Source: Kastovskya adunca ATA6-11-RM4 (GTDB taxonomy: Bacteria; Cyanobacteriota; Cyanobacteriia; Cyanobacteriales; Coleofasciculaceae). From it: a stretch of DNA of 64,000 bases. Shown piece after piece: positions 1 to 64,000 of the stretch; the stretch's first letter is position 1; each line of letters begins with the position of its first letter. Under the pieces are notes generated by a model, which was given only the letters and a program-made list of their open reading frames with translations, did no database searches and was not told the DNA's origin. The stretch lies in the NCBI GenBank assembly GCA_019359445.1, contig JAHHHJ010000002.1, positions 186,001-250,000 of the forward strand. The letters run 5' to 3'. The translations under genes were made by a program, and so were the position numbers.

Positions 1-776
1 TAGCAACACGGGTACTGATTAACCCCCGCGATGTTGAAACCCATGTGGGTGTTTTGGCAACGAAAGTTACCCCTGGTTCTCCGGTAGTGATTGAGCTGTC
101 GGATGTAAAAACGAAAGAAGTTGTGGATGTCTTGGAAGTCGATGCTTGTTTAGTAGCAACGGGTCGCATCCCTGTATCAAAAGACCTCGGATTGGAGGCT
201 GTGGGCGTTGAGACAGACCGCCGGGGCTTTATTCCCGTCAATGACCAAATGGCAGTCCTATCGGGCGGAGAACCCGTCCCCAACCTCTGGGGGATTGGCG
301 ATGCGACTGGGCAACTGATGCTGGCTCACGCGGCTTCGGCTCAAGGGGTTGCGGCGGTGGAAAATATCTGTGGGCGCGATCGCCGTATGGACTATCGCAG
401 CATTCCGGCTGCCGCCTTTACCCATCCAGAAATTAGCTATGTGGGATTAAACGAACCAGCGGCGAAGGAGTTGGGCAAAGCAGAAGGCTTTGAAGTCGCG
501 TCTGTGCGCTCGTATTTTAAGGGGAATTCCAAAGCGATCGCCGAAGGCGAAGCGGATGGACTGGCTAAGGTGATTTACCGTAAAGATACGGGAGAAGTGT
601 TAGGCGTTCATATTCTCGGCATCCATGCTTCGGATTTGATTCATGAAGCTTCCAACGCGATCGCCCAGCGCCAATCTGTCAACACCCTCGCCTTTTTGGT
701 TCACGCTCACCCGACGTTATCAGAAGTTCTGGATGAAGCTTATAAACGGGCGGCGGAAGCAGAAGTCAAAGCTTAA
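1..776 (+). CDS. lpdA: Dihydrolipoyl dehydrogenase (E3), 3' part
   Basis: C-terminal part of the FAD flavoprotein that reoxidises dihydrolipoamide in 2-oxoacid dehydrogenase and glycine cleavage complexes. The reading frame is open from base 3, so the 5' end lies outside the window; an internal GTG at 45 is not the start. Visible are the FAD-binding GDATG stretch followed by LAHAASAQG, the dimerisation domain, and the HAHPTLSE motif near the end that carries the catalytic His-Glu pair. The C-terminus is complete. The last codons and the stop lie in the first copy of a 41-bp tandem repeat. Family assignment is secure. Confidence 0.95.
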
Positions 777-886
777 TGACTAGTTGCGCTCTCCCTAATT
801 CCCCAGTCAAAGCTTAATGACTAGTTGCGCTCTCCCTAATTCCCCAGTCAAAGCTTAATGACTAGTTGCGCTCTCCCTAATTCCCC
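764..886 (+). repeat. Three exact tandem copies of a 41-bp unit
   Basis: Units at 764-804, 805-845 and 846-886 are identical and start with AGTCAAAGCTTAATGACTAG. The first copy covers the last three codons and stop codon of lpdA, so each later copy carries a duplicate of that gene end. Exact identity suggests a recent slippage or unequal-recombination expansion. It ends 27 bases before trpC. Confidence 0.97.
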
Positions 887-913
887 AATTCTCTAATCCC
901 TAATTGCCAATCA

Positions 914-1798
914 ATGCAGATTCGTCGCCGTCCCCCTAACCCAGCCATTAACGTCAGCATCTTGCGCTATCAAGTTGCTTTACCGGATGCTGAACCGCTT
1001 CATATTTTAGAAGAAATCGTCTGGCAGAAAGAGGCGGAAGTTGAAAAATTGCGCGATCGCCTTCCCCTAAGAGAATTGCAGAGACAGGTGCAGATGCTAC
1101 CCCCGCCTCGCAATTTTTTAGAGGCGCTGCGTTCTGGAAAAACACATCCGGCGTTGATTGCAGAGGTAAAAAAGGCATCTCCCAGCAAAGGCGTGATTCG
1201 TGAGGATTTCGATCCGGTAGCGATCGCGCAGCTTTACAGCCAAGGCGGTGCCAGCGCCATCTCGGTATTAACTGACCAAAAGTTTTTTCAAGGTAGCTTT
1301 GAGAACCTGAGGGCGGTTCGTGAGGTGGTAGAGTTGCCGCTGTTGTGTAAGGATTTCGTCATTTATCCTTACCAAATTTACTTAGCCCGCACCCACGGGG
1401 CTGATGCGGTTTTGCTAATTGCGGCGATTCTTTCCGACCAAGACCTGCAATATTTTGTCAAAATTGCCAATGCGCTACAGATGACGCCCCTAATCGAAGT
1501 GCATACCCAAGCAGAGCTAGACCGCGTATTAGCGCTCTCAGGCGTTACCCTAGTGGGTATCAACAATCGTAACTTGGAAGACTTTTCGGTCGATCTGCAA
1601 ACGACCTGCCAAATTCTAGCAACAAGTCACCGCCAATTACAGGAACGTGGCATTTTGGTCATCAGCGAATCAGGGCTGCATACTCCAGACGATCTAAGGC
1701 TCGTGGCATCGGCGGGTGCTGATGCCGTTCTCATTGGGGAGTCCATTGTGAAACAACCTGATCCCGCTGAGGCGATCGCCGCTTTGTTTCTAAGTTAA
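914..1798 (+). CDS. trpC: Indole-3-glycerol phosphate synthase
   Basis: Tryptophan pathway enzyme that closes the ring of CdRP to indole-3-glycerol phosphate with loss of CO2; cytosolic (beta-alpha)8 barrel. Of 294 residues, the catalytic lysine motif [10 protein letters not shown] is at 84-93, LLCKDF at 143-148, GINNRNL at 215-221, SESG at 251-254 and the phosphate-binding IGES near 274-277. The N-terminal extension of about 25 residues before the helical cap is usual in cyanobacteria. It follows lpdA on the same strand after 137 bases that are mostly tandem repeat; nothing shows an operon with other trp genes. Confidence 0.96.
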
Positions 1799-1810
1799 TG
1801 AGACACGGCG

Positions 1811-1853
1811 CTACCCCCTTGGGTAATCGCTCTTCACACTACCCCCTGGGGTA
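1811..1853. promoter_or_regulatory. Two repeated TACCCC/GGGGTA palindromes
   Basis: Two 14-bp inverted repeats, 1812-1825 (TACCC-N4-GGGTA) and 1840-1853 (TACCCC-CT-GGGGTA), lie 28 bp apart in the 84-bp gap between trpC and the next gene. Each is followed by ATC. Paired palindromes at this spacing could be an operator for a dimeric regulator of the downstream gene. No factor can be named and the function is inference. Confidence 0.45.
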
Positions 1854-1882
1854 ATCAGCAGTTTTGAGGTAGATCAGGTTTC

Positions 1883-2167
1883 ATGAAGCCAATTCCCATT
1901 CCGTCTTATATCCACTATGAGATGCTTCTACAGCTGTTAGAACGCCAAACTGCATTTGCGGCAAATCAACAACCCGCCATTCGAGAGCAAGTGCATCAGC
2001 TGATCAGCACGCTTCGCAAAGCGTTGGCACAGCAAAAGCAACTTGAACAAAGCTGTCAGCGGGCGAGTTTGCCTGTGGAGTACCGTTGGTCGCTCAACAG
2101 CATAAATGTTCAAGAACCGCCATCAGATGGTTTACCACGACGCCGGGAACCGGAAGTCAGGAGCTAG
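1883..2167 (+). CDS. Small cyanobacterial protein, DUF5340-like
   Basis: 94 residues with no signal peptide or membrane segment. Residues 1-65 look mostly helical, with HYEMLLQLLERQT near the N-terminus and glutamine-rich amphipathic helices, followed by a short tail rich in Pro and Arg. The sequence recalls the cyanobacterial family DUF5340 of unknown function; the family name is from memory and was not searched. It lies 84 bases after trpC on the same strand, behind a pair of palindromes, and may be separately controlled. Confidence 0.65.
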   Translation: MKPIPIPSYIHYEMLLQLLERQTAFAANQQPAIREQVHQLISTLRKALAQQKQLEQSCQRASLPVEYRWSLNSINVQEPPSDGLPRRREPEVRS

Positions 2168-2508
2168 TCGCTGGTGGCATAATCTGGGATGTCAAGTAAA
2201 GGCACCAAGTGTGAAGGATAAAGTATAAAGTTTCAACCCCATAAATAAATTCCGGGGCTGGAAGTTAGGACATAGTAATGGTTCGATGTTTAAACTTACT
2301 CCTACAGATATTTTTCTGCTCTCTGGTATAAAAAAGGGCTTGAGACTATTGATGGACTTTCGCTTTTTATCCTTCATACTTTTTGGTCAAGTAGGCAAAT
2401 TGGTGTTTAGTGATAGGTTATGGGATTAGGGCAATCCGTTCGCTAAAGCTCCCTTGTTTACGTTGAGGCTGACAGCTAAAAGCGAATCGCTACTCGGAGG
2501 ACAATTAA
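2168..2508. other. Intergenic region before aminotransferase
   Basis: No convincing gene. A 61-codon minus-strand frame (2192-2377) has no recognisable protein features. The last bases hold a strong ribosome binding site, GGAGG at 2496-2500, eight bases before the next ATG. The region probably contains the promoter of that gene. Confidence 0.5.
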
Positions 2509-3663
2509 ATGGACGACAAACTGATGTTGATGATTCCGGGCCCGACTCCGGTACCGGAACAAGTGTTGCTCGCACTGGCGAAGCACCCGATTGGTCACCG
2601 CAGCGGTGACTTTAATAAAATCATGGCGGAGGTGACTCAAAACCTCAAATGGCTACACCAGACTGAGAATGATGTTTTATCGTTAACCGTCAGCGGTACG
2701 GGGGCAATGGAAGCAGGGATAATTAATTTCCTGAGTCCGGGCGATCGCGTATTGGTTGGCTGTAATGGGAAGTTTGGCGATCGCTGGGCCGAAATGAGCG
2801 CGGCTTTTGGCTTGGAGGTGGATACCGTTAAGGCAGAGTGGGGTCAACCCCTGGCTCCCGAAGAATTTAAAGCCAAGCTAGAGGCGGATACAGACAAACA
2901 AATCAAAGCGGTAATTATTACCCATAGCGAGACTTCTACGGGCGTTCTTAATGACCTAGAAACGATTAACCGCCATGTGAAAGCCCACGGGGAAGCGTTG
3001 ATTATTGTCGATGCCGTCACCAGTTTGGGAGCAGTAAATCTACCTATTGACAAATGGGGTTTAGATGTTGTTGCTTCCGGTGCTCAAAAAGGTTATATGA
3101 TTCCGCCAGGAATCGGTTTTGTTGCTGTTAGCCCTAAAGCCTGGGAAGCTTACAAAACGGCAAAGTTGCCCCGTTTCTACCTGGATTTGGGCAAGTATCG
3201 TAAGGATGCGGCGAAAAACACCACGCCCTTTACGCCGCCTGTGAATTTGATGGTGGCGCTGCAAGTGGCATTACGAATGATGCAGTCGGAAGGCTTGGAG
3301 GCGATTTTTGCTCGTCATCAGCGTCTAATGCAGGCAACTCGCGAAGCGGTAAAGGCAATGAATTTACCCCTGTTTGCCCCGGATGGTCATTCTAGTCCGG
3401 CAATTACGGCGGTAGCACCAACGAATGTAGAATCTGAACAAATCCGCTCGGTGATGAAAAAGCAATTTGATATTGCCCTAGCGGGAGGACAAGACCACTA
3501 CAAGGGTAAAATCTTCCGCATCGGTCATTTGGGATTTGTGAGCGATCGCGATATTCTCACTGCAATTGCGGCATTGGAAGCGACCCTACGCGAGTTGAGT
3601 TATGAGTCGATGAGCCCAGGAGCAGGGGTAGCCGCCGCCGCACGGGTGTTTGCTCAATCTTAG
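2509..3663 (+). CDS. Class V aminotransferase (alanine/serine-glyoxylate type)
   Basis: PLP enzyme of the serine/alanine-glyoxylate aminotransferase group; in cyanobacteria this protein was long annotated as a 'soluble hydrogenase 42 kDa subunit'. 384 residues. It starts with the GPTPVP motif; HSETSTG is at 139-145, the PLP-ring aspartate is D168 in VDAV, and the Schiff-base lysine is K194 in SGAQKG. Probable role: glyoxylate to glycine in photorespiration. Start supported by GGAGG eight bases upstream. Monocistronic, ending in a strong hairpin terminator. Exact amino donor cannot be read from sequence. Confidence 0.9.
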   Translation: MDDKLMLMIPGPTPVPEQVLLALAKHPIGHRSGDFNKIMAEVTQNLKWLHQTENDVLSLTVSGTGAMEAGIINFLSPGDRVLVGCNGKFGDRWAEMSAAFGLEVDTVKAEWGQPLAPEEFKAKLEADTDKQIKAVIITHSETSTGVLNDLETINRHVKAHGEALIIVDAVTSLGAVNLPIDKWGLDVVASGAQKGYMIPPGIGFVAVSPKAWEAYKTAKLPRFYLDLGKYRKDAAKNTTPFTPPVNLMVALQVALRMMQSEGLEAIFARHQRLMQATREAVKAMNLPLFAPDGHSSPAITAVAPTNVESEQIRSVMKKQFDIALAGGQDHYKGKIFRIGHLGFVSDRDILTAIAALEATLRELSYESMSPGAGVAAAARVFAQS

Positions 3664-3674
3664 TCTTGGTATAT

Positions 3675-3713
3675 ACAAAAAAAGAGCGGGTTTATAAGCC
3701 TGCTCTTTTTTTG
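3675..3713 (+). terminator. Rho-independent terminator
   Basis: A-run, then AGAGC-GGG ... CC-TGCTCT hairpin, then a run of T residues, starting 14 bases after the aminotransferase stop codon. Confidence 0.9.
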
Positions 3714-3829
3714 CTTTGAGATAAATTGTGAATAAAAACATTGTCTTCGTCTTTGAATTTGCCTGACACTAACACCAAGGCATAATCGCGGTCGAATCAC
3801 TTGTTTGTTCCTCGCTGCTTCACCAATTC

Positions 3830-4021
3830 TTATACTGTTTCCAGCCAGTCATAGATTCGATCTAACTGCTCAAGGGTCACTAGACCATACTGCCAGAGAA
3901 TCATTGGTAAAGGGCCAGGGTCTTGCTCACGGTATCGTTGCGCGATCGCTAACGACGCGGTGGAAATTGATAATTCTTCTTGGAGAAAGCGAAGAAATCT
4001 AGAATCAGTTGCAGGTGCCAT
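3830..4021 (-). CDS. DUF2949 family small protein
   Basis: 63-residue cytosolic protein of a family restricted to cyanobacteria (DUF2949), function unknown. The whole length matches the family pattern as I know it: an N-terminal RFLQEEL helix, then REQDPGPLPMILWQYGLVTLEQLDRI, which resembles a short winged-helix or MshEN-like fold. It is transcribed toward the aminotransferase, convergent with it, so its message may share the hairpin region at 3675-3713. Confidence 0.85.
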   Translation of the reverse strand: MAPATDSRFLRFLQEELSISTASLAIAQRYREQDPGPLPMILWQYGLVTLEQLDRIYDWLETV

Positions 4022-4656
4022 CGTTCATTTCACCTCTTTGTTTAGGCTCTATTTTGTAGCTGATAGCTTCAGTCATTGGGTTATCAGTAGCCAGTCTTTT
4101 ATCCGTCTACTAGTATTGGTTTTTTTTCTTAACTACATATTGAGGGAGAGAACCTTTTCTATGAGTGTTGGGAATCTCTCTTAAGTAGTGATTTGCGTTA
4201 CTTGGTGAAGGTGATTAGCGGTTGAATCATCCGTGGTGATTTCCTGCCAAATCGCCTTGTTACTAAAGGTTTTCAGTCGAGAGAGAGCAAAAACTCCGCA
4301 TTAGGGCTGCAAGTGACGGCAACCTAATTTACAGTTTTTAGCAAACTTGGTATAACTGCTTCCTGTTAAAAGTGCTTTAAATTCAGCTATGAGTCAAGCT
4401 AAAGCTTTAACTCACAACAGATTCCTTATGTCAAACTTTCCTCACACCAAGGCTTAGACGGCTTGCCGTTAAGTCTTTGTTCCGTAACGTCCTCACACCA
4501 AAGACGCAGTTATCTCAATAGAGTTGAGAAAGGATTCAATGGTTAAGAATATCCGAAATCTGAAGCTTTCTTCTCTGTCTTCAGAAAGAGTAACTTACTT
4601 TCTTTAGAAACGTTCTAAAAGTTTAAATGAAATTTTCGATAGTTACTATAAAGAAA
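4022..4656. other. 635-bp intergenic region with small hairpins
   Basis: No credible coding frame on either strand. A TCTCAA-tagag-TTGAGA hairpin lies at 4513-4529, a TTTAGAA-acg-TTCTAAA hairpin at 4603-4619, and the motif CTCACACCAA occurs twice (4441 and about 4491). The second hairpin lies just after the DUF192 stop codon on the minus strand and could help end that transcript. The region also holds the DUF2949 promoter. A small RNA is possible but not shown. Confidence 0.4.
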
Positions 4657-5325
4657 TTAAGAAGAAGGAGATTCTGTATCCGGAGTGGTACTTGGAGCGA
4701 AATTGACCTGAACGCGATCGCCTACTGATAAACCCAGTTCCGCAGCCCTACCTCCCCGAAGTTCAATCACCTGGTCAATTTCCACGCTCTGACCTGGCCC
4801 ATAAGTCTTACAGGGTTCAGCTTTACAGGGAGGAACATCAGCCGCGATCGCCTTAATTTCCCCATCCCGCAAAAATACCATATCCAGAGGAATCTTAACA
4901 TTCTTCATCCAAAAGTTGACGGGCCGGGGCGGGTCAAAGGGAAACAGCATTCCCCGACTATCCGCTACCGAGTCCCTATACATCAAGCCGATTGATTGCT
5001 GTTGTAGGGTACGGGCAACTTCTAGAGCGATCGTCTTACCACCCATTTTTGCCTGCGCTGTAATCGGCAGCGATTGCGCTGAAGAAATGGGGGCTTGTGA
5101 AACCTCAGAAGGGGGAGGCGGCAGGGTTTTTCCAGACTTTAGAGGGGTTTGGGCGCTTGAGGAGTCAGATGCCGAGGTCGAACAGCCTAGTAGCACTACA
5201 CACAGCAGCACTTCCAGGAAAGCAGTCCAACGCAGACCTTTGCGGACGTTCTGAGCTATTGAGGTGGGATTCGGCAGTGACGCCACTAACCCGGCTGGGT
5301 TCTGAGTAAGACGAGAGCGTTTCAT
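4657..5325 (-). CDS. DUF192 domain lipoprotein
   Basis: 222 residues from ATG 5325; a GTG eight codons upstream (5349) is an alternative. The N-terminus has a basic stretch and a hydrophobic segment ending in the lipobox-like VLLGCS, so a lipid-anchored envelope protein is likely, followed by a Ser/Pro-rich linker. The C-terminal ~110 residues are a DUF192 domain: RGMLFPF, a central NFWMKNVKIPLDMVF block and a closing VIELRGGRAAELGLSVGD. Biochemical function of DUF192 is unknown. Stands alone, upstream of nblR on the same strand order but separated by about 95 bases. Confidence 0.88.
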   Translation of the reverse strand: MKRSRLTQNPAGLVASLPNPTSIAQNVRKGLRWTAFLEVLLCVVLLGCSTSASDSSSAQTPLKSGKTLPPPPSEVSQAPISSAQSLPITAQAKMGGKTIALEVARTLQQQSIGLMYRDSVADSRGMLFPFDPPRPVNFWMKNVKIPLDMVFLRDGEIKAIAADVPPCKAEPCKTYGPGQSVEIDQVIELRGGRAAELGLSVGDRVQVNFAPSTTPDTESPSS

Positions 5326-5419
5326 GGAATTATTTTGGGCTGTAACCACAGGGGATGTTATAGCATCTTTTCACCCAGTTTGTGGGACAGGGCGATCGGA
5401 CTCTCCCCATCTGCTGTGG

Positions 5420-6115
5420 TTAAGACTCTCTCAACACGTATCCAACGCCCCGCACTGTCTGAATTAAACGCTTCTCACCTTCATTTTCGATTTTGAGGCG
5501 CAGGTAGCGAATGTACACTTCAATAACGTTGGATTCGCCCATGAAGTCGTAACCCCACACATTTTCTAAAATCTGTTCGCGGGTCAAGACTTCGCGGGGA
5601 TGAGACATTAAATACTTGAGGAGTTCAAATTCTTTCATCGTCAAGTCAATGACCCGTCCGTTACGCATGGCTCTACGAGTTGCCAGATCCAAAACCAGCT
5701 CGCTAAAGCGTAATTGTTCCGAAGCACTAGCCGTGGGATGCAGGTAAAGGCGCACCATTTGCAGAAACGTCTCGGCGCGATAGGGCTTCAAAAAATAATC
5801 ATCTGCCCCCGCTTCTAAACAAGCCACCCGGTCATCTACTGCTTCCCGCGCCATCAACATCAACACGGGCACTCGCGAGCCAGAGCGCCGCAGTTGGCTA
5901 CAAAAACTTAGCCCTGAGTCTCCCGGTAGCGCTCTATCTACTACCACCATTGCCGGCTGGATTTCGCTAGCTTGATGCCAACCCGCACGGGCATCTGCTG
6001 CCACAACGGTTGTGTAACCCGCTTCTCTCAAATCGAGGCTGAGCCGTTCAGCTAAGGCTTCGTCGGTTTCGACTAGCAAGACGCAGGGGTTGTGGTCAAA
6101 AGTAGCAGGGCGCAT
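5420..6115 (-). CDS. nblR: OmpR-type response regulator, NblR-like
   Basis: 231 residues from ATG 6115 (an upstream start at 6148 is less likely). Receiver domain about 11-125, DNA-binding winged helix about 138-230 (LTMKEFELLKYL ... TVRGVGYVL). The phosphoacceptor-position aspartate is D60 and the conserved lysine K110, but the usual second acidic residue is T17 and the usual switch Thr/Ser is M88. A degenerate acceptor pocket agrees with what is known of NblR, which acts without phosphorylation in control of phycobilisome degradation under nutrient stress. Assignment to NblR rather than a relative rests on overall resemblance. Confidence 0.78.
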   Translation of the reverse strand: MRPATFDHNPCVLLVETDEALAERLSLDLREAGYTTVVAADARAGWHQASEIQPAMVVVDRALPGDSGLSFCSQLRRSGSRVPVLMLMAREAVDDRVACLEAGADDYFLKPYRAETFLQMVRLYLHPTASASEQLRFSELVLDLATRRAMRNGRVIDLTMKEFELLKYLMSHPREVLTREQILENVWGYDFMGESNVIEVYIRYLRLKIENEGEKRLIQTVRGVGYVLRES

Positions 6116-6257
6116 AAGACAGCATTTAACCTTCAAGCGATCGCTCAAGGTAGCGCTAAAGTACCAAGACTAGTTTTAAGTTAGTCATGCCTACAGTGTA
6201 CACAGCAAAACCTGGATTGAGTATATTTACTTGTTTTGGGTCGGAAGAGGGGCGATC

Positions 6258-6341
6258 GTGGCACACGGCACCATTCTGGAAGAGGATGGTAAGCGGCAGT
6301 TTCAGCTAGGCTATGAGTGGTTTTTAGGAATGCCTCTGTAA
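6258..6341 (+). other. Short protein-like frame, possible gene relic
   Basis: A 27-codon frame (GTG start, stop TAA) reading ILEEDGKRQFQLGYEWFLG looks like the end of a real protein and lies just before the SDR gene. No longer frame extends upstream. Could be a 3' relic or chance; origin not recognised. Confidence 0.25.
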
Positions 6342-6360
6342 TCGAACTATTGGAGTTCAC

Positions 6361-7026
6361 ATGGCAACTTATCTAGTTACGGGTGCTAATCGCGGCATTG
6401 GTTACGAATACTGCCGCCAAGTGCAAGCGCGAGGCGATCGCGTTATTGCCGTCTGTCGCACTGCTTCTGAGGAGTTGAAGCAGCTAGGGGTACAGGTTGA
6501 GGAAGGGGTTGATATTACCTCTGATGCTTCGGTTGCAGATTTACGCGATCGCCTAGGTGATACGACGATTGATGTTCTGATTAACAATGCCGGAATTATC
6601 AAGCGCGTGACGCTGGAAGACTTGAATTTTGACAGCATTCGGGAACAGTTTGAGGTTAATGCTTTGGGAGCATTACGAGTGACTCAGGCGCTATTGCCAC
6701 TGCTCAAGGCAGGTTCCAAGATTGTGCTGATGACAAGCCGGATGGGTTCAATTGCAGACAATACCTCTGGCAGTTCCTATGGCTACCGGATGTCGAAGGT
6801 GGCGTTGTCGATGGCAGGCAAGTCGCTATCTCTCGATCTCAAAGGGCGTGCGATCGCGGTGGCAATTCTGCATCCTGGGTTAGTTCAAACCCGCATGACG
6901 AACTTTACATCGGGTGGCATTACGCCGGAGGAATCGGTGAAGGGGTTGTTGGCTCGAATTGAAGAGTTGACGCTGGAGAATACAGGTACTTTTTGGCACG
7001 CTAATGGTGAGGTGCTGCCGTGGTAG
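6361..7026 (+). CDS. Short-chain dehydrogenase/reductase (SDR)
   Basis: Classical SDR of 221 residues, NAD(P)(H)-dependent oxidoreductase of unknown substrate. The Rossmann motif TGANRGIG is at 7-14, NNAG at 75-78, the catalytic Ser about 126 (MTSR) and the Tyr-Lys pair at Y142-K146 in YGYRMSK. Length is a little short of the usual 250 and resembles the C-factor/sniffer-type group. Single gene, followed by an inverted repeat at 7149-7189 and convergent with the ATPase gene. Confidence 0.92.
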   Translation: MATYLVTGANRGIGYEYCRQVQARGDRVIAVCRTASEELKQLGVQVEEGVDITSDASVADLRDRLGDTTIDVLINNAGIIKRVTLEDLNFDSIREQFEVNALGALRVTQALLPLLKAGSKIVLMTSRMGSIADNTSGSSYGYRMSKVALSMAGKSLSLDLKGRAIAVAILHPGLVQTRMTNFTSGGITPEESVKGLLARIEELTLENTGTFWHANGEVLPW

Positions 7027-7148
7027 GTGCGTGACAGAGATTGGGGGATTGGGAGTTATTGCTTTAAGAGCGATCGCCCAATGGGACTTTTATAGTCGAT
7101 AGTGAAGCAACTTTAGATGATATTCAAAAGCAGGCAAAGATTATTAAT

Positions 7149-7189
7149 CCGTCCAGTGTATGCGGTTAGCAGTGCCATACACCAGACGG
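7149..7189. terminator. Inverted repeat between convergent genes
   Basis: CCGTC-ca-GTGTATG, 13-base loop, CATACAC-ca-GACGG: twelve paired bases in two blocks. It lies between the ends of the SDR and the ATPase gene, so a bidirectional terminator or RNA-stabilising hairpin is likely. There is no clear T-run. Confidence 0.5.
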
Positions 7190-7254
7190 CACTAATATCT
7201 GTTACCTAAAAGCTTAAGAAGGATACTCAGCAACTACCTCTTGGTATTGGCATT

Positions 7255-9039
7255 CTAAATAACATCCTTTACCTTACCCATTAAGGACTCTGTGAACTTA
7301 CCCCAGTCACTCCGCAGCTCTGAAAAATGTTCGCGTGGATTGTCATCCATTGATTCAGCTTTACCATAAGCAATGATGAGTAAGGTTAAAGCTTCTATAG
7401 AGCGCCTAGCCGCTTTGGTAGCTTCATCTCCAGAGATGCTCCCAGGCATTGCATCAGCAATACGACGAAGAGGTTCCCACATTTCTCGGTAAAAGCGATG
7501 CCGTGTATTAAAGGTAATAATCACTTTTCCGTCAATGTGCTGAGTATCTATCAGTAAATTACCTCGAATATCAACAAATTCAACAACAAACGGCAAGTCC
7601 TTGATAGTTTCTTGATATTCCTCTTGTTTCTTTTTGTCTTCACCGACAACATCACGTGCTAAATCTACGAAAATTTGCGATTTTTCTTGATTTGATATCT
7701 TGGTTTTAACACGACTTTTAGGCAGTGTTATGTTAGCTTCTTTAACTGCTTGAAGAACAAGGAGATTTTCTCCATTACCTTTATTTGATTTCCTTGCAAC
7801 TTCACCCCAAATATTATTTAGAGAATTGCGCGCTTCCTCAATGTAGCTGTTGAGAAAGGTGCGTATTTCAGTTCGCAATTCATCGTGAGGTTCTACGCCA
7901 CGTTTAACGTTACGAACTCCAAAATACGAATCTAACTCTGGTTTAAATGCAACTTCAATCCCAATAAATCGGTCGCGATCTTCAACACCTTTAGGAAAAA
8001 TTCGAGGAACATTTGTGTAATTAATCTCACGGTTAAGACGAACAAAGCTGATGGCACCTTGATTATCTTGTAATCGCAGTGTTTTTCGAGCAAAATTATC
8101 ATTAGCCATACCACGCTGGCGTGCTACCTCACTTGGATAAAGAGTAACTGTGACTGTACATATTGAGCCGCCAACTTTAATGTTCCCCTGTGCAATTTGA
8201 GTAGCAGAAAAATGATCTTTTGAAGCTTCTGGCAAAGGTAAAGAGTGTTCTTTGTTTTCCTTATTCGCTCCTTTTCGCAGACGTTGATAGTATTTGAAGA
8301 TTTCCCGATCCGCCCATGTTCCTTTCATAAGGTAAAGAGGATCGTATGGGAGGAGATCGGTTCCATCAAAAGAAATACGAATTCCTTCATTTAGAAAATA
8401 ACGAAACATCCGAGCTAGCTCATGTTTTACCTCTGCTTTCAAAGCTTGTGCATCAGAAGCTTGCTGACCTTCTTCAAGGCGATCAACTTTTGACCAAACT
8501 ACGATGGTTCCAGAGCCTTTGGGAGCGTAGGTAAAAATATTATCTGGAATTGATTCTATATTCGGAAAAGCAATGCCAACTGTTTCACCTTCCCTTTCCT
8601 GAATTAGAGCTTCCTCCAAATCAAACCATACATGATGCCATTCTTGTTCATTTGTACGACTCCAAACGTCAATGCGCTGACCATAATTGAGGGCAGCAAG
8701 TTTCGCACCCACTCCATATTTTCCGATTGTGTCAGTTCGCATATAACGAGTTGAATATCCTAATTGGAGATAGTGTTGTAGGACATCAAGTTCCATTCCA
8801 TCACCATCATCAATAATTATTATTTGGTGAATATGCCGCTTACCAGACTTAGTTTTAGATTCTTCAAAGTGCAGAGTAATATTGTTGGCGTTAGCTTCTA
8901 GGCTATTATCGATAACTTCACCTAGTGCGGCTGACAAACTATAGCCCGAATCCCGCAGTGACTGCAAAGCATACCCTGTTAAGACAACAGGAATTTTTTC
9001 ACTTGAGGCTGGTTGGTTAGTAGTTTCTTGAAGTACCAT
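7255..9039 (-). CDS. GHKL (MORC/MutL-like) ATP-binding protein
   Basis: 594 residues. The N-terminal third is a GHKL ATPase fold: N-box E41...D44-N45 in GEVIDNSLEANA, Mg/ATP motif DDGDGM at 77-82, and lid motif GKYGVGAKLAAL at 106-117. This is followed by an S5-like second half of the ATPase module and about 250 charged residues with no domain I recognise. No histidine-kinase DHp box or receiver is present, so it is a MORC/MutL/Hsp90-type ATPase. Related GHKL proteins occur in restriction and conflict loci. Preceded on the same strand by a small HTH gene and a 12-bp inverted repeat. Base composition is more AT-rich than its neighbours, which suggests acquisition. Confidence 0.85.
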   Translation of the reverse strand: MVLQETTNQPASSEKIPVVLTGYALQSLRDSGYSLSAALGEVIDNSLEANANNITLHFEESKTKSGKRHIHQIIIIDDGDGMELDVLQHYLQLGYSTRYMRTDTIGKYGVGAKLAALNYGQRIDVWSRTNEQEWHHVWFDLEEALIQEREGETVGIAFPNIESIPDNIFTYAPKGSGTIVVWSKVDRLEEGQQASDAQALKAEVKHELARMFRYFLNEGIRISFDGTDLLPYDPLYLMKGTWADREIFKYYQRLRKGANKENKEHSLPLPEASKDHFSATQIAQGNIKVGGSICTVTVTLYPSEVARQRGMANDNFARKTLRLQDNQGAISFVRLNREINYTNVPRIFPKGVEDRDRFIGIEVAFKPELDSYFGVRNVKRGVEPHDELRTEIRTFLNSYIEEARNSLNNIWGEVARKSNKGNGENLLVLQAVKEANITLPKSRVKTKISNQEKSQIFVDLARDVVGEDKKKQEEYQETIKDLPFVVEFVDIRGNLLIDTQHIDGKVIITFNTRHRFYREMWEPLRRIADAMPGSISGDEATKAARRSIEALTLLIIAYGKAESMDDNPREHFSELRSDWGKFTESLMGKVKDVI

Positions 9040-9115
9040 AATTTTCTCCTGACCTGCTGAATTAAACTGAAAGTGATTCTAGTTGTCAAATAATCAAATG
9101 TTTTGGAATGTTTTA

Positions 9116-9158
9116 CCCAAAGATCCCTAACTTAGAAAAAACCTTTGGGATCTTTGGG
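9116..9158. promoter_or_regulatory. Perfect 12-bp inverted repeat upstream of the ATPase
   Basis: CCCAAAGATCCC (9116-9127) and GGGATCTTTGGG (9147-9158) are perfect inverted copies 19 bases apart. They sit between the HTH gene stop (9168) and the ATPase start (9039), about 77 bases before the ATPase start codon. It is not followed by a T-run on the minus strand. It could be an operator for the HTH protein or an attenuator between the two genes. Confidence 0.6.
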
Positions 9159-9167
9159 ATTAAGGCA

Positions 9168-9650
9168 CTATGCAATGTCCTGTGTCTCCAGGTATGTCTG
9201 CACAATTTGGCGTACTTTCTGACGCAGCCTGTTTGCAGTGCGTTGAGAAATGCCACAAGCAGACGCTGTATCGGCTAAACTTCTGCCATTGAGCAGATCA
9301 TGGAAACATTGGCTCAAATTCTTACCGGATGCATATACTACTGCCCGCAGTTGTTCTTCTATCTCCAGCGCAACACAAGGTTCAGCATCTTCAGTCCAAG
9401 TAGGAGTGAACGAGGCTGCTTTTTGCCATAGACGAGTCTGACGGACTTTTGCCCGTCCGAGGCAGAACCTCGCATTTCTAATTAAGTCGTAGCGAAAAAA
9501 CTTTAAGTTTTGTTCCTGGCTCTGAGAGTTGATCGCTAGCGAGATTGCATATTCGATAATCTCTGCTTCAGAGGAACCAGGGGTTAGCATCTGGAGGCGT
9601 TGCTGTAGCTCAAGAACAGTACGCCAGCGCTTGTCTAGGACTTTTGCCAT
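9168..9650 (-). CDS. Small protein with C-terminal sigma-70-region-4-like HTH
   Basis: 160 residues, Arg/Gln-rich and helical. Residues about 122-148 (RSLADTASACGISQRTANRLRQK) form a helix-turn-helix like sigma region 4 or LuxR-type domains, so DNA binding is likely. The N-terminal ~110 residues are not recognised. It is 128 bases upstream of the GHKL ATPase on the same strand, which suggests it regulates, or works with, that gene. Confidence 0.65.
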   Translation of the reverse strand: MAKVLDKRWRTVLELQQRLQMLTPGSSEAEIIEYAISLAINSQSQEQNLKFFRYDLIRNARFCLGRAKVRQTRLWQKAASFTPTWTEDAEPCVALEIEEQLRAVVYASGKNLSQCFHDLLNGRSLADTASACGISQRTANRLRQKVRQIVQTYLETQDIA

Positions 9651-9965
9651 TTGATTTTCTCCTTATTAGTACTCTGCCGCCCCTATACCGAGTGCAGCTT
9701 CGTCTGTATTCATTTTATACGGCACCACAATGAAGCGTTATGCGCCAAGGTCTGATTTATTCGTGTGAAGAGATTACTATCATTGCCCCTATTTTTTTGA
9801 GGGTGTTGATTTATTTGTTAACTCCGTAACATTCATTCCTTGATAGAGGCGATCACCCTACCCAAACCCCGTACAACCAGCAAACCGACTAGAGAGAGCG
9901 TCTTGATAGCAAAAGCAAGCGAACAACTATGTCGTGCAAAGCGCGATCGCACTTTCCCCACAATC
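9651..9965. other. Intergenic region upstream of HTH gene
   Basis: Holds the presumed promoter of the HTH gene; its ribosome binding site is in the TTCTCC (minus-strand GGAGAA) just before the start. No gene seen. A 63-codon minus-strand frame at 9833-10024 overlaps the relic described next and is not convincing. Confidence 0.4.
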
Positions 9966-10151
9966 CTACTTTGACTTTCGTTTGGACTTGGGGGGCGTTC
10001 GGTGTGCGCCAAAGGATTTTTCACTGCGGTAGCGAAGCCACACCCGCAACTGCTGCGGAATCTTGTCTTTTTGTTCTTTGATCAGCGTGTTGTAAAGGGC
10101 TAAAGCGCGATCGCGTTCTCCACTTCTATTCAGACGGATTTGAGCTAATAT
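9966..10151 (-). pseudogene. 3' relic of an unidentified gene, overlapping the rpn end
   Basis: In the minus strand a 61-codon open frame without a usable start reads through ERDRALALYNTLIKEQKDKI and ends in a basic tail and a stop at 9966-9968. The RALALYNTLI stretch resembles a TPR-type helix pair. It overlaps the last 26 bases of the Rpn gene in another frame. The pattern suggests the 5' part of a gene was replaced when the Rpn gene was placed here. Identity unknown. Confidence 0.4.
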
Positions 10152-11052
10152 TCAACCAAGCTTCTAAATCTGCTTGATTATTAAAGTCCAATAGCGCTTC
10201 AGCCAAATTCTCTAATTGAGTAACAGATAATTGCTGGATGCGTTTCTGTAATTCTGTACTTACTACACCGATACGCCGAGAAAGCTGGCGCATAATCAGA
10301 TCTTGAGCCGCTTCCTGACGAGCTTCCTCACGGACTTCTTGACGAACTTCTTGCTGAATTTCTTGACGAACTTCTTGCTGAATTTCTTCTCGAACTTCCT
10401 CACGGACTTCCTGATAGTACCTGGTCTTTTTCAGATCGCTGAGTCCAAACATTCTTGCCAACTCCTGACGCCCGATACGCGGCAATTTGTATAAAACAAT
10501 TGTTTCTATCAAATCTAGCACTTCCCGCTGGGATGCTTCATCTGCAAGTTCGGAGCGTGCCTTTTCGACTAACTGTGTGACTCGCTGAGGAGTCCGCTTT
10601 TTCGTCTCGACAACCAACTTGATGATACCAACCCCTAGAGAAGTCTCCGGTGTCTCCTCCAGCTCATTTAGGTACAAACGATTGACTTGGAAACTTTCTA
10701 GCAAAATCTGATAAGGCTCTACTTCAGTTGGTTCTAAGCTCCGTCTGGGAAAGATAACAATTCCTCGCCAAGGTTGAGTCGGTGCATAGAGACGTAGATA
10801 GAGAAAAATCTCACAAAAAAAGCGAGCATAAAACTCTGGATCTTTTTGAAACTGAACTTCTAAGAAATAAATAGGTTTATGGGAGAGATTCGATACAGGA
10901 AGAAATACTCCATCAATCCTAAATGCCGTCTGTTTTAATTCGACAGAAGCAAAATTATAAGCATCGGCTTCAGACGCCTGACGCTCAATCAGTTCAAAAA
11001 AGGTGCCTGGAAAGGTTTGAAATAAACGATAAAAAATGGAGTCCGTTTTCAT
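10126..11052 (-). CDS. Rpn/PD-(D/E)XK family nuclease with DUF4351
   Basis: 308 residues, member of the Rpn ('recombination-promoting nuclease', PDDEXK_2) group very common in cyanobacteria. The N-terminal nuclease region includes the D-x-V/F and E-x-Q core FRIDGVFLP and YFLEVQFQ. The middle carries a charged heptad-like stretch of repeated EVREE/IQQEVRQ units (DNA repeat about 10317-10418), and the end is a DUF4351-type domain closing in EALLDFNNQADLEAWL. Proposed role in DNA cleavage or recombination; the native substrate is unknown. A paralogue lies at 19698-20630. Confidence 0.88.
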   Translation of the reverse strand: MKTDSIFYRLFQTFPGTFFELIERQASEADAYNFASVELKQTAFRIDGVFLPVSNLSHKPIYFLEVQFQKDPEFYARFFCEIFLYLRLYAPTQPWRGIVIFPRRSLEPTEVEPYQILLESFQVNRLYLNELEETPETSLGVGIIKLVVETKKRTPQRVTQLVEKARSELADEASQREVLDLIETIVLYKLPRIGRQELARMFGLSDLKKTRYYQEVREEVREEIQQEVRQEIQQEVRQEVREEARQEAAQDLIMRQLSRRIGVVSTELQKRIQQLSVTQLENLAEALLDFNNQADLEAWLNISSNPSE

Positions 11053-11216
11053 TCTGGCTTAACTAAGCATTTATTCTTAACCTGAGCGATTACAAACTCC
11101 ATGTAGAACTCCCTAAAAAAAGAGCGATCGCTAATTTATTTCTTCGGGAATTTGAACGGGCATTACCGTCAATCTTTAAACTCCAAATCTACCTCGTTTC
11201 TGGGAATGACAAAAAA

Positions 11217-12134
11217 CTAGGGCAACTCCACAGAAGTCGGTTTAGCAATGTGAGGCAAACCCCAGCCCAATTTTTCTCGCAGGATTCTGAAAAACTCTGG
11301 GGGTTGTACGCGGATAAAGCGTGCAGAATAGCGTGATCGCTCTATATGTAACCGATCGTCTGGCAAGACATAACATCCTGCATTCCCATCAACAACCATC
11401 ACCATCTGATTCGGCGTGGCTGGCAGAATGCTCACTGGCTCAGTGTCAGCAAAAACTAATGCCCTAGAGGCGAGAGAATGGGGGCAAATTGGCACCAATT
11501 GCAGCACAGGTACCCCTGGTGCTACCACTGGGCCACCTGCACTCAGGGAGTAAGCTGTCGAACCCGTTGGCGTCGAAACAATCACACCATCTGCTGCAAT
11601 ATCTACAGGCGCATGATTGCCCACCTGAATTTCAAAATGGCACATGCTGGTCAAAGGTTCTCGGTGAATCACCATCTCATTAAGGCAAAGCGCCTCCCAG
11701 GAAATGGCACTATCTCGCCACACCTGCACCAATAGCATCGCCCGTTCTTCAACTTCATAATCCCCAGCCATGGCTCGTTCTAAGGCTTGGGTGAGCTGAT
11801 TCAAATACACCTCTGTCAAAAAGCCCATGTGACCTGTATTCACCGCCAACAGAGGGATACCACAGGGCGCAACCTGGCGGAAGGCGGCTAAAACCGTGCC
11901 ATCTCCCCCAAGAACGATCGCAAAAGCCATCTCCTCATCAAAACCAGGCGATGCCAGCCCTTCAATGGGAGTACGGCGAATCGGAGAGTCAGGGCGAGAA
12001 TAGCCCAGAATGCCGCCAACGCCAGTTGCCATGCAGACATCCCAACCAGCATCACGCAGCTTTTCCTTCAGTTCCATGGCAACACGACAAGCCACGGGTT
12101 TAATATCGTTGTAAATAATGCCTGCTTTCGGCAC
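11217..12134 (-). CDS. nadK: NAD kinase
   Basis: Phosphorylates NAD to NADP; cytosolic. About 305 residues from GTG 12134, chosen because family members begin [12 protein letters not shown]; a TTG three codons upstream is possible. GGDGT is at 76-80, NTGHMGFL at 99-106 and [11 protein letters not shown] at 188-198, all diagnostic. Cyanobacteria usually carry two NAD kinases; the 40-residue insert before GGDGT fits one of them. Single gene with about 370 bases of upstream sequence. Confidence 0.95.
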
Positions 12135-12506
12135 GCTTACCAATCCGGCTAGAGTTCAAACGAAATCAGCAAATTAGCCAAAGAATTCTAGAGAAAAATC
12201 CCGGCGATTGTCTCAAATCAGCAGTCTACTCACAGAAGGTACTGGTCATATAGACAAAATAGCCAGTCTTTCTTGAGTAATTGCTGATTAAACAACCGAC
12301 ATGGAGCAGAATTCAGTTTTGCTTCTAATTAGCTAGGTTTATCGTGACATATTTTGCCCATCCCTGCGTCCGCCTAAAGAGGCTCCTGTAAAAATAGGGG
12401 CGTTTAGACTAGGGAAACAGGGGATGACGATTCGATATAGTGCCATGATGGGCTATTTTAATATCATCCCAGACGGCAGTGTTGACTAGGAAAAAAGTTC
12501 TGGGGT
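12135..12506. other. Intergenic region between nadK and ycf39
   Basis: Upstream of nadK (minus strand) and downstream of ycf39. No gene, strong hairpin or repeat seen; likely promoter of nadK. Confidence 0.4.
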
Positions 12507-13490
12507 TTATTTGGAAGACTTGAAAGGCGTCTTTTTCTGAGACTTCTTTTTTCCTTTGTTTTTCTCGTAGTCGATTTCCTTGAGTTTTTTCATAATTCGG
12601 CTGAAGTACTCTTGCATATAGGCTTCTAAGGTCGTTGTCTTACTCTCATCTAGCCCAAACACCTTGTAAACTTCATCCATTGGCGCATCGAGAGGTTTAC
12701 CTGATGCCAAAACCTCTGTAAATGCCAGTCTATCTGCAACATTCCAGCCCCATTGAAAAAACCGCAGCCCCCGGCGTATTGTCCGCAACAAGTTAAGCGG
12801 CATTCTGGCAATTTTGGCATCTCGTCCTGATAGGCGTTCGCACAAGCGGACAATTTCATAAGCTCCCCAAGCGCGAGAGCCAACGACGGGGAAGATTTGA
12901 TTTTCTGTCTCTGGAACTTCCAGAGCACGGACGGCAAACTTGGCAATATCCTGAGTATCCATGTAGGCAATCGGTGCGCTATCCCCTGTAATCCACACAG
13001 CCTGTCCGTCCAAAATGGGAATAGCATACTGACCGATTAGCCCTTGCAGAAAGCCGCAAGGTCTTAAGATGGTGTATTTTAATCCAGATTCGGCTAGGAA
13101 AAGCTCTGTACACCGCTTAATTTCCATCAAGGGGACGTGGGAATAGTTCTGGGCGTTGAGAATCGAAAAGAAGACAAATCGTTCTATCCCCGCCGCCGCC
13201 GCTGCTTGAATCAGCGCTACTTTGCCGTCCCAGTCTACCTGTTTGATAGTCAGGTTATCAGTTGGGCGGGAGGTTGCCGCATCAATGACGGCGGTAATAC
13301 CTTGTAGAGCAGGTATTAGTGTTTCTGGCTGACAAAGATCGCCTTGGACAATTTCGGCCCCCCACTCTTTTAAGAATGTTGCCTTTCTGGGGCTGCGAAC
13401 TAGGCAGCGTACCTGATGCCCCTCGTCTAAGGCGCGACGAACTACCTGTCTTCCCAAGGTTCCAGTTGCACCAACCACCAATAAATTCAT
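12507..13490 (-). CDS. ycf39: Ycf39-type NmrA-like SDR, photosystem II assembly factor
   Basis: 327-residue atypical short-chain dehydrogenase of the NmrA type, conserved in cyanobacteria and plastids. The NAD(P)-binding GATGTLGRQV is at 7-16; the Ycf39 landmarks GDLCQPETL, FFSILNAQNYSHVPLM and ILRPCGFLQGLIGQYA follow. Ycf39 acts with high-light-inducible proteins in delivery of chlorophyll to D1 during photosystem II assembly. The C-terminus has a lysine-rich tail of about 25 residues. petM is 147 bases upstream on the same strand, a pairing often seen in cyanobacteria. Confidence 0.93.
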   Translation of the reverse strand: MNLLVVGATGTLGRQVVRRALDEGHQVRCLVRSPRKATFLKEWGAEIVQGDLCQPETLIPALQGITAVIDAATSRPTDNLTIKQVDWDGKVALIQAAAAAGIERFVFFSILNAQNYSHVPLMEIKRCTELFLAESGLKYTILRPCGFLQGLIGQYAIPILDGQAVWITGDSAPIAYMDTQDIAKFAVRALEVPETENQIFPVVGSRAWGAYEIVRLCERLSGRDAKIARMPLNLLRTIRRGLRFFQWGWNVADRLAFTEVLASGKPLDAPMDEVYKVFGLDESKTTTLEAYMQEYFSRIMKKLKEIDYEKNKGKKKSQKKTPFKSSK

Positions 13491-13637
13491 TTAATTAATG
13501 AAGAATCTTAAAGTTTCTATAAGATGTTATCAGAAATCCTCGGTTCATCTTTGCAAAACTTAGCAAAGGTGATTCCAGAGTGCGGTGTGAAGTGAGCCGA
13601 GACAGTCCCGGTAGTGCCTCACACCGACAAATGACCC

Positions 13638-13751
13638 TTAGAGAGACTCTTCTTCGCCCCCTTGGATTTTCAGTAATAAAAAGCCGATGCCTAAGCCGAC
13701 CAGAATCAGGGTAAAGGACAAGACAGCCGCGTTAAAAATTTCACCGTTCAT
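13638..13751 (-). CDS. petM: Cytochrome b6f complex subunit PetM
   Basis: 37-residue membrane protein: [19 protein letters not shown] continues into a single transmembrane helix and ends in [10 protein letters not shown], the pattern of PetM (subunit VII of cytochrome b6f). It acts in the thylakoid membrane in electron transfer between the photosystems. Located directly upstream of ycf39 on the same strand. Confidence 0.95.
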
Positions 13752-13953
13752 CGAGTTAAAGACTCCTATGCGATCGCCAAAACAGTAATCATCCAACTTA
13801 GTCTCCCATCACCACAGGACTAGTGGTGACTGGGTTACCCAGAAACACAGGGTATTGACACCTATATTCGGTATTTTAAAGCAGCTCAGGGCAAATCTTT
13901 TGAGTTAGTCATGAGTCCTTAGTTCTTAATCCTTAGTTGGGCATTGATAAAAA

Positions 13954-15099
13954 ATGAAGATTGAGCAAAATTTCTTTACAAAAAGCCGATCGCCGCAGCT
14001 CAAACGCCCACGTTTAGCCGTTACCTTGGGAGATCCAGCCAGCATTGGGCCAGAGGTAGTCCTAAAAGCATTGGCAGATGCGGCAGTGACTCAAAATTGT
14101 GAGATTACGGTGGTTGGTACGGCGGCGTTGTTGCAGTCTGCCTACGAGGAATTGCGACAGCAGCTTCCTGGGGAAGAGGTACTAATCGATCCCAAACAGT
14201 TGTCCATTCTCGACGTGCAGTTAGATGGAATGACACAACGGCAGATTATACCCGGTACTGGTAATGCGGCTAGTGGGGCAGCAAGTTTTGCTTATCTAGA
14301 AACCGCAATTGCCCGGACTTTAGCGGGCGAATTTGATGGCATTGTTACAGCACCGATTGCGAAATCGTTGTGGAAGGCAGCAGGTCATCACTATCCAGGG
14401 CAAACGGAAGTGCTAGCACAATCGGCTGGAGTCGAAAAATTTGGGATGTTGTTTGTGGCGCGATCGCCTCATACAGGTTGGTTACTACGTACTTTACTTG
14501 CCACCACTCATATCCCTTTGCGTCAAGTTGCTGACACTCTCACACCAGAGTTAATGACCACCAAACTGGATTTACTTGTGGAATGCCTCAAGGCAGATTT
14601 TGGGCTGGAGACGCCTCGAATTGCCATTGCTGGACTCAATCCCCACAGCGGAGAACAAGGTCAGTTGGGGACTGAGGAGCAACAGTGGTTGATTCCCTGG
14701 CTAGAGCAAGAGCGCCAGAAACATCCTCAATTGCAGCTAGATGGCCCTGTACCGCCGGATACAATGTGGGTGAAGCCCGGTCAAGCTTGGTACAACAACG
14801 ACCTGCACAGTGGCGCTCATGATGCTTATCTAGCGCTTTATCACGACCAAGGCTTAATACCCGTAAAACTGATGGCATTTGACCGGGCGATTAATACCAC
14901 GATTGGTTTACCTTTCATTCGCACCTCTCCCGATCACGGCACTGCCTTTGATATTGCCGGAAAAGCGATCGCTAATGCCACCAGTATGAAAGAAGCCATA
15001 GGGCTGGCGGTGGATTTGGTTGATCAAAAGTCAGCCTCTAAGCTCTCTGCTAATTGTGATGGTAAAGGCGATGGAGATTTAGATCGATCAGACTTTTAA
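13954..15099 (+). CDS. pdxA: 4-hydroxythreonine-4-phosphate dehydrogenase
   Basis: Vitamin B6 (pyridoxal phosphate) synthesis: NAD-dependent oxidation of 4-phosphohydroxy-threonine. 381 residues, longer than the usual 330-350 because of an N-terminal extension and a 20-residue Ser/Asp-rich tail. Landmarks: [13 protein letters not shown] near residue 23, the TAPIAK block, [28 protein letters not shown] and [14 protein letters not shown], including the metal-binding histidines. The last 12 bases overlap the convergent gene at 15088. Many cyanobacteria are thought to use PdxA-like proteins in B6-related pathways; exact role not tested. Confidence 0.94.
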
Positions 15100-15561
15100 G
15101 GCTTCATCAAGAATCTGACGCGCTTCTTCTGCTTGGGACTTTGCCTCGCGGTAGCGCAGATTGGATTGAGCGAAGTTTTTCAGGGCTTTGAAGCCATCTT
15201 TGATACTGGCAATCTCGTCTTCGCTGACGTCTTTGTCACTAAACAAAAGGTCAATTTGTTCGCGCACCTTTAGCGCTTCAGCACGGGATTCCTGAACTTT
15301 GAGTTTTAGTGTGGCTAGTTGGTTGAGGAGCTGTACAGCTTGAATGACGGCGTCTTCATCACTAGTGGTTGTGGAGGAATCGGGTTCTTTCACTTCAATG
15401 AGTTGCTGAGCGCTAAAACCGTCCGCCAGGTCAGTATCAAGCTTGCCTGCATCCATGAGGTCAATTAGCTGATCCATGGCTTTCTCACGGGCTTTGGCAG
15501 AGTCTTTGCCAGGAACGCTCAGGATAACTTCGGGACTCTGAGCAAGAGTGTACTGAACCAT
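15088..15561 (-). CDS. Hypothetical cyanobacterial protein, helical C-terminus
   Basis: 157 residues, no signal or membrane segment. The N-terminal third ([20 protein letters not shown]) looks compact; the rest is acidic with long helices likely to form a coiled coil ([20 protein letters not shown] and onward to the end). Family not recognised. It converges on pdxA with a 12-base overlap of 3' ends. The ribosome binding site is weak. Confidence 0.7.
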
Positions 15562-15714
15562 AATTACGTTGGGGAAAGTGGTTTGACTCGGATTTGGTTA
15601 AGCTGAAACGATGGGAATTAACCAAGCCGAGAGTATGTTTCTTAATTTTAAGGTAAAGCGATCGCTATCCGAACCTTCGCAGTACTCCAGTCATAGCTGA
15701 AGGCTTGGCTGGTG

Positions 15715-15770
15715 GTGTAGCGGAGCGCGACCGAAGGAAGCAGCCTACACAATCTTATGGTATAGTGTAG
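15715..15770 (+). promoter_or_regulatory. Alternative hairpins at left end of the tnpB insertion
   Basis: GTGTAG (15715-15720), CTACAC (15745-15750) and GTGTAG (15765-15770) can form two mutually exclusive stems just upstream of tnpB. Such subterminal hairpins mark IS200/IS605-type ends. A -10-like TATAGT lies in the last arm, so it overlaps the presumed tnpB promoter. Confidence 0.5.
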
Positions 15771-15772
15771 AC

Positions 15773-17026
15773 ATGCTAAACATGACGTGGGAATTTAAGC
15801 TAGAGCCAACCGCCGAGCAGGTTTCAGGGATTGAGCACACTTTAGATGTGTGTCGCAATGTCTGGAATTTTGCGCGGCGGGAACGTAAAGACTGGCTGGA
15901 TTCTCGGAAGTCTCCGGTGAATGCGTGCTCAATTCGGCAGGAGTTTATCCTGCCAGCCGACGCGCCATTCCCGAACTACCACGTTCAGGCCAAAGGCTTA
16001 ACTAAAGCCAAGGCTGACTTCCCTAGACTCAAGACCGTCAATGCCCAAGTGCTCCAGCAAGTCCTTAGAAAGCTAGATGGCGCTTGGGAATCATGGCGGC
16101 TAAAGCGGTCAGGGTTTCCAAGGTTCAAAAAACCTAACCGGATGCGTAGCTTTGTCTTCCCTCAGATGCTCAAAAACTGCATCACGGGCGAGGGGATTAA
16201 GCTACCTCAACTGGGCTTGGTGAGGGTGCGTTGGTCGCGGGAGATACCGGATCTCTTCGAGGTGAAGCAAGCCCGAATCGTCCGCAAGGCGTCGGGTTAC
16301 TTCGTCATGCTTAGCCTTCAGTCTGATGTTGAAATCCCCGCTGCGGTGCCTCACGGGCACCCCATCGGGATTGACGTTGGGCTAGAATACTTTCTTTCAA
16401 CCTCAGACGGAAAACAAGTCAAGCGGCCTCGCTTTTTTGGCCGTCTGCAACGCAAGCTGAAATTGCTGCAACGCAGGCTGAAGACGAAGCACAAGGGGTC
16501 GGCTAACTGGCTAAAACTCCAGAAGAAGATTGGCAGAGTCCATCAACGCATGGCCGATACTCGCAAAGACTGGCACTTTAAGCTGGCTCATCACCTCTGC
16601 GACAGCGCAGGGATGATCTTTGTGGAAGACCTAGACTTCCGCATTATGGCCAAGGGGATGCTGGGTAAGCACACCCTAGATGCTGGGCTGGGTCAATTCA
16701 CGAACCAGATCTTGCCCTGGGTGTGTTTCAAGCGCGATGTGTATTACGGCAAGGTTGATGCTCGGGGCACCTCTCAGGAGTGCCCGGACTGTGGTGCGGA
16801 GGTTCGCAAAGACCTCTCAACTAGAATCCATCATTGCCACAACTGCGGGTCAATCAAGCCTCGTGATGTGGCAGCAGGGCAAGTAATTTGCACCCGTGGG
16901 CAACGGGGAATAGAAAATGCCTGTGGAGTCGAGGTGGCGGGGGCTGAGGTCACTCAGTCTAGTCAACTGGCGCTGAAGCAGGAAATCTTCGGAGCGATCC
17001 GGGGAATCACCACGCATAATCTTTGA
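15773..17026 (+). CDS. tnpB: TnpB, RNA-guided endonuclease of IS200/IS605 group
   Basis: 417 residues, full length. RuvC residues D201 (GIDVG), E285 (FVEDL) and D365 (PRDVAA) are present, as is the zinc ribbon C337-C340 / C355-C358, so the nuclease looks intact. No tnpA is nearby: a TnpB-only (IS1341-type) insertion. Known TnpB proteins are guided by an omega-RNA made from the element's right end. Two hairpins (17007-17038, 17045-17066) overlap and follow the stop codon and could be part of that RNA. Higher GC than some neighbours. Confidence 0.93.
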   Translation: MLNMTWEFKLEPTAEQVSGIEHTLDVCRNVWNFARRERKDWLDSRKSPVNACSIRQEFILPADAPFPNYHVQAKGLTKAKADFPRLKTVNAQVLQQVLRKLDGAWESWRLKRSGFPRFKKPNRMRSFVFPQMLKNCITGEGIKLPQLGLVRVRWSREIPDLFEVKQARIVRKASGYFVMLSLQSDVEIPAAVPHGHPIGIDVGLEYFLSTSDGKQVKRPRFFGRLQRKLKLLQRRLKTKHKGSANWLKLQKKIGRVHQRMADTRKDWHFKLAHHLCDSAGMIFVEDLDFRIMAKGMLGKHTLDAGLGQFTNQILPWVCFKRDVYYGKVDARGTSQECPDCGAEVRKDLSTRIHHCHNCGSIKPRDVAAGQVICTRGQRGIENACGVEVAGAEVTQSSQLALKQEIFGAIRGITTHNL

Positions 17027-17066
17027 TTTGTGTGGTGAGGATGTCAATCTCGATTGCTTGAGATTG
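17007..17066 (+). ncRNA. Candidate omega-RNA / right-end hairpins of tnpB
   Basis: TCACCAC (17007-17013) pairs with GTGGTGA (17032-17038) across the tnpB stop codon, and CAATCTC (17045-17051) pairs with GAGATTG (17060-17066). Position at the 3' end of tnpB fits the known location of omega-RNA scaffolds; the exact RNA ends and guide cannot be fixed from sequence alone. Confidence 0.45.
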
Positions 17067-17118
17067 CGAAATCCCGTGAGAGAATGAAGGAAAGACCAAT
17101 CCACAATTCGGTAGACCG

Positions 17119-17508
17119 ATGAGTGACGATCGCACAGCCGTCCTGGCAGCTAATCAAGCCTTTTATCGCGCTTTTGAGAAAAAAGATATTGAAGCGATGA
17201 GTACCGTATGGTCACAGGGAACGGGAAGTCTGTGCATTCACCCCGGACGCGATGAACTACGAGGGTGGAAGGACATTCGCCATTCCTGGGAACAGATTTT
17301 TAACAATACTAGCTATATCGAAATTGAGATGGAGATTCTCGCAACAGAAGTGCGTGACAATCTCGCTTATGTTGTTTTGGTGGAGAACCTGCTGCAAGTG
17401 AGCCGAGGGAGACGAGTTCAGGCTCAGTCGATGGCAACAAACGTATTTGAGCGTATGGCGTCATCGTGGTATCTGGTGCATCACCACGGTAGTCCTTTGA
17501 TGCGCTGA
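17119..17508 (+). CDS. NTF2-like / SnoaL-type protein
   Basis: 129-residue cytosolic protein of the nuclear transport factor 2-like superfamily: NQAFYRAFEKKDIEAMSTVW at the start, a HPG-x-x-ELRGW-x-x-IRHSWEQIF middle, and a final FERMASSWYLVHHHGSP strand. Proteins of this type act as small-molecule binding or enzyme domains; the ligand is not evident. It lies just after the TnpB insertion on the same strand but with its own spacing of about 90 bases. Confidence 0.82.
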   Translation: MSDDRTAVLAANQAFYRAFEKKDIEAMSTVWSQGTGSLCIHPGRDELRGWKDIRHSWEQIFNNTSYIEIEMEILATEVRDNLAYVVLVENLLQVSRGRRVQAQSMATNVFERMASSWYLVHHHGSPLMR

Positions 17509-18192
17509 AGCTTGGCGGGGATACTCGCTACAGACTCAATGTCACTCAATATTGGTGATTGTGTTGTTACCTGGGATGGCGTTGAATTGGACAAGTACGC
17601 AAGGCTCCAGAGGCAGCTAGTCATAAGAACACTAGATAATAAACGCTTCATAATCTCCTCCTGATAGTTATTAACCTATCTCTATAAACAGCTCAGAAAT
17701 ATACAAAAAAAGATCGTTAAACCGAAATAAATGCAATTTGTCGATATTTTGGTATTAACAATCACATAAGTTAGCTATATGAGGTCGAGAGTTCAGTAGT
17801 CATGACAGGAAGAAACGTCCTGTTATCACATCAAGACCACAGAATTAAAAACAATTGTTCCCTACCATTTCCAGAATTCTTGCCAACAACACATGACACG
17901 CAGGCACTAGCACAATTAAGTACAGATGACTGAGCGTAAAGGCGATCGCCAAGAATGCAGGATTAAATTGATGACAAGGGGTGATAATTGAAGAAATTAC
18001 AGCATAGAAAGCGTTTTCGTCAGTGTTTGCCGAGGTATTAGTTTAATTCCAGCCCTAGCACTACTATTTAACGCTTACTGCTGTACGGATTCCGGAATAT
18101 TTTTAAGCATTCACACCAAAACGCGCCTGTAGATGCAACGGCATAGACCAGCCGAAACATTACAGTAAAGGAGTAGCAAGCAACATTTTGTT
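17509..18192. other. 684-bp intergenic region
   Basis: No supported gene. A hairpin ACAGGA-N7-TCCTGT (17805-17823) and one HIP1-like site are present. AT-rich around 17650-17780. An AAGGAG lies near 18167, about 20 bases before the next ATG, too far to serve as a normal ribosome binding site. Confidence 0.4.
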
Positions 18193-18393
18193 ATGCCTAC
18201 CCTAGAGTTGAATATTACTCAAATCCAGGCTCCTCCAGAGCAGAGACCTGAGCAACCACCTGTCCCTTCCGAACCCGACCCAGAACCTGGCCCCCAACCG
18301 ATACCGGAACCCACAAGGGAAACCGAACCTGACCCGGAACCTGGCCCTGAGCCGCTGCCAACTGAACTTGACCCGGAAGCGCCTTCTCGATGA
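18193..18393 (+). CDS. Small proline/glutamate-rich protein (doubtful)
   Basis: 66 codons, no known domain. The C-terminal two thirds are a low-complexity Pro-Glu-Asp stretch with two near-identical EPDPEPGP units, encoded by a repeated 23-bp DNA segment (about 18269 and 18325). No good ribosome binding site. It could be a real surface or linker-type peptide, a relic of a larger protein with such a linker, or chance. Confidence 0.4.
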   Translation: MPTLELNITQIQAPPEQRPEQPPVPSEPDPEPGPQPIPEPTRETEPDPEPGPEPLPTELDPEAPSR

Positions 18394-18411
18394 GGTGTGA
18401 AGGATGAACGG

Positions 18412-19044
18412 CTATTTGCGGGTGGAGGCGTAGATGTCGCGATACTCAACGTAAATTTTGCCGTTTCTGACTTCTCTGCGGGTGGGTTTACCTGTCCAGA
18501 TTTCGACGGAAATGAAGTCTTCAGATTGCTTGAGACGGAAGCTTTTGCCAACGGGTACTAGGTCATCAAAGATGATTGTCCAGCGAGACGGGCAGATTTC
18601 CCAGGCTTGCGGGGGGATGATGCCTTCTTGTTTGCGATCGCTATCGTAAATCGGGATTAGGGAATGAGGGCTATAAACAACTTTCGTGGGGATGGGGTTG
18701 ACGCAGCGACCTTCAACCTTAACAAATTCAATCACGCTATCCCAGTCACGAACAGATTGGCGATCGCCTACCATCCAATCATCCTCACCGATACAAATCG
18801 CTCCCATCAACCAAGTCAGCTTAGACAAAATTCGGGTGATACGCGGGGTTTCCCGTCGAATTAACTCGATTTCTAAGGGCGTGAAATTGTTGATTTTAGA
18901 AACCCATCGGGGCGTCCACAACTCGAAGGAGAGGTTTTGATCAATGGGGACTTTGGTGAGTGCCAGATTAGGCGTAGATTGCCTCGGACGTAGTGCCTTC
19001 CGCAGTTCTGACTGAATAAATTCCGACATCAGTAGATGTTGCAC
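18412..19044 (-). CDS. Hypothetical protein, 210 residues
   Basis: Soluble protein with no recognised domain. It has a mixed composition with many Trp (ELWTPRWVSKINNFTPLE, AWEICPSRWTIIFDDL) and ends in a VEIWTGKPTRREVRNGKIYV block. A second ATG five codons in is an alternative start. The length, codon use and lack of stop codons support a real gene. Not in an obvious operon. Confidence 0.65.
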   Translation of the reverse strand: MQHLLMSEFIQSELRKALRPRQSTPNLALTKVPIDQNLSFELWTPRWVSKINNFTPLEIELIRRETPRITRILSKLTWLMGAICIGEDDWMVGDRQSVRDWDSVIEFVKVEGRCVNPIPTKVVYSPHSLIPIYDSDRKQEGIIPPQAWEICPSRWTIIFDDLVPVGKSFRLKQSEDFISVEIWTGKPTRREVRNGKIYVEYRDIYASTRK

Positions 19045-19361
19045 GCCCTTGCATCTCCATATTTCAAAATATATTTTTCTACAGCTACAGAAAAATTCAG
19101 GAATTTTCTATGCAGCTTAAATAGGAGATGCACCCTGTGGCACCGCTAGCGCCAAGCACAGCCGATGCCGAAAAACCTAGGCAGCGAGAGTAAAAGTATT
19201 TTCTTTTTTAACTGTAATATTTTCTGGAGGCGATCGCACTCAACAAGAAAGGAAATCCCAAACCTGTCGGAAATATTTCCAGCAAGGCGATAAGGAGTAG
19301 ATCTAGCGGATGGCGATCGCATCGCATAATGGTAACAATTCATATGACTCACCCCGCCTCT
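19045..19361. other. Region downstream of orphan antitoxin
   Basis: The place where a partner toxin would be expected (minus strand, just below 19362) has only short frames; a 68-codon minus-strand frame at 19146-19352 shows no PIN-domain motifs. Possibly decayed toxin sequence. HIP1 sites occur here. Confidence 0.35.
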
Positions 19362-19616
19362 TCACAGCGGCTCCCGCGTCTCATACTCTCCCTGCGGTTC
19401 GCGCACTAGCGATTCTCCCACCCAACCCCCAATCACTTCATCAAAAAAACCAGACGACCAGCCTAATTCCTCTGGTGTTTTCGATGGCGTTGATGATTCA
19501 ATGGGCTGATAAATTACCATGACTTCAAACTCCCGATTGGGTACTCCTACCGGAACATTTAGATGCAAAATGCCATCGTTCCCCACAAGCGATCGCGTTT
19601 TGATGCTTTTCATCAT
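19362..19616 (-). CDS. Antitoxin-like small protein without visible toxin
   Basis: 84 residues: a short beta-rich N-terminal half (RSLVGNDGILHLNVPVG) like swapped-hairpin antitoxin domains, then GWSSGFFDEVIGGWVGESLV and REPQGEYETREPL. This C-terminal pattern is common in cyanobacterial antitoxins paired with PIN-domain toxins. Here no toxin gene follows, so it is an orphan or remnant. Family placement is from pattern recall. Confidence 0.6.
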   Translation of the reverse strand: MMKSIKTRSLVGNDGILHLNVPVGVPNREFEVMVIYQPIESSTPSKTPEELGWSSGFFDEVIGGWVGESLVREPQGEYETREPL

Positions 19617-19697
19617 TCTTTTACCTACTCACTACTCTTTCAGAAAACTTGCTAAAATCCTACATTTTTGATTAATTGGACTGTTTAAAATACAACT

Positions 19698-20630
19698 TCA
19701 TCCACTCACTCTATCCAGCCATTCAATCAGCTCTGCTTCGCTAGAAAAGTCTAGAAGCGCCTCTCCCAAATCTTCAACCCGCTCGATCTCTAGGCGGCTA
19801 ATTCGCTCCCTCAAATCGAGCCGCAAAGTTCCCAAACGACGATTTAATTGCCGCAGCACTAATGCTACTTCTCTTTGTTGTCCCTGGTGCAATCCGCGCC
19901 GGATTCCCTCTTCCATCCAGCTTGTAACAATTTCCATAACCCTCTCCTCTTCAGTTAGTCCCATCCTATCAAGCTCAACCTCAAACGCCGCTTCCTCCCT
20001 TGCATCTAGCCGCAAGTAGGTATCCACAAACCCTGAAATCAACCGCATCCGGGCTGGATCTAGCTTTAGAGTCGCCAACAGACGTAAACACTCCGCCTTC
20101 ACCTTCGGACGTTCCTCCGGTTGAATCTTCATTTTTGCCATTAATGCTGCTGCTACGGGATTGCGCTGCTGCAAAAAATCCCGCCAATTCATCTGATTGA
20201 GTTGAATGGTCGTAAAATTGAATTCCAACACCTTCAATTCTGGGAAATCTACCCGATATTGTGTTGTCTCTACTCGTTGTGGTTCATCGAAGGAAAACAC
20301 CACAACTGGATAGACGGGTAACAAATACTCCTGATGCAACTTAGCAAAATACAAAAACATCCGCCGAGCAAAATTCGACTCCGTGTAAGACTGATTCTCC
20401 ACATGGATAATAAAAAATGCCGACTGCTCGCGAAACCGCACTTGAGCAACAATATCTAGGAGTTTGCGATCGCCAGAGACAAGATCGGTAAAATACTCTT
20501 GGGGTAAAAAAGTAATAGAGTCTCGTTCCAGAAAACCCGCGACATCTGGCAGAAATAACTCAATGAACTCTACAAAAAACGTTGAGAGGAGTTCTTTGAA
20601 CAACTGGTCATGGTTAATTTGCTCACTCAT
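19698..20630 (-). CDS. Rpn/PD-(D/E)XK family nuclease with DUF4351 (second copy)
   Basis: 310 residues. The N-terminal nuclease core shows LLDIVAQVRFREQSAFFIIHVENQSY (D ... H-x-E-x-Q pattern), typical of cyanobacterial Rpn/PDDEXK_2 proteins; the C-terminal DUF4351 region ends in EALLDFSSEAELIEWL, as in the copy at 10126. The two are clearly divergent paralogues. Its ATG (20628-20630) overlaps the stop codon of the upstream hsdM relic (20623-20625), so its translation may now depend on sequence derived from that gene. Confidence 0.88.
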   Translation of the reverse strand: MSEQINHDQLFKELLSTFFVEFIELFLPDVAGFLERDSITFLPQEYFTDLVSGDRKLLDIVAQVRFREQSAFFIIHVENQSYTESNFARRMFLYFAKLHQEYLLPVYPVVVFSFDEPQRVETTQYRVDFPELKVLEFNFTTIQLNQMNWRDFLQQRNPVAAALMAKMKIQPEERPKVKAECLRLLATLKLDPARMRLISGFVDTYLRLDAREEAAFEVELDRMGLTEEERVMEIVTSWMEEGIRRGLHQGQQREVALVLRQLNRRLGTLRLDLRERISRLEIERVEDLGEALLDFSSEAELIEWLDRVSG

Positions 20631-21050
20631 CCAGCAACACCATGAGTTCCGTCATCTCCTCCATCGCCGTTTGCAACCTCAGCATAATCTCTGCCGCAAT
20701 CTCATCCGGTTCGGGCAAATCCTTCCCCGATTGCAAACTCTCATCCCTTAACTAGGATATATCAAGGTTATTCTCCCGCTTGCGGTTTAATCAACGACAC
20801 CATGCAGTCAATCAGCGGACGCGGCGTAAAATACTGCCCTGCCCCGGACTTCTTCTCGCTGGCATTCTTTTCTAATAGCCCCTCGTAGAGGTCGCCTAAC
20901 CCTTCCTCCTTGACAGAATACCAGTCCATTCCAGTGATTCCAAAGTGTCTCACTAGGACAAACAAACACATCCGTAATAACCCTTAATACATTTTCGCTA
21001 TCTGGCTGATGTAAATCAATCGCTAATTGACTAACAAATTGCATCAAATG
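20623..21050 (-). pseudogene. Type I methyltransferase (hsdM) relic with internal deletion
   Basis: Three pieces of a type I N6-adenine methyltransferase in order on the minus strand: an N-terminal stretch (about 21047-20930) in one frame; then EEGLGDLYEGLLEKNASEKK and GAGQYFTPRPLID in another frame ending at 20768; and after a junction with stops near 20755, a C-terminal tail (DESLQSGKDLPEPDEIAAEI to a stop at 20623). The catalytic core with the NPPY-type motif is deleted and the front is frameshifted. The relic cannot be functional. Confidence 0.85.
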
Positions 21051-21180
21051 ACTGTATTACAGGGGTTTTACAAAGTGAAGATAAAGACTTAGCGATCGCT
21101 AGTTCCCTTGTCCGGGAGAGTGGGCAGACTAAGAGAAAGATTTCTAGTGCAACCCACCTATCTAGCAACGAGGCGATCGC

Positions 21181-22452
21181 GTGACTGATTTTTCTCCTTT
21201 GGTACACGACACAACGAAGGCTCAAAGCGAAAGCGTAGAGACAGTGTTATCAAGATTAAAAAGCGGGCGTGTCTATATTCCTGATTATCAACGTGATGCC
21301 GAGCAGTGGGGTTCCCGTAAAAAATCACTCTTTATTGAATCAATTCTCAACAATCTGACAATTCCAGCATTTTTCTTCTGTGAAGATGAAAATCGCAATT
21401 ATGAAGTTGTTGACGGACAGCAAAGACTCTCAACAATCTGGGATTTCTTTGAGAATAAACTTACAGTAAGTGATGACCCAAAAATCGACTATATAGCGCC
21501 TGCGTCAGCCTTGTATGCGGGGAAAAAGCATAATCAACTCATTCCGACACTGAAAAATATATTCAGTGATTATCCACTTACCATAATCTACCTGCCAAAA
21601 AATCTAGAGTTACAAACAAAACTGGAAATTTTCCGGCGTATCAACGAAGGTGGGACTCCTCTTTCAGGACAAGATATTCGTTTGTCCTTTTACATTCAAT
21701 CTAAGAGTGTAACTTTCATACGCTTAGTTGGGATTTACAGTAGTTCCACGGAAGCTGCGATAAATGACTTAGAGACTGATGAAGAACCTGAAGTCATCAA
21801 AAAACCATTTCAACGAATGCTGGAACTAGCCGAGAAAAAAGGAATTTATAACCCTTGGGATAGCCTCCCATCAAGCAGAGACCTTTGGTATGAATGGTGG
21901 CAAGGTAAGGATAAGGCAAAAGGACAAACACCTTCCCTGATGTTTCTTTGGTATTTAGTTTGCCTAGAACGTGAGAAACTAGACGGGCTTGTTAAAAGAC
22001 CAAAACATTTACCTGTTAACTTTGGAGGTTTAACTGAGACTGCTCTAGATATTTACTGCGCTCAACTTCAATATCAAGAGCTAGGTAAAGGTGTAGATGA
22101 CAAAAATATATTATCTCCTTTTAAAGTTATACATGGGGATTACTTTGAGCAATTTGCAATTTGGATGCAGTTCATATTATCTAGAGGACTTCCGGGGATT
22201 AGTGTTGACAAATACAAACAGTTAGCTTTGTTCATAGCTGGAGCCGTTGAATTAAATATATCGCCCCAAAAGCTTACTGAAAAACAGTGGAAAAAAGCTG
22301 GGGAATTCATTCGCAATCCTCGAAAAACAGGTAAGGATGTTCTGAATGATGAGGACGGATATCCAGAACCCAAGGGACGTTGGGGAGGTGCAAAGGGACA
22401 AAAGCAGCAGTGCGAAAAAACAGTAGAGATTGTCAAAATCTTATTAAAATAA
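21181..22452 (+). CDS. DUF262 (ParB-like, GmrS-type) protein
   Basis: 423 residues. The N-terminal DUF262 domain has YIPDYQRD...W near residues 31-41, FIESIL, and the VVDGQQRLSTIWDF signature near 80-93 typical of the nucleotide-using ParB/Srx-like fold of GmrSD and BrxU type IV restriction proteins. A predominantly helical C-terminal region follows. The stop codon overlaps the next gene's ATG (TAATG), so the two are translationally coupled. With the HNH partner this looks like a split DUF262-HNH defence nuclease. Start GTG/ATG context: GTG at 21181 is the first in-frame start. Confidence 0.87.
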   Translation: MTDFSPLVHDTTKAQSESVETVLSRLKSGRVYIPDYQRDAEQWGSRKKSLFIESILNNLTIPAFFFCEDENRNYEVVDGQQRLSTIWDFFENKLTVSDDPKIDYIAPASALYAGKKHNQLIPTLKNIFSDYPLTIIYLPKNLELQTKLEIFRRINEGGTPLSGQDIRLSFYIQSKSVTFIRLVGIYSSSTEAAINDLETDEEPEVIKKPFQRMLELAEKKGIYNPWDSLPSSRDLWYEWWQGKDKAKGQTPSLMFLWYLVCLEREKLDGLVKRPKHLPVNFGGLTETALDIYCAQLQYQELGKGVDDKNILSPFKVIHGDYFEQFAIWMQFILSRGLPGISVDKYKQLALFIAGAVELNISPQKLTEKQWKKAGEFIRNPRKTGKDVLNDEDGYPEPKGRWGGAKGQKQQCEKTVEIVKILLK

Positions 22453-22730
22453 TGGCTGTAGCAGATAGCTTAGGGGATTTACAGCCGTGTAATTCTAGAG
22501 CAAGAATCTTCCCCTTATCCTGGAAAGAAGCTTACTTTCGGCTCAATTTCAACTCTGAATTGAATGGGTATGTTTGCCCTATTTGCGGCAGAGTTTTTCG
22601 AGGTACAAAAGGCTTCAAAGAACTGAAAGCTGATCATCGTCACCCCTATAGCAAAGGGGGATTAACTGTATGGAATAACCTCCAGCTTCTCTGCTTACAG
22701 TGTAATGCTACGAAAAGCGATCGCACCTAA
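22452..22730 (+). CDS. HNH endonuclease partner of DUF262 protein
   Basis: 92 residues from ATG 22452, which shares bases with the DUF262 stop codon. Two zinc-binding pairs CPIC (near residue 41) and CLQC (near 84) flank the HNH core ADHRHPYSKGGLTVWNNLQLL, with the ensuing NATK motif; this is an intact HNH nuclease. Expected to cut DNA when licensed by the DUF262 protein. An upstream in-frame ATG at 22380 lies inside the DUF262 gene and is unlikely. Confidence 0.88.
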   Translation: MAVADSLGDLQPCNSRARIFPLSWKEAYFRLNFNSELNGYVCPICGRVFRGTKGFKELKADHRHPYSKGGLTVWNNLQLLCLQCNATKSDRT

Positions 22731-22828
22731 TAGGGGCATGACAGTGCCATGTCCTCACGGTGCGCCGATAAACCAAGAATCCCCCTTCATTCATCGCCAT
22801 AAGTGTCAAGGCTGAGCAAGCTGCCCTC

Positions 22829-22867
22829 TAAAAAAACAGAAGCGATCTAGGTGATAGATCGCTTCTG
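22829..22867 (-). terminator. Strong rho-independent terminator
   Basis: Perfect 13-bp stem CAGAAGCGATCTA / TAGATCGCTTCTG with a 5-base loop; on the minus strand it is followed by a run of T residues. It lies 23 bases after the PRC-barrel gene stop. Confidence 0.93.
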
Positions 22868-22889
22868 ATAAGATTGACGAGCTTATGGC

Positions 22890-23879
22890 TTAGTAGCCTG
22901 CTTCTTCTTCGTATTCTGGCTCTTTGGTTTTTTTAGGGATATTGACTCGTGGTGGGTTGTAGGGTTCCGACTGCATGTCATCCTCCCAGGCATCACCCGA
23001 AAGTTCGTAATCTTCGTACTCGTCTACATAGTCTCGGTTGTCATAGGGTTCTGGTTCGACGTAGACAGGCTCTTCGTACTTAGCCATACGTCGTGGTGCT
23101 TCTAGCCGCTCGTCATTCCAATTATCTTCTTCGAGTTCCTCTTCATAGATAATTGATTCCTGCTGACGCTGACGCAGGGGCAGAGGTTGGGGTTCTTGCC
23201 AATCCTCATCCCACGCAGGCTCTTCCACAGGCATTGCGGTTTGGATGGGAGTGCGTACAGGAATCCCTGTCCCCAGTTGATTTTCGGGTCGCACGGCTGG
23301 GGTGTAGTAGGCTTCTTCTTCCTCTCGTTCCCAGGGGGGTCTGCCAATGCCAAATCGTTCTAATAGACCAACAGTCAGCTGAACAAGTCGCTCTTCTGCA
23401 CCTTCAAAGACAATCAAGCGGTTGGGCCCACTACTAACAATTTCATCAATGGGCAGTTCGTAGGTACTGATAAATTGATCGGGGATTTGGGGCAAACCCA
23501 GCGAAGCGACATACAAACACGAAACTTTACCGTCTTCGACGTTAAACTTGAAGCCCCGGACTCGCCCCAGCGGCTCGCCTGTTTCGGTAATGACTTCGCT
23601 GTTAATCAGGCTGCTGTATGCATCCGCGTCAATATCCTCTACTACGTCTTCGTCATCGACCAGGATGGCATCGCCAAACTGTCGAACGCTGCTCAGGAGA
23701 ATGTAGCGTGGCATCCCAGCGACGGAGAGTAAATTGTCTCGCAAACCCAGCGCAACGACCTCGCGCCGGTCGATATCTACCAATAGCTCCTTAATGACCC
23801 CCAGGCGTTTGGCATTATCCATCGTAATAACCTGGGTATTAAGTAGATCGGAGCGTTGTCGAGTTTGTTCAGTGGCCAT
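22890..23879 (-). CDS. PRC-barrel domain protein
   Basis: 329 residues from ATG 23879, preceded by AGGA at good spacing; a TTG at 23891 is possible. Two PRC-barrel-like units: about 10-85 (LLNTQVITMDNAKRLGVIKE) and about 90-170 (SLINSEVITETGEPLGRVRG). The rest is an acidic, Tyr/Pro/Glu-rich disordered tail. PRC barrels mediate protein or RNA contacts in photosynthetic and ribosome-maturation proteins; the role here is unknown. It lies 78 bases after smc on the same strand, so probably cotranscribed and ended by the hairpin at 22829. Confidence 0.85.
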   Translation of the reverse strand: MATEQTRQRSDLLNTQVITMDNAKRLGVIKELLVDIDRREVVALGLRDNLLSVAGMPRYILLSSVRQFGDAILVDDEDVVEDIDADAYSSLINSEVITETGEPLGRVRGFKFNVEDGKVSCLYVASLGLPQIPDQFISTYELPIDEIVSSGPNRLIVFEGAEERLVQLTVGLLERFGIGRPPWEREEEEAYYTPAVRPENQLGTGIPVRTPIQTAMPVEEPAWDEDWQEPQPLPLRQRQQESIIYEEELEEDNWNDERLEAPRRMAKYEEPVYVEPEPYDNRDYVDEYEDYELSGDAWEDDMQSEPYNPPRVNIPKKTKEPEYEEEAGY

Positions 23880-23956
23880 TATGTCCTGCAATCGAAGATC
23901 TCGAATCGGTACTTTAAAATTAACGATAATTGACGTTACTATAAATGATATTTACC

Positions 23957-26900
23957 CTACCGGATAGCACTACGAGGCTGTAACTTTAGCCCTAAGACTT
24001 GAGTATATGCACCTCTGGCTTGGGTAACGCCGATTGCTCGTTCGGAAGATTCAATCATGGGTCGGCGTAAACTTACAACAATAAATTGGGCAAGTGTTGC
24101 CTGTTGTTTGATCATTCTAGCTAATCGCTCGACATTTGCCCCATCAAGAAACATATCTACTTCATCAAAAGCGTAGAAGGGAGATGGGCGAAAGCGTTGC
24201 AGGGCAAAGATAAAGCTTAAAGCGGTAAGGGATTTTTCACCCCCCGACATGGAAGCAAGACGTTGGACAGGTTTACCTTTGGGGTGAGCGACGAGATTTA
24301 ATCCTCCAGAAAAAGGATCTTCAGGGTCATCCAGTTGCAAGTAGCCGTCGCCATCAGACAGTTCAGCAAATATTTTTTGAAAATTTTCATTAATTGCATC
24401 AAAGGCTTCTTTAAAGGCACGGAAGCGGAGTGTGGTGAAGTTTTCCACGCGTAATAGGATTTCTGTGCGTTCGGCTTCCAGGGTGGCGAGTTTGTCGGAA
24501 AGTTCTTGCAGGCGTTCTTGGGTGCGGTCGTATTCTGTCAGTGCCAGCATGTTGACGGGTTCCATGGCTTGCAGGCGTTTGGTCAGCGATCGCGTTTCTT
24601 TTTGCAGTTGCTCTAGATGCAGTTGCTCTGGTACGGCGGGTAAGGGTTCTGGCAGTTCCACTTTTGCCGCTTCCAACTGACTTTGCAACGCCACTAATGC
24701 CTCGCGTCGCTCCTGAGTAGTTTCCTGAAGTTTTTGCAGTTCCCAGGTTTGCTGCTGATGAGAAAGCTGACGTTCTCGGAGTTGCTGTTCTGCCGTGTCA
24801 CGCTCCTGCTTCGCTTCTCCTAAGTGCTGTTCGAGTTGGGAGAGTTGGGTTTGCGTCTGCACAAGCTGTTGGTTGATAGCGGCTAGCTGTTCCCTAACTC
24901 CCGCCTCAGAAGCAATGACACCAGACTTTTGTTGCTGGTATTCTGACAATTGCCGCTGAGACTCGACGGTTTTTTCTTGCAGGCGTTGCTGCTGATTCTC
25001 TAAGTCTTGCAGTTGCTTTTCCGCCTCGCGCAGTGCTTGTTCCCGCTCATTGAGCTGGTTGGTAAGTCCTTTAATCGTGGCTTGGATTTGTTGCCATTCG
25101 CTGTGGGTTTGGGACTGCTCCAATTCCGCGAGTTGTTGCCGCCATTGTTGCAACTGCGCTTCTTGAGCGGGTAACTCAATATCGAGGGTTTGCAGTCGGC
25201 TTTGAGCTGTTGTGAGTTCTTGGGTGTACTGAGCCAGAAGCGATCGCGTTTGCTCCTGTTGCCTCATCAACCCGCCTATGTCCTTCTGCAATTGCTCAAA
25301 GCGCAGTTCCTGCTCTCGTCGCTGGGTTTTTGCCTCTGTTAACTCCCCAGAGAGTTGTTTCACCGCCGCAGAGGCTTGGTAAATTGAGGCATCGCAGCGT
25401 TCTAAAATCCGCTCTATTTCCTGGAGGCGGTTTCTCAACGCGGCTAATTCTGCTGACTCCCCAGCCTCCGCCGTGCCAAACGATAGAGCAGAACGCTGGT
25501 TGCTGCTCCCGCCAGTCATTGCGCCACTGGCTTCTAAAATTTCTCCGTCTAAGGTAACGATGCGATATTTGCCCAAGTAGCTACGCGCCGAGTTGAGGGA
25601 GTCGAAGACTACGGTATTACCAAATACGTAGGCGAAAACGTTCTTGTAGCGGGGTTCGCTGTCGATAAGGTTAATCGCGTAGTCAATGAAGCCGTTGGCA
25701 TAGCGTAGTGCTGTGGTGTCGGAGAATCGGGGGGACTGAAGTTTATTTAGCGGTAAAAACGTTGCACGTCCAGCGCGTTTTTGTTTCAGCAGTTCGATTC
25801 CTATTGCTGCAACGCTGTCATCTTCCACAACGATATTCCCCAAGCGCCCCCCGGCGGCAGTTGAGAGCGCTAGTTGATACTGAGGTTCCACACGCCCCAA
25901 CTGAACGACTAAACCACAAACCCCCGGTACACCTGTATTTAAAATGACTTTGGTGGCATAGGTGCCTTGGGCTTCCTGTTGGGCTTGGGCGGTGGCTTCG
26001 AGTTTGTCGAGTTGGCGTTGTTTGTCTCGCTGTTCGGAAAGCAGGCGGGTTTGGGTTTGTTGCTGGATTAGTCGTTCTTGTTCGGCGTTGGCGAGGGATT
26101 GGGCGAGGGATTGGATTGTTTGGGTGGAAGCGGCGAGTTTGCCTTCTAAATCGGTGGATTGGGTTTGTTTGGTGGCGATTTCTGGCTCTAGGCTTTGTAA
26201 GAGTTCGGTTTGCTCGGTTAGTTGCCGACTAACTTGATTGCTGCGTTCTCGCAGTCGGGCTTGTTCGGTACGTTGCGGATCGATGGTTTGCAGTAAGGTT
26301 TCGATTTGGCGGGTGAGGGCGGTTTGTTGCTGTACCCAGACATCGGAGGCGTCAGCGATCGCGCTGGCTTGTTCTCGGCTTTGCTCTAAGGCGGCTTGGG
26401 CTTCGTCCGTTCGGTGTTGTCGGGTAGCGATGAGTTGAACGAGGGCGGGTTGTTGTTCGGCGCTCAGTTGTGCCAGGGTGTGGCGGTATTGCTGAATTTT
26501 TTCTTCTGTCTGTTTAATGTTCGCTTCGGTTTGGCGGGTGGCGTCTTGTAGTTCTTGCTGTCGCCGTTGCAGTTGTCGCTGTTCGGCTTGTTGGGTGGCG
26601 AGGTTGGAGGCAATTGATAGAGATTCTTCTTCCCCCAAGGCTTTGACGCGGACGTTGAGCTGTTCGAGGTGGGTAGTGGCTTGGTTAATTTCCTGGCTGA
26701 GGTGGGTGAGGTATTCATTCAGTTGTCTGACCTTTTCGCCCCCGGCGGCGAGTTGTTCAGAGAGGTTCCACTCTTGTTTTTGGAGCGATCGCCACACTAA
26801 AACCGCTTCCCACTGCTGATAAGTTTGCAGTTCGAGGCGGAGTTTTTGGTATTTTTCGGCTTTGATGCGGTCTTGAGAGAGGCGATCGCGCTGCAAGAGT

Positions 26901-27679
26901 AATTCTCGCTCTATAATCCGACAGCTATCTTCCCGTTCTTTAACCGCCTCTAATGTCCCCTTTGCCTGCACAATTTTGCGGTCAAAGGCTGCCACGCCTG
27001 CTAGTTCATCAATAATCTCCCGCCGTTCCCGCGAGTTCATTGAGATGATGCTCGTGACATCCCCTTGCAGCACAACGTTGTAGCCTTCTGGGTAAACCCG
27101 CAACTCATTGAGGCGTTCGTGCAGTTCTGTCTGCGTGCAGGGTTCGCCATTGATGTAGTAGTTCGAGGTGTAGTTACCTTGCTTCGTCACCCGCAGTCGG
27201 CGGGTAACACTCCATTCCGTGTCTGTGTTCCGGTTTCCGTTAGTTAAAGCGACTTCGTCGTCGGGTGAGAATTCGGCATGATGTCCGTTATTGGTGACGA
27301 GGTCTTCATTGAACTCCTTACCCAAGCCATCGGCACCTCCCTCTATCCCCAAAGAGGTTGTCAAGATGCTGGCAAGCGTTTGATTCTCGCTACCTGCTGA
27401 CGCCAAATCACTGACATCTGACAAGTCAAATGTCACCGTGACGCTTGTCTCAACGGTTCCGCGATGCTCTTTGTTGTGGTTGACTAAATCCGGCAACCGT
27501 TCTGCCCGCATTCCTTTGGAACTGGCAAGCCCCAAGCAAAACAGCAGGGCGTCAAGAATATTCGACTTCCCAGAACCATTCGGCCCAGAAACAACTGTAA
27601 ATCCGGACAGTAAGGGAATTGCTGTCGTGCCACCAAAAGATTTGAAGTTGGTCAGTTCCACCCGCTTGATATGAACCAT
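23957..27679 (-). CDS. smc: Chromosome segregation ATPase SMC
   Basis: 1240 residues, full-length SMC that organises and segregates the chromosome with ScpA/ScpB. Head: Walker A GPNGSGKSN at 32-40. Two long coiled coils flank a hinge (GVPGVCGLVVQLGRVEPQYQ and the IVVEDD stretch). C-terminal head: signature MSGGEKSLTALSF and Walker B FYAFDEVDMFLDGAN. The N-terminal head carries an acidic insert of about 60 residues (around 95-155), longer than in typical bacterial SMC. Divergent from the NACHT gene, 174 bases apart. Confidence 0.97.
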   Translation of the reverse strand: MVHIKRVELTNFKSFGGTTAIPLLSGFTVVSGPNGSGKSNILDALLFCLGLASSKGMRAERLPDLVNHNKEHRGTVETSVTVTFDLSDVSDLASAGSENQTLASILTTSLGIEGGADGLGKEFNEDLVTNNGHHAEFSPDDEVALTNGNRNTDTEWSVTRRLRVTKQGNYTSNYYINGEPCTQTELHERLNELRVYPEGYNVVLQGDVTSIISMNSRERREIIDELAGVAAFDRKIVQAKGTLEAVKEREDSCRIIERELLLQRDRLSQDRIKAEKYQKLRLELQTYQQWEAVLVWRSLQKQEWNLSEQLAAGGEKVRQLNEYLTHLSQEINQATTHLEQLNVRVKALGEEESLSIASNLATQQAEQRQLQRRQQELQDATRQTEANIKQTEEKIQQYRHTLAQLSAEQQPALVQLIATRQHRTDEAQAALEQSREQASAIADASDVWVQQQTALTRQIETLLQTIDPQRTEQARLRERSNQVSRQLTEQTELLQSLEPEIATKQTQSTDLEGKLAASTQTIQSLAQSLANAEQERLIQQQTQTRLLSEQRDKQRQLDKLEATAQAQQEAQGTYATKVILNTGVPGVCGLVVQLGRVEPQYQLALSTAAGGRLGNIVVEDDSVAAIGIELLKQKRAGRATFLPLNKLQSPRFSDTTALRYANGFIDYAINLIDSEPRYKNVFAYVFGNTVVFDSLNSARSYLGKYRIVTLDGEILEASGAMTGGSSNQRSALSFGTAEAGESAELAALRNRLQEIERILERCDASIYQASAAVKQLSGELTEAKTQRREQELRFEQLQKDIGGLMRQQEQTRSLLAQYTQELTTAQSRLQTLDIELPAQEAQLQQWRQQLAELEQSQTHSEWQQIQATIKGLTNQLNEREQALREAEKQLQDLENQQQRLQEKTVESQRQLSEYQQQKSGVIASEAGVREQLAAINQQLVQTQTQLSQLEQHLGEAKQERDTAEQQLRERQLSHQQQTWELQKLQETTQERREALVALQSQLEAAKVELPEPLPAVPEQLHLEQLQKETRSLTKRLQAMEPVNMLALTEYDRTQERLQELSDKLATLEAERTEILLRVENFTTLRFRAFKEAFDAINENFQKIFAELSDGDGYLQLDDPEDPFSGGLNLVAHPKGKPVQRLASMSGGEKSLTALSFIFALQRFRPSPFYAFDEVDMFLDGANVERLARMIKQQATLAQFIVVSLRRPMIESSERAIGVTQARGAYTQVLGLKLQPRSAIR

Positions 27680-27853
27680 AGGCGCAGGGATTTAGAAAGT
27701 ACAGGCGTATCAGGACAATAATTCTCAACAGGTTAGCACGGGCGTTGTAGGGAGAGAAGATTATTGAACCGCAAAGATGCAAAGTGTAGCAGAAAAGCGA
27801 TTTGCTGGTTATATTCGCAGTCAAGCCTTAACCCACCCAGCCATTATCCCTAG

Positions 27854-30097
27854 ATGCAACGAGCGATACCTTTTTTGAAACTATCCGCTTCAGTAGGGCT
27901 AACTCTCGCTTTAGGTTTGCTGATTAACTATCTGTCGAGCAAACCAGCCCCTGTCTTTGTTGATGATGCTGCCTTGCCCTGGTTAATTGTTGGTTGTGGA
28001 GTGTTACTGGCGATCGTAAATCTCAACTGGTCTGCTAACGAAGGTCGGTTTCCGCTTTGGATTTGGTTTGTTATTTTACCGCCTTTAATCGGCAGTGGAA
28101 TTCTTTATTTTGAACTTAGAAATGGTCACATCCCAGCGCAGTTTGTCACTCCTGTGGGTTATATCGCCCTAGTACTGTTTCTCATCGGTGCCTTGTCGCC
28201 GATGGGGGTGATGCTGTGGCGACAGCGACTTCTCGATAGGGAAACATCTAGTCACGCTGAAACTACACCATCACCGCCAATGCAAGATAAATGGCGGCAG
28301 GAACTGTTAAAGGTCGTGGAGACTGAGGTCAACGTGCGGCTAGAAGACTCCCTGCACGATCGCGAGTTGATTTCACAATTGAGGGAAAATCAACGGGAAT
28401 ATAGACGATCTGCCAAAGCAACGCCCAACCCTAACCCAAACTTCCTCAATCAATTGCTGCAACCAAAGCGACTGCTAGAAGTCTTTGGAGTTGCAACATC
28501 TCCGTTTAACCGGGACGAGAAGATTATTGATGTTTTTGAACGCAATGATTTTGCGGGAAGATTATTAATTTTGGGTGTGCCTGGTTCTGGGAAAACAACG
28601 GCATTGCTGGAGTTAGCAAAAGATTTGCTCTGCCGTGCCAAACAGCAGCCAGAACAACCGATTCCGGTAATCTTTGAACTGTCTGACTGGAAAGATGACA
28701 AACAATCTATTACTGGCTGGTTAGCGGCTACGCTCAATTTCCGCTACAACGTTCCCGAAGCAACTACTCGCGAGTGGATTGAAAAAGGACAGTTGTTGCC
28801 ACTCTTAGATGGTTTGGATGAGTTGGGAGATCGTCAGGCAAAGTGCGTTGAAAAGATTAATGACTTTCTGCAAGCCAATTCTGGTGGTTTATCGCTTGTT
28901 ATTTGCTGCCGTCAGAAAGACTACATCAAAGGGAGAGCAACTCTAAACAAACTTCGAGGATCTGTTAATCTGCAATCGCTGACGGATAGGCAGATTGAGG
29001 ATTATCTCAAGCGATTGAATTGCGGGCATCTATGGCAACCGATTAAAGATGACCCGGAGGGATTGCTGATGCTGGCAAGGATGCCGTTGCTCTTGCATTT
29101 GATGCCAGTGGCGTATCCGCAAGGGTTGGTGAACCCAAGACAACGCTTCGCTTCTCAAGAGGAACACTGTCAGTATCAGGACAAGTGCCGCGAAGAGTTG
29201 TTTGCGGCATACATTCAACGCAAACTGGAAGAACCCCATGACAACGAGGGGTATGAACCAGAGGAGGTAAAACACTGGCTGAAGTGGTTGGCGCAACAGT
29301 TGAAAGAGCGGAATCAGACAGAATTTTTGATTGAAAAGATGCAGCCTGACTTACTAAAAAACAATCAAAGATTACTTTACAAACTAATTTGGGGGCTATC
29401 TGTAGGGCTATTTTTGGGACTAGTTGCGGGGATATTTTTTGGGCTATTTGTAGGGCTATTTTTGGGGCTATATTTTGGGCTACTTGAAGGGCTAGTTTGT
29501 GGGCTATTTTTGGATATATATGCTTTTGGAATAAAGCCTGTTGAAACTCTCTCTTGGTCTAGTAAAAAGTTCAAAAGGGAATTGATTTTGGGGCTATTTT
29601 TTGGGTTAGTTGTGGGGCTAGTTGTGGGGCTAGTTAATGGGCTAGTTGTGGGGCTAGTTAATGGGCTAATTGTGGGGCTAATTGTGGGTGTGGGGCTAAT
29701 TGTGGGGCTAATTAGCGATGAAATTAGAACTAGAAGCAAGCCCAATCAAGAAATAATTGAATCAGCAAAAAATATGATTATTATTAGTTTAATTACCTAT
29801 CCAGCTTTTATTTTGCTTTGTTCAGCACTGGAGCTGGCTAGAGGGCAGGCTGTTGATTGGAGCAGTATGATACTTCGGGGAGTATCTATATCATTAGTTT
29901 CTGGCATTTTTTTTGCTGGCGTACCTGTCATTCAGCACTACACCCTGCGCTTCCTGCTGTGGCGGAGTGGGGCAATTCCCTTCAACTATGTCAAGTTCCT
30001 GAGTTATGCCCATAAGCGTAAGTTGATTAAGCAAGTGGGCGGACGCTATCGGTTTTTTCATGACTTGCTCAGAGAGCATTTTGCTCAGATGCCGTAG
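27854..30097 (+). CDS. Membrane NACHT-domain NTPase
   Basis: 747 residues. Three to four N-terminal membrane helices (about 8-28, 42-57, 68-85, 102-122), then a NACHT STAND NTPase with Walker A GVPGSGKTT at 241-249 and Walker B LLPLLDGLDELG near 314-325, a helical region, then a second membrane block (about 510-690) built of Gly-Leu-Val repeats. The C-terminus (KRKLIKQVGGRYRFFHDLLR) is the conserved end common in cyanobacterial NACHT proteins. NACHT proteins act in bacterial signalling and phage defence. No effector nuclease domain is fused; the membrane repeats may be the effector. Confidence 0.88.
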   Translation: MQRAIPFLKLSASVGLTLALGLLINYLSSKPAPVFVDDAALPWLIVGCGVLLAIVNLNWSANEGRFPLWIWFVILPPLIGSGILYFELRNGHIPAQFVTPVGYIALVLFLIGALSPMGVMLWRQRLLDRETSSHAETTPSPPMQDKWRQELLKVVETEVNVRLEDSLHDRELISQLRENQREYRRSAKATPNPNPNFLNQLLQPKRLLEVFGVATSPFNRDEKIIDVFERNDFAGRLLILGVPGSGKTTALLELAKDLLCRAKQQPEQPIPVIFELSDWKDDKQSITGWLAATLNFRYNVPEATTREWIEKGQLLPLLDGLDELGDRQAKCVEKINDFLQANSGGLSLVICCRQKDYIKGRATLNKLRGSVNLQSLTDRQIEDYLKRLNCGHLWQPIKDDPEGLLMLARMPLLLHLMPVAYPQGLVNPRQRFASQEEHCQYQDKCREELFAAYIQRKLEEPHDNEGYEPEEVKHWLKWLAQQLKERNQTEFLIEKMQPDLLKNNQRLLYKLIWGLSVGLFLGLVAGIFFGLFVGLFLGLYFGLLEGLVCGLFLDIYAFGIKPVETLSWSSKKFKRELILGLFFGLVVGLVVGLVNGLVVGLVNGLIVGLIVGVGLIVGLISDEIRTRSKPNQEIIESAKNMIIISLITYPAFILLCSALELARGQAVDWSSMILRGVSISLVSGIFFAGVPVIQHYTLRFLLWRSGAIPFNYVKFLSYAHKRKLIKQVGGRYRFFHDLLREHFAQMP
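29391..29714 (+). repeat. In-gene GL-x-x-GL tandem microsatellite
   Basis: Two blocks, about 29391-29512 and 29588-29714, of imperfect 12-18 bp units built on GGGCTAGTTGTG/GGGCTATTTTTG. They encode runs such as GLVVGLVVGLVNGLVVGL in predicted membrane helices of the NACHT protein. Units are more alike at DNA level than the codon degeneracy would require, indicating expansion by slippage. Confidence 0.85.
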
Positions 30098-30164
30098 CGA
30101 TCTTATGCACTTCAGCTTTCTGATGCCATGCGGGTAGAGAAAATTTGAAATCAGCGATCGCGTC

Positions 30165-30983
30165 CTACTTCAACGCCAGAAACTTCTGCAATGCCATTAC
30201 CATATCCGGGGGCCAACGGCGGACATTTTCTACCCAATCCAAATCCTTGTAACGTCCATCTAAACCTACAGTGGCGACCCAGTTACTTTCCGCTTCACCG
30301 TATTTTCCTTTTTCCCAGAGGGCGGCGGTGAGGGCAGCACGGGCATCGGGAAATTGGGGGTATTTGCGGATAATGTTACGCAGTGTGTGGATTGCGGCTT
30401 CTCGTTGCCCTGATTGATAAAGGGCGAGGGCGTAATTGATCCGCGCAAAGGCAAAATTGGGGGCTAATTCGGTAGCTTTTTGGTAATCTGCGATCGCTGC
30501 CACCCAATCCCCTTTTCCCGCCTCCGCATTTCCCCGATTGTTGTACGCCATAGCATCGTTGGGGTCAAATTCCAGCACCTGGTTATAGTCAGCGATCGCT
30601 TCATCCCAACGAGCCTGACCTTCATAGGCTGTACCGCGATTTAGGTAAGGGTCAGGTGCATCAGGCGCTAGTTCAATCGATTTATTAAAGTCAGCGATCG
30701 CTTCTTCTAACTTATTTTGACTAACTCTAGAATTCCCCCGGTTACTCCAGCCCACCGGATTATCAGGCAACAGCTCGATTAACTGTGTCCAGTACCCTTC
30801 TGCCTCGATAAAACTTCCTAAATTGGTTGCACTAAAGGCTTTTTGCCGCAAATCATTCAGTTGCTGTACCTGCTGCTCGTTTAACTCCGGCATCTGCACC
30901 TGCGCGATCGCGGGGGACGCCATGAGCAACCCAGCCAATGCAACAATCAACGCACTCAATACCCTCAACAACCCGCGAATCAT
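30165..30983 (-). CDS. Secreted tetratricopeptide repeat protein
   Basis: 272 residues with a signal peptide (MIRGLLRVLSALIVALAG, cleavage after ASPAIA about residue 27), so exported to periplasm or thylakoid lumen. Five or more TPR units between about 45 and 220 (NPVGWSNRGNSRVSQNKLEE, DPYLNRGTAYEGQARWDEA, and two more). The closing region GLDGRYKDLDWVENVRRWPP is conserved in cyanobacterial and plastid TPR proteins. Likely a scaffold for photosynthetic complexes, but the partner is unknown. Confidence 0.88.
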   Translation of the reverse strand: MIRGLLRVLSALIVALAGLLMASPAIAQVQMPELNEQQVQQLNDLRQKAFSATNLGSFIEAEGYWTQLIELLPDNPVGWSNRGNSRVSQNKLEEAIADFNKSIELAPDAPDPYLNRGTAYEGQARWDEAIADYNQVLEFDPNDAMAYNNRGNAEAGKGDWVAAIADYQKATELAPNFAFARINYALALYQSGQREAAIHTLRNIIRKYPQFPDARAALTAALWEKGKYGEAESNWVATVGLDGRYKDLDWVENVRRWPPDMVMALQKFLALK

Positions 30984-31096
30984 CAGAATGCCTTGTCCTA
31001 CTATCTTTAGCGATTATCCCCCAGATTCGTTGCAGGTTGAGCGGTAGAAAGATGGAAGCCCAAAAGTTGAAGCCCCAATCAGTAAACTACACCCAT

Positions 31097-31208
31097 TTCA
31101 TCCTTCACCCTTCATCCTTCATCCTTCATCCTTCACCCTTCATCCTTCATCCTTCACCCTTCACCCTTCATACTTCATACTTCACCCTTCATCCTTCCCC
31201 CTTCACTC
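31097..31208. repeat. Short tandem heptamer array (STRR-like)
   Basis: Sixteen consecutive heptamers of the type TTCATCC / TTCACCC with a few variants (TTCATAC, TTCCCCC, TTCACTC). The last unit overlaps the ruvB stop codon. Such degenerate heptamer arrays are a known feature of filamentous cyanobacterial genomes. Plus-strand frames through it give a 7-residue periodic peptide that is not a gene. Confidence 0.93.
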
Positions 31209-32303
31209 ATAGCCTAAATGCTGCCGCGCCGCTGGAGTCGCTACGCGTCCGCGAGGCGTCCGGTGCAGGTAACCGATTTGCAGCAAGTAGGGTTCGTAAA
31301 CTTCCTCAATCGTCTGGGAATCTTCCCCAGTTGCCGAGGCGATCGCTTCTAATCCTACAGGCCCACCATTGAATTGTTCGATCATCACACTTAGCACCAG
31401 GCGGTCTGTCCAGTCTAAACCGCTGGGGTCTACATTAAACACTTCCAGTGCCTCTGCTGCCACTTCTGGGGTAATCGGTTCCAGTTTCTTCACCTGAGCA
31501 TAGTCCCGCACCCGCTTCAGGAGGCGGTTGGCAATCCGGGGAGTCCCACGGGAACGACGGGCAATTTCTGCTGCCCCCTCTGGAGTCACGGGAGCTTGCA
31601 ATAGGTTTGCTGTCCTTTGCACAATCAAAGTCAGTTCATCAACCTCGTAGAAGCGCAAGCGTTGAATTAAACCGAAGCGATCGCGCAACGGCGAACTCAA
31701 AGAACCTACCCGCGTTGTTGCCCCCACCAGCGTAAACTTTGGCAACGGGATACTGCGGGTTTTCGCACTTTGACCTTTGCCAATCGTGATATCCAAACGA
31801 TAATCTTCCATCGCTGGATACAGCAACTCTTCACTGAGGCGATTGAGGCGATGAATTTCATCGACAAATAAGATATCCCCAGGCTTCAGCTTCACCAAAA
31901 TTCCAGCAATATCGCGGGGACGTTCCAAAGCCGGGGCGGAGGTAATGATACAGTTCACCTCCATTTCGCTTGCCAGAATCAGAGACATCGTGGTTTTTCC
32001 CAATCCTGGCGGGCCATAGAGCAGCAGGTGATCCATTGCCTCTTTTCTGCCTTTGGCGGCTTGAATGGCAATTTCTAAAACTCCTTTGAGTTCTTTTTGC
32101 CCAATGTAATCCGCTAGGCGATGGGGGCGGATGCCTTCTTCCTGGTTGTCAGTTTCCTCTGCCGTAGCGGTAGCGAGTAGGAGGTCAGTTTCTAGATCGT
32201 CTGGCTGTGGTGAGTGAAAGTTACGGCTACCTTTTCCTTTTTTGCTCGAACGCGGCTGCCGATCCGGGTCTTGAGACTGTTGTTTGAAAGAAGTTATCGC
32301 CAT
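31203..32303 (-). CDS. ruvB: Holliday junction branch migration helicase RuvB
   Basis: 366 residues, AAA+ motor of the RuvABC resolvasome. Residues 1-55 are a Ser/Lys/Glu-rich extension usual in cyanobacteria; then [20 protein letters not shown], Walker [10 protein letters not shown], Walker [11 protein letters not shown], sensor 1 [18 protein letters not shown], the arginine finger, and the winged-helix C-terminus ending in [11 protein letters not shown]. Divergent from hisF with about 107 bases between. Confidence 0.97.
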
Positions 32304-32410
32304 GTTGAAAAATAGTTTTGTGTTTGCACTAAAACACTGAGGCAGAAAATAGTTAGATTGAAGCTGGCGCTCAGTATGATGACATCACAAGAGCTTTAGG
32401 GCACACAGCA

Positions 32411-33181
32411 ATGCTAGCTAAACGAATTTTACCTTGCCTGGATGTGAAAGCTGGGCGAGTTGTCAAAGGAGTCAACTTTGTTAATCTCCAGGATGCCGGA
32501 GACCCGGTGGAACTGGCGCAGGCGTATAATGACGCGGGGGCAGACGAGCTGGTGTTTCTAGACATCACCGCTACCCATGAAGACCGAGGTATTATTTATG
32601 ATGTGGTCTACCGTACCGCCGAACAAGTTTTTATTCCCCTTACCGTTGGGGGTGGCATCCAAAGCTTAGAAAATATTAAATCATTGTTAAGGGCGGGAGC
32701 CGACAAAATCAGCATAAATTCCGCAGCGGTACGCAACCCTGACTTTATTAACCAAGCAAGTGCCCGCTTTGGTAACCAGTGTATTGTTGTTGCCATTGAT
32801 GCCCGTCGCCGTAAAGATCCTAGCAATCCGGGATGGGATGTTTATGTGCGGGGCGGACGGGAAAATACGGGCATTGACGCTCTGAGCTGGGCAAAGGAAG
32901 TGGCACAACGGGGAGCTGGGGAGCTGTTAGTGACCAGCATGGATGCAGATGGTACGAAGGCAGGTTATGACCTGGATTTGACGCGGGCGATCGCCGAACA
33001 AGTCCAAATTCCGGTGATTGCATCAGGGGGTGCCGGAAGCTGCGATCACATTTATGATGCCCTGACTGAGGGGAAAGCCGAAGCGGCGCTTCTGGCTTCC
33101 CTACTGCATTACGGGGAATTGACGGTGTCCCAAATCAAGACTCATCTGGCGGAACGTGAGGTTCCTGTGCGACCTGTCTAG
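32411..33181 (+). CDS. hisF: Imidazole glycerol phosphate synthase cyclase subunit
   Basis: 256-residue (beta-alpha)8 barrel that with HisH makes imidazole glycerol phosphate and AICAR in histidine synthesis. Catalytic D11 in [42 protein letters not shown] (second catalytic Asp near 130) and [10 protein letters not shown] are all present. Gene ends are complete. It stands alone; hisC lies far away at 51 kb. Confidence 0.97.
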
Positions 33182-33298
33182 TTTTCTGGTCGAGGGGGAG
33201 AAGGCGATCGCTACTTTTAATCCGGCATCCGCCGCCTCGGTTCCAGCATAAAACTGAGGCGGCTGCTAAAATGGATAGACCGTTACATTTCGTAAAAT

Positions 33299-33493
33299 AT
33301 GTTAATTGCTATTCTCATGTTGGATGTTGCCCTCGTGGCTTGGTCGCTACATCTGATGCAGGAAGCTTTTGACTCCCAAGAGTTTTCGTTGATGCTGGCA
33401 GGAACCTTAGTCGCTATGTCAGCTGCTGCCATGCTAGTCGTGTATTTCCTCATGGGTAGTTATATTGGCTACTTGACAACCATTGCTCACTAA
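33299..33493 (+). CDS. Small two-helix membrane protein
   Basis: 64 residues, two hydrophobic segments (about 3-20 and 30-53) separated by a short acidic loop QEAFDSQEFS. No family recognised. A -10-like TAAAATATG context overlaps its start. It sits between hisF and tRNA-Ala on the same strand. Confidence 0.6.
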   Translation: MLIAILMLDVALVAWSLHLMQEAFDSQEFSLMLAGTLVAMSAAAMLVVYFLMGSYIGYLTTIAH

Positions 33494-33581
33494 CAGTGGC
33501 ATCCCTGCGAGTTCCCACTGCTTTCAAAAAAAGTACTTGACGAAATCGTAACAGCTAAGGCAGTATAGAAAAGCACGTTTC

Positions 33582-33654
33582 GGGGCTATAGCTCAGTTGG
33601 TAGAGCACCTCAATGGCATTGAGGGGGTCAGCGGTTCGAATCCGCTTAGCTCCA
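33582..33654 (+). tRNA. tRNA-Ala (GGC)
   Basis: 73 nt cloverleaf: acceptor GGGGCTA/TAGCTCC, D-arm AGCTCAGTTGGTAGAGC, anticodon stem CCTCA/TGAGG with loop ATGGCAT (anticodon GGC), T-arm GCGGTTCGAATCCGC, discriminator A; CCA not encoded. Confidence 0.95.
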
Positions 33655-33874
33655 TAAAATTAATCAAATATAGTTTTACCGCTCAATCCTCGGTTTAGAT
33701 AGGGATGGTGAGTGATGAGGCGATCAGCTTTGCTGCTGCTCTTAGGCGATCGCACCCATCTCCACAGGCACCCAAAACTAGGCCAGCGATCGCTCTTGTG
33801 TTCATTCATGCTGGCGCTCAGGCGGATAACCGCTATGACATAGCACGCGATCGCCGTCTCAAGATTCAATCGCT

Positions 33875-33899
33875 TAAAAAAAAGTGGGCATTGCCCACT
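33875..33899 (-). terminator. Rho-independent terminator of CHRD gene
   Basis: AGTGGGC-att-GCCCACT hairpin; on the minus strand it is followed by eight T residues. It lies 53 bases after the CHRD-protein stop. The rest of 33655-33951 is non-coding and rich in HIP1 sites. Confidence 0.88.
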
Positions 33900-33951
33900 C
33901 TATCTCTATAAAATTAGCGCTCTAAGAAGCGAAAGCGCGATCGCAATTGCC

Positions 33952-34695
33952 CTAAGCGTTGACGCGACGACGGCGTAAGAATGCCAACCCGCCAAGGCTC
34001 AGAAGTCCCAATGTGGCGGCAGGTTCGGGGACAGATTCAGGAACAGCCTGAATCTCACCCGCTGCAACTGGTAGCGTGGCAAGGTAGCCGCCCGATCCGT
34101 TTACTTCACCGTCAGTTCCTTCACCGATTCCTGCTGGTACAGTCATTCCATGCAGAACAATCTCACGCTTCATTAACGGGAAGAGGTCTTCTGAGGTGAA
34201 ATCAATTCCGGCAATCGGATCGAAGAACAGGGAGTCGTTCGACAGATCGTAAGTCTCGGTGAAGCTAATCGTCCCATTTGGAGCAGTCGGGAATACTTGT
34301 TCGCTAGCAGATTCAGCAGGTGGCGATGATAGCGGTAAGATAATTGGGCCATAGAAAGGCAAACCTTCAAGCACCTCAATAAAACCGTCGCCATCGGTGT
34401 CTGCTGAGGGAGGTGGCGTAACTGAATTGATCGGCTGGCCTTCAAAATTAGATCCAGAGTTGGCAAATCGCCCGTGAATGTGCTGCGGATGCAACATATT
34501 TGGCTCTAATCCGGTGGCATTAATGGTGACTCTCAAAAGATTTTGAGCTTCGAGTACCTCTAGCAAAGCCGTCCCGTTGACACCAGAATTATTTAACGGT
34601 TTTAAGTCTGCCTTGAATGTCGCCGCGTCAACAGCGATCGCAGGCGCTAAGGCGATCGCCGTGCTTAGTAATGCCGCTTTCCCAAATTGCTTCAT
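33952..34695 (-). CDS. CHRD-domain protein with PEP-CTERM sorting signal
   Basis: 247 residues from ATG 34695 (an upstream start at 34740 lengthens it by 15). A signal peptide (MKQFGKAALLSTAIALAPAI) is followed by a CHRD domain (about 25-190) including PNMLHPQHIHGRFAN. The C-terminus has VPEPAATLGLLSLGGLAFL and RRRR, a PEP-CTERM sorting tail recognised by exosortase. Probably an exported, surface-anchored protein. Function of CHRD in bacteria is unclear. Ends at a strong terminator. Confidence 0.9.
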   Translation of the reverse strand: MKQFGKAALLSTAIALAPAIAVDAATFKADLKPLNNSGVNGTALLEVLEAQNLLRVTINATGLEPNMLHPQHIHGRFANSGSNFEGQPINSVTPPPSADTDGDGFIEVLEGLPFYGPIILPLSSPPAESASEQVFPTAPNGTISFTETYDLSNDSLFFDPIAGIDFTSEDLFPLMKREIVLHGMTVPAGIGEGTDGEVNGSGGYLATLPVAAGEIQAVPESVPEPAATLGLLSLGGLAFLRRRRVNA

Positions 34696-34740
34696 TGTGT
34701 TGTTCTGAATAGCTTCAAGTAATTTTTTCGCCGCAATCAA

Positions 34741-35277
34741 AAAGTATTTTCCTATCTAAATCGGTTGCTTCAATTTAGGAGTTTGCTTTTATTTTGAATT
34801 GCTCTAAAACTTTTAACCGACGCTGAGTTGTTCTAAATCTAAATATTTGAGATAAACGAACGGCGGTTAAATCAGGTCTTAAGTAATAAACTTACTGGAG
34901 TTATATATCAAAAAAATCTACTTAAAGTTGATACTTTGTTTCTATCAATAGGTAGTAGCAAATATAAGTAATAGATGTATCTATCAGATAAATATGTAAT
35001 TTATTTTGCTTCATCAAAACTTTACCTAATATTTTACCTAATCTTTAATTAAAAGCAAAGAACAATATCGCTATTGTCGATCCCCTGCGACTTGCAAGCA
35101 TTAATAGGACTGTTTGGTAAATTAAAGGATATCTCTAAGAGGCTGGCTAGTAGAGCGATCGCTCTACTCGCATAGCAGTCCTAAATGACCTTAGGGAAAA
35201 TTCCTTCTAGAAGGGGTTTTGCAATGAGGAAGAGCTTTCCTAACATAGTTGCGTGACGCTGTTAATTAAAAAGAATA
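34741..35277. other. AT-rich intergenic region with nested palindrome
   Basis: 537 bases, mostly AT-rich, no gene seen. At 35105-35183 an outer inverted repeat TAGGACTG/CAGTCCTA encloses a perfect 20-bp palindrome AGTAGAGCGATCGCTCTACT (35149-35168) centred on a HIP1-like site; it could be a small mobile repeat or a strong hairpin. Confidence 0.6.
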
Positions 35278-36393
35278 ATGTCGGGTTGGACGCAGATAAT
35301 TTCAGATGTAATGAGTCGGATCAATACCTTTTGGGATGCAACGAAAAAGCGCATCACAGAAGGGTTAGGCATTCAAGATCCAATTCGCATCATGCCCTAT
35401 CGGGGTTACGGTACACCAGAAAAGCTTTACCTCAAAGGTCGCGTATTACAGGATGAAGAGATTAAGCTGCGGGAGGAAAACGCTTCCGTTTGGAAAAATC
35501 TCCGGAATATGTTCCGTCGCTTTGAATCGGATGAGATACCCAAGGCACGGTTGCAGGTAAACTTTAAAGACTTGCAGCAGGAAGTCATTGCTGATGAGGA
35601 GGGATTTTTTGAAGTTGAAATTCAGCCGCAAACAAAACTAAATGGCGATCGCTTATGGCAAAACGTACATCTAGAACTGCTCGAATCTCACCCTGAAACT
35701 CCACAATCCATTCAGGCTGAAGGCGAGGTTATTGTTGTTTCAGAGGGTGCAAAGTTTGGTGTCATCAGCGATATTGACGACACGATTATGCACACGGGTG
35801 CTACAGATTTGCTGAAGATGATCCGCATCGCCTACCTGGGTAACGAACGCACCCGCCGTCCTTTTGCTGGCGTTCCCGCGTTTTACCAAGCCCTTCAGCA
35901 AGGGCAAAGCGGGAGTGAAAGCAATCCGATTTTCTACGTTTCCAGCAGTGCGTGGAATATGTACGACTTGTTCGTCAAGTTTATGGACTTTAATGATATT
36001 CCCCACGGCCCCCTTCTACTTCGGGATATAGAACTCTCTCCCGCTAATCTGCTGAGCTTTGAGCATAAGAGCCACAAGATAGAGCAAATCGCGCCAATCT
36101 TAGAGCGCTTTTCGCATCTGCCGTTCATTCTAATCGGCGACAGTGGTCAAAAGGACGCGGAAATTTACAGGCAAATTGTACGCGACTATCCCGAACGCAT
36201 CCAAGGAATTTACATCCACGACGTGACGCCAAACGACAGCAAGCGCAAGCAGGAACTCTCAGCCATTGCTGAAGAAGTGCAAGAAACAGGCTGCGAATAC
36301 GTGGTGTTTTCCGAAATGCTGGCGGCGGCTAACCATGCAGCAGAACAGGGTTGGATTGCGAAAGAGGCGTTGCAGGAGATTGAACGCGATTAG
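35278..36393 (+). CDS. App1-type phosphatidate phosphatase domain protein
   Basis: 371 residues. The C-terminal half is a DUF2183/App1 HAD-like phosphatase: catalytic DIDDTIMHTGATD near residues 162-174, LLRDIEL and FILIGDSGQKDAEIY with the later acidic residues. The N-terminal half carries a beta-rich domain with GYGTPEKLYLKGRVLQDEE. Family members dephosphorylate phosphatidic acid at membranes; substrate in cyanobacteria is not proven. No signal peptide. Its last codons overlap a short antisense relic. Confidence 0.88.
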   Translation: MSGWTQIISDVMSRINTFWDATKKRITEGLGIQDPIRIMPYRGYGTPEKLYLKGRVLQDEEIKLREENASVWKNLRNMFRRFESDEIPKARLQVNFKDLQQEVIADEEGFFEVEIQPQTKLNGDRLWQNVHLELLESHPETPQSIQAEGEVIVVSEGAKFGVISDIDDTIMHTGATDLLKMIRIAYLGNERTRRPFAGVPAFYQALQQGQSGSESNPIFYVSSSAWNMYDLFVKFMDFNDIPHGPLLLRDIELSPANLLSFEHKSHKIEQIAPILERFSHLPFILIGDSGQKDAEIYRQIVRDYPERIQGIYIHDVTPNDSKRKQELSAIAEEVQETGCEYVVFSEMLAAANHAAEQGWIAKEALQEIERD

Positions 36394-36455
36394 GCGCTAA
36401 GGCGATCACTCACGGACAACTGGCGAACCTGCTCTTGGAGTTCTTGCAAGGACAT
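36390..36455 (-). pseudogene. 5' fragment of an antitoxin-like gene
   Basis: Minus-strand ATG frame MSLQELQEQVRQLSVSDRL followed at once by Ser-Ala-stop. The first 19 residues match the start pattern of a common cyanobacterial small antitoxin family (ELQ-x-Q-x-x-LS-x-SDRL), but the rest is missing. It stops at the App1 gene end, so it looks cut off there. Confidence 0.5.
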
Positions 36456-36600
36456 GGGACTACTCCAACCTATGCTGGTGTTTGAATTCTAGTATGAGCG
36501 ATCGCTCTTTGGATTCTCACTTACGCTCGGCTAGCTGGTGCTCTTATGCGATCGCGTAGCATACTATAGGCTAGTTATTCGGCTTATGACCCACTAAGTC

Positions 36601-37065
36601 ATGCCTCAGCGAGACGCGATTCATAACATCATCAGGCAAGCTCTCATCAAGGAGGGTTGGGAAATCACGGACGATCCCTACGTCATATCCTATGGTGAGC
36701 GATTTCTCTTTATCGACTTGGCAGCAAGATTAGATGTCCTCAACGGTATTGCAGGACGCTTTATCGGTGCTAGACGCGGTAGTAGTCGAATCGCCGTTGA
36801 AATCAAGGAGTTTCGAGGCAACTCGGCAATTGCTGATTTGGAGCAAGCGATTGGTCAATATGTTCTTTATAGGCTACTCCTCGAACAGGTCGATCCAGAG
36901 CGTGAGTTGTATCTCGCTGTGGCAGACAAAACCTTTGACGGGATTTTCAGCGAACCGATTGGTGAGTTGGTGATGCGGGAGTTACCGATGAAATTACTTA
37001 TTGTAGATGTAGAGGCGCAAGAGGTGAAGCGATGGATACCACCACGAGAGAGCGGGACATTGTAA
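36601..37065 (+). CDS. xisH: XisH family protein (fdxN element excision factor H)
   Basis: 154 residues. The pattern PQRDAIHNIIRQALIKEGW, FIDLAARL and IAVEIKEFRGNSAIADLEQAIGQY is that of XisH, with a PD-(D/E)XK-like core (D-x-AA ... E-x-K). XisH was named for control of fdxN element excision in heterocystous Anabaena, but these genes are widespread and numerous in cyanobacteria without that element; the general role is unknown. It overlaps xisI by 34 bases, so the two are coupled. Confidence 0.93.
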   Translation: MPQRDAIHNIIRQALIKEGWEITDDPYVISYGERFLFIDLAARLDVLNGIAGRFIGARRGSSRIAVEIKEFRGNSAIADLEQAIGQYVLYRLLLEQVDPERELYLAVADKTFDGIFSEPIGELVMRELPMKLLIVDVEAQEVKRWIPPRESGTL

Positions 37066-37355
37066 AGCAAGTAATTCAACGATACGCCCAGTTTAAGCCT
37101 TCTCACGGCGATATTCGACTCGATACGGTATTTGACGACACGCAAAACCGCTATGCACTAATGCAAGTGGGTTGGGATAGAGGACGACGGGTGAGGGGAA
37201 ATTTGATTTATGTGACGTTGAGTGAGGGTAAGGTTTGGGTGGAATATGACGGGATGGAACAGGGAATCACTAAAGATTTAATCGCCGCAGGTATCCCAAG
37301 AGAGCAAATTGTTCTTACATTTCTCCCTGAAGAGCAAAGTGCTGCAACTGCGTAA
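37032..37355 (+). CDS. xisI: XisI family protein (fdxN element excision factor I)
   Basis: 107 residues, matches XisI: KQVIQRYAQFKPSHGDIRLD, FDDTQNRYALMQVGWD, HGxx-type strand, and VWVEYDGMEQGITKDLIAAG then IPREQIVL near the end. Always found with xisH. The tight overlap and nuclease-like fold of XisH suggest a toxin-antitoxin or nuclease-inhibitor style unit; that is inference. Confidence 0.93.
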   Translation: MDTTTRERDIVKQVIQRYAQFKPSHGDIRLDTVFDDTQNRYALMQVGWDRGRRVRGNLIYVTLSEGKVWVEYDGMEQGITKDLIAAGIPREQIVLTFLPEEQSAATA

Positions 37356-37411
37356 ACTCAAACTATGACGATAGATTGCACCAGTGCCTACATACAGCCA
37401 AAACCAACACG

Positions 37412-37535
37412 AGCGATCGCTCCTATTTATGCCGTGCCGTTGCCAATCCGTTACATCTACACGTAAAAGAAATTGGTTTGAGCATCTGCAATCTGAACAA
37501 ACCCTCCATCTGTGGGCAAAGACACCTTATTTCTA
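37412..37535 (+). pseudogene. Frameshifted 3' fragment of an RluA-type synthase
   Basis: The DNA aligns by eye with the end of the RluA gene at about 49730-49853: SDRSYLCRAVANPLHLHVKE in one frame, then after a frameshift LQSEQTLHLWAKTPYF, versus GDRLYGCRAVNSRLHLHARE and SGQTLHLQAKTPF in the intact gene. It lies between xisI and the GIY-YIG gene and would add false N-terminal residues to the latter. Confidence 0.8.
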
Positions 37536-37564
37536 CAGATTCAGTCATAGAAATAGTCACGACA

Positions 37565-39163
37565 ATGGGAATACTGAAATCAGAAGTATGTAAAACAATA
37601 CTGGAGGTACGCCATTTGATTGCTGATGCAGTAATTTTGCAACTGCCAAAAATTACTTTACACGCGAAACAGCTACTCCCTGAATATTCAGGAATCTACT
37701 ACGTTCTGGATGAAAGTAATAATGTTTGGTACATAGGGCAGGCAAAAAATATCCGTAAACGCTGGCAAGGTAAATCTCATCATCGCATCTACCAACTGGA
37801 AGTTCAGAAAAAGAAACATTTCACTATTTACTATGAGCAAGTTAGCGAATCTCAACTAGGCAGCCTAGAGAAGCAACGCATTGAGAAATACCATCCGCAT
37901 TTAAACTCTAGTCCGGTAAAGACGAAAAAGGTACGCCCAGTAGAAACACTATTAAGGGAAACCATAACTGCGATCGCTGATTTTGCATTCTTATTAGGAG
38001 TAGAGCCACCTAGAAAAGAAATTGAGTCTGAAATTAGCATTAACTGGCTAGCACAGAAGAAGGTATTAGGATTAAGTGTCATTCATATTTGTCTAGACTT
38101 AACTGCTCTCAAGGAAATATTTAAGCCAGAGTCAATAGAAGAGCAAGAAGCACTTATTAAAACAGCATTTAGCACTCGCAAGGCTTATGCTAGTAAATGG
38201 GATAACTTTTATTCTTTTATATATCGGCTCTCGATAAATGGCTATGTAGTTGAAGTTAATTACTGGAACCGTTTCTTTCCTAAAGAAGAACCCAAGGGGC
38301 TTCGAGAATATACGCAGACTACTTTAGCTCAGGAGACTATTAGGGCAATAACCCCTGAGTCACTTGCTAAAATTCAAAATCAGGCTGATCGAGAGGAGCA
38401 ATCTGCTTTCTACCTAAAGAGACTCAATCCTTATAGCTCAGACCTTATAAAACCACTTTTCAATGAACTAGTGGATAGTGAGACTGCTAAGAAAATCATG
38501 GTAAATATTAGTGAGGAATACAAAGCAGGAATGCGCGGAATAGGTAGTCGCTCACGACATATTAAGTCCAAACTTATTAGCTCAGAATTTATTACTATTG
38601 AAGAGCTACTGATCGAGCGAGGAATTGACACCCAGAAATATAGTAGAGGTGGAGTAATCAACTTTTCTGGAGGCAGAGATCGAATGGGTCTATATATTAA
38701 ATGTTTTAGTGTTGACCTAAAGCTTCCTGGTAAATATGAAACAGATGCTAATAACCAGAAGTATCCTGTTTATTATAATCTAGCCTACGGAATACTAAAT
38801 AACAAAAAAGCAAATGCTGCACCTTGTCAATTTGATAACGTGTATCTTGTAGCTAGTGTTGATAAGAAGGGATGGCTCTTGGTTGAAGAGTATCTGAAAG
38901 ATTTTGCTAGCCCTGCTGCTACTAACTTAAGTAATGGGGTAGGCTATATAGAGAAGTTCTATATATCTGCGCGTAAGTATATAGTGCCTGCTAAGGTCAA
39001 TATAAAACTGGAGAGTATTGGATATAGTGCTTGGATTCCTTTTGGACTAACCGAGGAGTTTCCTACCTTTGTATCTGTTAAAGAAGAGATTCGTAAGCGG
39101 TTAGAAAGTTGTAGTTTACCAGGACTCAAATTAGCATTTAAACAGGAAACTATCGAAAAATAG
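37565..39163 (+). CDS. GIY-YIG nuclease domain protein, 532 residues
   Basis: Start ATG 37565 preferred over 37376, because the 63 upstream codons run through a decayed RluA fragment. Residues 43-114 form a complete GIY-YIG nuclease: GIYYV at 43-47, YIG at 56-58, R64/R66, catalytic E102 and N114. The remaining 400 residues are not recognised: an alpha/beta region and blocks such as FSGGRDRMGLYIKCFSVDL and NNQKYPVYYNLAYGILNNKK. AT-rich compared with flanks, which suggests horizontal transfer. Could be a restriction or mobile-element nuclease. Confidence 0.8.
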   Translation: MGILKSEVCKTILEVRHLIADAVILQLPKITLHAKQLLPEYSGIYYVLDESNNVWYIGQAKNIRKRWQGKSHHRIYQLEVQKKKHFTIYYEQVSESQLGSLEKQRIEKYHPHLNSSPVKTKKVRPVETLLRETITAIADFAFLLGVEPPRKEIESEISINWLAQKKVLGLSVIHICLDLTALKEIFKPESIEEQEALIKTAFSTRKAYASKWDNFYSFIYRLSINGYVVEVNYWNRFFPKEEPKGLREYTQTTLAQETIRAITPESLAKIQNQADREEQSAFYLKRLNPYSSDLIKPLFNELVDSETAKKIMVNISEEYKAGMRGIGSRSRHIKSKLISSEFITIEELLIERGIDTQKYSRGGVINFSGGRDRMGLYIKCFSVDLKLPGKYETDANNQKYPVYYNLAYGILNNKKANAAPCQFDNVYLVASVDKKGWLLVEEYLKDFASPAATNLSNGVGYIEKFYISARKYIVPAKVNIKLESIGYSAWIPFGLTEEFPTFVSVKEEIRKRLESCSLPGLKLAFKQETIEK

Positions 39164-39178
39164 TTTATGGATTGCAAG

Positions 39179-39246
39179 GCGCAAGCGCTTCTGCTAAACC
39201 GATCGTACGCTCTGGATGTAGAGAATAAACGGTAGGAGCGATCGCA
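39179..39246 (+). repeat. Dispersed repeat, copy A
   Basis: About 67 bases sharing most positions with 40570-40636, including an exact ACGCTCTGGAT block and TAGAGAAT, and ending in a HIP1 site. The two copies flank the glycosylase and DUF4258/DUF2283 genes in the same orientation. Confidence 0.75.
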
Positions 39247-39269
39247 TTTTCCCCCTTTTGCCGCAGTCC

Positions 39270-39890
39270 TCAAACTGGCTTTAGCTCCAAACTGCGCCAC
39301 AAATACCACGAAGCAATACTGCAATAAGGCTTCCACTTTTGCCCAAAACTTTCCGTAGTCTTGCGGTCAGGAAGTGCTTCAAGATCGTAGAGTTTCCGAA
39401 TACCTGCACGTACACCCAAGTCATCCACAGGCAAAACATCCCAACGATTGAGACGGAAAATCAGCAACATCTGCACAGTCCATCGTCCAACACCTTTCAC
39501 CCGCGTCAGAGTCTTGATAATCGCCTCATCGTCCATGGCTTCCAACTCCTCAATCGTCGGCAATCCCTCGATTGCATGATGCGCCAAGTCCTTGAGATAA
39601 GAGATTTTGGGGCGTGAGATACCCACCCCTCGCAAGGCTTCATCTGGCGTGTTCAGAACATCTTGTGCGGAAGGAAACTGAGTGTCAGGGTAAAGCTGGA
39701 GAAACCGAGTGTGGATGACTTTCGCCACCTTAGTAGAAAGTTGTTGGTGGAGAATTGACCGAGACAGGCAAAAAAACAAGTCTCCCTCCAACTCTTGCTG
39801 ATTCAGTTGACATGCACCAATTCGGTCAATAAGTTGTCCCAGAATAGGATCGGAATCCTTAAGAAAGTCCATGGCGATCGAGTAATTCAT
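39270..39890 (-). CDS. DNA-3-methyladenine glycosylase, AlkA-like (HhH-GPD)
   Basis: 206 residues from ATG 39890 (39932 possible). Removes alkylated bases in base-excision repair. Helix-hairpin-helix and catalytic loop: SILHQQLSTKVAKVI, ALRGVGISRPKISYLKDLA, the HhH LTRVKGVGRWTVQMLLIF and catalytic Asp in VLPVDDLGVRAGI. Ends WYLWRSLELKPV as in the family. Single gene on the minus strand, convergent with the GIY-YIG gene. Confidence 0.93.
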   Translation of the reverse strand: MNYSIAMDFLKDSDPILGQLIDRIGACQLNQQELEGDLFFCLSRSILHQQLSTKVAKVIHTRFLQLYPDTQFPSAQDVLNTPDEALRGVGISRPKISYLKDLAHHAIEGLPTIEELEAMDDEAIIKTLTRVKGVGRWTVQMLLIFRLNRWDVLPVDDLGVRAGIRKLYDLEALPDRKTTESFGQKWKPYCSIASWYLWRSLELKPV

Positions 39891-39972
39891 CAACGCTGTC
39901 AATAGAAACGCAGAAGCTGTCGTGACCAACACATCAAGTAATTATAAGTAACGTTTAATCCGTCGTTAGCGC

Positions 39973-40101
39973 TTGGCTATCGCTCTGTTGCTAAAAATTG
40001 CTAAAACAGGAGTGGAACGGGCAATTGAGACAAATGAAGCCACTGCAATTGCCTGGATGAATCAACAACTTGAAGCCTTGGGAGTTGAGTTATCGGGTTA
40101 G
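39973..40101 (+). other. Short frame upstream of DUF4258 gene
   Basis: TTG-started frame of 42 codons (or GTG 40012), with ERAIETNEATAIAWMNQQLE near the end; stop at 40099-40101, four bases before the DUF4258 ATG. The amphipathic helix looks protein-like. Either a small partner gene or the 3' relic of a larger one; not recognised. Confidence 0.4.
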
Positions 40102-40105
40102 AGTT

Positions 40106-40369
40106 ATGTCAAAGGAAATCCGGTTCAGTGACCATGCCCTATTAAAAATCGACCTCTTAAGTGAACGGGGAATTACTATTGCTCAGGATTTTGTGGTTGA
40201 AACCATTCAATCTCCAGATACACGAGAACCGGGAGAAGGAGAAAAAATCACAGCACAGAAACAGTTGAATGAGAACCTAGTGCTACGGGTTGTCTACCGA
40301 GAATACGAGGCATTCATTTTAGTTATTACACTCTATCCAGGCAGGAGGAGCCGTTATGAAAAAAATTAG
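40106..40369 (+). CDS. DUF4258 protein, toxin-like partner
   Basis: 87 residues from ATG 40106: IRFSDHALLKIDLLSERGI at the start and a VVETIQSPDTREPGEG middle, closing with LVLRVVYREYEAFILVITLY. This is the DUF4258 fold, RelE/BrnT-like. It overlaps DUF2283 by 14 bases. In bacteria this pair is arranged as a toxin-antitoxin-like module. Confidence 0.82.
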   Translation: MSKEIRFSDHALLKIDLLSERGITIAQDFVVETIQSPDTREPGEGEKITAQKQLNENLVLRVVYREYEAFILVITLYPGRRSRYEKN

Positions 40370-40553
40370 ATATAGCAAAGATGTTGATGCACTTTTGATT
40401 GAGCTATCAGATGACGCGATCGCCTATGCAGAAGATGAAGGACGAGTAATCCTTCACTACTCAAACAATGAAAAATTAGTGCTGATTGAGATTTTAGATT
40501 TTAAGCAGTTTATGTCTGACGATATTATGGCTGAACTGATTTCAACGTCTTGA
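40356..40553 (+). CDS. DUF2283 protein, antitoxin-like partner
   Basis: 65 residues, complete DUF2283: IRYSKDVDALLIELSDDAIA, a short VILHYSNNEKLVLIEILD strand pair and an ending FMSDDIMAELIST. Begins inside the end of the DUF4258 gene with GGAGG just upstream of its ATG, so it is translated with it. Function presumed antitoxin; untested. Confidence 0.85.
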   Translation: MKKIRYSKDVDALLIELSDDAIAYAEDEGRVILHYSNNEKLVLIEILDFKQFMSDDIMAELISTS

Positions 40554-40569
40554 TTTTTGCCAATTGCGA

Positions 40570-40636
40570 TCGCACAAGCGCTGCTGCTAAGTGTAATCGC
40601 ACGCTCTGGATATAGAGAATGAATAGATGCGATCGC
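40570..40636 (+). repeat. Dispersed repeat, copy B
   Basis: Partner of 39179-39246, same orientation, about 75-80% alike by eye, ending in a HIP1 site. Confidence 0.75.
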
Positions 40637-40675
40637 CTCTAGTACCCTTTTTCCAGCCAGGAATGAACGATTACT

Positions 40676-41224
40676 TTAAGCTGCACACAGAACTTGCCGC
40701 ATATTCCGCATATTCCCTGGCAATTCCATATGCATCGCCTGTTGAATGAAAACTGTCGGTACCGGAAGATTAGGCGTTGCTTGCACGGAGTAGGTGAGCA
40801 AGGTACCATCACCGAAATCTTGCAAGGTCAGGTCTGCCGTAAAATCGGTAAAGGTGCCTTTTTCTAGCCGGAATTGAATATGCTGTTCTGGCACCTCAAA
40901 GACATTCAGGTAAATTTCAACTTGAGCGGTGAGGAATACAAAGGCTTTTTGGGCAACTTGATACAGACGTTTGACCTGACCTTGATGCAAGACTTCGCTT
41001 TTGGTGACATCGGGGAAGTATTGCACCCAGCGAGGATAATCGGTTAGTTGTTGCCAAGCAGATGAGCGGGCTATTGGTAAGTACATTTGTGCAGTAACAG
41101 CACCACCCCAGGCTGAGTGCGCTCGCGTTTCCACCAAAATCTCTCCTTGCAAAAGCGCCTTTTGCTGGCTCCATGAGCGGTTTGGAACTGTATTATTCAA
41201 GTCTTTGATAGAAAGCACCATCAT
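40676..41224 (-). CDS. SRPBCC (polyketide cyclase/dehydrase-like) protein
   Basis: 182 residues, START/Bet v1-like fold: TAQMYLPIARSSAWQQLTDY PRWVQYFPDV (split here) matches the family's strand-helix start, then EKGTFTDFTADLTLQDFGDG and a C-terminal long helix. Hydrophobic-ligand binding domain, ligand unknown. Single gene. Confidence 0.82.
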   Translation of the reverse strand: MMVLSIKDLNNTVPNRSWSQQKALLQGEILVETRAHSAWGGAVTAQMYLPIARSSAWQQLTDYPRWVQYFPDVTKSEVLHQGQVKRLYQVAQKAFVFLTAQVEIYLNVFEVPEQHIQFRLEKGTFTDFTADLTLQDFGDGTLLTYSVQATPNLPVPTVFIQQAMHMELPGNMRNMRQVLCAA

Positions 41225-41541
41225 GATCGTTTAGCCACTCCTCAGCCTTTAAGAATACAGCTTAAATTGAGCAACATCAACTTTTATTGCCTAAGATAAC
41301 CTTTCTAACAACTTATACAAAACTCTTCAAAGAATGTATAAAGCTGCTGTAAAACTTTCGATAAATTTACTACACATTGTTTATAAAAAATTCAGGCTCG
41401 TTGCTTCTATCACCAACTAGTCAAAAAAACTATTAATAACTCCCTCCAAAGAAGGAACCCTTAATAGAGCAACAGGCAAATCACAAGCAACTAAATTCTT
41501 TCGCTAATTGCTTTATATTACGCTAATACTAAAAGTGATAA
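41225..41541. other. AT-rich intergenic region
   Basis: 317 bases between the SRPBCC gene start and the ABC1-kinase gene end. No gene, repeat or strong hairpin seen; probably the SRPBCC promoter. Confidence 0.4.
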
Positions 41542-43197
41542 TTACTTCACTCGTCCGCTTCTAATCATACTGAAAATTAACCACAAGCCGATGACACTCG
41601 CCACCACAAACAAAGTCCCACTCACCCAAAAGAAAACTGGATTATCCGGGGCTTGGGAAAAAATCATCGCCGCACCAATCAAGATAGCGGCTGTCACAAT
41701 ACCAAAAGTTATTTGATTACCCACACTATGAAGACTGCGGCGAAAGGGTTCAAGCCCTCGCAGCGCTATGTTCCACTGCAATGTTTCCGAAGTCACCCGA
41801 TCTAGTAACGTCTCCAATTGGCGAGGAGCCTCTAGGGATAAGCTTTTAATATCCAGGGCTGCTCTTAAAAGGTCTTGCAGGGGAGCTTGTCCAATTAACC
41901 GTTGCCGGAATAAATCTGCCATTAGGGGTTTAACTTGTTCGATCAAATGGAAATCAGGGTCGAGTTTGCGAGCTACCCCTTCTAGATTGGCAAGAGTTTT
42001 GGCATACAAGCCCATGTTGCTAGGAACACGAATTGCGTGTTTCCGAGCAATTTGCAACACTTGATAAGTTAACTGACTAAAGTTAATTTCCGATATGTTT
42101 AGGTTGTAGTAGCGTCGCAGCAATCGGTCAAAATCATTTTCTAAGTGAGCCAGATTCACAGGGATAGTAGACTCTGCTAGTTCCAAGGTTAATTGGCTAC
42201 ACCGCTTGCTATCTAAATTGGCGATCGCTAAAATTAGTTCGATCAAAATCTGTTGAGTGCGCGGGTCTAAACGACCCATCAAACCAAAATCAATCAGAGC
42301 AATGCGCCCATCGGGAAGATAAAACAAATTTCCGGGATGAGGGTCAGCATGAAATATGCCATCGATATAAAACTGCTGAAAATAAGCTGTGATCAGTAAA
42401 TCGGCAAGGGCGCGGCTTTCGGCTTTAGCCTCGTCCACTGTCCCCCCCATCTCAGCCAGTAACAGGGGAACTCCATTCAGCCACTCCATGACGAGTAACT
42501 TTTCACTAGTCAAGTCCCAGTAAATTTCTGGAATAACCAGTTTTTGAGGATTGAACCAGTAACTTTTGGAGAGATTGCGCCGTAGTGTATCCGTGTAACT
42601 GGCTTCTTGGGTAAAATTTAGCTCCGCCCGCAGCGCACTAGCGAATTCCTCAACGACAGAGATGAGATTGTAATACCGTCCCACAGACGTGCGATTCACT
42701 AACCTTGCCAAGCCGCGAAGCAACCGGATATCCTGCTCAACAACTCTATCGATGCCGGGTCGTTGAATTTTTAAAGCCACCTCACGCCCATCTATCAGCG
42801 TGGCGTGATGGGTTTGGGCAATCGATCCGGCTGCAACAGGCTGCTGATCAATGACGGCGAAGATTGTTTCTATCGGGTGTAGAAGCTGTTTGCGAATAAC
42901 CGCTTCTACCGCCTCCCAAGGGACTGGCGGAACCTCAGCTTGCAGGGAGGTTAAGGCTTCAATATAGGACGGCGATAACAGATCGGGGCGCGTACTGAGC
43001 AGTTGTCCAAGCTTAACGTAGACAGGGCCAAGATCTACCAAAATATTGCACAGCACTCTAGGGGGTGGTAGTGAAGGTTCTTCAGCTTTCCCTCCCAGGA
43101 GAAGCCCTCGCATATAACCCCAACCGTGTCGGAGAACTACTTGGACAATTTTTCTTTGACGAGAACTGGTTTTGGGACGACCTGAAAACACGCGCAC
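41542..43197 (-). CDS. ABC1/UbiB/AarF-type atypical kinase
   Basis: 551 residues from GTG 43197. ABC1 kinase core: KLGQLLSTRPDLL, the Ala-rich loop VAAGSIAQTHHA (AAGSIAQ in place of the P-loop), VALKIQRPGI, EWLNGVPLL, HADPHPGNLFYL and IDFGLMGRL. Two C-terminal membrane helices (about 490-510 and 520-545). These proteins act in prenylquinone metabolism and stress adaptation at thylakoid membranes. Single gene. Confidence 0.94.
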   Translation of the reverse strand: MRVFSGRPKTSSRQRKIVQVVLRHGWGYMRGLLLGGKAEEPSLPPPRVLCNILVDLGPVYVKLGQLLSTRPDLLSPSYIEALTSLQAEVPPVPWEAVEAVIRKQLLHPIETIFAVIDQQPVAAGSIAQTHHATLIDGREVALKIQRPGIDRVVEQDIRLLRGLARLVNRTSVGRYYNLISVVEEFASALRAELNFTQEASYTDTLRRNLSKSYWFNPQKLVIPEIYWDLTSEKLLVMEWLNGVPLLLAEMGGTVDEAKAESRALADLLITAYFQQFYIDGIFHADPHPGNLFYLPDGRIALIDFGLMGRLDPRTQQILIELILAIANLDSKRCSQLTLELAESTIPVNLAHLENDFDRLLRRYYNLNISEINFSQLTYQVLQIARKHAIRVPSNMGLYAKTLANLEGVARKLDPDFHLIEQVKPLMADLFRQRLIGQAPLQDLLRAALDIKSLSLEAPRQLETLLDRVTSETLQWNIALRGLEPFRRSLHSVGNQITFGIVTAAILIGAAMIFSQAPDNPVFFWVSGTLFVVASVIGLWLIFSMIRSGRVK

Positions 43198-43497
43198 CTT
43201 TACCTAAATGGGATTTTATCGGAATGAACGGGTGAAAGATATCCTATTGGCTCCGACGAGAGCAAGACAACTCACAACTCTAACTTTAAAGCTCCTAAGA
43301 GCGATCGCGCCTCAGCATTGAGATATGAGTACTTTCTCCAAGACTCAAAAACAGACACAGCACCATCAGTTTAGATAAACGCACTATTTGCGATCGCGCC
43401 ACTGTATATATGCGTTAAAGCCAGCCTAGGCGATCGCTCCCATGATTCTCTACATCAATGAGTGCGATCGCCTTACGCTCAATAATTGAGTTTGAAC
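43198..43497. other. Intergenic region with clustered HIP1 sites
   Basis: 300 bases between the ABC1-kinase start and the leuA stop. Four or five GCGATCGC-type sites; no gene seen. Confidence 0.4.
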
Positions 43498-45189
43498 CTA
43501 CTCAAAGCCTTGTAATATCAGTACTTGAGTTTCTGCATCAACTCCTGGGACGCGATTCACCGCACTGAGAACGGCTAGCAATGAGGCAGTCACAATATTA
43601 GAGTGGATGCCAACACCGTATCGGGAACTGGGGAAACGATCGCCAGCAATTTCAACATAAGCGATCGCAGACGCATCGCTACCCTGACTCAGCGAGTGTT
43701 CCTCATAGTGGTGAATGCAAATTCCCAGATTGAGCGCATTCAAAAACGCATCAATCGGGCCATTGCCCCGCCCAGTAAGCCTTACAGGTTGTCCGTTCAC
43801 CTCTAGTGTTGTGGCGATCGCCTGTTCTCCACTTTCCGTTTCCGACAAGTGATGAGAGAGATAATTAAACGGCGAAACAGCTTGCAAATACTCCCGCTCA
43901 AACAGTTGCCAAAGATCAGCGGCAGACATTTCCTCACCGCGAGCATCCATTGCTTGTTGCGCCACCTGACTGAACTCGATCTGCAATCGTCGAGGCAACA
44001 CCAGATCGTAATCGCGTTCTAGCAAGAAAGCAATGCCACCCTTACCGGACTGACTGTTAACTCGAATCACCGACTCATAGGTGCGTCCCACATCTGTTGG
44101 ATCGAGTGGCAGATAGGGAACTTCCCAAATTGCCTCCGATTTCTGCACCGCCAGACCTTTCTTGATTGCATCTTGGTGGGAACCAGAGAAAGCGGTAAAG
44201 ACCAAATCTCCCACATAAGGATGGCGGGGATGAATGGGTAGTTGCGTACAATCCTCTACCGTTCTCGCCACTATATTGATGTCAGAAAAATCCAAACCGG
44301 GGTGGATGCCTTGGGTGTAGAGGTTCAGCGCCAGCGTCACCAAATCCACATTTCCGGTGCGTTCGCCATTGCCAAACAGACAACCTTCCACTCGATCCGC
44401 ACCTGCCATTTGCGCCAGTTCTGCTGCTGCAACACCGCAACCGCGATCGTTATGCGGATGTACGCACAAAATTACGCTATCCCGTCGCGCCAGGTGACGA
44501 TGCATCCACTCGACTTGATCGGCGAATACATTCGGCGTTGCAACTTCCACGGTTGCTGGCAGGTTGATAATTGCTTTGTGCTGCGGTGTGGGTTGCCAGA
44601 CATCCAGTACCGCATCGCAAATATCTTTAGCAAAGTCTAGTTCAGTCGTCGTAAAGTTTTCCGGAGAATATTGGAAATACCAATCAGTATCCGGTTGTTC
44701 TGCGGCAAGTTCCTTCATCAGTTGCGCTGAGGATGTTGCCATCTCGATAGTGCCGAGGCGATCTAGATTAAAGACAGTGCGACGGAAGACTGGAGAGGTG
44801 GAGTTGTAAAGATGCATGATCGCTCGTTTTGCACCTTGCAAAGATTCAAAGCTACGGCGAATCAGATGTTCGCGAGCAGGTGTCAAAACTTGAATCGTGA
44901 CGTTATCTGGAATTAATTGCTGCTCAATCAGTTGGCGAACGAAATCAAAATCGGTTTGCGAAGCGGAGGGAAATGCAACTTCAATTTCTTGAAACCCAAT
45001 CTCGACCAAAAGCTTGAACAGACGTAACTTGCGTTGAACGTGCATCGGCTCAATTAATGCTTGGTTGCCATCGCGTAAATCGGTACTGAGCCAGATGGGA
45101 GCATGAGTAATAGTTTTGGAAAACCAAGTGCGGTCGGGTAAGTTAATGGGCGCAAATGGATGATACTTGGTTGCAGGACTTTTCAACAC
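43498..45189 (-). CDS. leuA: 2-isopropylmalate synthase (LeuA type 2)
   Basis: 563 residues from GTG 45189 (TTG next). First committed step of leucine synthesis: acetyl-CoA plus 2-oxoisovalerate. Catalytic domain with [15 protein letters not shown], metal-ligand [15 protein letters not shown] and the central [14 protein letters not shown]-terminal allosteric leucine-binding domain from about 430 ([19 protein letters not shown]). It is of the longer yeast-like type. A 51-codon ORF with leucine codons overlaps its start and may control it. Confidence 0.94.
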
Positions 45190-45338
45190 GATCGATGTCT
45201 CCTATATTTTTGGTGTTTGTGAGATGTTGTGGCGATCGCAATCGAGTTAAACCAAGAGTTGTCAGGTTGCCACGCAGACCCACTCTGACAACCCACTAAC
45301 AGTCGCAGTAACATCTCAAATGCTGTATGAAGTCGCAT
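45183..45338 (-). promoter_or_regulatory. Possible leuA leader ORF with attenuator-like hairpin
   Basis: Minus-strand ATG 45338, preceded by GGAG at six bases, opens a 51-codon frame whose first part holds FEMLLRLLVG (five Leu/Val codons in seven) and whose TGA overlaps the leuA start. Inside it GTTGTCAG and CTGACAAC (45285-45292 / 45258-45265 on plus) form an 8-bp stem with a 19-base loop. A leucine-rich early stretch before a hairpin is the layout of an attenuation leader; inference only. Confidence 0.4.
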
Positions 45339-45339
45339 A

Positions 45340-45829
45340 AGAATCTCCAAAAAAATTACTAATGAATGGAATGTGCAATCAAATGAACCTGATGACAGCG
45401 AGTCACAGGTACAAAGATAAAGTCTGGTTGCAATACTTCTCGTTAACCTCTCCCCAACCCCTTTCCTGGTAGCTGAGGGAGGTTAGGGGCGTTAGGTCTG
45501 CCTTAACTGACCTACACAAACAGGCTTTAGCTTAGAAATCGAAAAATTGGGTTGAAGTGGTAAAAAATTATTTGCGCCCAAGGCGCAGCAGCAGCCCTAG
45601 CCCTAGTAGCTGGCTAGCGAACAGATGTAGAGATTGCTGCTGTGAAACCATGAGATGACGACGATGAACTACGGATATATTAGCCCTAGAGAATGTAGGG
45701 GTCAATATTCAAATTGAAATACTTGCCCCTATACCGTCAATCCGCTGGCGATCACACCCTAGTAGCTTTTAGCTGACCTGATTTTAGTGTCGCCCTACAA
45801 AACTGTGTCGATTGAACCCACCCCAGAAT
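45340..45829. other. Intergenic region upstream of leuA
   Basis: No gene. A GC-skewed segment at about 45445-45500 (CCTCTCCCCAACCCC... GGGAGGTTAGGGG) looks like the common cyanobacterial interspersed palindrome; a CTAGCCCTAGTAGC stutter lies at about 45595-45615. The leuA promoter is presumably here. Confidence 0.45.
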
Positions 45830-47728
45830 TTAGTTTTCGGCTAAAAGAATTATCCTATCTTGAGGTGCAAAGCTAATGAGCTGATCTTTTTTGGGATTGA
45901 TCGTAATACCATAAGCTCTTGCTGTATTGTTAGCATCAGCTTTGCAACGATAGCCAATGGCCGATTCACCGCGTTGCTTGGCGGCTTCAACAACCGTGTA
46001 AAAATTGACGGGATGATCGAGGGCAATATAATCGCTGACAGGCTTGAGATAAATTTCCGAGCCTTCTGGACTAAATAGATCGGCAAACACAGCATTAAGA
46101 CTTTTTTGTTCGGTAACTTGAGCCAGCAGGCGGCTGACAATTTGTTCGCTAATCACAAAATCATCGGGGCGAGTAACTTGCGCCAGCGCTTGATTTCGCA
46201 CATCCAAAATTTCGGTGACAACCTGAAAATTGCAATTGTTGCGATCGGCAATATTCCGGAGATAAAGCAATGTAACTAAGGTTTGAGCATCAGCTCTCTC
46301 TGGCTCTAAGTCAGAATTGCACAGCACGAGAACATGATCGTATTTAGTTAAGTCGAGGTTTTCCAGCACCTGACGCTCAGTGGGATCTCCCTGACGATAC
46401 TGCACAATTTGTTGTTGTAAGTTGAGAGATTCAGTTGATAGATCGACCTCGGCGGCGGGAAACTCTGCAACAACAGTGACGCTAGAGCCGAGTACAACAT
46501 AGCGATCGAGTAGCTGAATAATGCTAATAACGCGATCGTTCCAACCCAAAATTAATGTGTTTTCTGGTGCTCCGATAGGATTTTTATCCTTAACTTGAAT
46601 CGCTTGACGAGCGATTGGGGGGTCAGACAGTGGCGATAGATGAATGGTATTGTCATCTTCACTAATCAAGACGAGTTGTTCGTTAGGTTGTAGCGGCGTG
46701 TTGATGGGTGGGTTAAGCTGGATAGTTCCGTCAGAGTACCGAATCCCCAGCACAGCAGAATCGTTGTAGGCTAATAGCGCATCACCGTAGGTCTTGCCTT
46801 GTAAAGTTGGTTCTGCTTTGAGATAAATTTCATTCCCGCTAAAGTCAAGCAGTTCCATATAAACCATTGATAAACCCGATTGCCGACAAGTTTGCACAAC
46901 GATCCGCGAAATTAGATCGTTGGTGAGTAAAACCTCTATGTCATTCCGTCCGATCAGGTTAACAACGTCGAAACTCTTGGAGTCTTGAACTTGAGCAACG
47001 ATGTGATAGGGTTGGGCGATCGCCCTAGGAATACTGGTAATTGCCAACAGGGTTTTGACGAGTTGAATATCGGCATATTCCTTAGTCGCGTTCAGTAGCA
47101 CCACCGCTCGTGCACTTTGAATGCTGACCATACCCAAGTCAACGATATTGCTGGGGCTACCCGTGCGACAAACTACGCGAATTTTGGGACGTTTACCCAG
47201 GACAGTGGAGAGGGCATCTTCCATCTGCACTTTGTCTTCTTCGCTGAGGATGACAATACAAGTACCGGGTCGATTGGCGTTGGCAAGGGCGAGTTCTGAA
47301 ATGAGGGTAAATACTTGCAGCGACCAACCTAAAATTACGATGTGCTCGGTTTCAATAACGCGGGAACGTCCTTTGCGAAGGTCTTCTAGCTTCGTGTCGA
47401 TGCCACTGCTGAGAACGCCAATCAGGGTACTGATGATGAAGATGCCCCCAAAGGTGACGAAAAGCATGGCAAAACGAAATAACCAACCTGTATCGCCGCC
47501 CATCGTACCTGCGTCTAGGGTACGCATGAGCACGCCCCAAATCGCCTCTAGAGGGTTCAGGCGATCGCTACTTTCAGGAGCAATCCCTGTTAGGCTGACC
47601 AAGAATCCCATTAAAAGGATAAACGCTAAAGAGGTTAAAGCTAAACCACCAATCAGGGCAGCCGTACCTCTAGACATGAAGCTGTCGAACCCGTAATGTA
47701 TGCGATCTGAAAAGCTAATCTTACTCAT
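45830..47728 (-). CDS. CASTOR/POLLUX-like ion channel with RCK (TrkA-N) domains
   Basis: 632 residues. Two membrane helices (about 22-47 and 82-106) surround a pore loop (GVLMRTLDAGTMGGDTGW); the first cytosolic RCK domain begins at HIVILGWS, with a second at NTLILGWNDRVISIIQLL and TrkA-C-like parts between and after. This is the layout of plant CASTOR/POLLUX cation channels and their bacterial relatives. Likely located in a membrane, conducting K+ or Ca2+; selectivity not readable. Confidence 0.9.
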   Translation of the reverse strand: MSKISFSDRIHYGFDSFMSRGTAALIGGLALTSLAFILLMGFLVSLTGIAPESSDRLNPLEAIWGVLMRTLDAGTMGGDTGWLFRFAMLFVTFGGIFIISTLIGVLSSGIDTKLEDLRKGRSRVIETEHIVILGWSLQVFTLISELALANANRPGTCIVILSEEDKVQMEDALSTVLGKRPKIRVVCRTGSPSNIVDLGMVSIQSARAVVLLNATKEYADIQLVKTLLAITSIPRAIAQPYHIVAQVQDSKSFDVVNLIGRNDIEVLLTNDLISRIVVQTCRQSGLSMVYMELLDFSGNEIYLKAEPTLQGKTYGDALLAYNDSAVLGIRYSDGTIQLNPPINTPLQPNEQLVLISEDDNTIHLSPLSDPPIARQAIQVKDKNPIGAPENTLILGWNDRVISIIQLLDRYVVLGSSVTVVAEFPAAEVDLSTESLNLQQQIVQYRQGDPTERQVLENLDLTKYDHVLVLCNSDLEPERADAQTLVTLLYLRNIADRNNCNFQVVTEILDVRNQALAQVTRPDDFVISEQIVSRLLAQVTEQKSLNAVFADLFSPEGSEIYLKPVSDYIALDHPVNFYTVVEAAKQRGESAIGYRCKADANNTARAYGITINPKKDQLISFAPQDRIILLAEN

Positions 47729-47984
47729 CTTGCTGGAAGTCTCCTTGGTGCTGGGAAAATAGTTTTAGGTTTACCATTGAAACCACTCATTTTGAATGGA
47801 TTTTTGAATCCCTAATATCTTGAGGTGATGTATAAAAGTATTCCCATATTTCCCGGCATTAGTTGTACGGTTTGAAAGTTTGTCATCTTAGTTTTAGGGA
47901 ATTGAGAAATATTGACTTCTGTGTTGCTTAGAGTAGTAGTAATCTCAGGCATAGAGGTAAGCCAGATTTTAGTTTGAGCCTTGT

Positions 47985-49853
47985 ATGATAGTTCTTTATC
48001 CGCTTTCAGATTTCCTTGATGGCAATTGTGCTATTAGCGACTTGGCTCCTAGCTATTTCTATGAGGGGCGTTGTCCTCAAAGTGGCGATCGCCTAAGACT
48101 TCCTCGCACTGCTTTGGCAGAAGCGATCGCTGATGGTTTAATGCAATACCTTGCCAAGGATGACCGTTATTCCTCTGAGGGCAAGATGTATGGAGTATTG
48201 CTGGTGGAACTGCCTACTGGTGAACAACGAGTACTCAAAGCCTTTTCCGGTCTGCTTTTTGGTCAAAGTGTTGTTGAGGGTTGGGTGCCGCCAATTCCGG
48301 GACGAGACGAAGTTGCCTTAGAAGAAGCCCGCACCTTAGCTGAGTTGGAGGCGATTAAGCAGGAGTTGATTGCCCTGAAGCAACTGAGCGAACGGCAGCA
48401 GTATGAAACGCGTCAGAACGAGTTTGATCCTCTATTGCAAACAATGAGCGATCGCCATCGACATGACAAACAGCAACGATACGAAAGGCGTCAGAGACTC
48501 TGCCAAACCCTCACAGGAGAAGCGCTGAGTGTTGCCCTCGAACAACTCGACGAAGAAAGTCGTCGCCAGGGAATCGAGCGACGAATACTCAAACGCCAGC
48601 AGCAGATGGTATTGCAACCGCTCAAAACTAAGATTGAAGCAGCGGATGCGCGGATGTGCCAACTCAAACAACAGCGTAAAAATTTGTCTCGCCAATTGCA
48701 GGAGCAATTGCACGCGGCTTATAGCCTGACTAATTTTTCCGGACAGTCTCTATCGTTGCAGCAATTGATGCCCAGAGGCTCAATGCCCACGGGAACCGGA
48801 GACTGTTGCGCCCCAAAGCTGCTGCACTATGCGGCAACGCAGAGACTAAAACCCCTGGCAATGGCGGAGTTTTGGTGGGGGTCATCCGTTCGGGATAAAG
48901 TACAGGGAAAATTTTATGGAGCTTGTACAGAGCGTTGCCAGCCATTGATGGGGTTTCTGCTTTCGGGATTGTCTCAGTGGACTAGGGCGTGCGTTCCAAC
49001 TTCCCCGCCAGATCCAGCTCCCCCTAAATCCCCCTTGGAGATCCCCCCCTCACCCCCTTGGGGTGTACACACAAGTCGGGTGAGAGGGCTTTCCACCGTT
49101 CGATCCCTCCTAGCCAGGGTTAAAAAGGAGGGAACAGAAATCTTAGTCCCTCTTTTTAAGGGGGATTTAGGGGAATCAGACAACCTTTTACATCCTGGTA
49201 AGAGATATGTAGCCCCTTGCAGGGGAGGGGTTCCTATTATTTATGAAGATGAATGGCTGATTGCTGTCAACAAACCCCCCCAGTTACTATCAGTACCTGG
49301 TCGTTATCACCACACCTTTGATAGCGTCCTCAGCCGATTGCGCCATCTGTTGCCCGATGGCATGGCGCTGATGGCAGTGCATCGCCTGGATCAAGAAACA
49401 TCTGGTATCCTCTTGCTGGCACGCGATCGCTCCTCCCATCGCCAACTCAGTCAGCAGTTTCAGCAACGGCAAGTACACAAAATTTACGAAGCTGTACTTT
49501 CCGGTTCTGTGACAGTTGAGCAAGGTGCGATCGCATTACCCTTGTGGGCAGATCCAGAGAATCGCCCCTATCAGAAAGTCGATGAACGGGGTAAACCCAG
49601 CTTGACTCACTTCCAGGTGATCGCGAGGAAAGGAGACTGCACTCGTGTAGAGTTTATGCCGCAAACAGGACGCACCCATCAGTTGAGGGTTCACTCTGCC
49701 GATCCCAGAGGACTGGGAGTGCCGATTTTAGGCGATCGCCTCTATGGATGTCGGGCTGTAAACAGTCGATTGCATCTGCACGCCAGAGAACTGCACCTTC
49801 AGCATCCGCAATCTGGACAAACTCTCCATCTCCAAGCAAAGACACCGTTTTAA
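47985..49853 (+). CDS. RluA-family pseudouridine synthase with in-frame insert
   Basis: 622 residues. Isomerises uridines in rRNA or tRNA. N-terminal ~340 residues are the long helical extension of a cyanobacterial subgroup. The catalytic domain starts at IIYEDEWLIAVNKPPQLLSVPG, with the active aspartate D469 in HRLDQETSGI and a C-terminal LHLHARELHL. Between the two, residues about 346-396 are encoded by a MITE-like inverted-repeat segment (49020-49173) that keeps the frame. Start ATA/ATG area: 47985 is a GTG/ATG-class start with no alternative inside the conserved part. Target nucleotide unknown. Confidence 0.9.
   Translation: MIVLYPLSDFLDGNCAISDLAPSYFYEGRCPQSGDRLRLPRTALAEAIADGLMQYLAKDDRYSSEGKMYGVLLVELPTGEQRVLKAFSGLLFGQSVVEGWVPPIPGRDEVALEEARTLAELEAIKQELIALKQLSERQQYETRQNEFDPLLQTMSDRHRHDKQQRYERRQRLCQTLTGEALSVALEQLDEESRRQGIERRILKRQQQMVLQPLKTKIEAADARMCQLKQQRKNLSRQLQEQLHAAYSLTNFSGQSLSLQQLMPRGSMPTGTGDCCAPKLLHYAATQRLKPLAMAEFWWGSSVRDKVQGKFYGACTERCQPLMGFLLSGLSQWTRACVPTSPPDPAPPKSPLEIPPSPPWGVHTSRVRGLSTVRSLLARVKKEGTEILVPLFKGDLGESDNLLHPGKRYVAPCRGGVPIIYEDEWLIAVNKPPQLLSVPGRYHHTFDSVLSRLRHLLPDGMALMAVHRLDQETSGILLLARDRSSHRQLSQQFQQRQVHKIYEAVLSGSVTVEQGAIALPLWADPENRPYQKVDERGKPSLTHFQVIARKGDCTRVEFMPQTGRTHQLRVHSADPRGLGVPILGDRLYGCRAVNSRLHLHARELHLQHPQSGQTLHLQAKTPF
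49020..49173. repeat. MITE-like inverted repeat inside the RluA gene
   Basis: Perfect 16-bp terminal inverted repeats CCCCTAAATCCCCCTT (49021-49036) and AAGGGGGATTTAGGGG (49158-49173), with an inner TCCCTCC/GGAGGGA pair (49104-49110, 49127-49133). The segment of about 154 bp codes for a proline-rich, low-complexity linker in the RluA protein. The CCCCTAAATCCCCCTT end is a common dispersed cyanobacterial repeat. Confidence 0.85.
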
Positions 49854-50124
49854 GGAGCGTTGATTTTGATCGCCAGGGGGAGTAACTGACACCAAAGCCG
49901 GGGAAGCAAATGCAGGAAGCGATCGCCTAATACCAATTCTCCAAATGCTTGCTACAGATACTTTTCTTACTCCTTTTTTTAAGCCCTGTTGGGGGGATCT
50001 CTGTGTAGCCCTTTAAAAGGGAAACGGTATAACTCTCTACTTCGCCAACACCATTCCGCCATGAATTGATTAAGTTAAAGATAGAAGCCGACGCTCAATT
50101 TCAGCCCTAGGACGATCCAGTGTT

Positions 50125-51219
50125 ATGCCACAGCCTACCCTTTCCCCAAAAGAAGACGAAAAACTCACAAACTTGAAAACCGAGGCTCCGAAGACTAAGA
50201 AGAAGAAAGGGAAGTCACTTCCTCCCAAACTGATCATCAGGCTGGGAAAGTTTGTCTGGACAACCATTTGGCACCTGATGATGTCGAAGCTGGCACCGCG
50301 CAATCAGTCAGGCGAGTACGTGCGTCCCAGCAGCCAGTTTCGGAACTTCGTCGGGACGGAGGAAGGAAATGCGTATCCACCAGCAGTAGGGCGCTACACA
50401 CTCTATGTGGGGATGAGTTGCCCTTGGGCACATCGAACTTTGGTAGTACGAGCGCTCAAAGGGATTGAGGATGCCGTATCGGTATCTATTGTGTCTCCTT
50501 CACCACTAGAAGGCGGCTGGGTACTCAACCAAGAGGAAGAAGGCTGCCGTAGGCTAGCCGATTTGTATGAGCTAGCAGAACCGGATTATGGTGGGCGCTC
50601 TACCGTTCCTGTACTGTGGGACAACCAGACGAAAACCATCGTCAACAACGAGAGTGCAGAAATTATTGTGATGCTGAACTCGGAGTTTAACGAGTTCGCC
50701 AAACATCCCACTCTAGACCTCTACCCGCAGGAACTGAGGGAGAAGATTGACGGGTGGAACGAGAAGATCTATGACTCGGTGAATAATGGCGTGTATCGCT
50801 GCGGCTTTGCTCAAACTCAAGAGGCGTACAACCAAGCCTGCGATGAACTATTCGCCAGCCTGGATGAGATTGACGCTGTGCTAGAGAAGAGTCGATACCT
50901 TTGTGGAGACAGGGTGACGCTGGCAGATGTTCGTCTCTTCACAACATTGTTTCGCTTCGATCTTGCCTACTACGGGCTATTTAAGTGCAATCGCCGCAGA
51001 ATTCAGGACTATCAAAATCTAGGGGCATACCTGCGCGACTTGTATCAGCTTCCCGGAGTTGCTGCTACCTGCAACCAGGAGAGTGTAAAGCAGGACTACT
51101 ATGGCAACCTGTTCCCCTTAAATCCGGGCAGCATCGTCCCTTCTGGCCCTGATATGACGAGCCTCCTGGAACCGCATGGTCGAGAGAGCATCGGCAAGGA
51201 AACCATTAAGCAAAATTGA
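50125..51219 (+). CDS. Glutathionyl-hydroquinone reductase (GST superfamily)
   Basis: 364 residues, YqjG/ECM4/Xi-class glutathione transferase. After a Lys-rich N-terminal stretch (10-40), the active-site C99 is in GMSCPWAHRT; the domain continues with GGRSTVPVLWD, NNESAEIIVML and YRCGFAQTQEAY, then LCGDRVTLADVRLFTTLFRFD. Reduces glutathionyl-hydroquinones using glutathione. It converges on hisC 10 bases away. Confidence 0.93.
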   Translation: MPQPTLSPKEDEKLTNLKTEAPKTKKKKGKSLPPKLIIRLGKFVWTTIWHLMMSKLAPRNQSGEYVRPSSQFRNFVGTEEGNAYPPAVGRYTLYVGMSCPWAHRTLVVRALKGIEDAVSVSIVSPSPLEGGWVLNQEEEGCRRLADLYELAEPDYGGRSTVPVLWDNQTKTIVNNESAEIIVMLNSEFNEFAKHPTLDLYPQELREKIDGWNEKIYDSVNNGVYRCGFAQTQEAYNQACDELFASLDEIDAVLEKSRYLCGDRVTLADVRLFTTLFRFDLAYYGLFKCNRRRIQDYQNLGAYLRDLYQLPGVAATCNQESVKQDYYGNLFPLNPGSIVPSGPDMTSLLEPHGRESIGKETIKQN

Positions 51220-51229
51220 ACGCCAGATT

Positions 51230-52279
51230 TTATTGATAAAGTTCAATCAGCGTGGAGATTAGGACTTCATTTTGTTCCGGGGTGCCGACGGTGATGCGAA
51301 GCTTGTCTTCTAGTCGGGGCTGCTTAAAATAGCGGACGAGGATGCCTCGACGCTTAAGGTTTTGGTAGAACGATTCCGCCTCTATGTGCTGCGGTTGAAC
51401 GAGTAAAAAATTAGCTTGAGACGGCAAAACCTTAAATCCTAACGACTCTAAATCCTGGGCAACTTTAGCTCGCGATCGCTTAACCTTATCGGCATTAGCA
51501 ATTTTATAAGCTTGGTCAGCGATCGCCGCCGCTCCTACCCTACAGGCGATCGCGTCTACGTTGTAGCTGTCTTTGACTTTAATTAATCCCTTTAGTAGGG
51601 TGGGATTGGCGATCGCAAACCCCACCCTCAATCCAGCCAGGGAATAGCCCTTAGAAAGGGTACGTAGAACGATTACATTGTCGTACTTCTGCACTAAATC
51701 TAAGGCATTTTCTTCGGCAAAATCTACATAAGCTTCGTCGATTACCAGTACCCCCGATAGTTGCATCGCTAGCTGATCCAACATTTCTCCTGGCACAGCC
51801 GTACCCGATGGACTATTGGGAGAGGCGATGAACGTCACGGCTCCCTTGGCTGCAATCAGCTCATCAAGCGGTAACTGATAATCTTCTAGATAGGGAATCT
51901 CTCTGGGTTCAGCATCCTGAATCTGAGCCAAAGTCCGATACAGCACATAGGTTGGCGTCGGATACACCACCGCACGCCCCGGTTCCGCACAAGCACGAAC
52001 AATCATCGTCAGTAGGTCATCGCTGCCATTTCCGACTAAAATCCAGTCTTGGGGTATGCCTAGAGCCTGACTCGCCGCTTGCCGAAAAGGTTCAGCCATC
52101 GAATCTGGATAGCGACGCAACCATTCCCCATTCATTTCCTGCATCACTTTCAAGGCTTGAGGAGAAGGAGGATAGGGATTTTCGTTCGTATTCAGTTTAA
52201 TGACGTTGGCTTCTGAATCCGGCTGTTCCCCCGGCTCATAGCCAGACATCTCTTCAATAGTGCGGCGAAAGTAGGTCAT
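51230..52279 (-). CDS. hisC: Histidinol-phosphate aminotransferase
   Basis: 349 residues from ATG 52279; the reading frame extends to 52462 but that part lies antisense to a gene relic and does not resemble HisC. Histidine synthesis, PLP enzyme, aspartate aminotransferase fold. LNTNENPYPPSPQAL near the start, GNGSDDLLTMIVRA, the PLP lysine in RTLSKGYSLAGLRVG and the final ILVRYF and LRITVGTPEQNE are all present. Monocistronic. Confidence 0.95.
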   Translation of the reverse strand: MTYFRRTIEEMSGYEPGEQPDSEANVIKLNTNENPYPPSPQALKVMQEMNGEWLRRYPDSMAEPFRQAASQALGIPQDWILVGNGSDDLLTMIVRACAEPGRAVVYPTPTYVLYRTLAQIQDAEPREIPYLEDYQLPLDELIAAKGAVTFIASPNSPSGTAVPGEMLDQLAMQLSGVLVIDEAYVDFAEENALDLVQKYDNVIVLRTLSKGYSLAGLRVGFAIANPTLLKGLIKVKDSYNVDAIACRVGAAAIADQAYKIANADKVKRSRAKVAQDLESLGFKVLPSQANFLLVQPQHIEAESFYQNLKRRGILVRYFKQPRLEDKLRITVGTPEQNEVLISTLIELYQ

Positions 52280-52387
52280 AACGTTGAGGCATCTCGCTAC
52301 TGGCTTGACAAGATTAATAATAGTAAAGGGAGTTTGGCATTGAAGGCAATGTGCCTGTGCGCTCCCATCATGGCAATATCTCAATAA

Positions 52388-52591
52388 CACTGCGGGTATC
52401 AAGTCATCAAAAAATGGTTGAGCTATCGAGAGCAGAAATTGTTGGGGCGATCGCTCAAACAAGAAGAAGTCATGGAAGTGACCAATATGGCACGACGCAT
52501 TGCAGCAATTTTGTTGCTAGAACCTGAATTAGATGCAAAATATGAAGCGGTGAAACAGGCAACCTACCCTTGGTCAGCCCAAAAGCAATAG
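52388..52591 (+). pseudogene. 3' relic of a type ISP restriction enzyme
   Basis: Open frame without start, preceded by a TAA: GYQVIKKWLSYREQKLLGR and then MARRIAAILLLEPELDA, ending in a stop at 52589. The GYQV-x-KKWLSYRE-x-x-LLGR pattern is the C-terminal end of type ISP (single-chain R-M-helicase) enzymes as I know them. All upstream parts are gone. It is antisense to the false N-terminal extension of hisC. Confidence 0.7.
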
Positions 52592-52652
52592 ATAAGGGAG
52601 GAAGCGTTAATGTCTGAAGTTACTTTGAACACTGAACAAAGGAGAAATCAGC

Positions 52653-52856
52653 ATGAATATTAGTGTCAAAGATCAATTGCTAAAAGAGATAGAAAAAACA
52701 TCCGATTCTACGCTTAAAGAAGTGCTAGATTTCTTGCTGTTTGTCAAATTTAGAGAACTTCAACAAGAGCAATTAGAAATCAGCCTATTGAGTGAATCCA
52801 GTTTAGCGGAAGATTGGTTAACCCCTGAAGAGGATGAAGCATGGCAACATTTGTAA
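52653..52856 (+). CDS. DUF2281-type antitoxin
   Basis: 67 residues: VKDQLLKEIEKTSDSTLKEV, LDFLLFVKF and a C-terminal AEDWLTPEEDEAW that resembles toxin-binding tails. This is the antitoxin arrangement with MazF/PIN toxins. Overlaps the toxin start by 16 bases. Ribosome binding site AAGGAG nine to fifteen bases before the ATG. Confidence 0.75.
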   Translation: MNISVKDQLLKEIEKTSDSTLKEVLDFLLFVKFRELQQEQLEISLLSESSLAEDWLTPEEDEAWQHL

Positions 52857-53098
52857 AAGGCGATATCGTAGTTGTACCTTTTCCCTTCTCAGATTTAACC
52901 AACGCTAAAAGACGGCCTGCATTGGTGCTTGCCGGATTAACCAAAAATGATTTGATTCTTTGTTTGATTACCAGCCAAGCGGCAAATGACAACTATACAA
53001 CGCTAATTGAAAATAACGATTTTGAAACTGGAAGCCTCAGTAAAACCAGTTACCAGAAGAACTTTGAGCGGGATGGAAGCAATGAATATGATTTGTAA
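52841..53098 (+). CDS. MazF/PemK-type toxin, C-terminally truncated
   Basis: 85 residues. The first ~70 match MazF/PemK mRNA interferases: KGDIVVVPFPFSDLTNAKRRPALVL and the CLITSQA strand. After SLSKTSY the sequence changes to QKNFERDGSNEYDL and a stop. The family normally runs about 25-30 residues further. The switch point coincides with the IS6-type transposase relic. Activity is doubtful. Confidence 0.75.
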   Translation: MATFVKGDIVVVPFPFSDLTNAKRRPALVLAGLTKNDLILCLITSQAANDNYTTLIENNDFETGSLSKTSYQKNFERDGSNEYDL

Positions 53099-53180
53099 AG
53101 GACAAGTCAAAGATATAGAGCGAGGCGATGTTGTGGCTCAGGCAGCATTCGGGTGTCAAATTTTGGGAGTAGTGGCATAG
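53052..53180 (+). mobile_element. 3' relic of an IS6-family (IS240-like) transposase
   Basis: In another frame from the toxin: RRTLSGMEAMNMICKGQVKD continuing to a stop at 53178-53180. The GMEAMNM-x-x-KGQVK pattern is the C-terminal end of IS6/IS240 DDE transposases. Only ~42 codons remain; the IS inverted repeats were not identified. Confidence 0.7.
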
Positions 53181-53274
53181 CCTGGTTCTCCACAGAAGAG
53201 CTGTTTGTCTTCACGTATTTACGACACAACCCAAGATTTGTAGTTCAAGTTCAATCGTATTCAGATTAGCAACA

Positions 53275-54138
53275 ATGAATTTTTTTCTCGGCTGTGCTGT
53301 TTGGGGGTACAAAGGGTGGGTTGGCGAACTATTTCCCCCCAAAACTTCAGCAGCAGATTTTTTACACCTCTACAGCCAGCGCTTGACAGCAGTTGAAGGC
53401 AATACAACCTTTTATGCCGTACCTGACCAAGCAACTATCGCGCGTTGGGCAGCACAGACAACAGAAGGCTTTAAGTTTTGCCCCAAACTGCCTCGCCAAC
53501 TCACTCACGGTAATCTGCTGGAACCTTCCATCCCCGGTGCTTTGAAGTTTTTAGAGCAGATGCAGGGGCTACAAAGCCGCCTCGGCCCCCTCTTTGCTCA
53601 ACTTCCCCCCAGCTATGGGCCTAGTTTGCTCAACGACCTGACGGCATTTCTCAAAGCATGGTCTTCCCAAGATGCTCCCCTCGCCTTGGAAGTGCGCCAT
53701 CATGACTGGTTTAAGCCACCTCATGCTGACAACTTGAACGCCCTTTTGGAACAACTGGGTATTGGACGGGTGCTGCTCGATACCCGCCCTGCCTATAGCG
53801 GTTCAGCAAATTACCGCGTCTCCGCCGACCCGCGAAAACCCAAGGTGCCACTGCAACCTGTCGTCACCGCCCCCTTCACCTTGATTCGCTTCATCAGTCA
53901 CCCTGAACGGCAGTACAATCAAGGGTTTTTAGCCGAGTGGGTAACGCTAGTTGACCAATGGTTGCGCCAGGGTACGCAGGTATATTTCTTCGTCCACTGC
54001 CCGATTGAAGTCCATTCCCCCGCAACTGCTCGTTACTTCCAGCAGTTACTTGAGTCACAGGGCGCACCCGTACCGCCTCTCCCCTGGAACGCCATTGACT
54101 CATCGCCAACTCAGTTGAGTTTGTTCCCACTGGAATAA
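53275..54138 (+). CDS. DUF72 (YecE-like) protein
   Basis: 287 residues, TIM-barrel-like DUF72: FLGCAVWGYKGWVGELFPP at the start, FYAVPDQATIARWAAQTTEGFKFCPKLP, then ALEVRHHDWFK and TLIRFISHPE, VYFFVHCPIEVHSPATARYF near the end. The function is unknown, possibly in DNA metabolism. It follows an IS relic and ends at a hairpin. Confidence 0.92.
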   Translation: MNFFLGCAVWGYKGWVGELFPPKTSAADFLHLYSQRLTAVEGNTTFYAVPDQATIARWAAQTTEGFKFCPKLPRQLTHGNLLEPSIPGALKFLEQMQGLQSRLGPLFAQLPPSYGPSLLNDLTAFLKAWSSQDAPLALEVRHHDWFKPPHADNLNALLEQLGIGRVLLDTRPAYSGSANYRVSADPRKPKVPLQPVVTAPFTLIRFISHPERQYNQGFLAEWVTLVDQWLRQGTQVYFFVHCPIEVHSPATARYFQQLLESQGAPVPPLPWNAIDSSPTQLSLFPLE

Positions 54139-54140
54139 AA

Positions 54141-54176
54141 AGAAGCAGGCAGCAATCTTTACTACTACCTGCTTCT
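54141..54176. terminator. Hairpin between convergent genes
   Basis: AGAAGCAGG / CCTGCTTCT, 18-base loop, three bases after the DUF72 stop; likely bidirectional with the PEP-CTERM gene. Confidence 0.75.
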
Positions 54177-54244
54177 ATTAATGTCTAACCGTTGAGAAGA
54201 ATGAATCTGCTACCAAATGAATGAATGGGTCTAGTTAACAATAA

Positions 54245-55042
54245 CTAAGCGCCTACTTGATGCTCTTGCTTGTCCTTCTTTCCTTTGCTCAAGCGCAGAC
54301 CACCTAGCCCAAACAGCAGTAAGGAAGCAACCGTACCTGGTTCTGGAATGTCCTGAGGATCGCGAGGCTTTTTGGGGGGTTTGGGTGTTCCTACTCCTGT
54401 GCCGCTAGCACCGTTGAAGCCATTGCCGTCAATACTTTGGTAGCGGACGCCAAAGTTACTGAGAGCCAGTTTTTTCACATCACCGCTATAGGCAAGGGTC
54501 GCTGTGAACTTGCCAGGAGCATCAGCAGTTTTAACACCACCATTACTACCTCCCTGACAGGTGTTCCCGTTGGTGAAACAGACATCAACAGCACCAAACT
54601 GGTTGGGGAAGGAGCCGCTTCTATCATTGGTGAAAATCCCTGAGGAGCGTGTATTGCCGCTACCGGACTGACTTCCAACTCCTAGTAGAGGTAGATCGAC
54701 ATCAAAACCTAAGGCAGAAGTTCTGGAGTTGATGCCATTACTAGAGGTGTTGTCTAAGGTGATTTCAAACGCCGCCTCAGTTTTAGCTGTATTCCCAGTT
54801 CCAATGAGTGTAAACCCTAGGAATTTAAAGATGGCACTAGAAGAAAGTCCGGTAACGTTGTTTTCATTCACGTTGCCACCAAAGTCAACTGTGAAGTTTT
54901 GACCGATATCCCCAAGACCAACTTCAACGGTACCGCCACTAAAAATGAAGGCTGAAGCCGAAGGTGCGATGACGAGCGAACCCATCGCTACTGTCGATAA
55001 GACTGATAAACCTAACGCTACTTTTGAAAAAGTTTTTGTCAT
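54245..55042 (-). CDS. PEP-CTERM protein, cistern family
   Basis: 265 residues. Signal peptide (LGLSVLSTVAMGSLVIAPSA, cleavage about residue 32), a beta-rich, Gly/Asn-rich exported domain with GFDVDLPLLGVG and one Cys pair (VCFTNGNTC), then the PEP-CTERM tail DIPEPGTVASLLLFGLGGLRL and a basic end. The arrangement fits the cyanobacterial 'cistern family' of exported proteins. Sorted by an exosortase; role unknown. Low expression cues seen. Confidence 0.82.
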   Translation of the reverse strand: MTKTFSKVALGLSVLSTVAMGSLVIAPSASAFIFSGGTVEVGLGDIGQNFTVDFGGNVNENNVTGLSSSAIFKFLGFTLIGTGNTAKTEAAFEITLDNTSSNGINSRTSALGFDVDLPLLGVGSQSGSGNTRSSGIFTNDRSGSFPNQFGAVDVCFTNGNTCQGGSNGGVKTADAPGKFTATLAYSGDVKKLALSNFGVRYQSIDGNGFNGASGTGVGTPKPPKKPRDPQDIPEPGTVASLLLFGLGGLRLSKGKKDKQEHQVGA

Positions 55043-55392
55043 TTCCTTTAACTTTTATTGGCTCACTGCCGCCAGATAGGTAGAGTTGTAAACGACGCTA
55101 CTTTTTCAAGGCGTCTGTAGTCAGCATAACCACCAGTTTTTTGAACTGTCTATACAAAGCTTTGAATCTTCTTGATAGCTTTATACGCTATTGAAATCAT
55201 TAACTTTATATGAAGAATGGCAGTAAAACTACGTAAATTGATTCCTAGAGGAGTTTTTAATGGTGCTTACTTCGTAAAAAAAACTCCAACAATTACTAGT
55301 TGGAGTCTTAAAACTCATGAACCCATCGATTTTGCTACCGCGAAATTACGGAATTCCCAAGATTTTAACTAAACAATTAATCAACCTGAGCA
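55043..55392. other. Intergenic region upstream of PEP-CTERM gene
   Basis: AT-rich; contains the hflX terminator (55275-55306) and presumably the promoter of the PEP-CTERM gene. Confidence 0.45.
55275..55306 (-). terminator. Rho-independent terminator of hflX
   Basis: ACTCCAAC / GTTGGAGT stem with an 8-base loop; on the minus strand followed by eight or nine T residues. Located 87 bases after the hflX stop. Confidence 0.88.
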
Positions 55393-57123
55393 TTAGGATT
55401 CGACATATTGAACGAGCTGCGATAGGTTTTGACGCAAGGTTTCCAGCCCCAAGCATTTGCTGGCGGAGATAAATACCGCTTGGGGAAATTCATCTTGGGC
55501 TAGGGCTAAGGTGTCGCTATCAACCGAGTCAATCTTATTGAAAGCGACCAAAATGGGGCCGGGTGTTACAGGCATGTCTGATAGAAGGGACATCACGGAA
55601 CGAATATGACTTTGCCACGCTGGATGGGACAAATCCACAACATGCAGTAGGGCGTCAGCTTCCGTGACTTCTTCTAATGTGGCCCGAAAAGAATCCATCA
55701 AAGGTGGCGGTAGTTCGTGAATAAATCCTACCGTATCAGTTAGCAGTATCTCTCGCAGGTTTCCGGTGACAGCGTCAGCAATTGGGAGGCGTCGTGTCGT
55801 GGGGTCAAGGGTAGCAAAGAGCTGGTCAGCGGTATAAACTTCCGCATTAGTTAAGCTATTGAGCAGCGTAGACTTGCCAGCGTTGGTGTATCCCACAACA
55901 GCGACTGTTGGCACTTCATGTTGCTGACGTCGTTGCCGCAGTCGTGAGCGGTGAGCTTGTAACTGGTTGACTTCCTTTTGCAGTCGGGCAATGCGACGCT
56001 GAATAGCACGGCGTTCGGTTTCTAGCTTGGTTTCACCAGGCCCACGGGTACCAATCCCACCCCCCAGTCGTGACATCGCTTGTCCCCGACCTGTAAGGCG
56101 AGGCAGCATGTACTCTAACTGGGCAAGTTCGACTTGTAATTTCCCGGCGCGGGATTGGGCGCGTTGGGCGAAGATATCCAGAATTACTTCTGTACGGTCT
56201 ACCACCCGAACACCAGTTTGTAATTCTAGGTTGCGGACTTGTGCGGGGGAGAGGTCGCGGTCAAATACGACTAGACTTGCTCCTAGGGTTTGCACAGTCA
56301 GGGCAATTTCTTGTACTTTACCTGCACCAACAACCGTTTGGGGATGAGGACGCGATCGCTTTTGTTGCATCGTTTGTACAACTTCCCCTCCTGCTGTATC
56401 TACCAACCGCTCGATTTCCGCTAGACCATCTTCAAAGCGGTCTGGTGTCACATCATTGGTCATTACCCCCACCAGTAGTACCCGCTCGTGGTCTGTGTCT
56501 ACCTGCTGGGCAACAAATTCCCGACGAAACTCGGCTTCGAGTCCTTCAACTATGGCAAGGAAGTCTTGCTGGCTCAGAACATCCAGATCCATCGGTGTCG
56601 AGATACTCCAATTTGCCCCAACGCCATCCGACGATTGCCCATTTTCAGGGCTTTGACTCATTAGCGGAGAGTGGGGAATCAGATGAGCCAGATAGATTTC
56701 TTTGACATAACCTGTTGCACCGCCGCCTCGCCGTTCAAATCCTGAGCTGGTAACGTTCAAAACAACTAGCGCATCAAGCCGCTGAATTGCCATTGCCGTC
56801 AACGCGGATTCTCCAGGAATCTCCGACTTAAGCTGGGTAGAAAGGCAACGAATGCCACACAATCGTTCTGCACCGTAACGGGGTAATTCCAGAGGTGGAA
56901 TCTTGGTCTGAGAAGGCGTACCAACCCCAACTCGCAGCACTTGACCCCGGCGATTGACATAGGCACACAACGGTTGCTTGATGTCAGCACTAATTGCTGC
57001 CAGTCGTTGGGCAAATTCTGGCGTTGTGAAGCGATCGCCTGGTAATCGCTGGTGATACAGTCGCTGTAGTTGCTTCAGTTGGCTGGATTTTAGACCCTGA
57101 AGGTTTCCGTAGATGGTTTCGAT
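55393..57123 (-). CDS. hflX: Ribosome-associated GTPase HflX with non-standard start
   Basis: The protein of 576 residues splits stalled or hibernating ribosomes. N-terminal HflX domain (VNRRGQVLRVGVGTPSQTK, KRSRPHPQTVVGAGKVQEI, RGPGETKLETERR) and GTPase domain (G1 GYTNAGKSTLLN, G3 DTVGFI, G4 NKID). The conserved N-terminus begins ETIYGNLQGLKSSQLKQL, where relatives have Met before ETIY; here that codon is ATC at 57123-57121, and no ATG/GTG/TTG lies between an upstream stop and it. The first standard start is TTG 56970, which would cut 51 conserved residues. Confidence 0.85.
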   Translation of the reverse strand: METIYGNLQGLKSSQLKQLQRLYHQRLPGDRFTTPEFAQRLAAISADIKQPLCAYVNRRGQVLRVGVGTPSQTKIPPLELPRYGAERLCGIRCLSTQLKSEIPGESALTAMAIQRLDALVVLNVTSSGFERRGGGATGYVKEIYLAHLIPHSPLMSQSPENGQSSDGVGANWSISTPMDLDVLSQQDFLAIVEGLEAEFRREFVAQQVDTDHERVLLVGVMTNDVTPDRFEDGLAEIERLVDTAGGEVVQTMQQKRSRPHPQTVVGAGKVQEIALTVQTLGASLVVFDRDLSPAQVRNLELQTGVRVVDRTEVILDIFAQRAQSRAGKLQVELAQLEYMLPRLTGRGQAMSRLGGGIGTRGPGETKLETERRAIQRRIARLQKEVNQLQAHRSRLRQRRQQHEVPTVAVVGYTNAGKSTLLNSLTNAEVYTADQLFATLDPTTRRLPIADAVTGNLREILLTDTVGFIHELPPPLMDSFRATLEEVTEADALLHVVDLSHPAWQSHIRSVMSLLSDMPVTPGPILVAFNKIDSVDSDTLALAQDEFPQAVFISASKCLGLETLRQNLSQLVQYVES

Positions 57124-57231
57124 AGGCTTACAACCTCAACAAATCCTTGTAGTTTTATTTTACTAAAACGAATCCTGTGAGATGATGCGGATCTTTCACC
57201 AAATAACACTAATCCGTTCTTGATTTAGAAC

Positions 57232-57636
57232 ATGAAGGTTTTTGCCCTCCGACTGCAGCCAAATCAAGATTTAAAAGTTAGCTTGCAAGACTTTGCCATT
57301 GAGAATCATCTGCAAGCGGGGTTTGTCTTAACTGCAATTGGTAGCCTCAAGCAAGGGTTGATTCGCTTTGCCAATCGAGACACGGCAACGATTTTGCCAG
57401 AGAAGTTAGAAATTTTGTCTCTCAATGGCACGCTGTCAGAATCTGGAATTCATTTGCACATCGCTGTAGCAGACGGAACGGGTAAGACTAGGGGCGGACA
57501 TCTCGTAGAAGGATGCGTAATCTACACAACGGCTGAAATTGTCATTGGAGAAGCAGAAGGCTTGACGTTCTTGAGGACGGTTGATCAGCAAACTGGCTTT
57601 CGAGAGTTGCAAATTGTGCCGAAAGATTTAGCTTAA
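57232..57636 (+). CDS. PPC/DUF296 domain protein
   Basis: 134-residue PPC (plant and prokaryote conserved) domain alone, no AT-hook: FALRLQPNQDLKVSLQDFA, FVLTAIGSLKQGLIRFANRD, LHIAVADGTGKTRGGHLVEG and the closing VIGEAEGLTFLRT. PPC domains form trimers and bind DNA-associated partners; role in bacteria unknown. Single gene, divergent from hflX by about 109 bases. Confidence 0.9.
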   Translation: MKVFALRLQPNQDLKVSLQDFAIENHLQAGFVLTAIGSLKQGLIRFANRDTATILPEKLEILSLNGTLSESGIHLHIAVADGTGKTRGGHLVEGCVIYTTAEIVIGEAEGLTFLRTVDQQTGFRELQIVPKDLA

Positions 57637-57845
57637 ATTCGCCAACAAACAGAGTTTCAAAAGCCAAATAGTTTTTCAGTTTCTGCAAGTGCTAACTTCC
57701 GAACTTACACGACAGTACAAGACCATTTGATTTTGCTAAAATAGCATATAGAGAGCAATTTTAAAAGTAGCAAAGTTTGCAGCTTTAGCCCTTCACAAAG
57801 TTTCTCTAAGTTTTCTCTATATTGTTACATTTCAGCAAAATATCC

Positions 57846-58217
57846 ATGATTATTTCTAGCCAGAGCCATTTGCATTCAGGGACAAGTGCAAACCTTTTAG
57901 AGCGTCCTGATTTTTTGGAAGATGAACAGTTTAATAGTCACAAAACTGAGGAATTAGTTCTTCAGCATAGCCTGCATCATCAGTTAGTTGAAATTGAGCA
58001 TTGCTGCACTACCGAACGAGCCGCTAATCTCTTAGATGTATCTCACGAGACTCTTAACCGCGCCAAACGAGAAAAACGAGATTTTTATGAGCGGGGAAGC
58101 TGGATTGCCTATCCAGTCGTGGAAGTAGAGAGGGGATCTCGGCTGAATGTGCGGAGAAGACCTAATTTTTGGCGAGTTTTCTTCCGAGTTTTACCCGACG
58201 AATTGGTAAATAACTAG
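57846..58217 (+). CDS. Small protein with HTH-like segment
   Basis: 123 residues from ATG 57846 (TTG 57822 possible). The C-terminal half has TTERAANLLDVSHETLNRAK, like a MerR/excisionase helix-turn-helix, then a basic tail RRRPNFWRVFFRVLPDEL. Family not recognised; a phage or plasmid regulator or excisionase-like role is possible. Confidence 0.55.
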   Translation: MIISSQSHLHSGTSANLLERPDFLEDEQFNSHKTEELVLQHSLHHQLVEIEHCCTTERAANLLDVSHETLNRAKREKRDFYERGSWIAYPVVEVERGSRLNVRRRPNFWRVFFRVLPDELVNN

Positions 58218-58425
58218 TTTCTGAATTTAATCGTCCCTAGGAGGCAGCGATCGCTGTCTATTTTTTATTATTTCTTTAGGATCTAGGAATAAACCTTTCC
58301 CCATCTAATTAGTCACAAACTGGGTTTTAAATCACCCGACTGGAGTACACAAGTGGGTGATGTGGATCGAAGAGCAACCCGCGTACCTTAGGAAGTGTCA
58401 AAGAAAAACTTCACGAGGCAAAAAG

Positions 58426-58899
58426 ATGCAAACTTCTGATTTCCAAACCAACGCTACTGCTCAACTCAATAAGCCAGTACTTCAGCAAGGTTCCAGAGGA
58501 GAAGCTGTTAAAGAACTCCAAACTCTTCTAACAAAATGGAATACCTATACAGGTGACATTGATGGAATTTTTGACTTAGTAGTAAAACAAGCTGTTATTG
58601 CTTACCAACGCCGCGTATTTTTAGTTGAAGATGGCATCGTTGGTAACTTAACTTGGCAGGCATTATACAAGGGTGCCCCAGTTAATATGCCAGTGCTGAA
58701 GCAAGGTAGCAAGGGCAAGCAAGTTCTGCTCGTTCAGCAACAGCTGAAGTCTACCGGGGAGTATCGCGGTACGCTCGACAGTGACTTTGGCCCGGTTACC
58801 AAAGCGGCGGTGATTGCCTTCCAAAAGCGTTCTAATTTAGTGGCTGATGGAATTGTCGGCGATCGCACTTGGCACGCCCTGAGCAAAATACCTCGCTAA
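58426..58899 (+). CDS. Peptidoglycan-binding protein, two PG_binding_1 repeats
   Basis: 157 residues from ATG 58426, preceded by AGG at good spacing; an upstream ATG at 58357 is less likely. Two PGRP-like repeats about 15-75 and 85-155, each with QQGS-x-G-x-x-V-x-x-LQ-x-x-L and the closing VEDGIVGNLTWQAL / VADGIVGDRTWHAL. No enzyme domain or signal peptide seen; likely binds cell wall after other export, or is truncated. Confidence 0.9.
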   Translation: MQTSDFQTNATAQLNKPVLQQGSRGEAVKELQTLLTKWNTYTGDIDGIFDLVVKQAVIAYQRRVFLVEDGIVGNLTWQALYKGAPVNMPVLKQGSKGKQVLLVQQQLKSTGEYRGTLDSDFGPVTKAAVIAFQKRSNLVADGIVGDRTWHALSKIPR

Positions 58900-58940
58900 T
58901 TCCCTGCTTGTCGGCTGCGATCTGTGTGATTTCCTGGCAA

Positions 58941-59780
58941 CTAAAGCTCTTTAGCAATCTGGGCTTTAGCTTGCTGCCAAAGTGTTTCCAACTCAGCTAG
59001 AGTGTAATCTGAAAGGGGGCGGTCTGCGACTGCCTCCATTTTTTTTAACCGCTGAATAAAACGCTGGTTTGTTCCTTGCAGCCCTTCTGTGGGATCGAGG
59101 TCATGCCAACGGGCAATGTTGATCAATGTAAAGAGTAAGTCTCCCAACTCAGCTTGCTGTTCGGCTTTGCTTTCTTGCTTTAGTGCTTGTTCAAACTCTG
59201 CTAATTCTTCGTGGTACTTCTCCCAAACGCCTTCGATGTTCTCCCACTCAAACCCGGCGGCGGCGGCTTTTTGCGAAATCTTCATTCCAGCCATTAGGGG
59301 TGGGAGTTGGCGGGCGTAGCGACTGAGTTTGCGACTGAGTAGCTGCGTCTGGGCTATTGTTTCTCCCTTCTCCGCCGCTTTGATTTGCTCCCAGTTTTGG
59401 TGAACCTGCTCGACACTTTCCACCGCCACATCCCCAAAGACATGGGGGTGACGGCGAATCAGCTTTTCGGTAATGCCTCGCGCTACTTCTGTCAGGGTAA
59501 ATTGCTTGCTCTCGCTGGCGATTTGGGCTTGCAGCACGACTTGCAAGAGTAAGTCGCCTAATTCTTCCGCGATCGCGTTTTGATCTCCACTTTTGATCGC
59601 ATCCACTACTTCATAGGCTTCTTCAATCACATAAGGAGTCAGCGATTGCGGTGTCTGCGCCAAATCCCAGGGACAGCCACCATCGGGCGATCGCAACTGA
59701 GCCACCACCGCTATCAACTCCTGAATCGCTGCCAAAGCATCAGCCTGAGACGTTTTCTGCAAGTCCTGGGAACTAGACAT
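58941..59780 (-). CDS. mazG: Nucleoside triphosphate pyrophosphohydrolase MazG
   Basis: 279 residues, tandem MazG domains that hydrolyse (d)NTPs to monophosphates. First domain: CPWDLAQTPQSLTPYVIEEAYEV with the EExxE metal site and EELGDLLLQVV; HPHVFGD between; second domain with EEL and ELGDLLFTLINIARW. Convergent with the peptidoglycan-binding gene. Single gene. Confidence 0.94.
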   Translation of the reverse strand: MSSSQDLQKTSQADALAAIQELIAVVAQLRSPDGGCPWDLAQTPQSLTPYVIEEAYEVVDAIKSGDQNAIAEELGDLLLQVVLQAQIASESKQFTLTEVARGITEKLIRRHPHVFGDVAVESVEQVHQNWEQIKAAEKGETIAQTQLLSRKLSRYARQLPPLMAGMKISQKAAAAGFEWENIEGVWEKYHEELAEFEQALKQESKAEQQAELGDLLFTLINIARWHDLDPTEGLQGTNQRFIQRLKKMEAVADRPLSDYTLAELETLWQQAKAQIAKEL

Positions 59781-59848
59781 AAAGGAAATTTTAAGACCAC
59801 TTAACTATTCTTAACGCGATTGCGGTTGGCTGCCAAAAATTTCATCCT

Positions 59849-60460
59849 TCAGCCTTTATCCTTCTTTGTTTTTGGCGTGCGCTTCTTCACAGCAGGCTGA
59901 CTAGATTTGCGAGTAGTGCGGCGCGATCGCTTCTTTCTCAATATCCCCTGCCATCCCTGGCGTTTAAAGCGCTTGTAGCCAGAACCCAGCTGATCGCTCA
60001 GGGTATGGCTCATCGCCCCCAACTCTAACCCCACAAATAGCGCTAGCCACTGGGCTTGGTACTGAAGGATCGATCGCTCTGCATCTTGCCCAAACTCCTG
60101 CCAGTTCCACCTCACCTCTCGGAATACCTGCACCACCGCCAACCCCAACACCCCTAACCCAATAATCCACACCGCCAGATAAAGCACCCGCAGTGTCGTA
60201 CCGATAATCAGTCCGTGGGAAAACAGCGAGCGATGGCGCATTACTTTCTGGTAGGGAATCCATATCCACCGCAACCAACCCCAGCGCTTAAAGGGGCGCG
60301 AGTACAGGTCTAAATCTGGACTCAGCATTAACCCGCTAAAGAGAAACCCACTAGAGACAATCAACGTTAGATCGCTACTACGGGTTACTCCTAAGCTGAT
60401 GCCAGTTACTAGCGGCAAAGTCCATAAGGTAATGCGATCGTGTGTTTGTCCAGAAGGCAT
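59849..60460 (-). CDS. DUF2227 metal-binding-like membrane protein
   Basis: 203 residues: PSGQTHDRITLWTLPLVTG start with a His/Asp pair, SPDLDLYSRPFKRWGWLRWI and MRHRSLFSHGLIIG (metal-ligand residues of DUF2227), two or three membrane helices (about 15-45, 85-110, 135-155), and a Lys-rich tail. Family often labelled metal-binding protein; function unknown. Divergent from tRNA-Val. Confidence 0.85.
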   Translation of the reverse strand: MPSGQTHDRITLWTLPLVTGISLGVTRSSDLTLIVSSGFLFSGLMLSPDLDLYSRPFKRWGWLRWIWIPYQKVMRHRSLFSHGLIIGTTLRVLYLAVWIIGLGVLGLAVVQVFREVRWNWQEFGQDAERSILQYQAQWLALFVGLELGAMSHTLSDQLGSGYKRFKRQGWQGILRKKRSRRTTRKSSQPAVKKRTPKTKKDKG

Positions 60461-60503
60461 CAGTTTTTTCGCAACTCATGTTAATCTAAGTAAGTATCTT
60501 ACC

Positions 60504-60575
60504 GGGCGGTTAGCTCAGTGGTAGAGCGCCTGCCTTACAAGCAGGACGTCACTGGTTCGAATCCAGTACTGCCCA
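60504..60575 (+). tRNA. tRNA-Val (TAC)
   Basis: 72 nt cloverleaf: acceptor GGGCGGT/ACTGCCC, D-arm GCTCAGTGGTAGAGC, anticodon stem CCTGC/GCAGG with loop CTTACAA (anticodon TAC), T-arm CTGGTTCGAATCCAG, discriminator A. It lies 14 bases before the transposon-end-like repeats. Confidence 0.96.
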
Positions 60576-60588
60576 TTTACTCGGTTAA

Positions 60589-60658
60589 TTTACAGTGACT
60601 AATTATGTGTCGTCGTGACAAATCAATGTCGCCGAACTGCCAGTGACAAATTAATGTC
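60589..60658 (+). mobile_element. Tn7-like (type V-K CAST-like) transposon end
   Basis: Three direct repeats: GTGACTAATTATGTGTC (60595-60611), GTGACAAATCAATGTC (60615-60630), GTGACAAATTAATGTC (60643-60658). The start TTTACAGTGACTAATTATG is almost the same as what I recall of the ShCAST left end (TGTACAGTGACAAATTAT), including the following TGTCGTCG. Such repeats are TnsB-binding sites. Located 14 bases after tRNA-Val, a gene class to which type V-K elements home. A Tn5053/TniA-type element is an alternative. The terminal TGT is TTT here. Confidence 0.72.
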
Positions 60659-61124
60659 ATATTTCTAATTCTAAGAAACTAAAATGTCCGCAGTTGGTAG
60701 AGTTTGACAGGGGTTTGGCGATGGCGACGATTGAGGGGGGGTCGCCTGTTGTGGCTTTTTGGAGCGATCGCATTCGCCAACGCTTGGCTTAAGAACTGGC
60801 TCTAAGGCGCGATCGCTTAAACTTGTGGAGTTTGAGTTGGAAGAGGCGATCTGCGCTTGGCAGTAGCGCTTCAGATGCAGAACTCCAAAAAATCCCCCAA
60901 CGGCTGAACCAAAGGGCGAAGCGTAGGCTCAATCTCCCCTAATATCAACTCTTCTCATTCACGAGCGGCTGATGACAGAATAGGATGGTCTTCGGTCTTG
61001 AGGTATAGGATGATCTTGAACAAAAATGGCTTCTATATTCCAAGAGATTCAGCCGTTTACTAGATGGCGGCGTAATTTAGCTCAATTTTTAACTACCCTG
61101 ACTGAAGTTCTCATAAAAGATTAG
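60659..61124. other. Region between transposon end and hsdM
   Basis: 466 bases with no gene on either strand that I can support. One long purine-rich stretch (GGGGGGGTCGCC near 60740), HIP1 sites and an AT-rich hsdM promoter region near 61075-61115. No Cas12k repeat or tracr-like hairpin seen. Confidence 0.4.
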
Positions 61125-62690
61125 ATGTTTGAGCAAACCTTCAAAAATATTGATGACGTTCTCTGGAAGGAGGCGGGCTGCACCACAGAGCTAGATTATA
61201 CGGAGCAAACGTCCTGGCTGCTGTTTCTCAAGTATCTGGATGACTTGGAGCATGAAAAGGCGCTAGAGGCGGAACTGGTTGGGAAACCTTATGAATTTAT
61301 TATTGATGAGGCGCATCGCTGGTCAGTGTGGGCAGCCCCCAAAAAAGCTGATGGGACGTTGGATCATGATAATGTGCTGATTGGTGACGATCTGATTGAT
61401 TATGTCAACCGTCAGCTATTCCCCTATTTACAGGGATTCAAGCAGAGGGCTACTAGTCCAGACACAATCGAATACAAGATTGGGGAAATTTTTAGCGAGA
61501 TTAAGAATAGGTTTCAAAGCGGCTACAGCTTGCGGGATGCACTGGAATATGTCGATGAGCTACGGTTTCGATCGCAACAGGAGAAACACGAGCTATCCCA
61601 TCTCTATGAAGCCAAAATCAAAAATATGGGTAATGCGGGGCGCAATGGTGGGGAATATTACACACCGCGTCCGTTGATTCGAGCGATGATTCAGGTGGTG
61701 AAGCCGAAGATTGGCGATCGCATTTATGATGGGGCTTGCGGTTCGGCGGGGTTTTTGTGCGAGAGTTATGAATATTTACGTCGGGGCTTCGACTTCGCTC
61801 AACCGAACGGTAAGCTGACGACAAAAGAGCTAGAGACACTTCAGACTAATACCTTTACGGGTAAGGAAAAGAAGAGTTTGGCGTATGTGATTGCCATCAT
61901 GAATATGATTTTGCATGGCATTGATGCACCAAATATTATCCACACCAACACCCTGACGGAAAATCTCAGTGACATTCAGGACAAGAATCGTTTTGATATC
62001 ATCTTGGCAAATCCGCCATTTGGGGGGAAGGAACGCAAGGAGGTACAGCAGAATTTTCCGATAAAGACTGGGGAGACGGCATTTCTGTTTTTGCAGCACT
62101 TCATCAAAATGCTGAGGATGGGCGGTAGTGCGGCAGTGGTTATCAAAAATACGTTCCTCTCCAATTCGGATAACGCTTCGCGGGCGTTGCGTCAAGAGCT
62201 TTTGACTAGTTGCAATCTGCACACGATTTTGGATTGTCCGAGTGGGACTTTTATCGGGGCGGGGGTGAAAACGGTGGTGCTGTTTTTTGAGAAAGGAAAG
62301 TCCTTTGACGCTGTTCCCTTCGACTTCGCTCAGGGAACGGGGATGCCTTTATTTTCTCAAGGAAAACCGTTAAGTGAGGGAATGGCAACTCAGAAAATTT
62401 GGTATTACCAACTCGATCCGGGGCGTAGTTTGGGTAAAACTAATGCGCTGAATGATGACGACTTGCGGGAGTTTGTGGAGTTACAGGCTACGTTCGCAGA
62501 GTCGGAAAAGTCTTGGCTGGTGGATATTGCTGATATAGATCGGGTGACGTTCGATCTGTCGGTGAAGAATCCGAATAAGGCTGAGGAATCGCTGTTACGA
62601 GAACCGCAGGAAATTTTAGATGAAATTGCTGCGTTAGATGTAGAAAGTGCGGAGATTCTGGCAGGAATTGGAGGGATGGTATGTCGTTGA
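61125..62690 (+). CDS. hsdM: Type I restriction-modification methyltransferase HsdM
   Basis: 521 residues, N6-adenine methyltransferase subunit of a type I system. N-terminal HsdM domain (SWLLFLKYLDDLE), GGEYYTPRPLIRAM near 176-188, motif I DGACGSAGFL at 202-211, catalytic NPPF at 296-299. Two FDFAQ peptides (222-226, 399-403) come from in-frame palindromic repeat DNA. Overlaps hsdS by 10 bases. Not related in detail to the relic at 20.6 kb. Likely cargo of the element that starts at 60589. Confidence 0.95.
   Translation: MFEQTFKNIDDVLWKEAGCTTELDYTEQTSWLLFLKYLDDLEHEKALEAELVGKPYEFIIDEAHRWSVWAAPKKADGTLDHDNVLIGDDLIDYVNRQLFPYLQGFKQRATSPDTIEYKIGEIFSEIKNRFQSGYSLRDALEYVDELRFRSQQEKHELSHLYEAKIKNMGNAGRNGGEYYTPRPLIRAMIQVVKPKIGDRIYDGACGSAGFLCESYEYLRRGFDFAQPNGKLTTKELETLQTNTFTGKEKKSLAYVIAIMNMILHGIDAPNIIHTNTLTENLSDIQDKNRFDIILANPPFGGKERKEVQQNFPIKTGETAFLFLQHFIKMLRMGGSAAVVIKNTFLSNSDNASRALRQELLTSCNLHTILDCPSGTFIGAGVKTVVLFFEKGKSFDAVPFDFAQGTGMPLFSQGKPLSEGMATQKIWYYQLDPGRSLGKTNALNDDDLREFVELQATFAESEKSWLVDIADIDRVTFDLSVKNPNKAEESLLREPQEILDEIAALDVESAEILAGIGGMVCR
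61787..61810. repeat. FDFAQ-coding palindromic repeat, copy 1
   Basis: CTTCGACTTCGCTCAACCGA plus ACGG inside hsdM; half of a known dispersed repeat type whose full form pairs GTTCGG...CCGAAC. In frame it codes FDFAQPNG. Confidence 0.7.
62313..62338. repeat. FDFAQ-coding palindromic repeat, copy 2
   Basis: GTTCCC-TTCGACTTCGCTCA-GGGAAC: outer 6-bp arms pair exactly. In frame it codes VPFDFAQGT within hsdM. Confidence 0.8.
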
Positions 62691-63925
62691 AGATGAATAC
62701 TAAGCAGTTGCCAGAGAGATGGACTGAGAAGAAATTTGGTGAAATTGCCCTCTTAAACCGTGGTCATAATCCACCCAAAAGCCAATTTATTCATAAACCA
62801 AGAGAAGGTTACGTTAGATTTTACCAAATTCGAGACGGCAACAACGACGACTATGAAGTGTATGTTCCGGATACGCCTAAGCTGCATAAAGTAGAACCTG
62901 ATGACATTTTAATGGTAGCTTACCGACATATTGGTAGAGTTTTTAGAGGTGCTAAGGGAGCATTTAACGTAGCTCTCTGCAAAATCACCAACAAAGACCG
63001 TTCCATTATTGACAATGATTATCTTTTTTACATAATTCCAACTGAATTTGTTCGCGGTGAATTAATGAAGCAAGCTGAACGCTCGTTAATTCCATCCATG
63101 TCGGTTAAGCACCTGGCAGAGATAAAAATTCCAGTTCCACCACTTCCTGAACAAAAGCGGATTGTGGCAATTTTAGATGAGGCGTTTGAGGGGATTGATA
63201 GAGCGATCGCAAACACCAAAAAGAACCTCGCCAACTCCCGCGAACTATTTGAAAGTTATCTAAACGCCATCTTTACCCAGAAAGGCGACGGATGGGTAGA
63301 CGCAGCGATTGAAGATCGTATCAAGTTTATTGATTATCGTGGTCGTACACCCAATAAGACAGAAGGCGGAATGCGGCTTATTACGGCTAAAAACGTAAAA
63401 ATGGGATTTTTACAACTAGAACCACAAGAATTCGTCAATCCAGATATTTATGATGATTGGATGACTAGAGGAATTCCCCAAAAAGGTGATGTTTTATTCA
63501 CGACTGAAGCACCACTAGGCAATGTGGCTCAACTAGATACAGATGAAAAAGTAGTTTTTGCCCAAAGAGTCATCATTATGCAGCCAGATGAGAAATTCAT
63601 TAACAAAACTTTTTTGAAATTCCTGCTTCTATCAAACATAATTCAGCAGCGCATACAGAACAAAGGTACTGGAGCAACAGCACAAGGTATTAAAGCTAGT
63701 TTACTCAAAAAAATTCCGATTTCATTTCCTTCTGATCTTCTTATTCAAGAAGCTATAGTTTTAAAACTTGAAACTCTTGAAGCCGATACTAAGCGACTCG
63801 AAACCATCTACCGCCAAAAACTCGCCGCCCTCAACGAACTCAAACAATCCATCCTGCAAAAAGCCTTCACTGGCGAACTCACCGCAGACACCCCAAAAGC
63901 TGCTAAAGAGGCAATTGCAGCATGA
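62681..63925 (+). CDS. hsdS: Type I restriction specificity subunit HsdS
   Basis: 414 residues with two target-recognition domains: TRD1 about 15-150, the conserved helical spacer PPLPEQKRIVAILDEAFEGI about 150-205, TRD2 about 205-345, and a second spacer ending KLAALNELKQSILQKAFTGEL. Sets the recognised DNA sequence for HsdM and an HsdR that must lie beyond the window. Its stop overlaps the next ATG (ATGA). Confidence 0.93.
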   Translation: MSLKMNTKQLPERWTEKKFGEIALLNRGHNPPKSQFIHKPREGYVRFYQIRDGNNDDYEVYVPDTPKLHKVEPDDILMVAYRHIGRVFRGAKGAFNVALCKITNKDRSIIDNDYLFYIIPTEFVRGELMKQAERSLIPSMSVKHLAEIKIPVPPLPEQKRIVAILDEAFEGIDRAIANTKKNLANSRELFESYLNAIFTQKGDGWVDAAIEDRIKFIDYRGRTPNKTEGGMRLITAKNVKMGFLQLEPQEFVNPDIYDDWMTRGIPQKGDVLFTTEAPLGNVAQLDTDEKVVFAQRVIIMQPDEKFINKTFLKFLLLSNIIQQRIQNKGTGATAQGIKASLLKKIPISFPSDLLIQEAIVLKLETLEADTKRLETIYRQKLAALNELKQSILQKAFTGELTADTPKAAKEAIAA

Positions 63926-64000
63926 TTACCCTAGAAACCCTTGAAAAATGGCTGAATGCACCTGCTGAAACCGAAAAACTTGAATTTAAACAAGCCAAGC
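63922..64000 (+). CDS. AlbA_2/Schlafen-type ATP-binding protein, 5' part
   Basis: Begins at ATG 63922, overlapping the hsdS stop; 26 codons are inside the window: MITLETLEKWLNAPAETEKL then EFKQAK. The E-x-x-x-LEFKQAK pattern is the start of AlbA_2 (Schlafen-like) domain proteins often found inside type I restriction operons. The rest, and hsdR, would be to the right. Confidence 0.7.
   Translation, partial: MITLETLEKWLNAPAETEKLEFKQAK

What the first reader, a model, noticed from the sequence alone, without database searches (positions are those of the whole stretch)
7255..9650. Two-gene GHKL (MORC-like) ATPase and HTH cassette with a 12-bp inverted repeat
A 594-residue protein with intact GHKL motifs, no kinase parts, and an unassigned 250-residue C-terminus follows a sigma-4-like HTH gene; a perfect CCCAAAGATCCC inverted repeat lies between them. 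GHKL/MORC-type ATPases are known in restriction and conflict loci. The low GC of the ATPase gene suggests transfer. I know no named system with exactly this pair.
Basis: partly seen in the sequence, partly recalled or inferred. Interest (0 to 1): 0.65.

Follow-up and report, generated by a model that had tools for sequence, protein, structure and literature searches.

The report
Sulfur-tagged-DNA defence cassette missing its nuclease
Two neighbouring cyanobacterial genes are what remains of a three-gene module (DNA-binding protein, DNA-cutting enzyme, MORC-like ATPase) that in other bacteria sits beside the genes putting sulfur into the DNA backbone, so it is probably part of a defence that tells own from foreign DNA.

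Summary
In detail: an intact 594-aa GHKL ATPase (9039..7255), an intact 160-aa HTH protein (9650..9168) and a perfect 12-bp inverted repeat between them. The pair is not a complete two-gene system. In most relatives outside this group a GIY-YIG nuclease gene lies between the two; its active-site residues are invariant in 10 of 10. It is missing here and in several other cyanobacteria, and three Nostocaceae keep a deletion scar. Their ATPases stay under purifying selection. Outside cyanobacteria the cassette lies next to DNA-phosphorothioation (PT) genes: SspB/SspC in 5 loci and DndCDE in 3, 8 of 8 loci on genome contigs (about four independent events), where such genes occur in about 7% of related genomes. 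The window's genome has DndCDE on another contig, but DndC is in 78% of its order, so that co-occurrence is no evidence. Best reading: a PT-linked restriction/anti-invader module, present here as a nuclease-less derivative; function is inferred. The MORC-specific motif is absent in 21 of 21. The inverted repeat is not conserved. More distant GHKL relatives form a second PT-linked cluster (SF2 helicase-GHKL-PLD). My literature searches found no GHKL-PT link; GIY-YIG (URI) genes at Dnd loci are in print.

The parts
7255..9039 (-). GHKL ATPase gene, 594 aa, intact
   Evidence: PF13589 E 2.8e-21; full-length relatives 51-69% identical
8614..8943 (-). HATPase_c_3 (GHKL Bergerat fold) domain, residues 33-142
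   Evidence: N, G1 and G2 boxes conserved in the 12-row alignment
7258..8613 (-). S5/transducer-like middle and conserved C-terminal alpha/beta region, residues 143-594, no Pfam family over cut-off
   Evidence: AlphaFold2 model of medium confidence (pLDDT 63.8) matches Hsp90 and MORC2 chains
9040..9167 (.). intergenic gap: the place where relatives carry the GIY-YIG nuclease gene; none here and none found elsewhere in the held genome at E 0.001
9116..9158 (.). perfect 12-bp inverted repeat (9116-9127, 9147-9158), 19-nt spacer; RNA fold of the gap z -2.2 on the minus strand, not listed as terminator-like; not conserved
9168..9650 (-). HTH protein gene, 160 aa: conserved N-terminal region and C-terminal sigma-region-4-like HTH

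Best explanation
The pair is a nuclease-less derivative of a three-gene module, HTH - GIY-YIG nuclease - GHKL ATPase, that works with DNA phosphorothioation (PT). Proposed mechanism: the GHKL ATPase dimer closes on DNA in an ATP-dependent way, as MutL and MORC do; the HTH protein helps load or place it; DNA lacking the PT mark of the host's Dnd or Ssp enzymes is held and, in the full module, cut by the GIY-YIG nuclease. In the window's lineage the nuclease gene was lost, and the HTH and ATPase are kept, either as a non-cutting block on unmarked DNA or with another nuclease in trans. Shown: gene order, absence of the nuclease here, its deletion and continued purifying selection on the ATPase in three Nostocaceae, linkage in cis to PT genes outside cyanobacteria, DndCDE elsewhere in the window's genome. 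Inferred: PT sensing, DNA clamping, anti-invader action, and that the remaining pair is functional.
For: Cis linkage to PT genes in 8 of 8 non-cyanobacterial cassettes on genome contigs: SspB/SspC in Pseudomonas and 4 Comamonadaceae; DndCDE in Nonomuraea, G1388 and G1190, where DndB-like (by eye), DndC, DndD, DndE, GIY-YIG and ATPase follow each other on one strand. Baselines: SspB in 7 of 98 genomes of the family-level group, DndC in 7 of 98 of the order-level group, both counts holding carriers themselves. All 14 distinct carrier genomes tested have DndC over cut-off or SspB (16 handles, 2 duplicates). GIY-YIG gene: Y38, Y48, G50, R51, R59, H63, E87, N104 invariant in 10 of 10; UvrC chains are the only PDB profile hits at E up to 1 (best 0.004) and the first 7 Foldseek rows (best E 2e-3) for a model of pLDDT 77.6. 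Deletion scars in L003, L005, L006 against L004. ATPase dN/dS among these three 0.13-0.15, bootstrap limits 0.07-0.21, no stop codon, against 2 of 2000 simple neutral replicates free of stops.
Against: No experiment. In cyanobacteria the cassette was never in cis with PT genes (0 of 10 genomes, in the stretches read), and DndC is in 190 of 243 genomes of the order, so DndC in the 8 distinct cyanobacterial carriers is expected by chance (0.78^8 is about 0.14). The Nocardiopsis plasmid copy has no PT gene in the stretches read; its chromosome was not searched. Defence genes cluster, which could bring PT genes and this module together without joint action. The four Comamonadaceae loci are close kin, and Nonomuraea and G1388 are sisters, so the 8 loci are about four events.
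Confidence: 0.62

Rival explanations
1. A general anti-phage system that merely shares defence islands with PT genes; the three proteins act on invaders by themselves, by a nuclease controlled by a GHKL ATPase, as proposed for VcSduA (GHKL-Shedu).
For: The Nocardiopsis plasmid copy and the cyanobacterial copies are not in cis with PT genes in the stretches read; other GHKL-nuclease defences exist (PMC12137116, passages read).
Against: Linkage is to two different PT modification systems (Ssp and Dnd), in one case directly after the dnd genes on the same strand (G1190), and more distant GHKL relatives are often PT-linked as well.
Confidence: 0.2
2. The window pair is a decaying leftover: after loss of the nuclease the HTH and ATPase have no function and have simply not yet broken.
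For: The nuclease gene is missing in at least four places of the trees among cyanobacteria (window; L003/L005/L006; L007/L085; L119), all with PT genes unlinked. ATPase dN/dS after loss (0.13-0.15) is higher than in pairs with the nuclease gene (0.026-0.070), so constraint may be relaxed.
Against: dN/dS is still far below 1 and there are no stops among three genomes that appear to share one deletion; both ORFs are intact in the six cassettes of this kind with HTH and ATPase aligned.
Confidence: 0.2
3. Transcription-type regulation: the HTH is a sigma-like regulator acting on the inverted repeat, and the ATPase is a sensor without link to DNA defence.
For: Sigma-region-4-like HTH; the repeat is unlikely by chance.
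Against: The repeat is not seen in relatives; the ATPase profile resembles MORC, topoisomerase VI B and MutL, not histidine kinases; the third gene of relatives is a nuclease.
Confidence: 0.06

Closest known systems
paraMORC / prokaryotic MORC GHKL-S5 ATPases in restriction-modification operons (Iyer 2008, PMC2292703; sections 4 and 5 read)
   Same: GHKL domain with intact motifs, S5-like middle, C-terminal extension, company of nucleases, patchy distribution across phyla
   Different: No MORC motif (0 of 21); the partners are a GIY-YIG nuclease and an HTH protein, not an SFII helicase and methylase; linked to phosphorothioation. GIY, URI, dnd, PAPS and phosphorothioate do not occur in its main text
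PT-linked restriction modules SspFGH, PbeABCD, DndI, DndFGH, SspE
   Same: Separate effector module beside dndBCDE or sspBCD genes
   Different: SspF has a Walker A motif and SspH an FtsK-like end (PMC8092258, passages); PbeA is a helicase, PbeC SMC-like, PbeB and PbeD small (PMC6459918, passages); GHKL, MutL and GIY-YIG do not occur in the DndI paper (PMC11662687, outline and word search); DndFGH per passages of PMC10853773; SspE seen only as PADLOC models and paper listings
URI (GIY-YIG) nucleases at the borders of Dnd loci (Rakesh 2024, PMC10853773; section 17 read, other parts as passages)
   Same: The GIY-YIG gene described here, where next to dndCDE, would fall under this remark
   Different: That paper proposes a stand-alone suicide effector, and its main text has no GHKL, MORC, MutL, HSP90 or HATPase; supplements not seen
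MZA protein MzaB; BbrUII/HgiDII restriction enzyme
   Same: Nearest curated models of the GHKL region (73.7 and 50.1 bits)
   Different: Far below their cut-offs of 850 and 550 bits
VcSduA, a GHKL-Shedu nuclease (PMC12137116, passages)
   Same: GHKL ATPase thought to control a nuclease
   Different: Its nuclease is a fused DUF4263 domain; no DUF4263 match in this protein

Membership tests
GHKL ATPase superfamily | N, G1 and G2 boxes of the Bergerat fold | tested here: met
MORC family (Iyer 2008) | GhXhhpXXRhl motif in the S5 domain | tested here: not met
   0 of 21 aligned rows
paraMORC-like GHKL-S5 ATPases of restriction systems | GHKL plus S5 fold, no MORC motif, neighbourhood with nucleases | tested here: inconclusive
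   GHKL met; S5 only suggested by a medium-confidence model; nuclease neighbour in relatives, absent in the window
Phosphorothioation-linked effector module | lies beside dnd or ssp modification genes | tested here: met
   for the family: 8 of 8 non-cyanobacterial cassettes on genome contigs, 0 of 1 on a Nocardiopsis plasmid, 0 of 10 cyanobacterial genomes
Phosphorothioation-linked effector module, window copy | lies beside dnd or ssp modification genes | tested here: not met
   no SspB, SspC, DndC, DndD or DndE match in the 64-kb window; DndCDE on another contig
Phosphorothioation-linked effector module | activity depends on PT marks | not testable with these tools
   needs experiment
SspFGH | Walker A SspF and FtsK-like SspH | tested here: not met
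   no P-loop or FtsK family matched by either window protein; reference features
GIY-YIG nuclease (relatives' middle gene) | GIY and YIG tyrosines, Arg, Glu, Asn of the active site | tested here: met
   10 of 10 relatives; Pfam PF01541 found in 6 of 10 at E 0.1, best 2e-6; fold match to UvrC. No copy found in the window's genome
MzaB | NCBIfam NF041932 over 850 bits | tested here: not met
   73.7 bits
Shedu (VcSduA type) | DUF4263 nuclease domain | tested here: not met
   no DUF4263
Sigma-70 region 4 / HTH | curated Pfam cut-off reached | tested here: not met
   HTH and sigma matches of the window protein are sub-threshold

The most novel reading that the evidence does not exclude
GHKL (MORC-like) ATPases are an unrecognised class of readers of the phosphorothioate mark, used in at least two PT-linked modules: HTH-GIY-YIG-GHKL and SF2 helicase-GHKL-PLD. 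Where the nuclease has been lost repeatedly while the ATPase stays conserved, as in this window, the ATPase with its HTH partner silences or compacts unmarked DNA without cutting it, a bacterial parallel of MORC-based silencing of unwanted DNA.
Probability: 0.22. Interest if true: 0.85.

Novelty: new variant of a known kind. Interest (0 to 1): 0.6.

Why it matters
PT modification genes are widespread (DndC in 190 of 243 genomes of this cyanobacterial order), and print reports that of 3416 taxa with Dnd modification genes and a linked endonuclease only 806 have DndFGH (PMC10853773, section 17), so what uses the mark is an open question. A GHKL module tied to both Dnd and Ssp is a concrete, testable candidate, and the repeated nuclease loss makes the question of non-cutting defence by MORC-like ATPases directly testable.

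Tried and rejected
A complete two-gene system: rejected, since the GIY-YIG gene is present between the two genes in other lineages and scars mark its loss in three relatives. The inverted repeat as conserved operator or terminator: not supported, for lack of conservation and of a terminator-like call. Phage origin: no match in 50,697 phage records at E 1e-10 and one weak partial match (34%) in viral contigs. Dnd co-occurrence in cyanobacteria as evidence: rejected by the 190 of 243 baseline.

Distant GHKL relatives were meant as a negative control for PT linkage, and the control failed. Of 16 re-fetched cyanobacterial loci (14 of the hits, plus 2), 13 lie in clusters of GHKL with an IscS-like gene and a helicase and/or PLD gene, and 11 of these have SspB, SspC or SspD in the stretch read (L108 and L112 do not); L118, L119 and L120 are not of this kind. 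Of 6 plasmid loci fetched (of 8 distant plasmid hits), 4 lie beside Ssp genes; L103 has a lone SspD-like gene 9 kb away and L101 has none. L111 and the plasmid L102 look like one and the same replicon (48,007 bases), so they count once. G1026 (L090) has SspBCD beside a 30%-identity ATPase, but with a helicase and without HTH or GIY-YIG; I first counted it with the cassette and took it out.

Vibrionaceae plasmid relatives (L049-L051, 32-36% identity) lack both the HTH and the GIY-YIG gene; they have a DndC-like gene two or three genes downstream, below the DndC cut-off in the two scanned (L049, L051), and were not counted as PT-linked. SspH of Streptomyces (PMC9137472, passages) is a single-domain 142-residue protein and no relative by architecture.

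Literature searches: (10 of 10; open-licence papers only, no preprints; no supplements could be read). One search used whole-word matching of a truncated word and is uninformative. One search found two papers holding both phosphorothioat- and GHKL: PMC12137116, where the passages show the former only in the reference list, and PMC5448812, seen as a listing only. One search listed 15 of 51 papers.
Full report
What is in the window. Two minus-strand genes, HTH (9650..9168, 160 aa) then GHKL ATPase (9039..7255, 594 aa), with a perfect 12-bp inverted repeat between them. The ATPase matches HATPase_c_3 (E 2.8e-21) and, far below their cut-offs, MzaB and BbrUII models. Against the PDB a profile of 21 rows finds MORC2 first (E 8e-10), then other MORCs, topoisomerase VI B, PMS1 and MutL; the medium-confidence model (pLDDT 63.8) matches Hsp90 and MORC2 chains. 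The MORC motif of Iyer 2008 is absent from all 21 rows. The HTH is sub-threshold in Pfam. The window's genome shows one copy of each gene at E 0.001.

Relatives and the missing gene. One search found 11 full-length relatives (51-69% identity). One search found 7 of 388 genomes of the order at E 1e-40 (own genome included), one search found 2 of 399 around Paracidovorax and 3 of 345 around Nonomuraea at E 1e-60 (each centre included), 12 plasmid records at E 1e-20. Two pairs are one genome seen twice (L004 = G662, L007 = G429: contigs of equal length). In L004, L008, L009, L010-L013, L084, L048, L089, L088 and L120 a GIY-YIG gene lies directly before the ATPase. Ten of these 12 were aligned: the tyrosines, Arg, His, Glu and Asn of a GIY-YIG active site are invariant. 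UvrC chains are the only PDB profile matches at E up to 1 (best 0.004), 6 of 10 members reach Pfam GIY-YIG at E 0.1 with a best of 2e-6, and the model (pLDDT 77.6) matches UvrC in the first seven Foldseek rows, the best at E 2e-3. The gene is not seen beside the ATPase in the window, L003, L005, L006, L007, L085 and L119, and a genome-wide search with the L004 protein finds no copy in G000, G670, G672, G673, G429 or G417 (6 of 8 genomes searched; present in G662 and G165). In the outer relatives L119, L120 and L089 the first gene matches the HTH profile weakly (E 7e-4, 5e-5, 0.01), in L088 not significantly.

Loss, not gain. L003, L005 and L006 keep the beginning of the nuclease gene and the stretch after it, aligned to L004, with the body deleted; L003 has lost somewhat more, with the same right-hand end. 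The tree puts L004 (with the gene) as sister to these three, the window outside them, and L007/L085 outside that; the proteobacterial and actinobacterial branches of the cassette have the gene. With L119 this makes four separate losses in cyanobacteria. The Vibrionaceae plasmid relatives lack both small genes, which may be a further loss. No scar is recognisable in the window itself; the hairpin sequence occupies that place. The ATPases of L003, L005 and L006 have dN/dS 0.13-0.15 (bootstrap limits 0.07-0.21) and no stops, while random mutation at the L003-L005 distance leaves 2 of 2000 frames open. Pairs with the nuclease gene give 0.026 to 0.070 (L010-L013, L011-L013, L011-L012, L009-L084), so constraint may be somewhat relaxed. 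The HTH gene gives 0.22-0.25 among the three, and 0.71 in one very close pair with few changes (L007-L085).

Link to phosphorothioation. In Pseudomonas and four Comamonadaceae the neighbours are SspB (DUF4007; E 1e-58 and 6e-87 in the two scanned, found in all five genomes) and SspC (PADLOC E 0 for L010; BLAST for the others), then an SspD-like gene by eye, with weak DndC-model matches in the four Comamonadaceae; L091 also has SspE. In Nonomuraea the cassette follows DndC-DndD-DndE (DndD appears as two ORFs); in G1388 DndCDE lies about 5 kb away; in G1190 DndB-like (by eye), DndC, DndD, DndE, GIY-YIG and ATPase follow each other on one strand. That is 8 of 8 non-cyanobacterial cassettes on genome contigs, about four independent events; the Nocardiopsis plasmid has none in the stretches read. 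Baselines are 7 of 98 for SspB, the centre genome included, and 7 of 98 for DndC, Nonomuraea and G1190 included. All 14 distinct carriers tested have DndC over cut-off or SspB. In cyanobacteria the cassette is in cis in 0 of 10 genomes (flanks of 6 to 10 kb as a rule; the window's long side is longer, L120 is only 3.5 kb), and DndC is in 190 of 243 genomes, so co-occurrence there proves nothing. The window's genome has an SBD-HNH-like gene (102 bits, cut-off 180), DndC, DndD, DndE and a dnd-associated methyltransferase on contig 4, plus a PbeC-like ATPase about 3 kb before DndC. I did not search the genome for DndFGH.

A second PT-linked GHKL cluster. Distant relatives fetched as controls lie in clusters of SspB-SspC-SspD, a DndB-like gene, SF2 helicase, GHKL, PLD and IscS, in varying completeness: 13 of 16 cyanobacterial loci, 11 of them with an Ssp gene in the stretch, and 4 of 6 plasmid loci (one plasmid appears in both counts). 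In the tree nine of the GHKL proteins of this kind form a clade apart from the HTH/GIY-linked ones, while L103 and L090, which also sit beside a helicase, form a separate pair. PADLOC names the helicases weakly as PbeA and the GHKL proteins weakly as MzaB.

Mechanism. From family knowledge (recalled): GHKL-S5 ATPases dimerise on ATP and clamp DNA, and can license nucleases (MutL). I therefore propose an ATP-gated clamp, placed by the HTH protein, sparing PT-marked DNA and handing unmarked DNA to the GIY-YIG enzyme. PbeABCD blocks virus DNA replication without visible cleavage (PMC6459918, passages), which makes a non-cutting mode plausible for the nuclease-less form. Another nuclease in trans, such as the SBD-HNH-like gene beside DndC, is equally open.

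Novelty. My searches found no paper that links GHKL ATPases with phosphorothioation (word searches in PMC10853773, PMC12839542, PMC2292703 and PMC8011034; limits are told under tried and rejected). Rakesh 2024 does report URI/GIY-YIG genes at the borders of Dnd loci. Hence a new variant of a known kind: a new composition of PT-linked effector module, with the window holding a stripped form of it.

Noticed in passing
L105-L117, L099, L100, L102, L104: Second PT-linked cluster: SF2 helicase (weakly PbeA-like), GHKL ATPase and PLD-family protein with Ssp genes and a cysteine desulfurase, common among distant GHKL hits in cyanobacteria.
   Followed up: partly
L075:3031-14116 (window's genome, contig 4): PbeC-like ABC ATPase, SBD-HNH-like nuclease, DndC, DndD, DndE and a dnd-associated methyltransferase near a contig end.
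   Followed up: partly
L049, L050, L051 (Vibrionaceae plasmids): ATPase relatives at 32-36% identity with a divergent DndC-like PAPS reductase gene two or three genes downstream; in L051 also a nucleotidyltransferase-ThiF-SAVED (CBASS-like) row upstream.
   Followed up: no
L090:8540-10252 and 11408-13297: G1026 carries two different GHKL ATPases, in different clades of the tree, beside SspBCD and a PbeA-like helicase.
   Followed up: partly
L094:16586-18952: A further protein (788 aa) with a weak match to the ATPase profile (E 1e-4) directly after the SspD-like gene in Pseudomonas sp. BN417; no PADLOC match.
   Followed up: no
window 10126-11052 and 19698-20630, minus strand: DUF2887/DUF4351 (Rpn-type) gene beside the cassette, and a similar-looking second one by eye.
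   Followed up: no
window 37376-39163, plus strand: 595-aa ORF with a GIY-YIG-like motif by eye; not matched by the lost gene's family.
   Followed up: no
window 61125-63925, plus strand: HsdM-like and HsdS-like genes by eye at the window's end; DUF262-like gene at 21181-22452 and TnpB-like gene at 15773-17026, also by eye.
   Followed up: no
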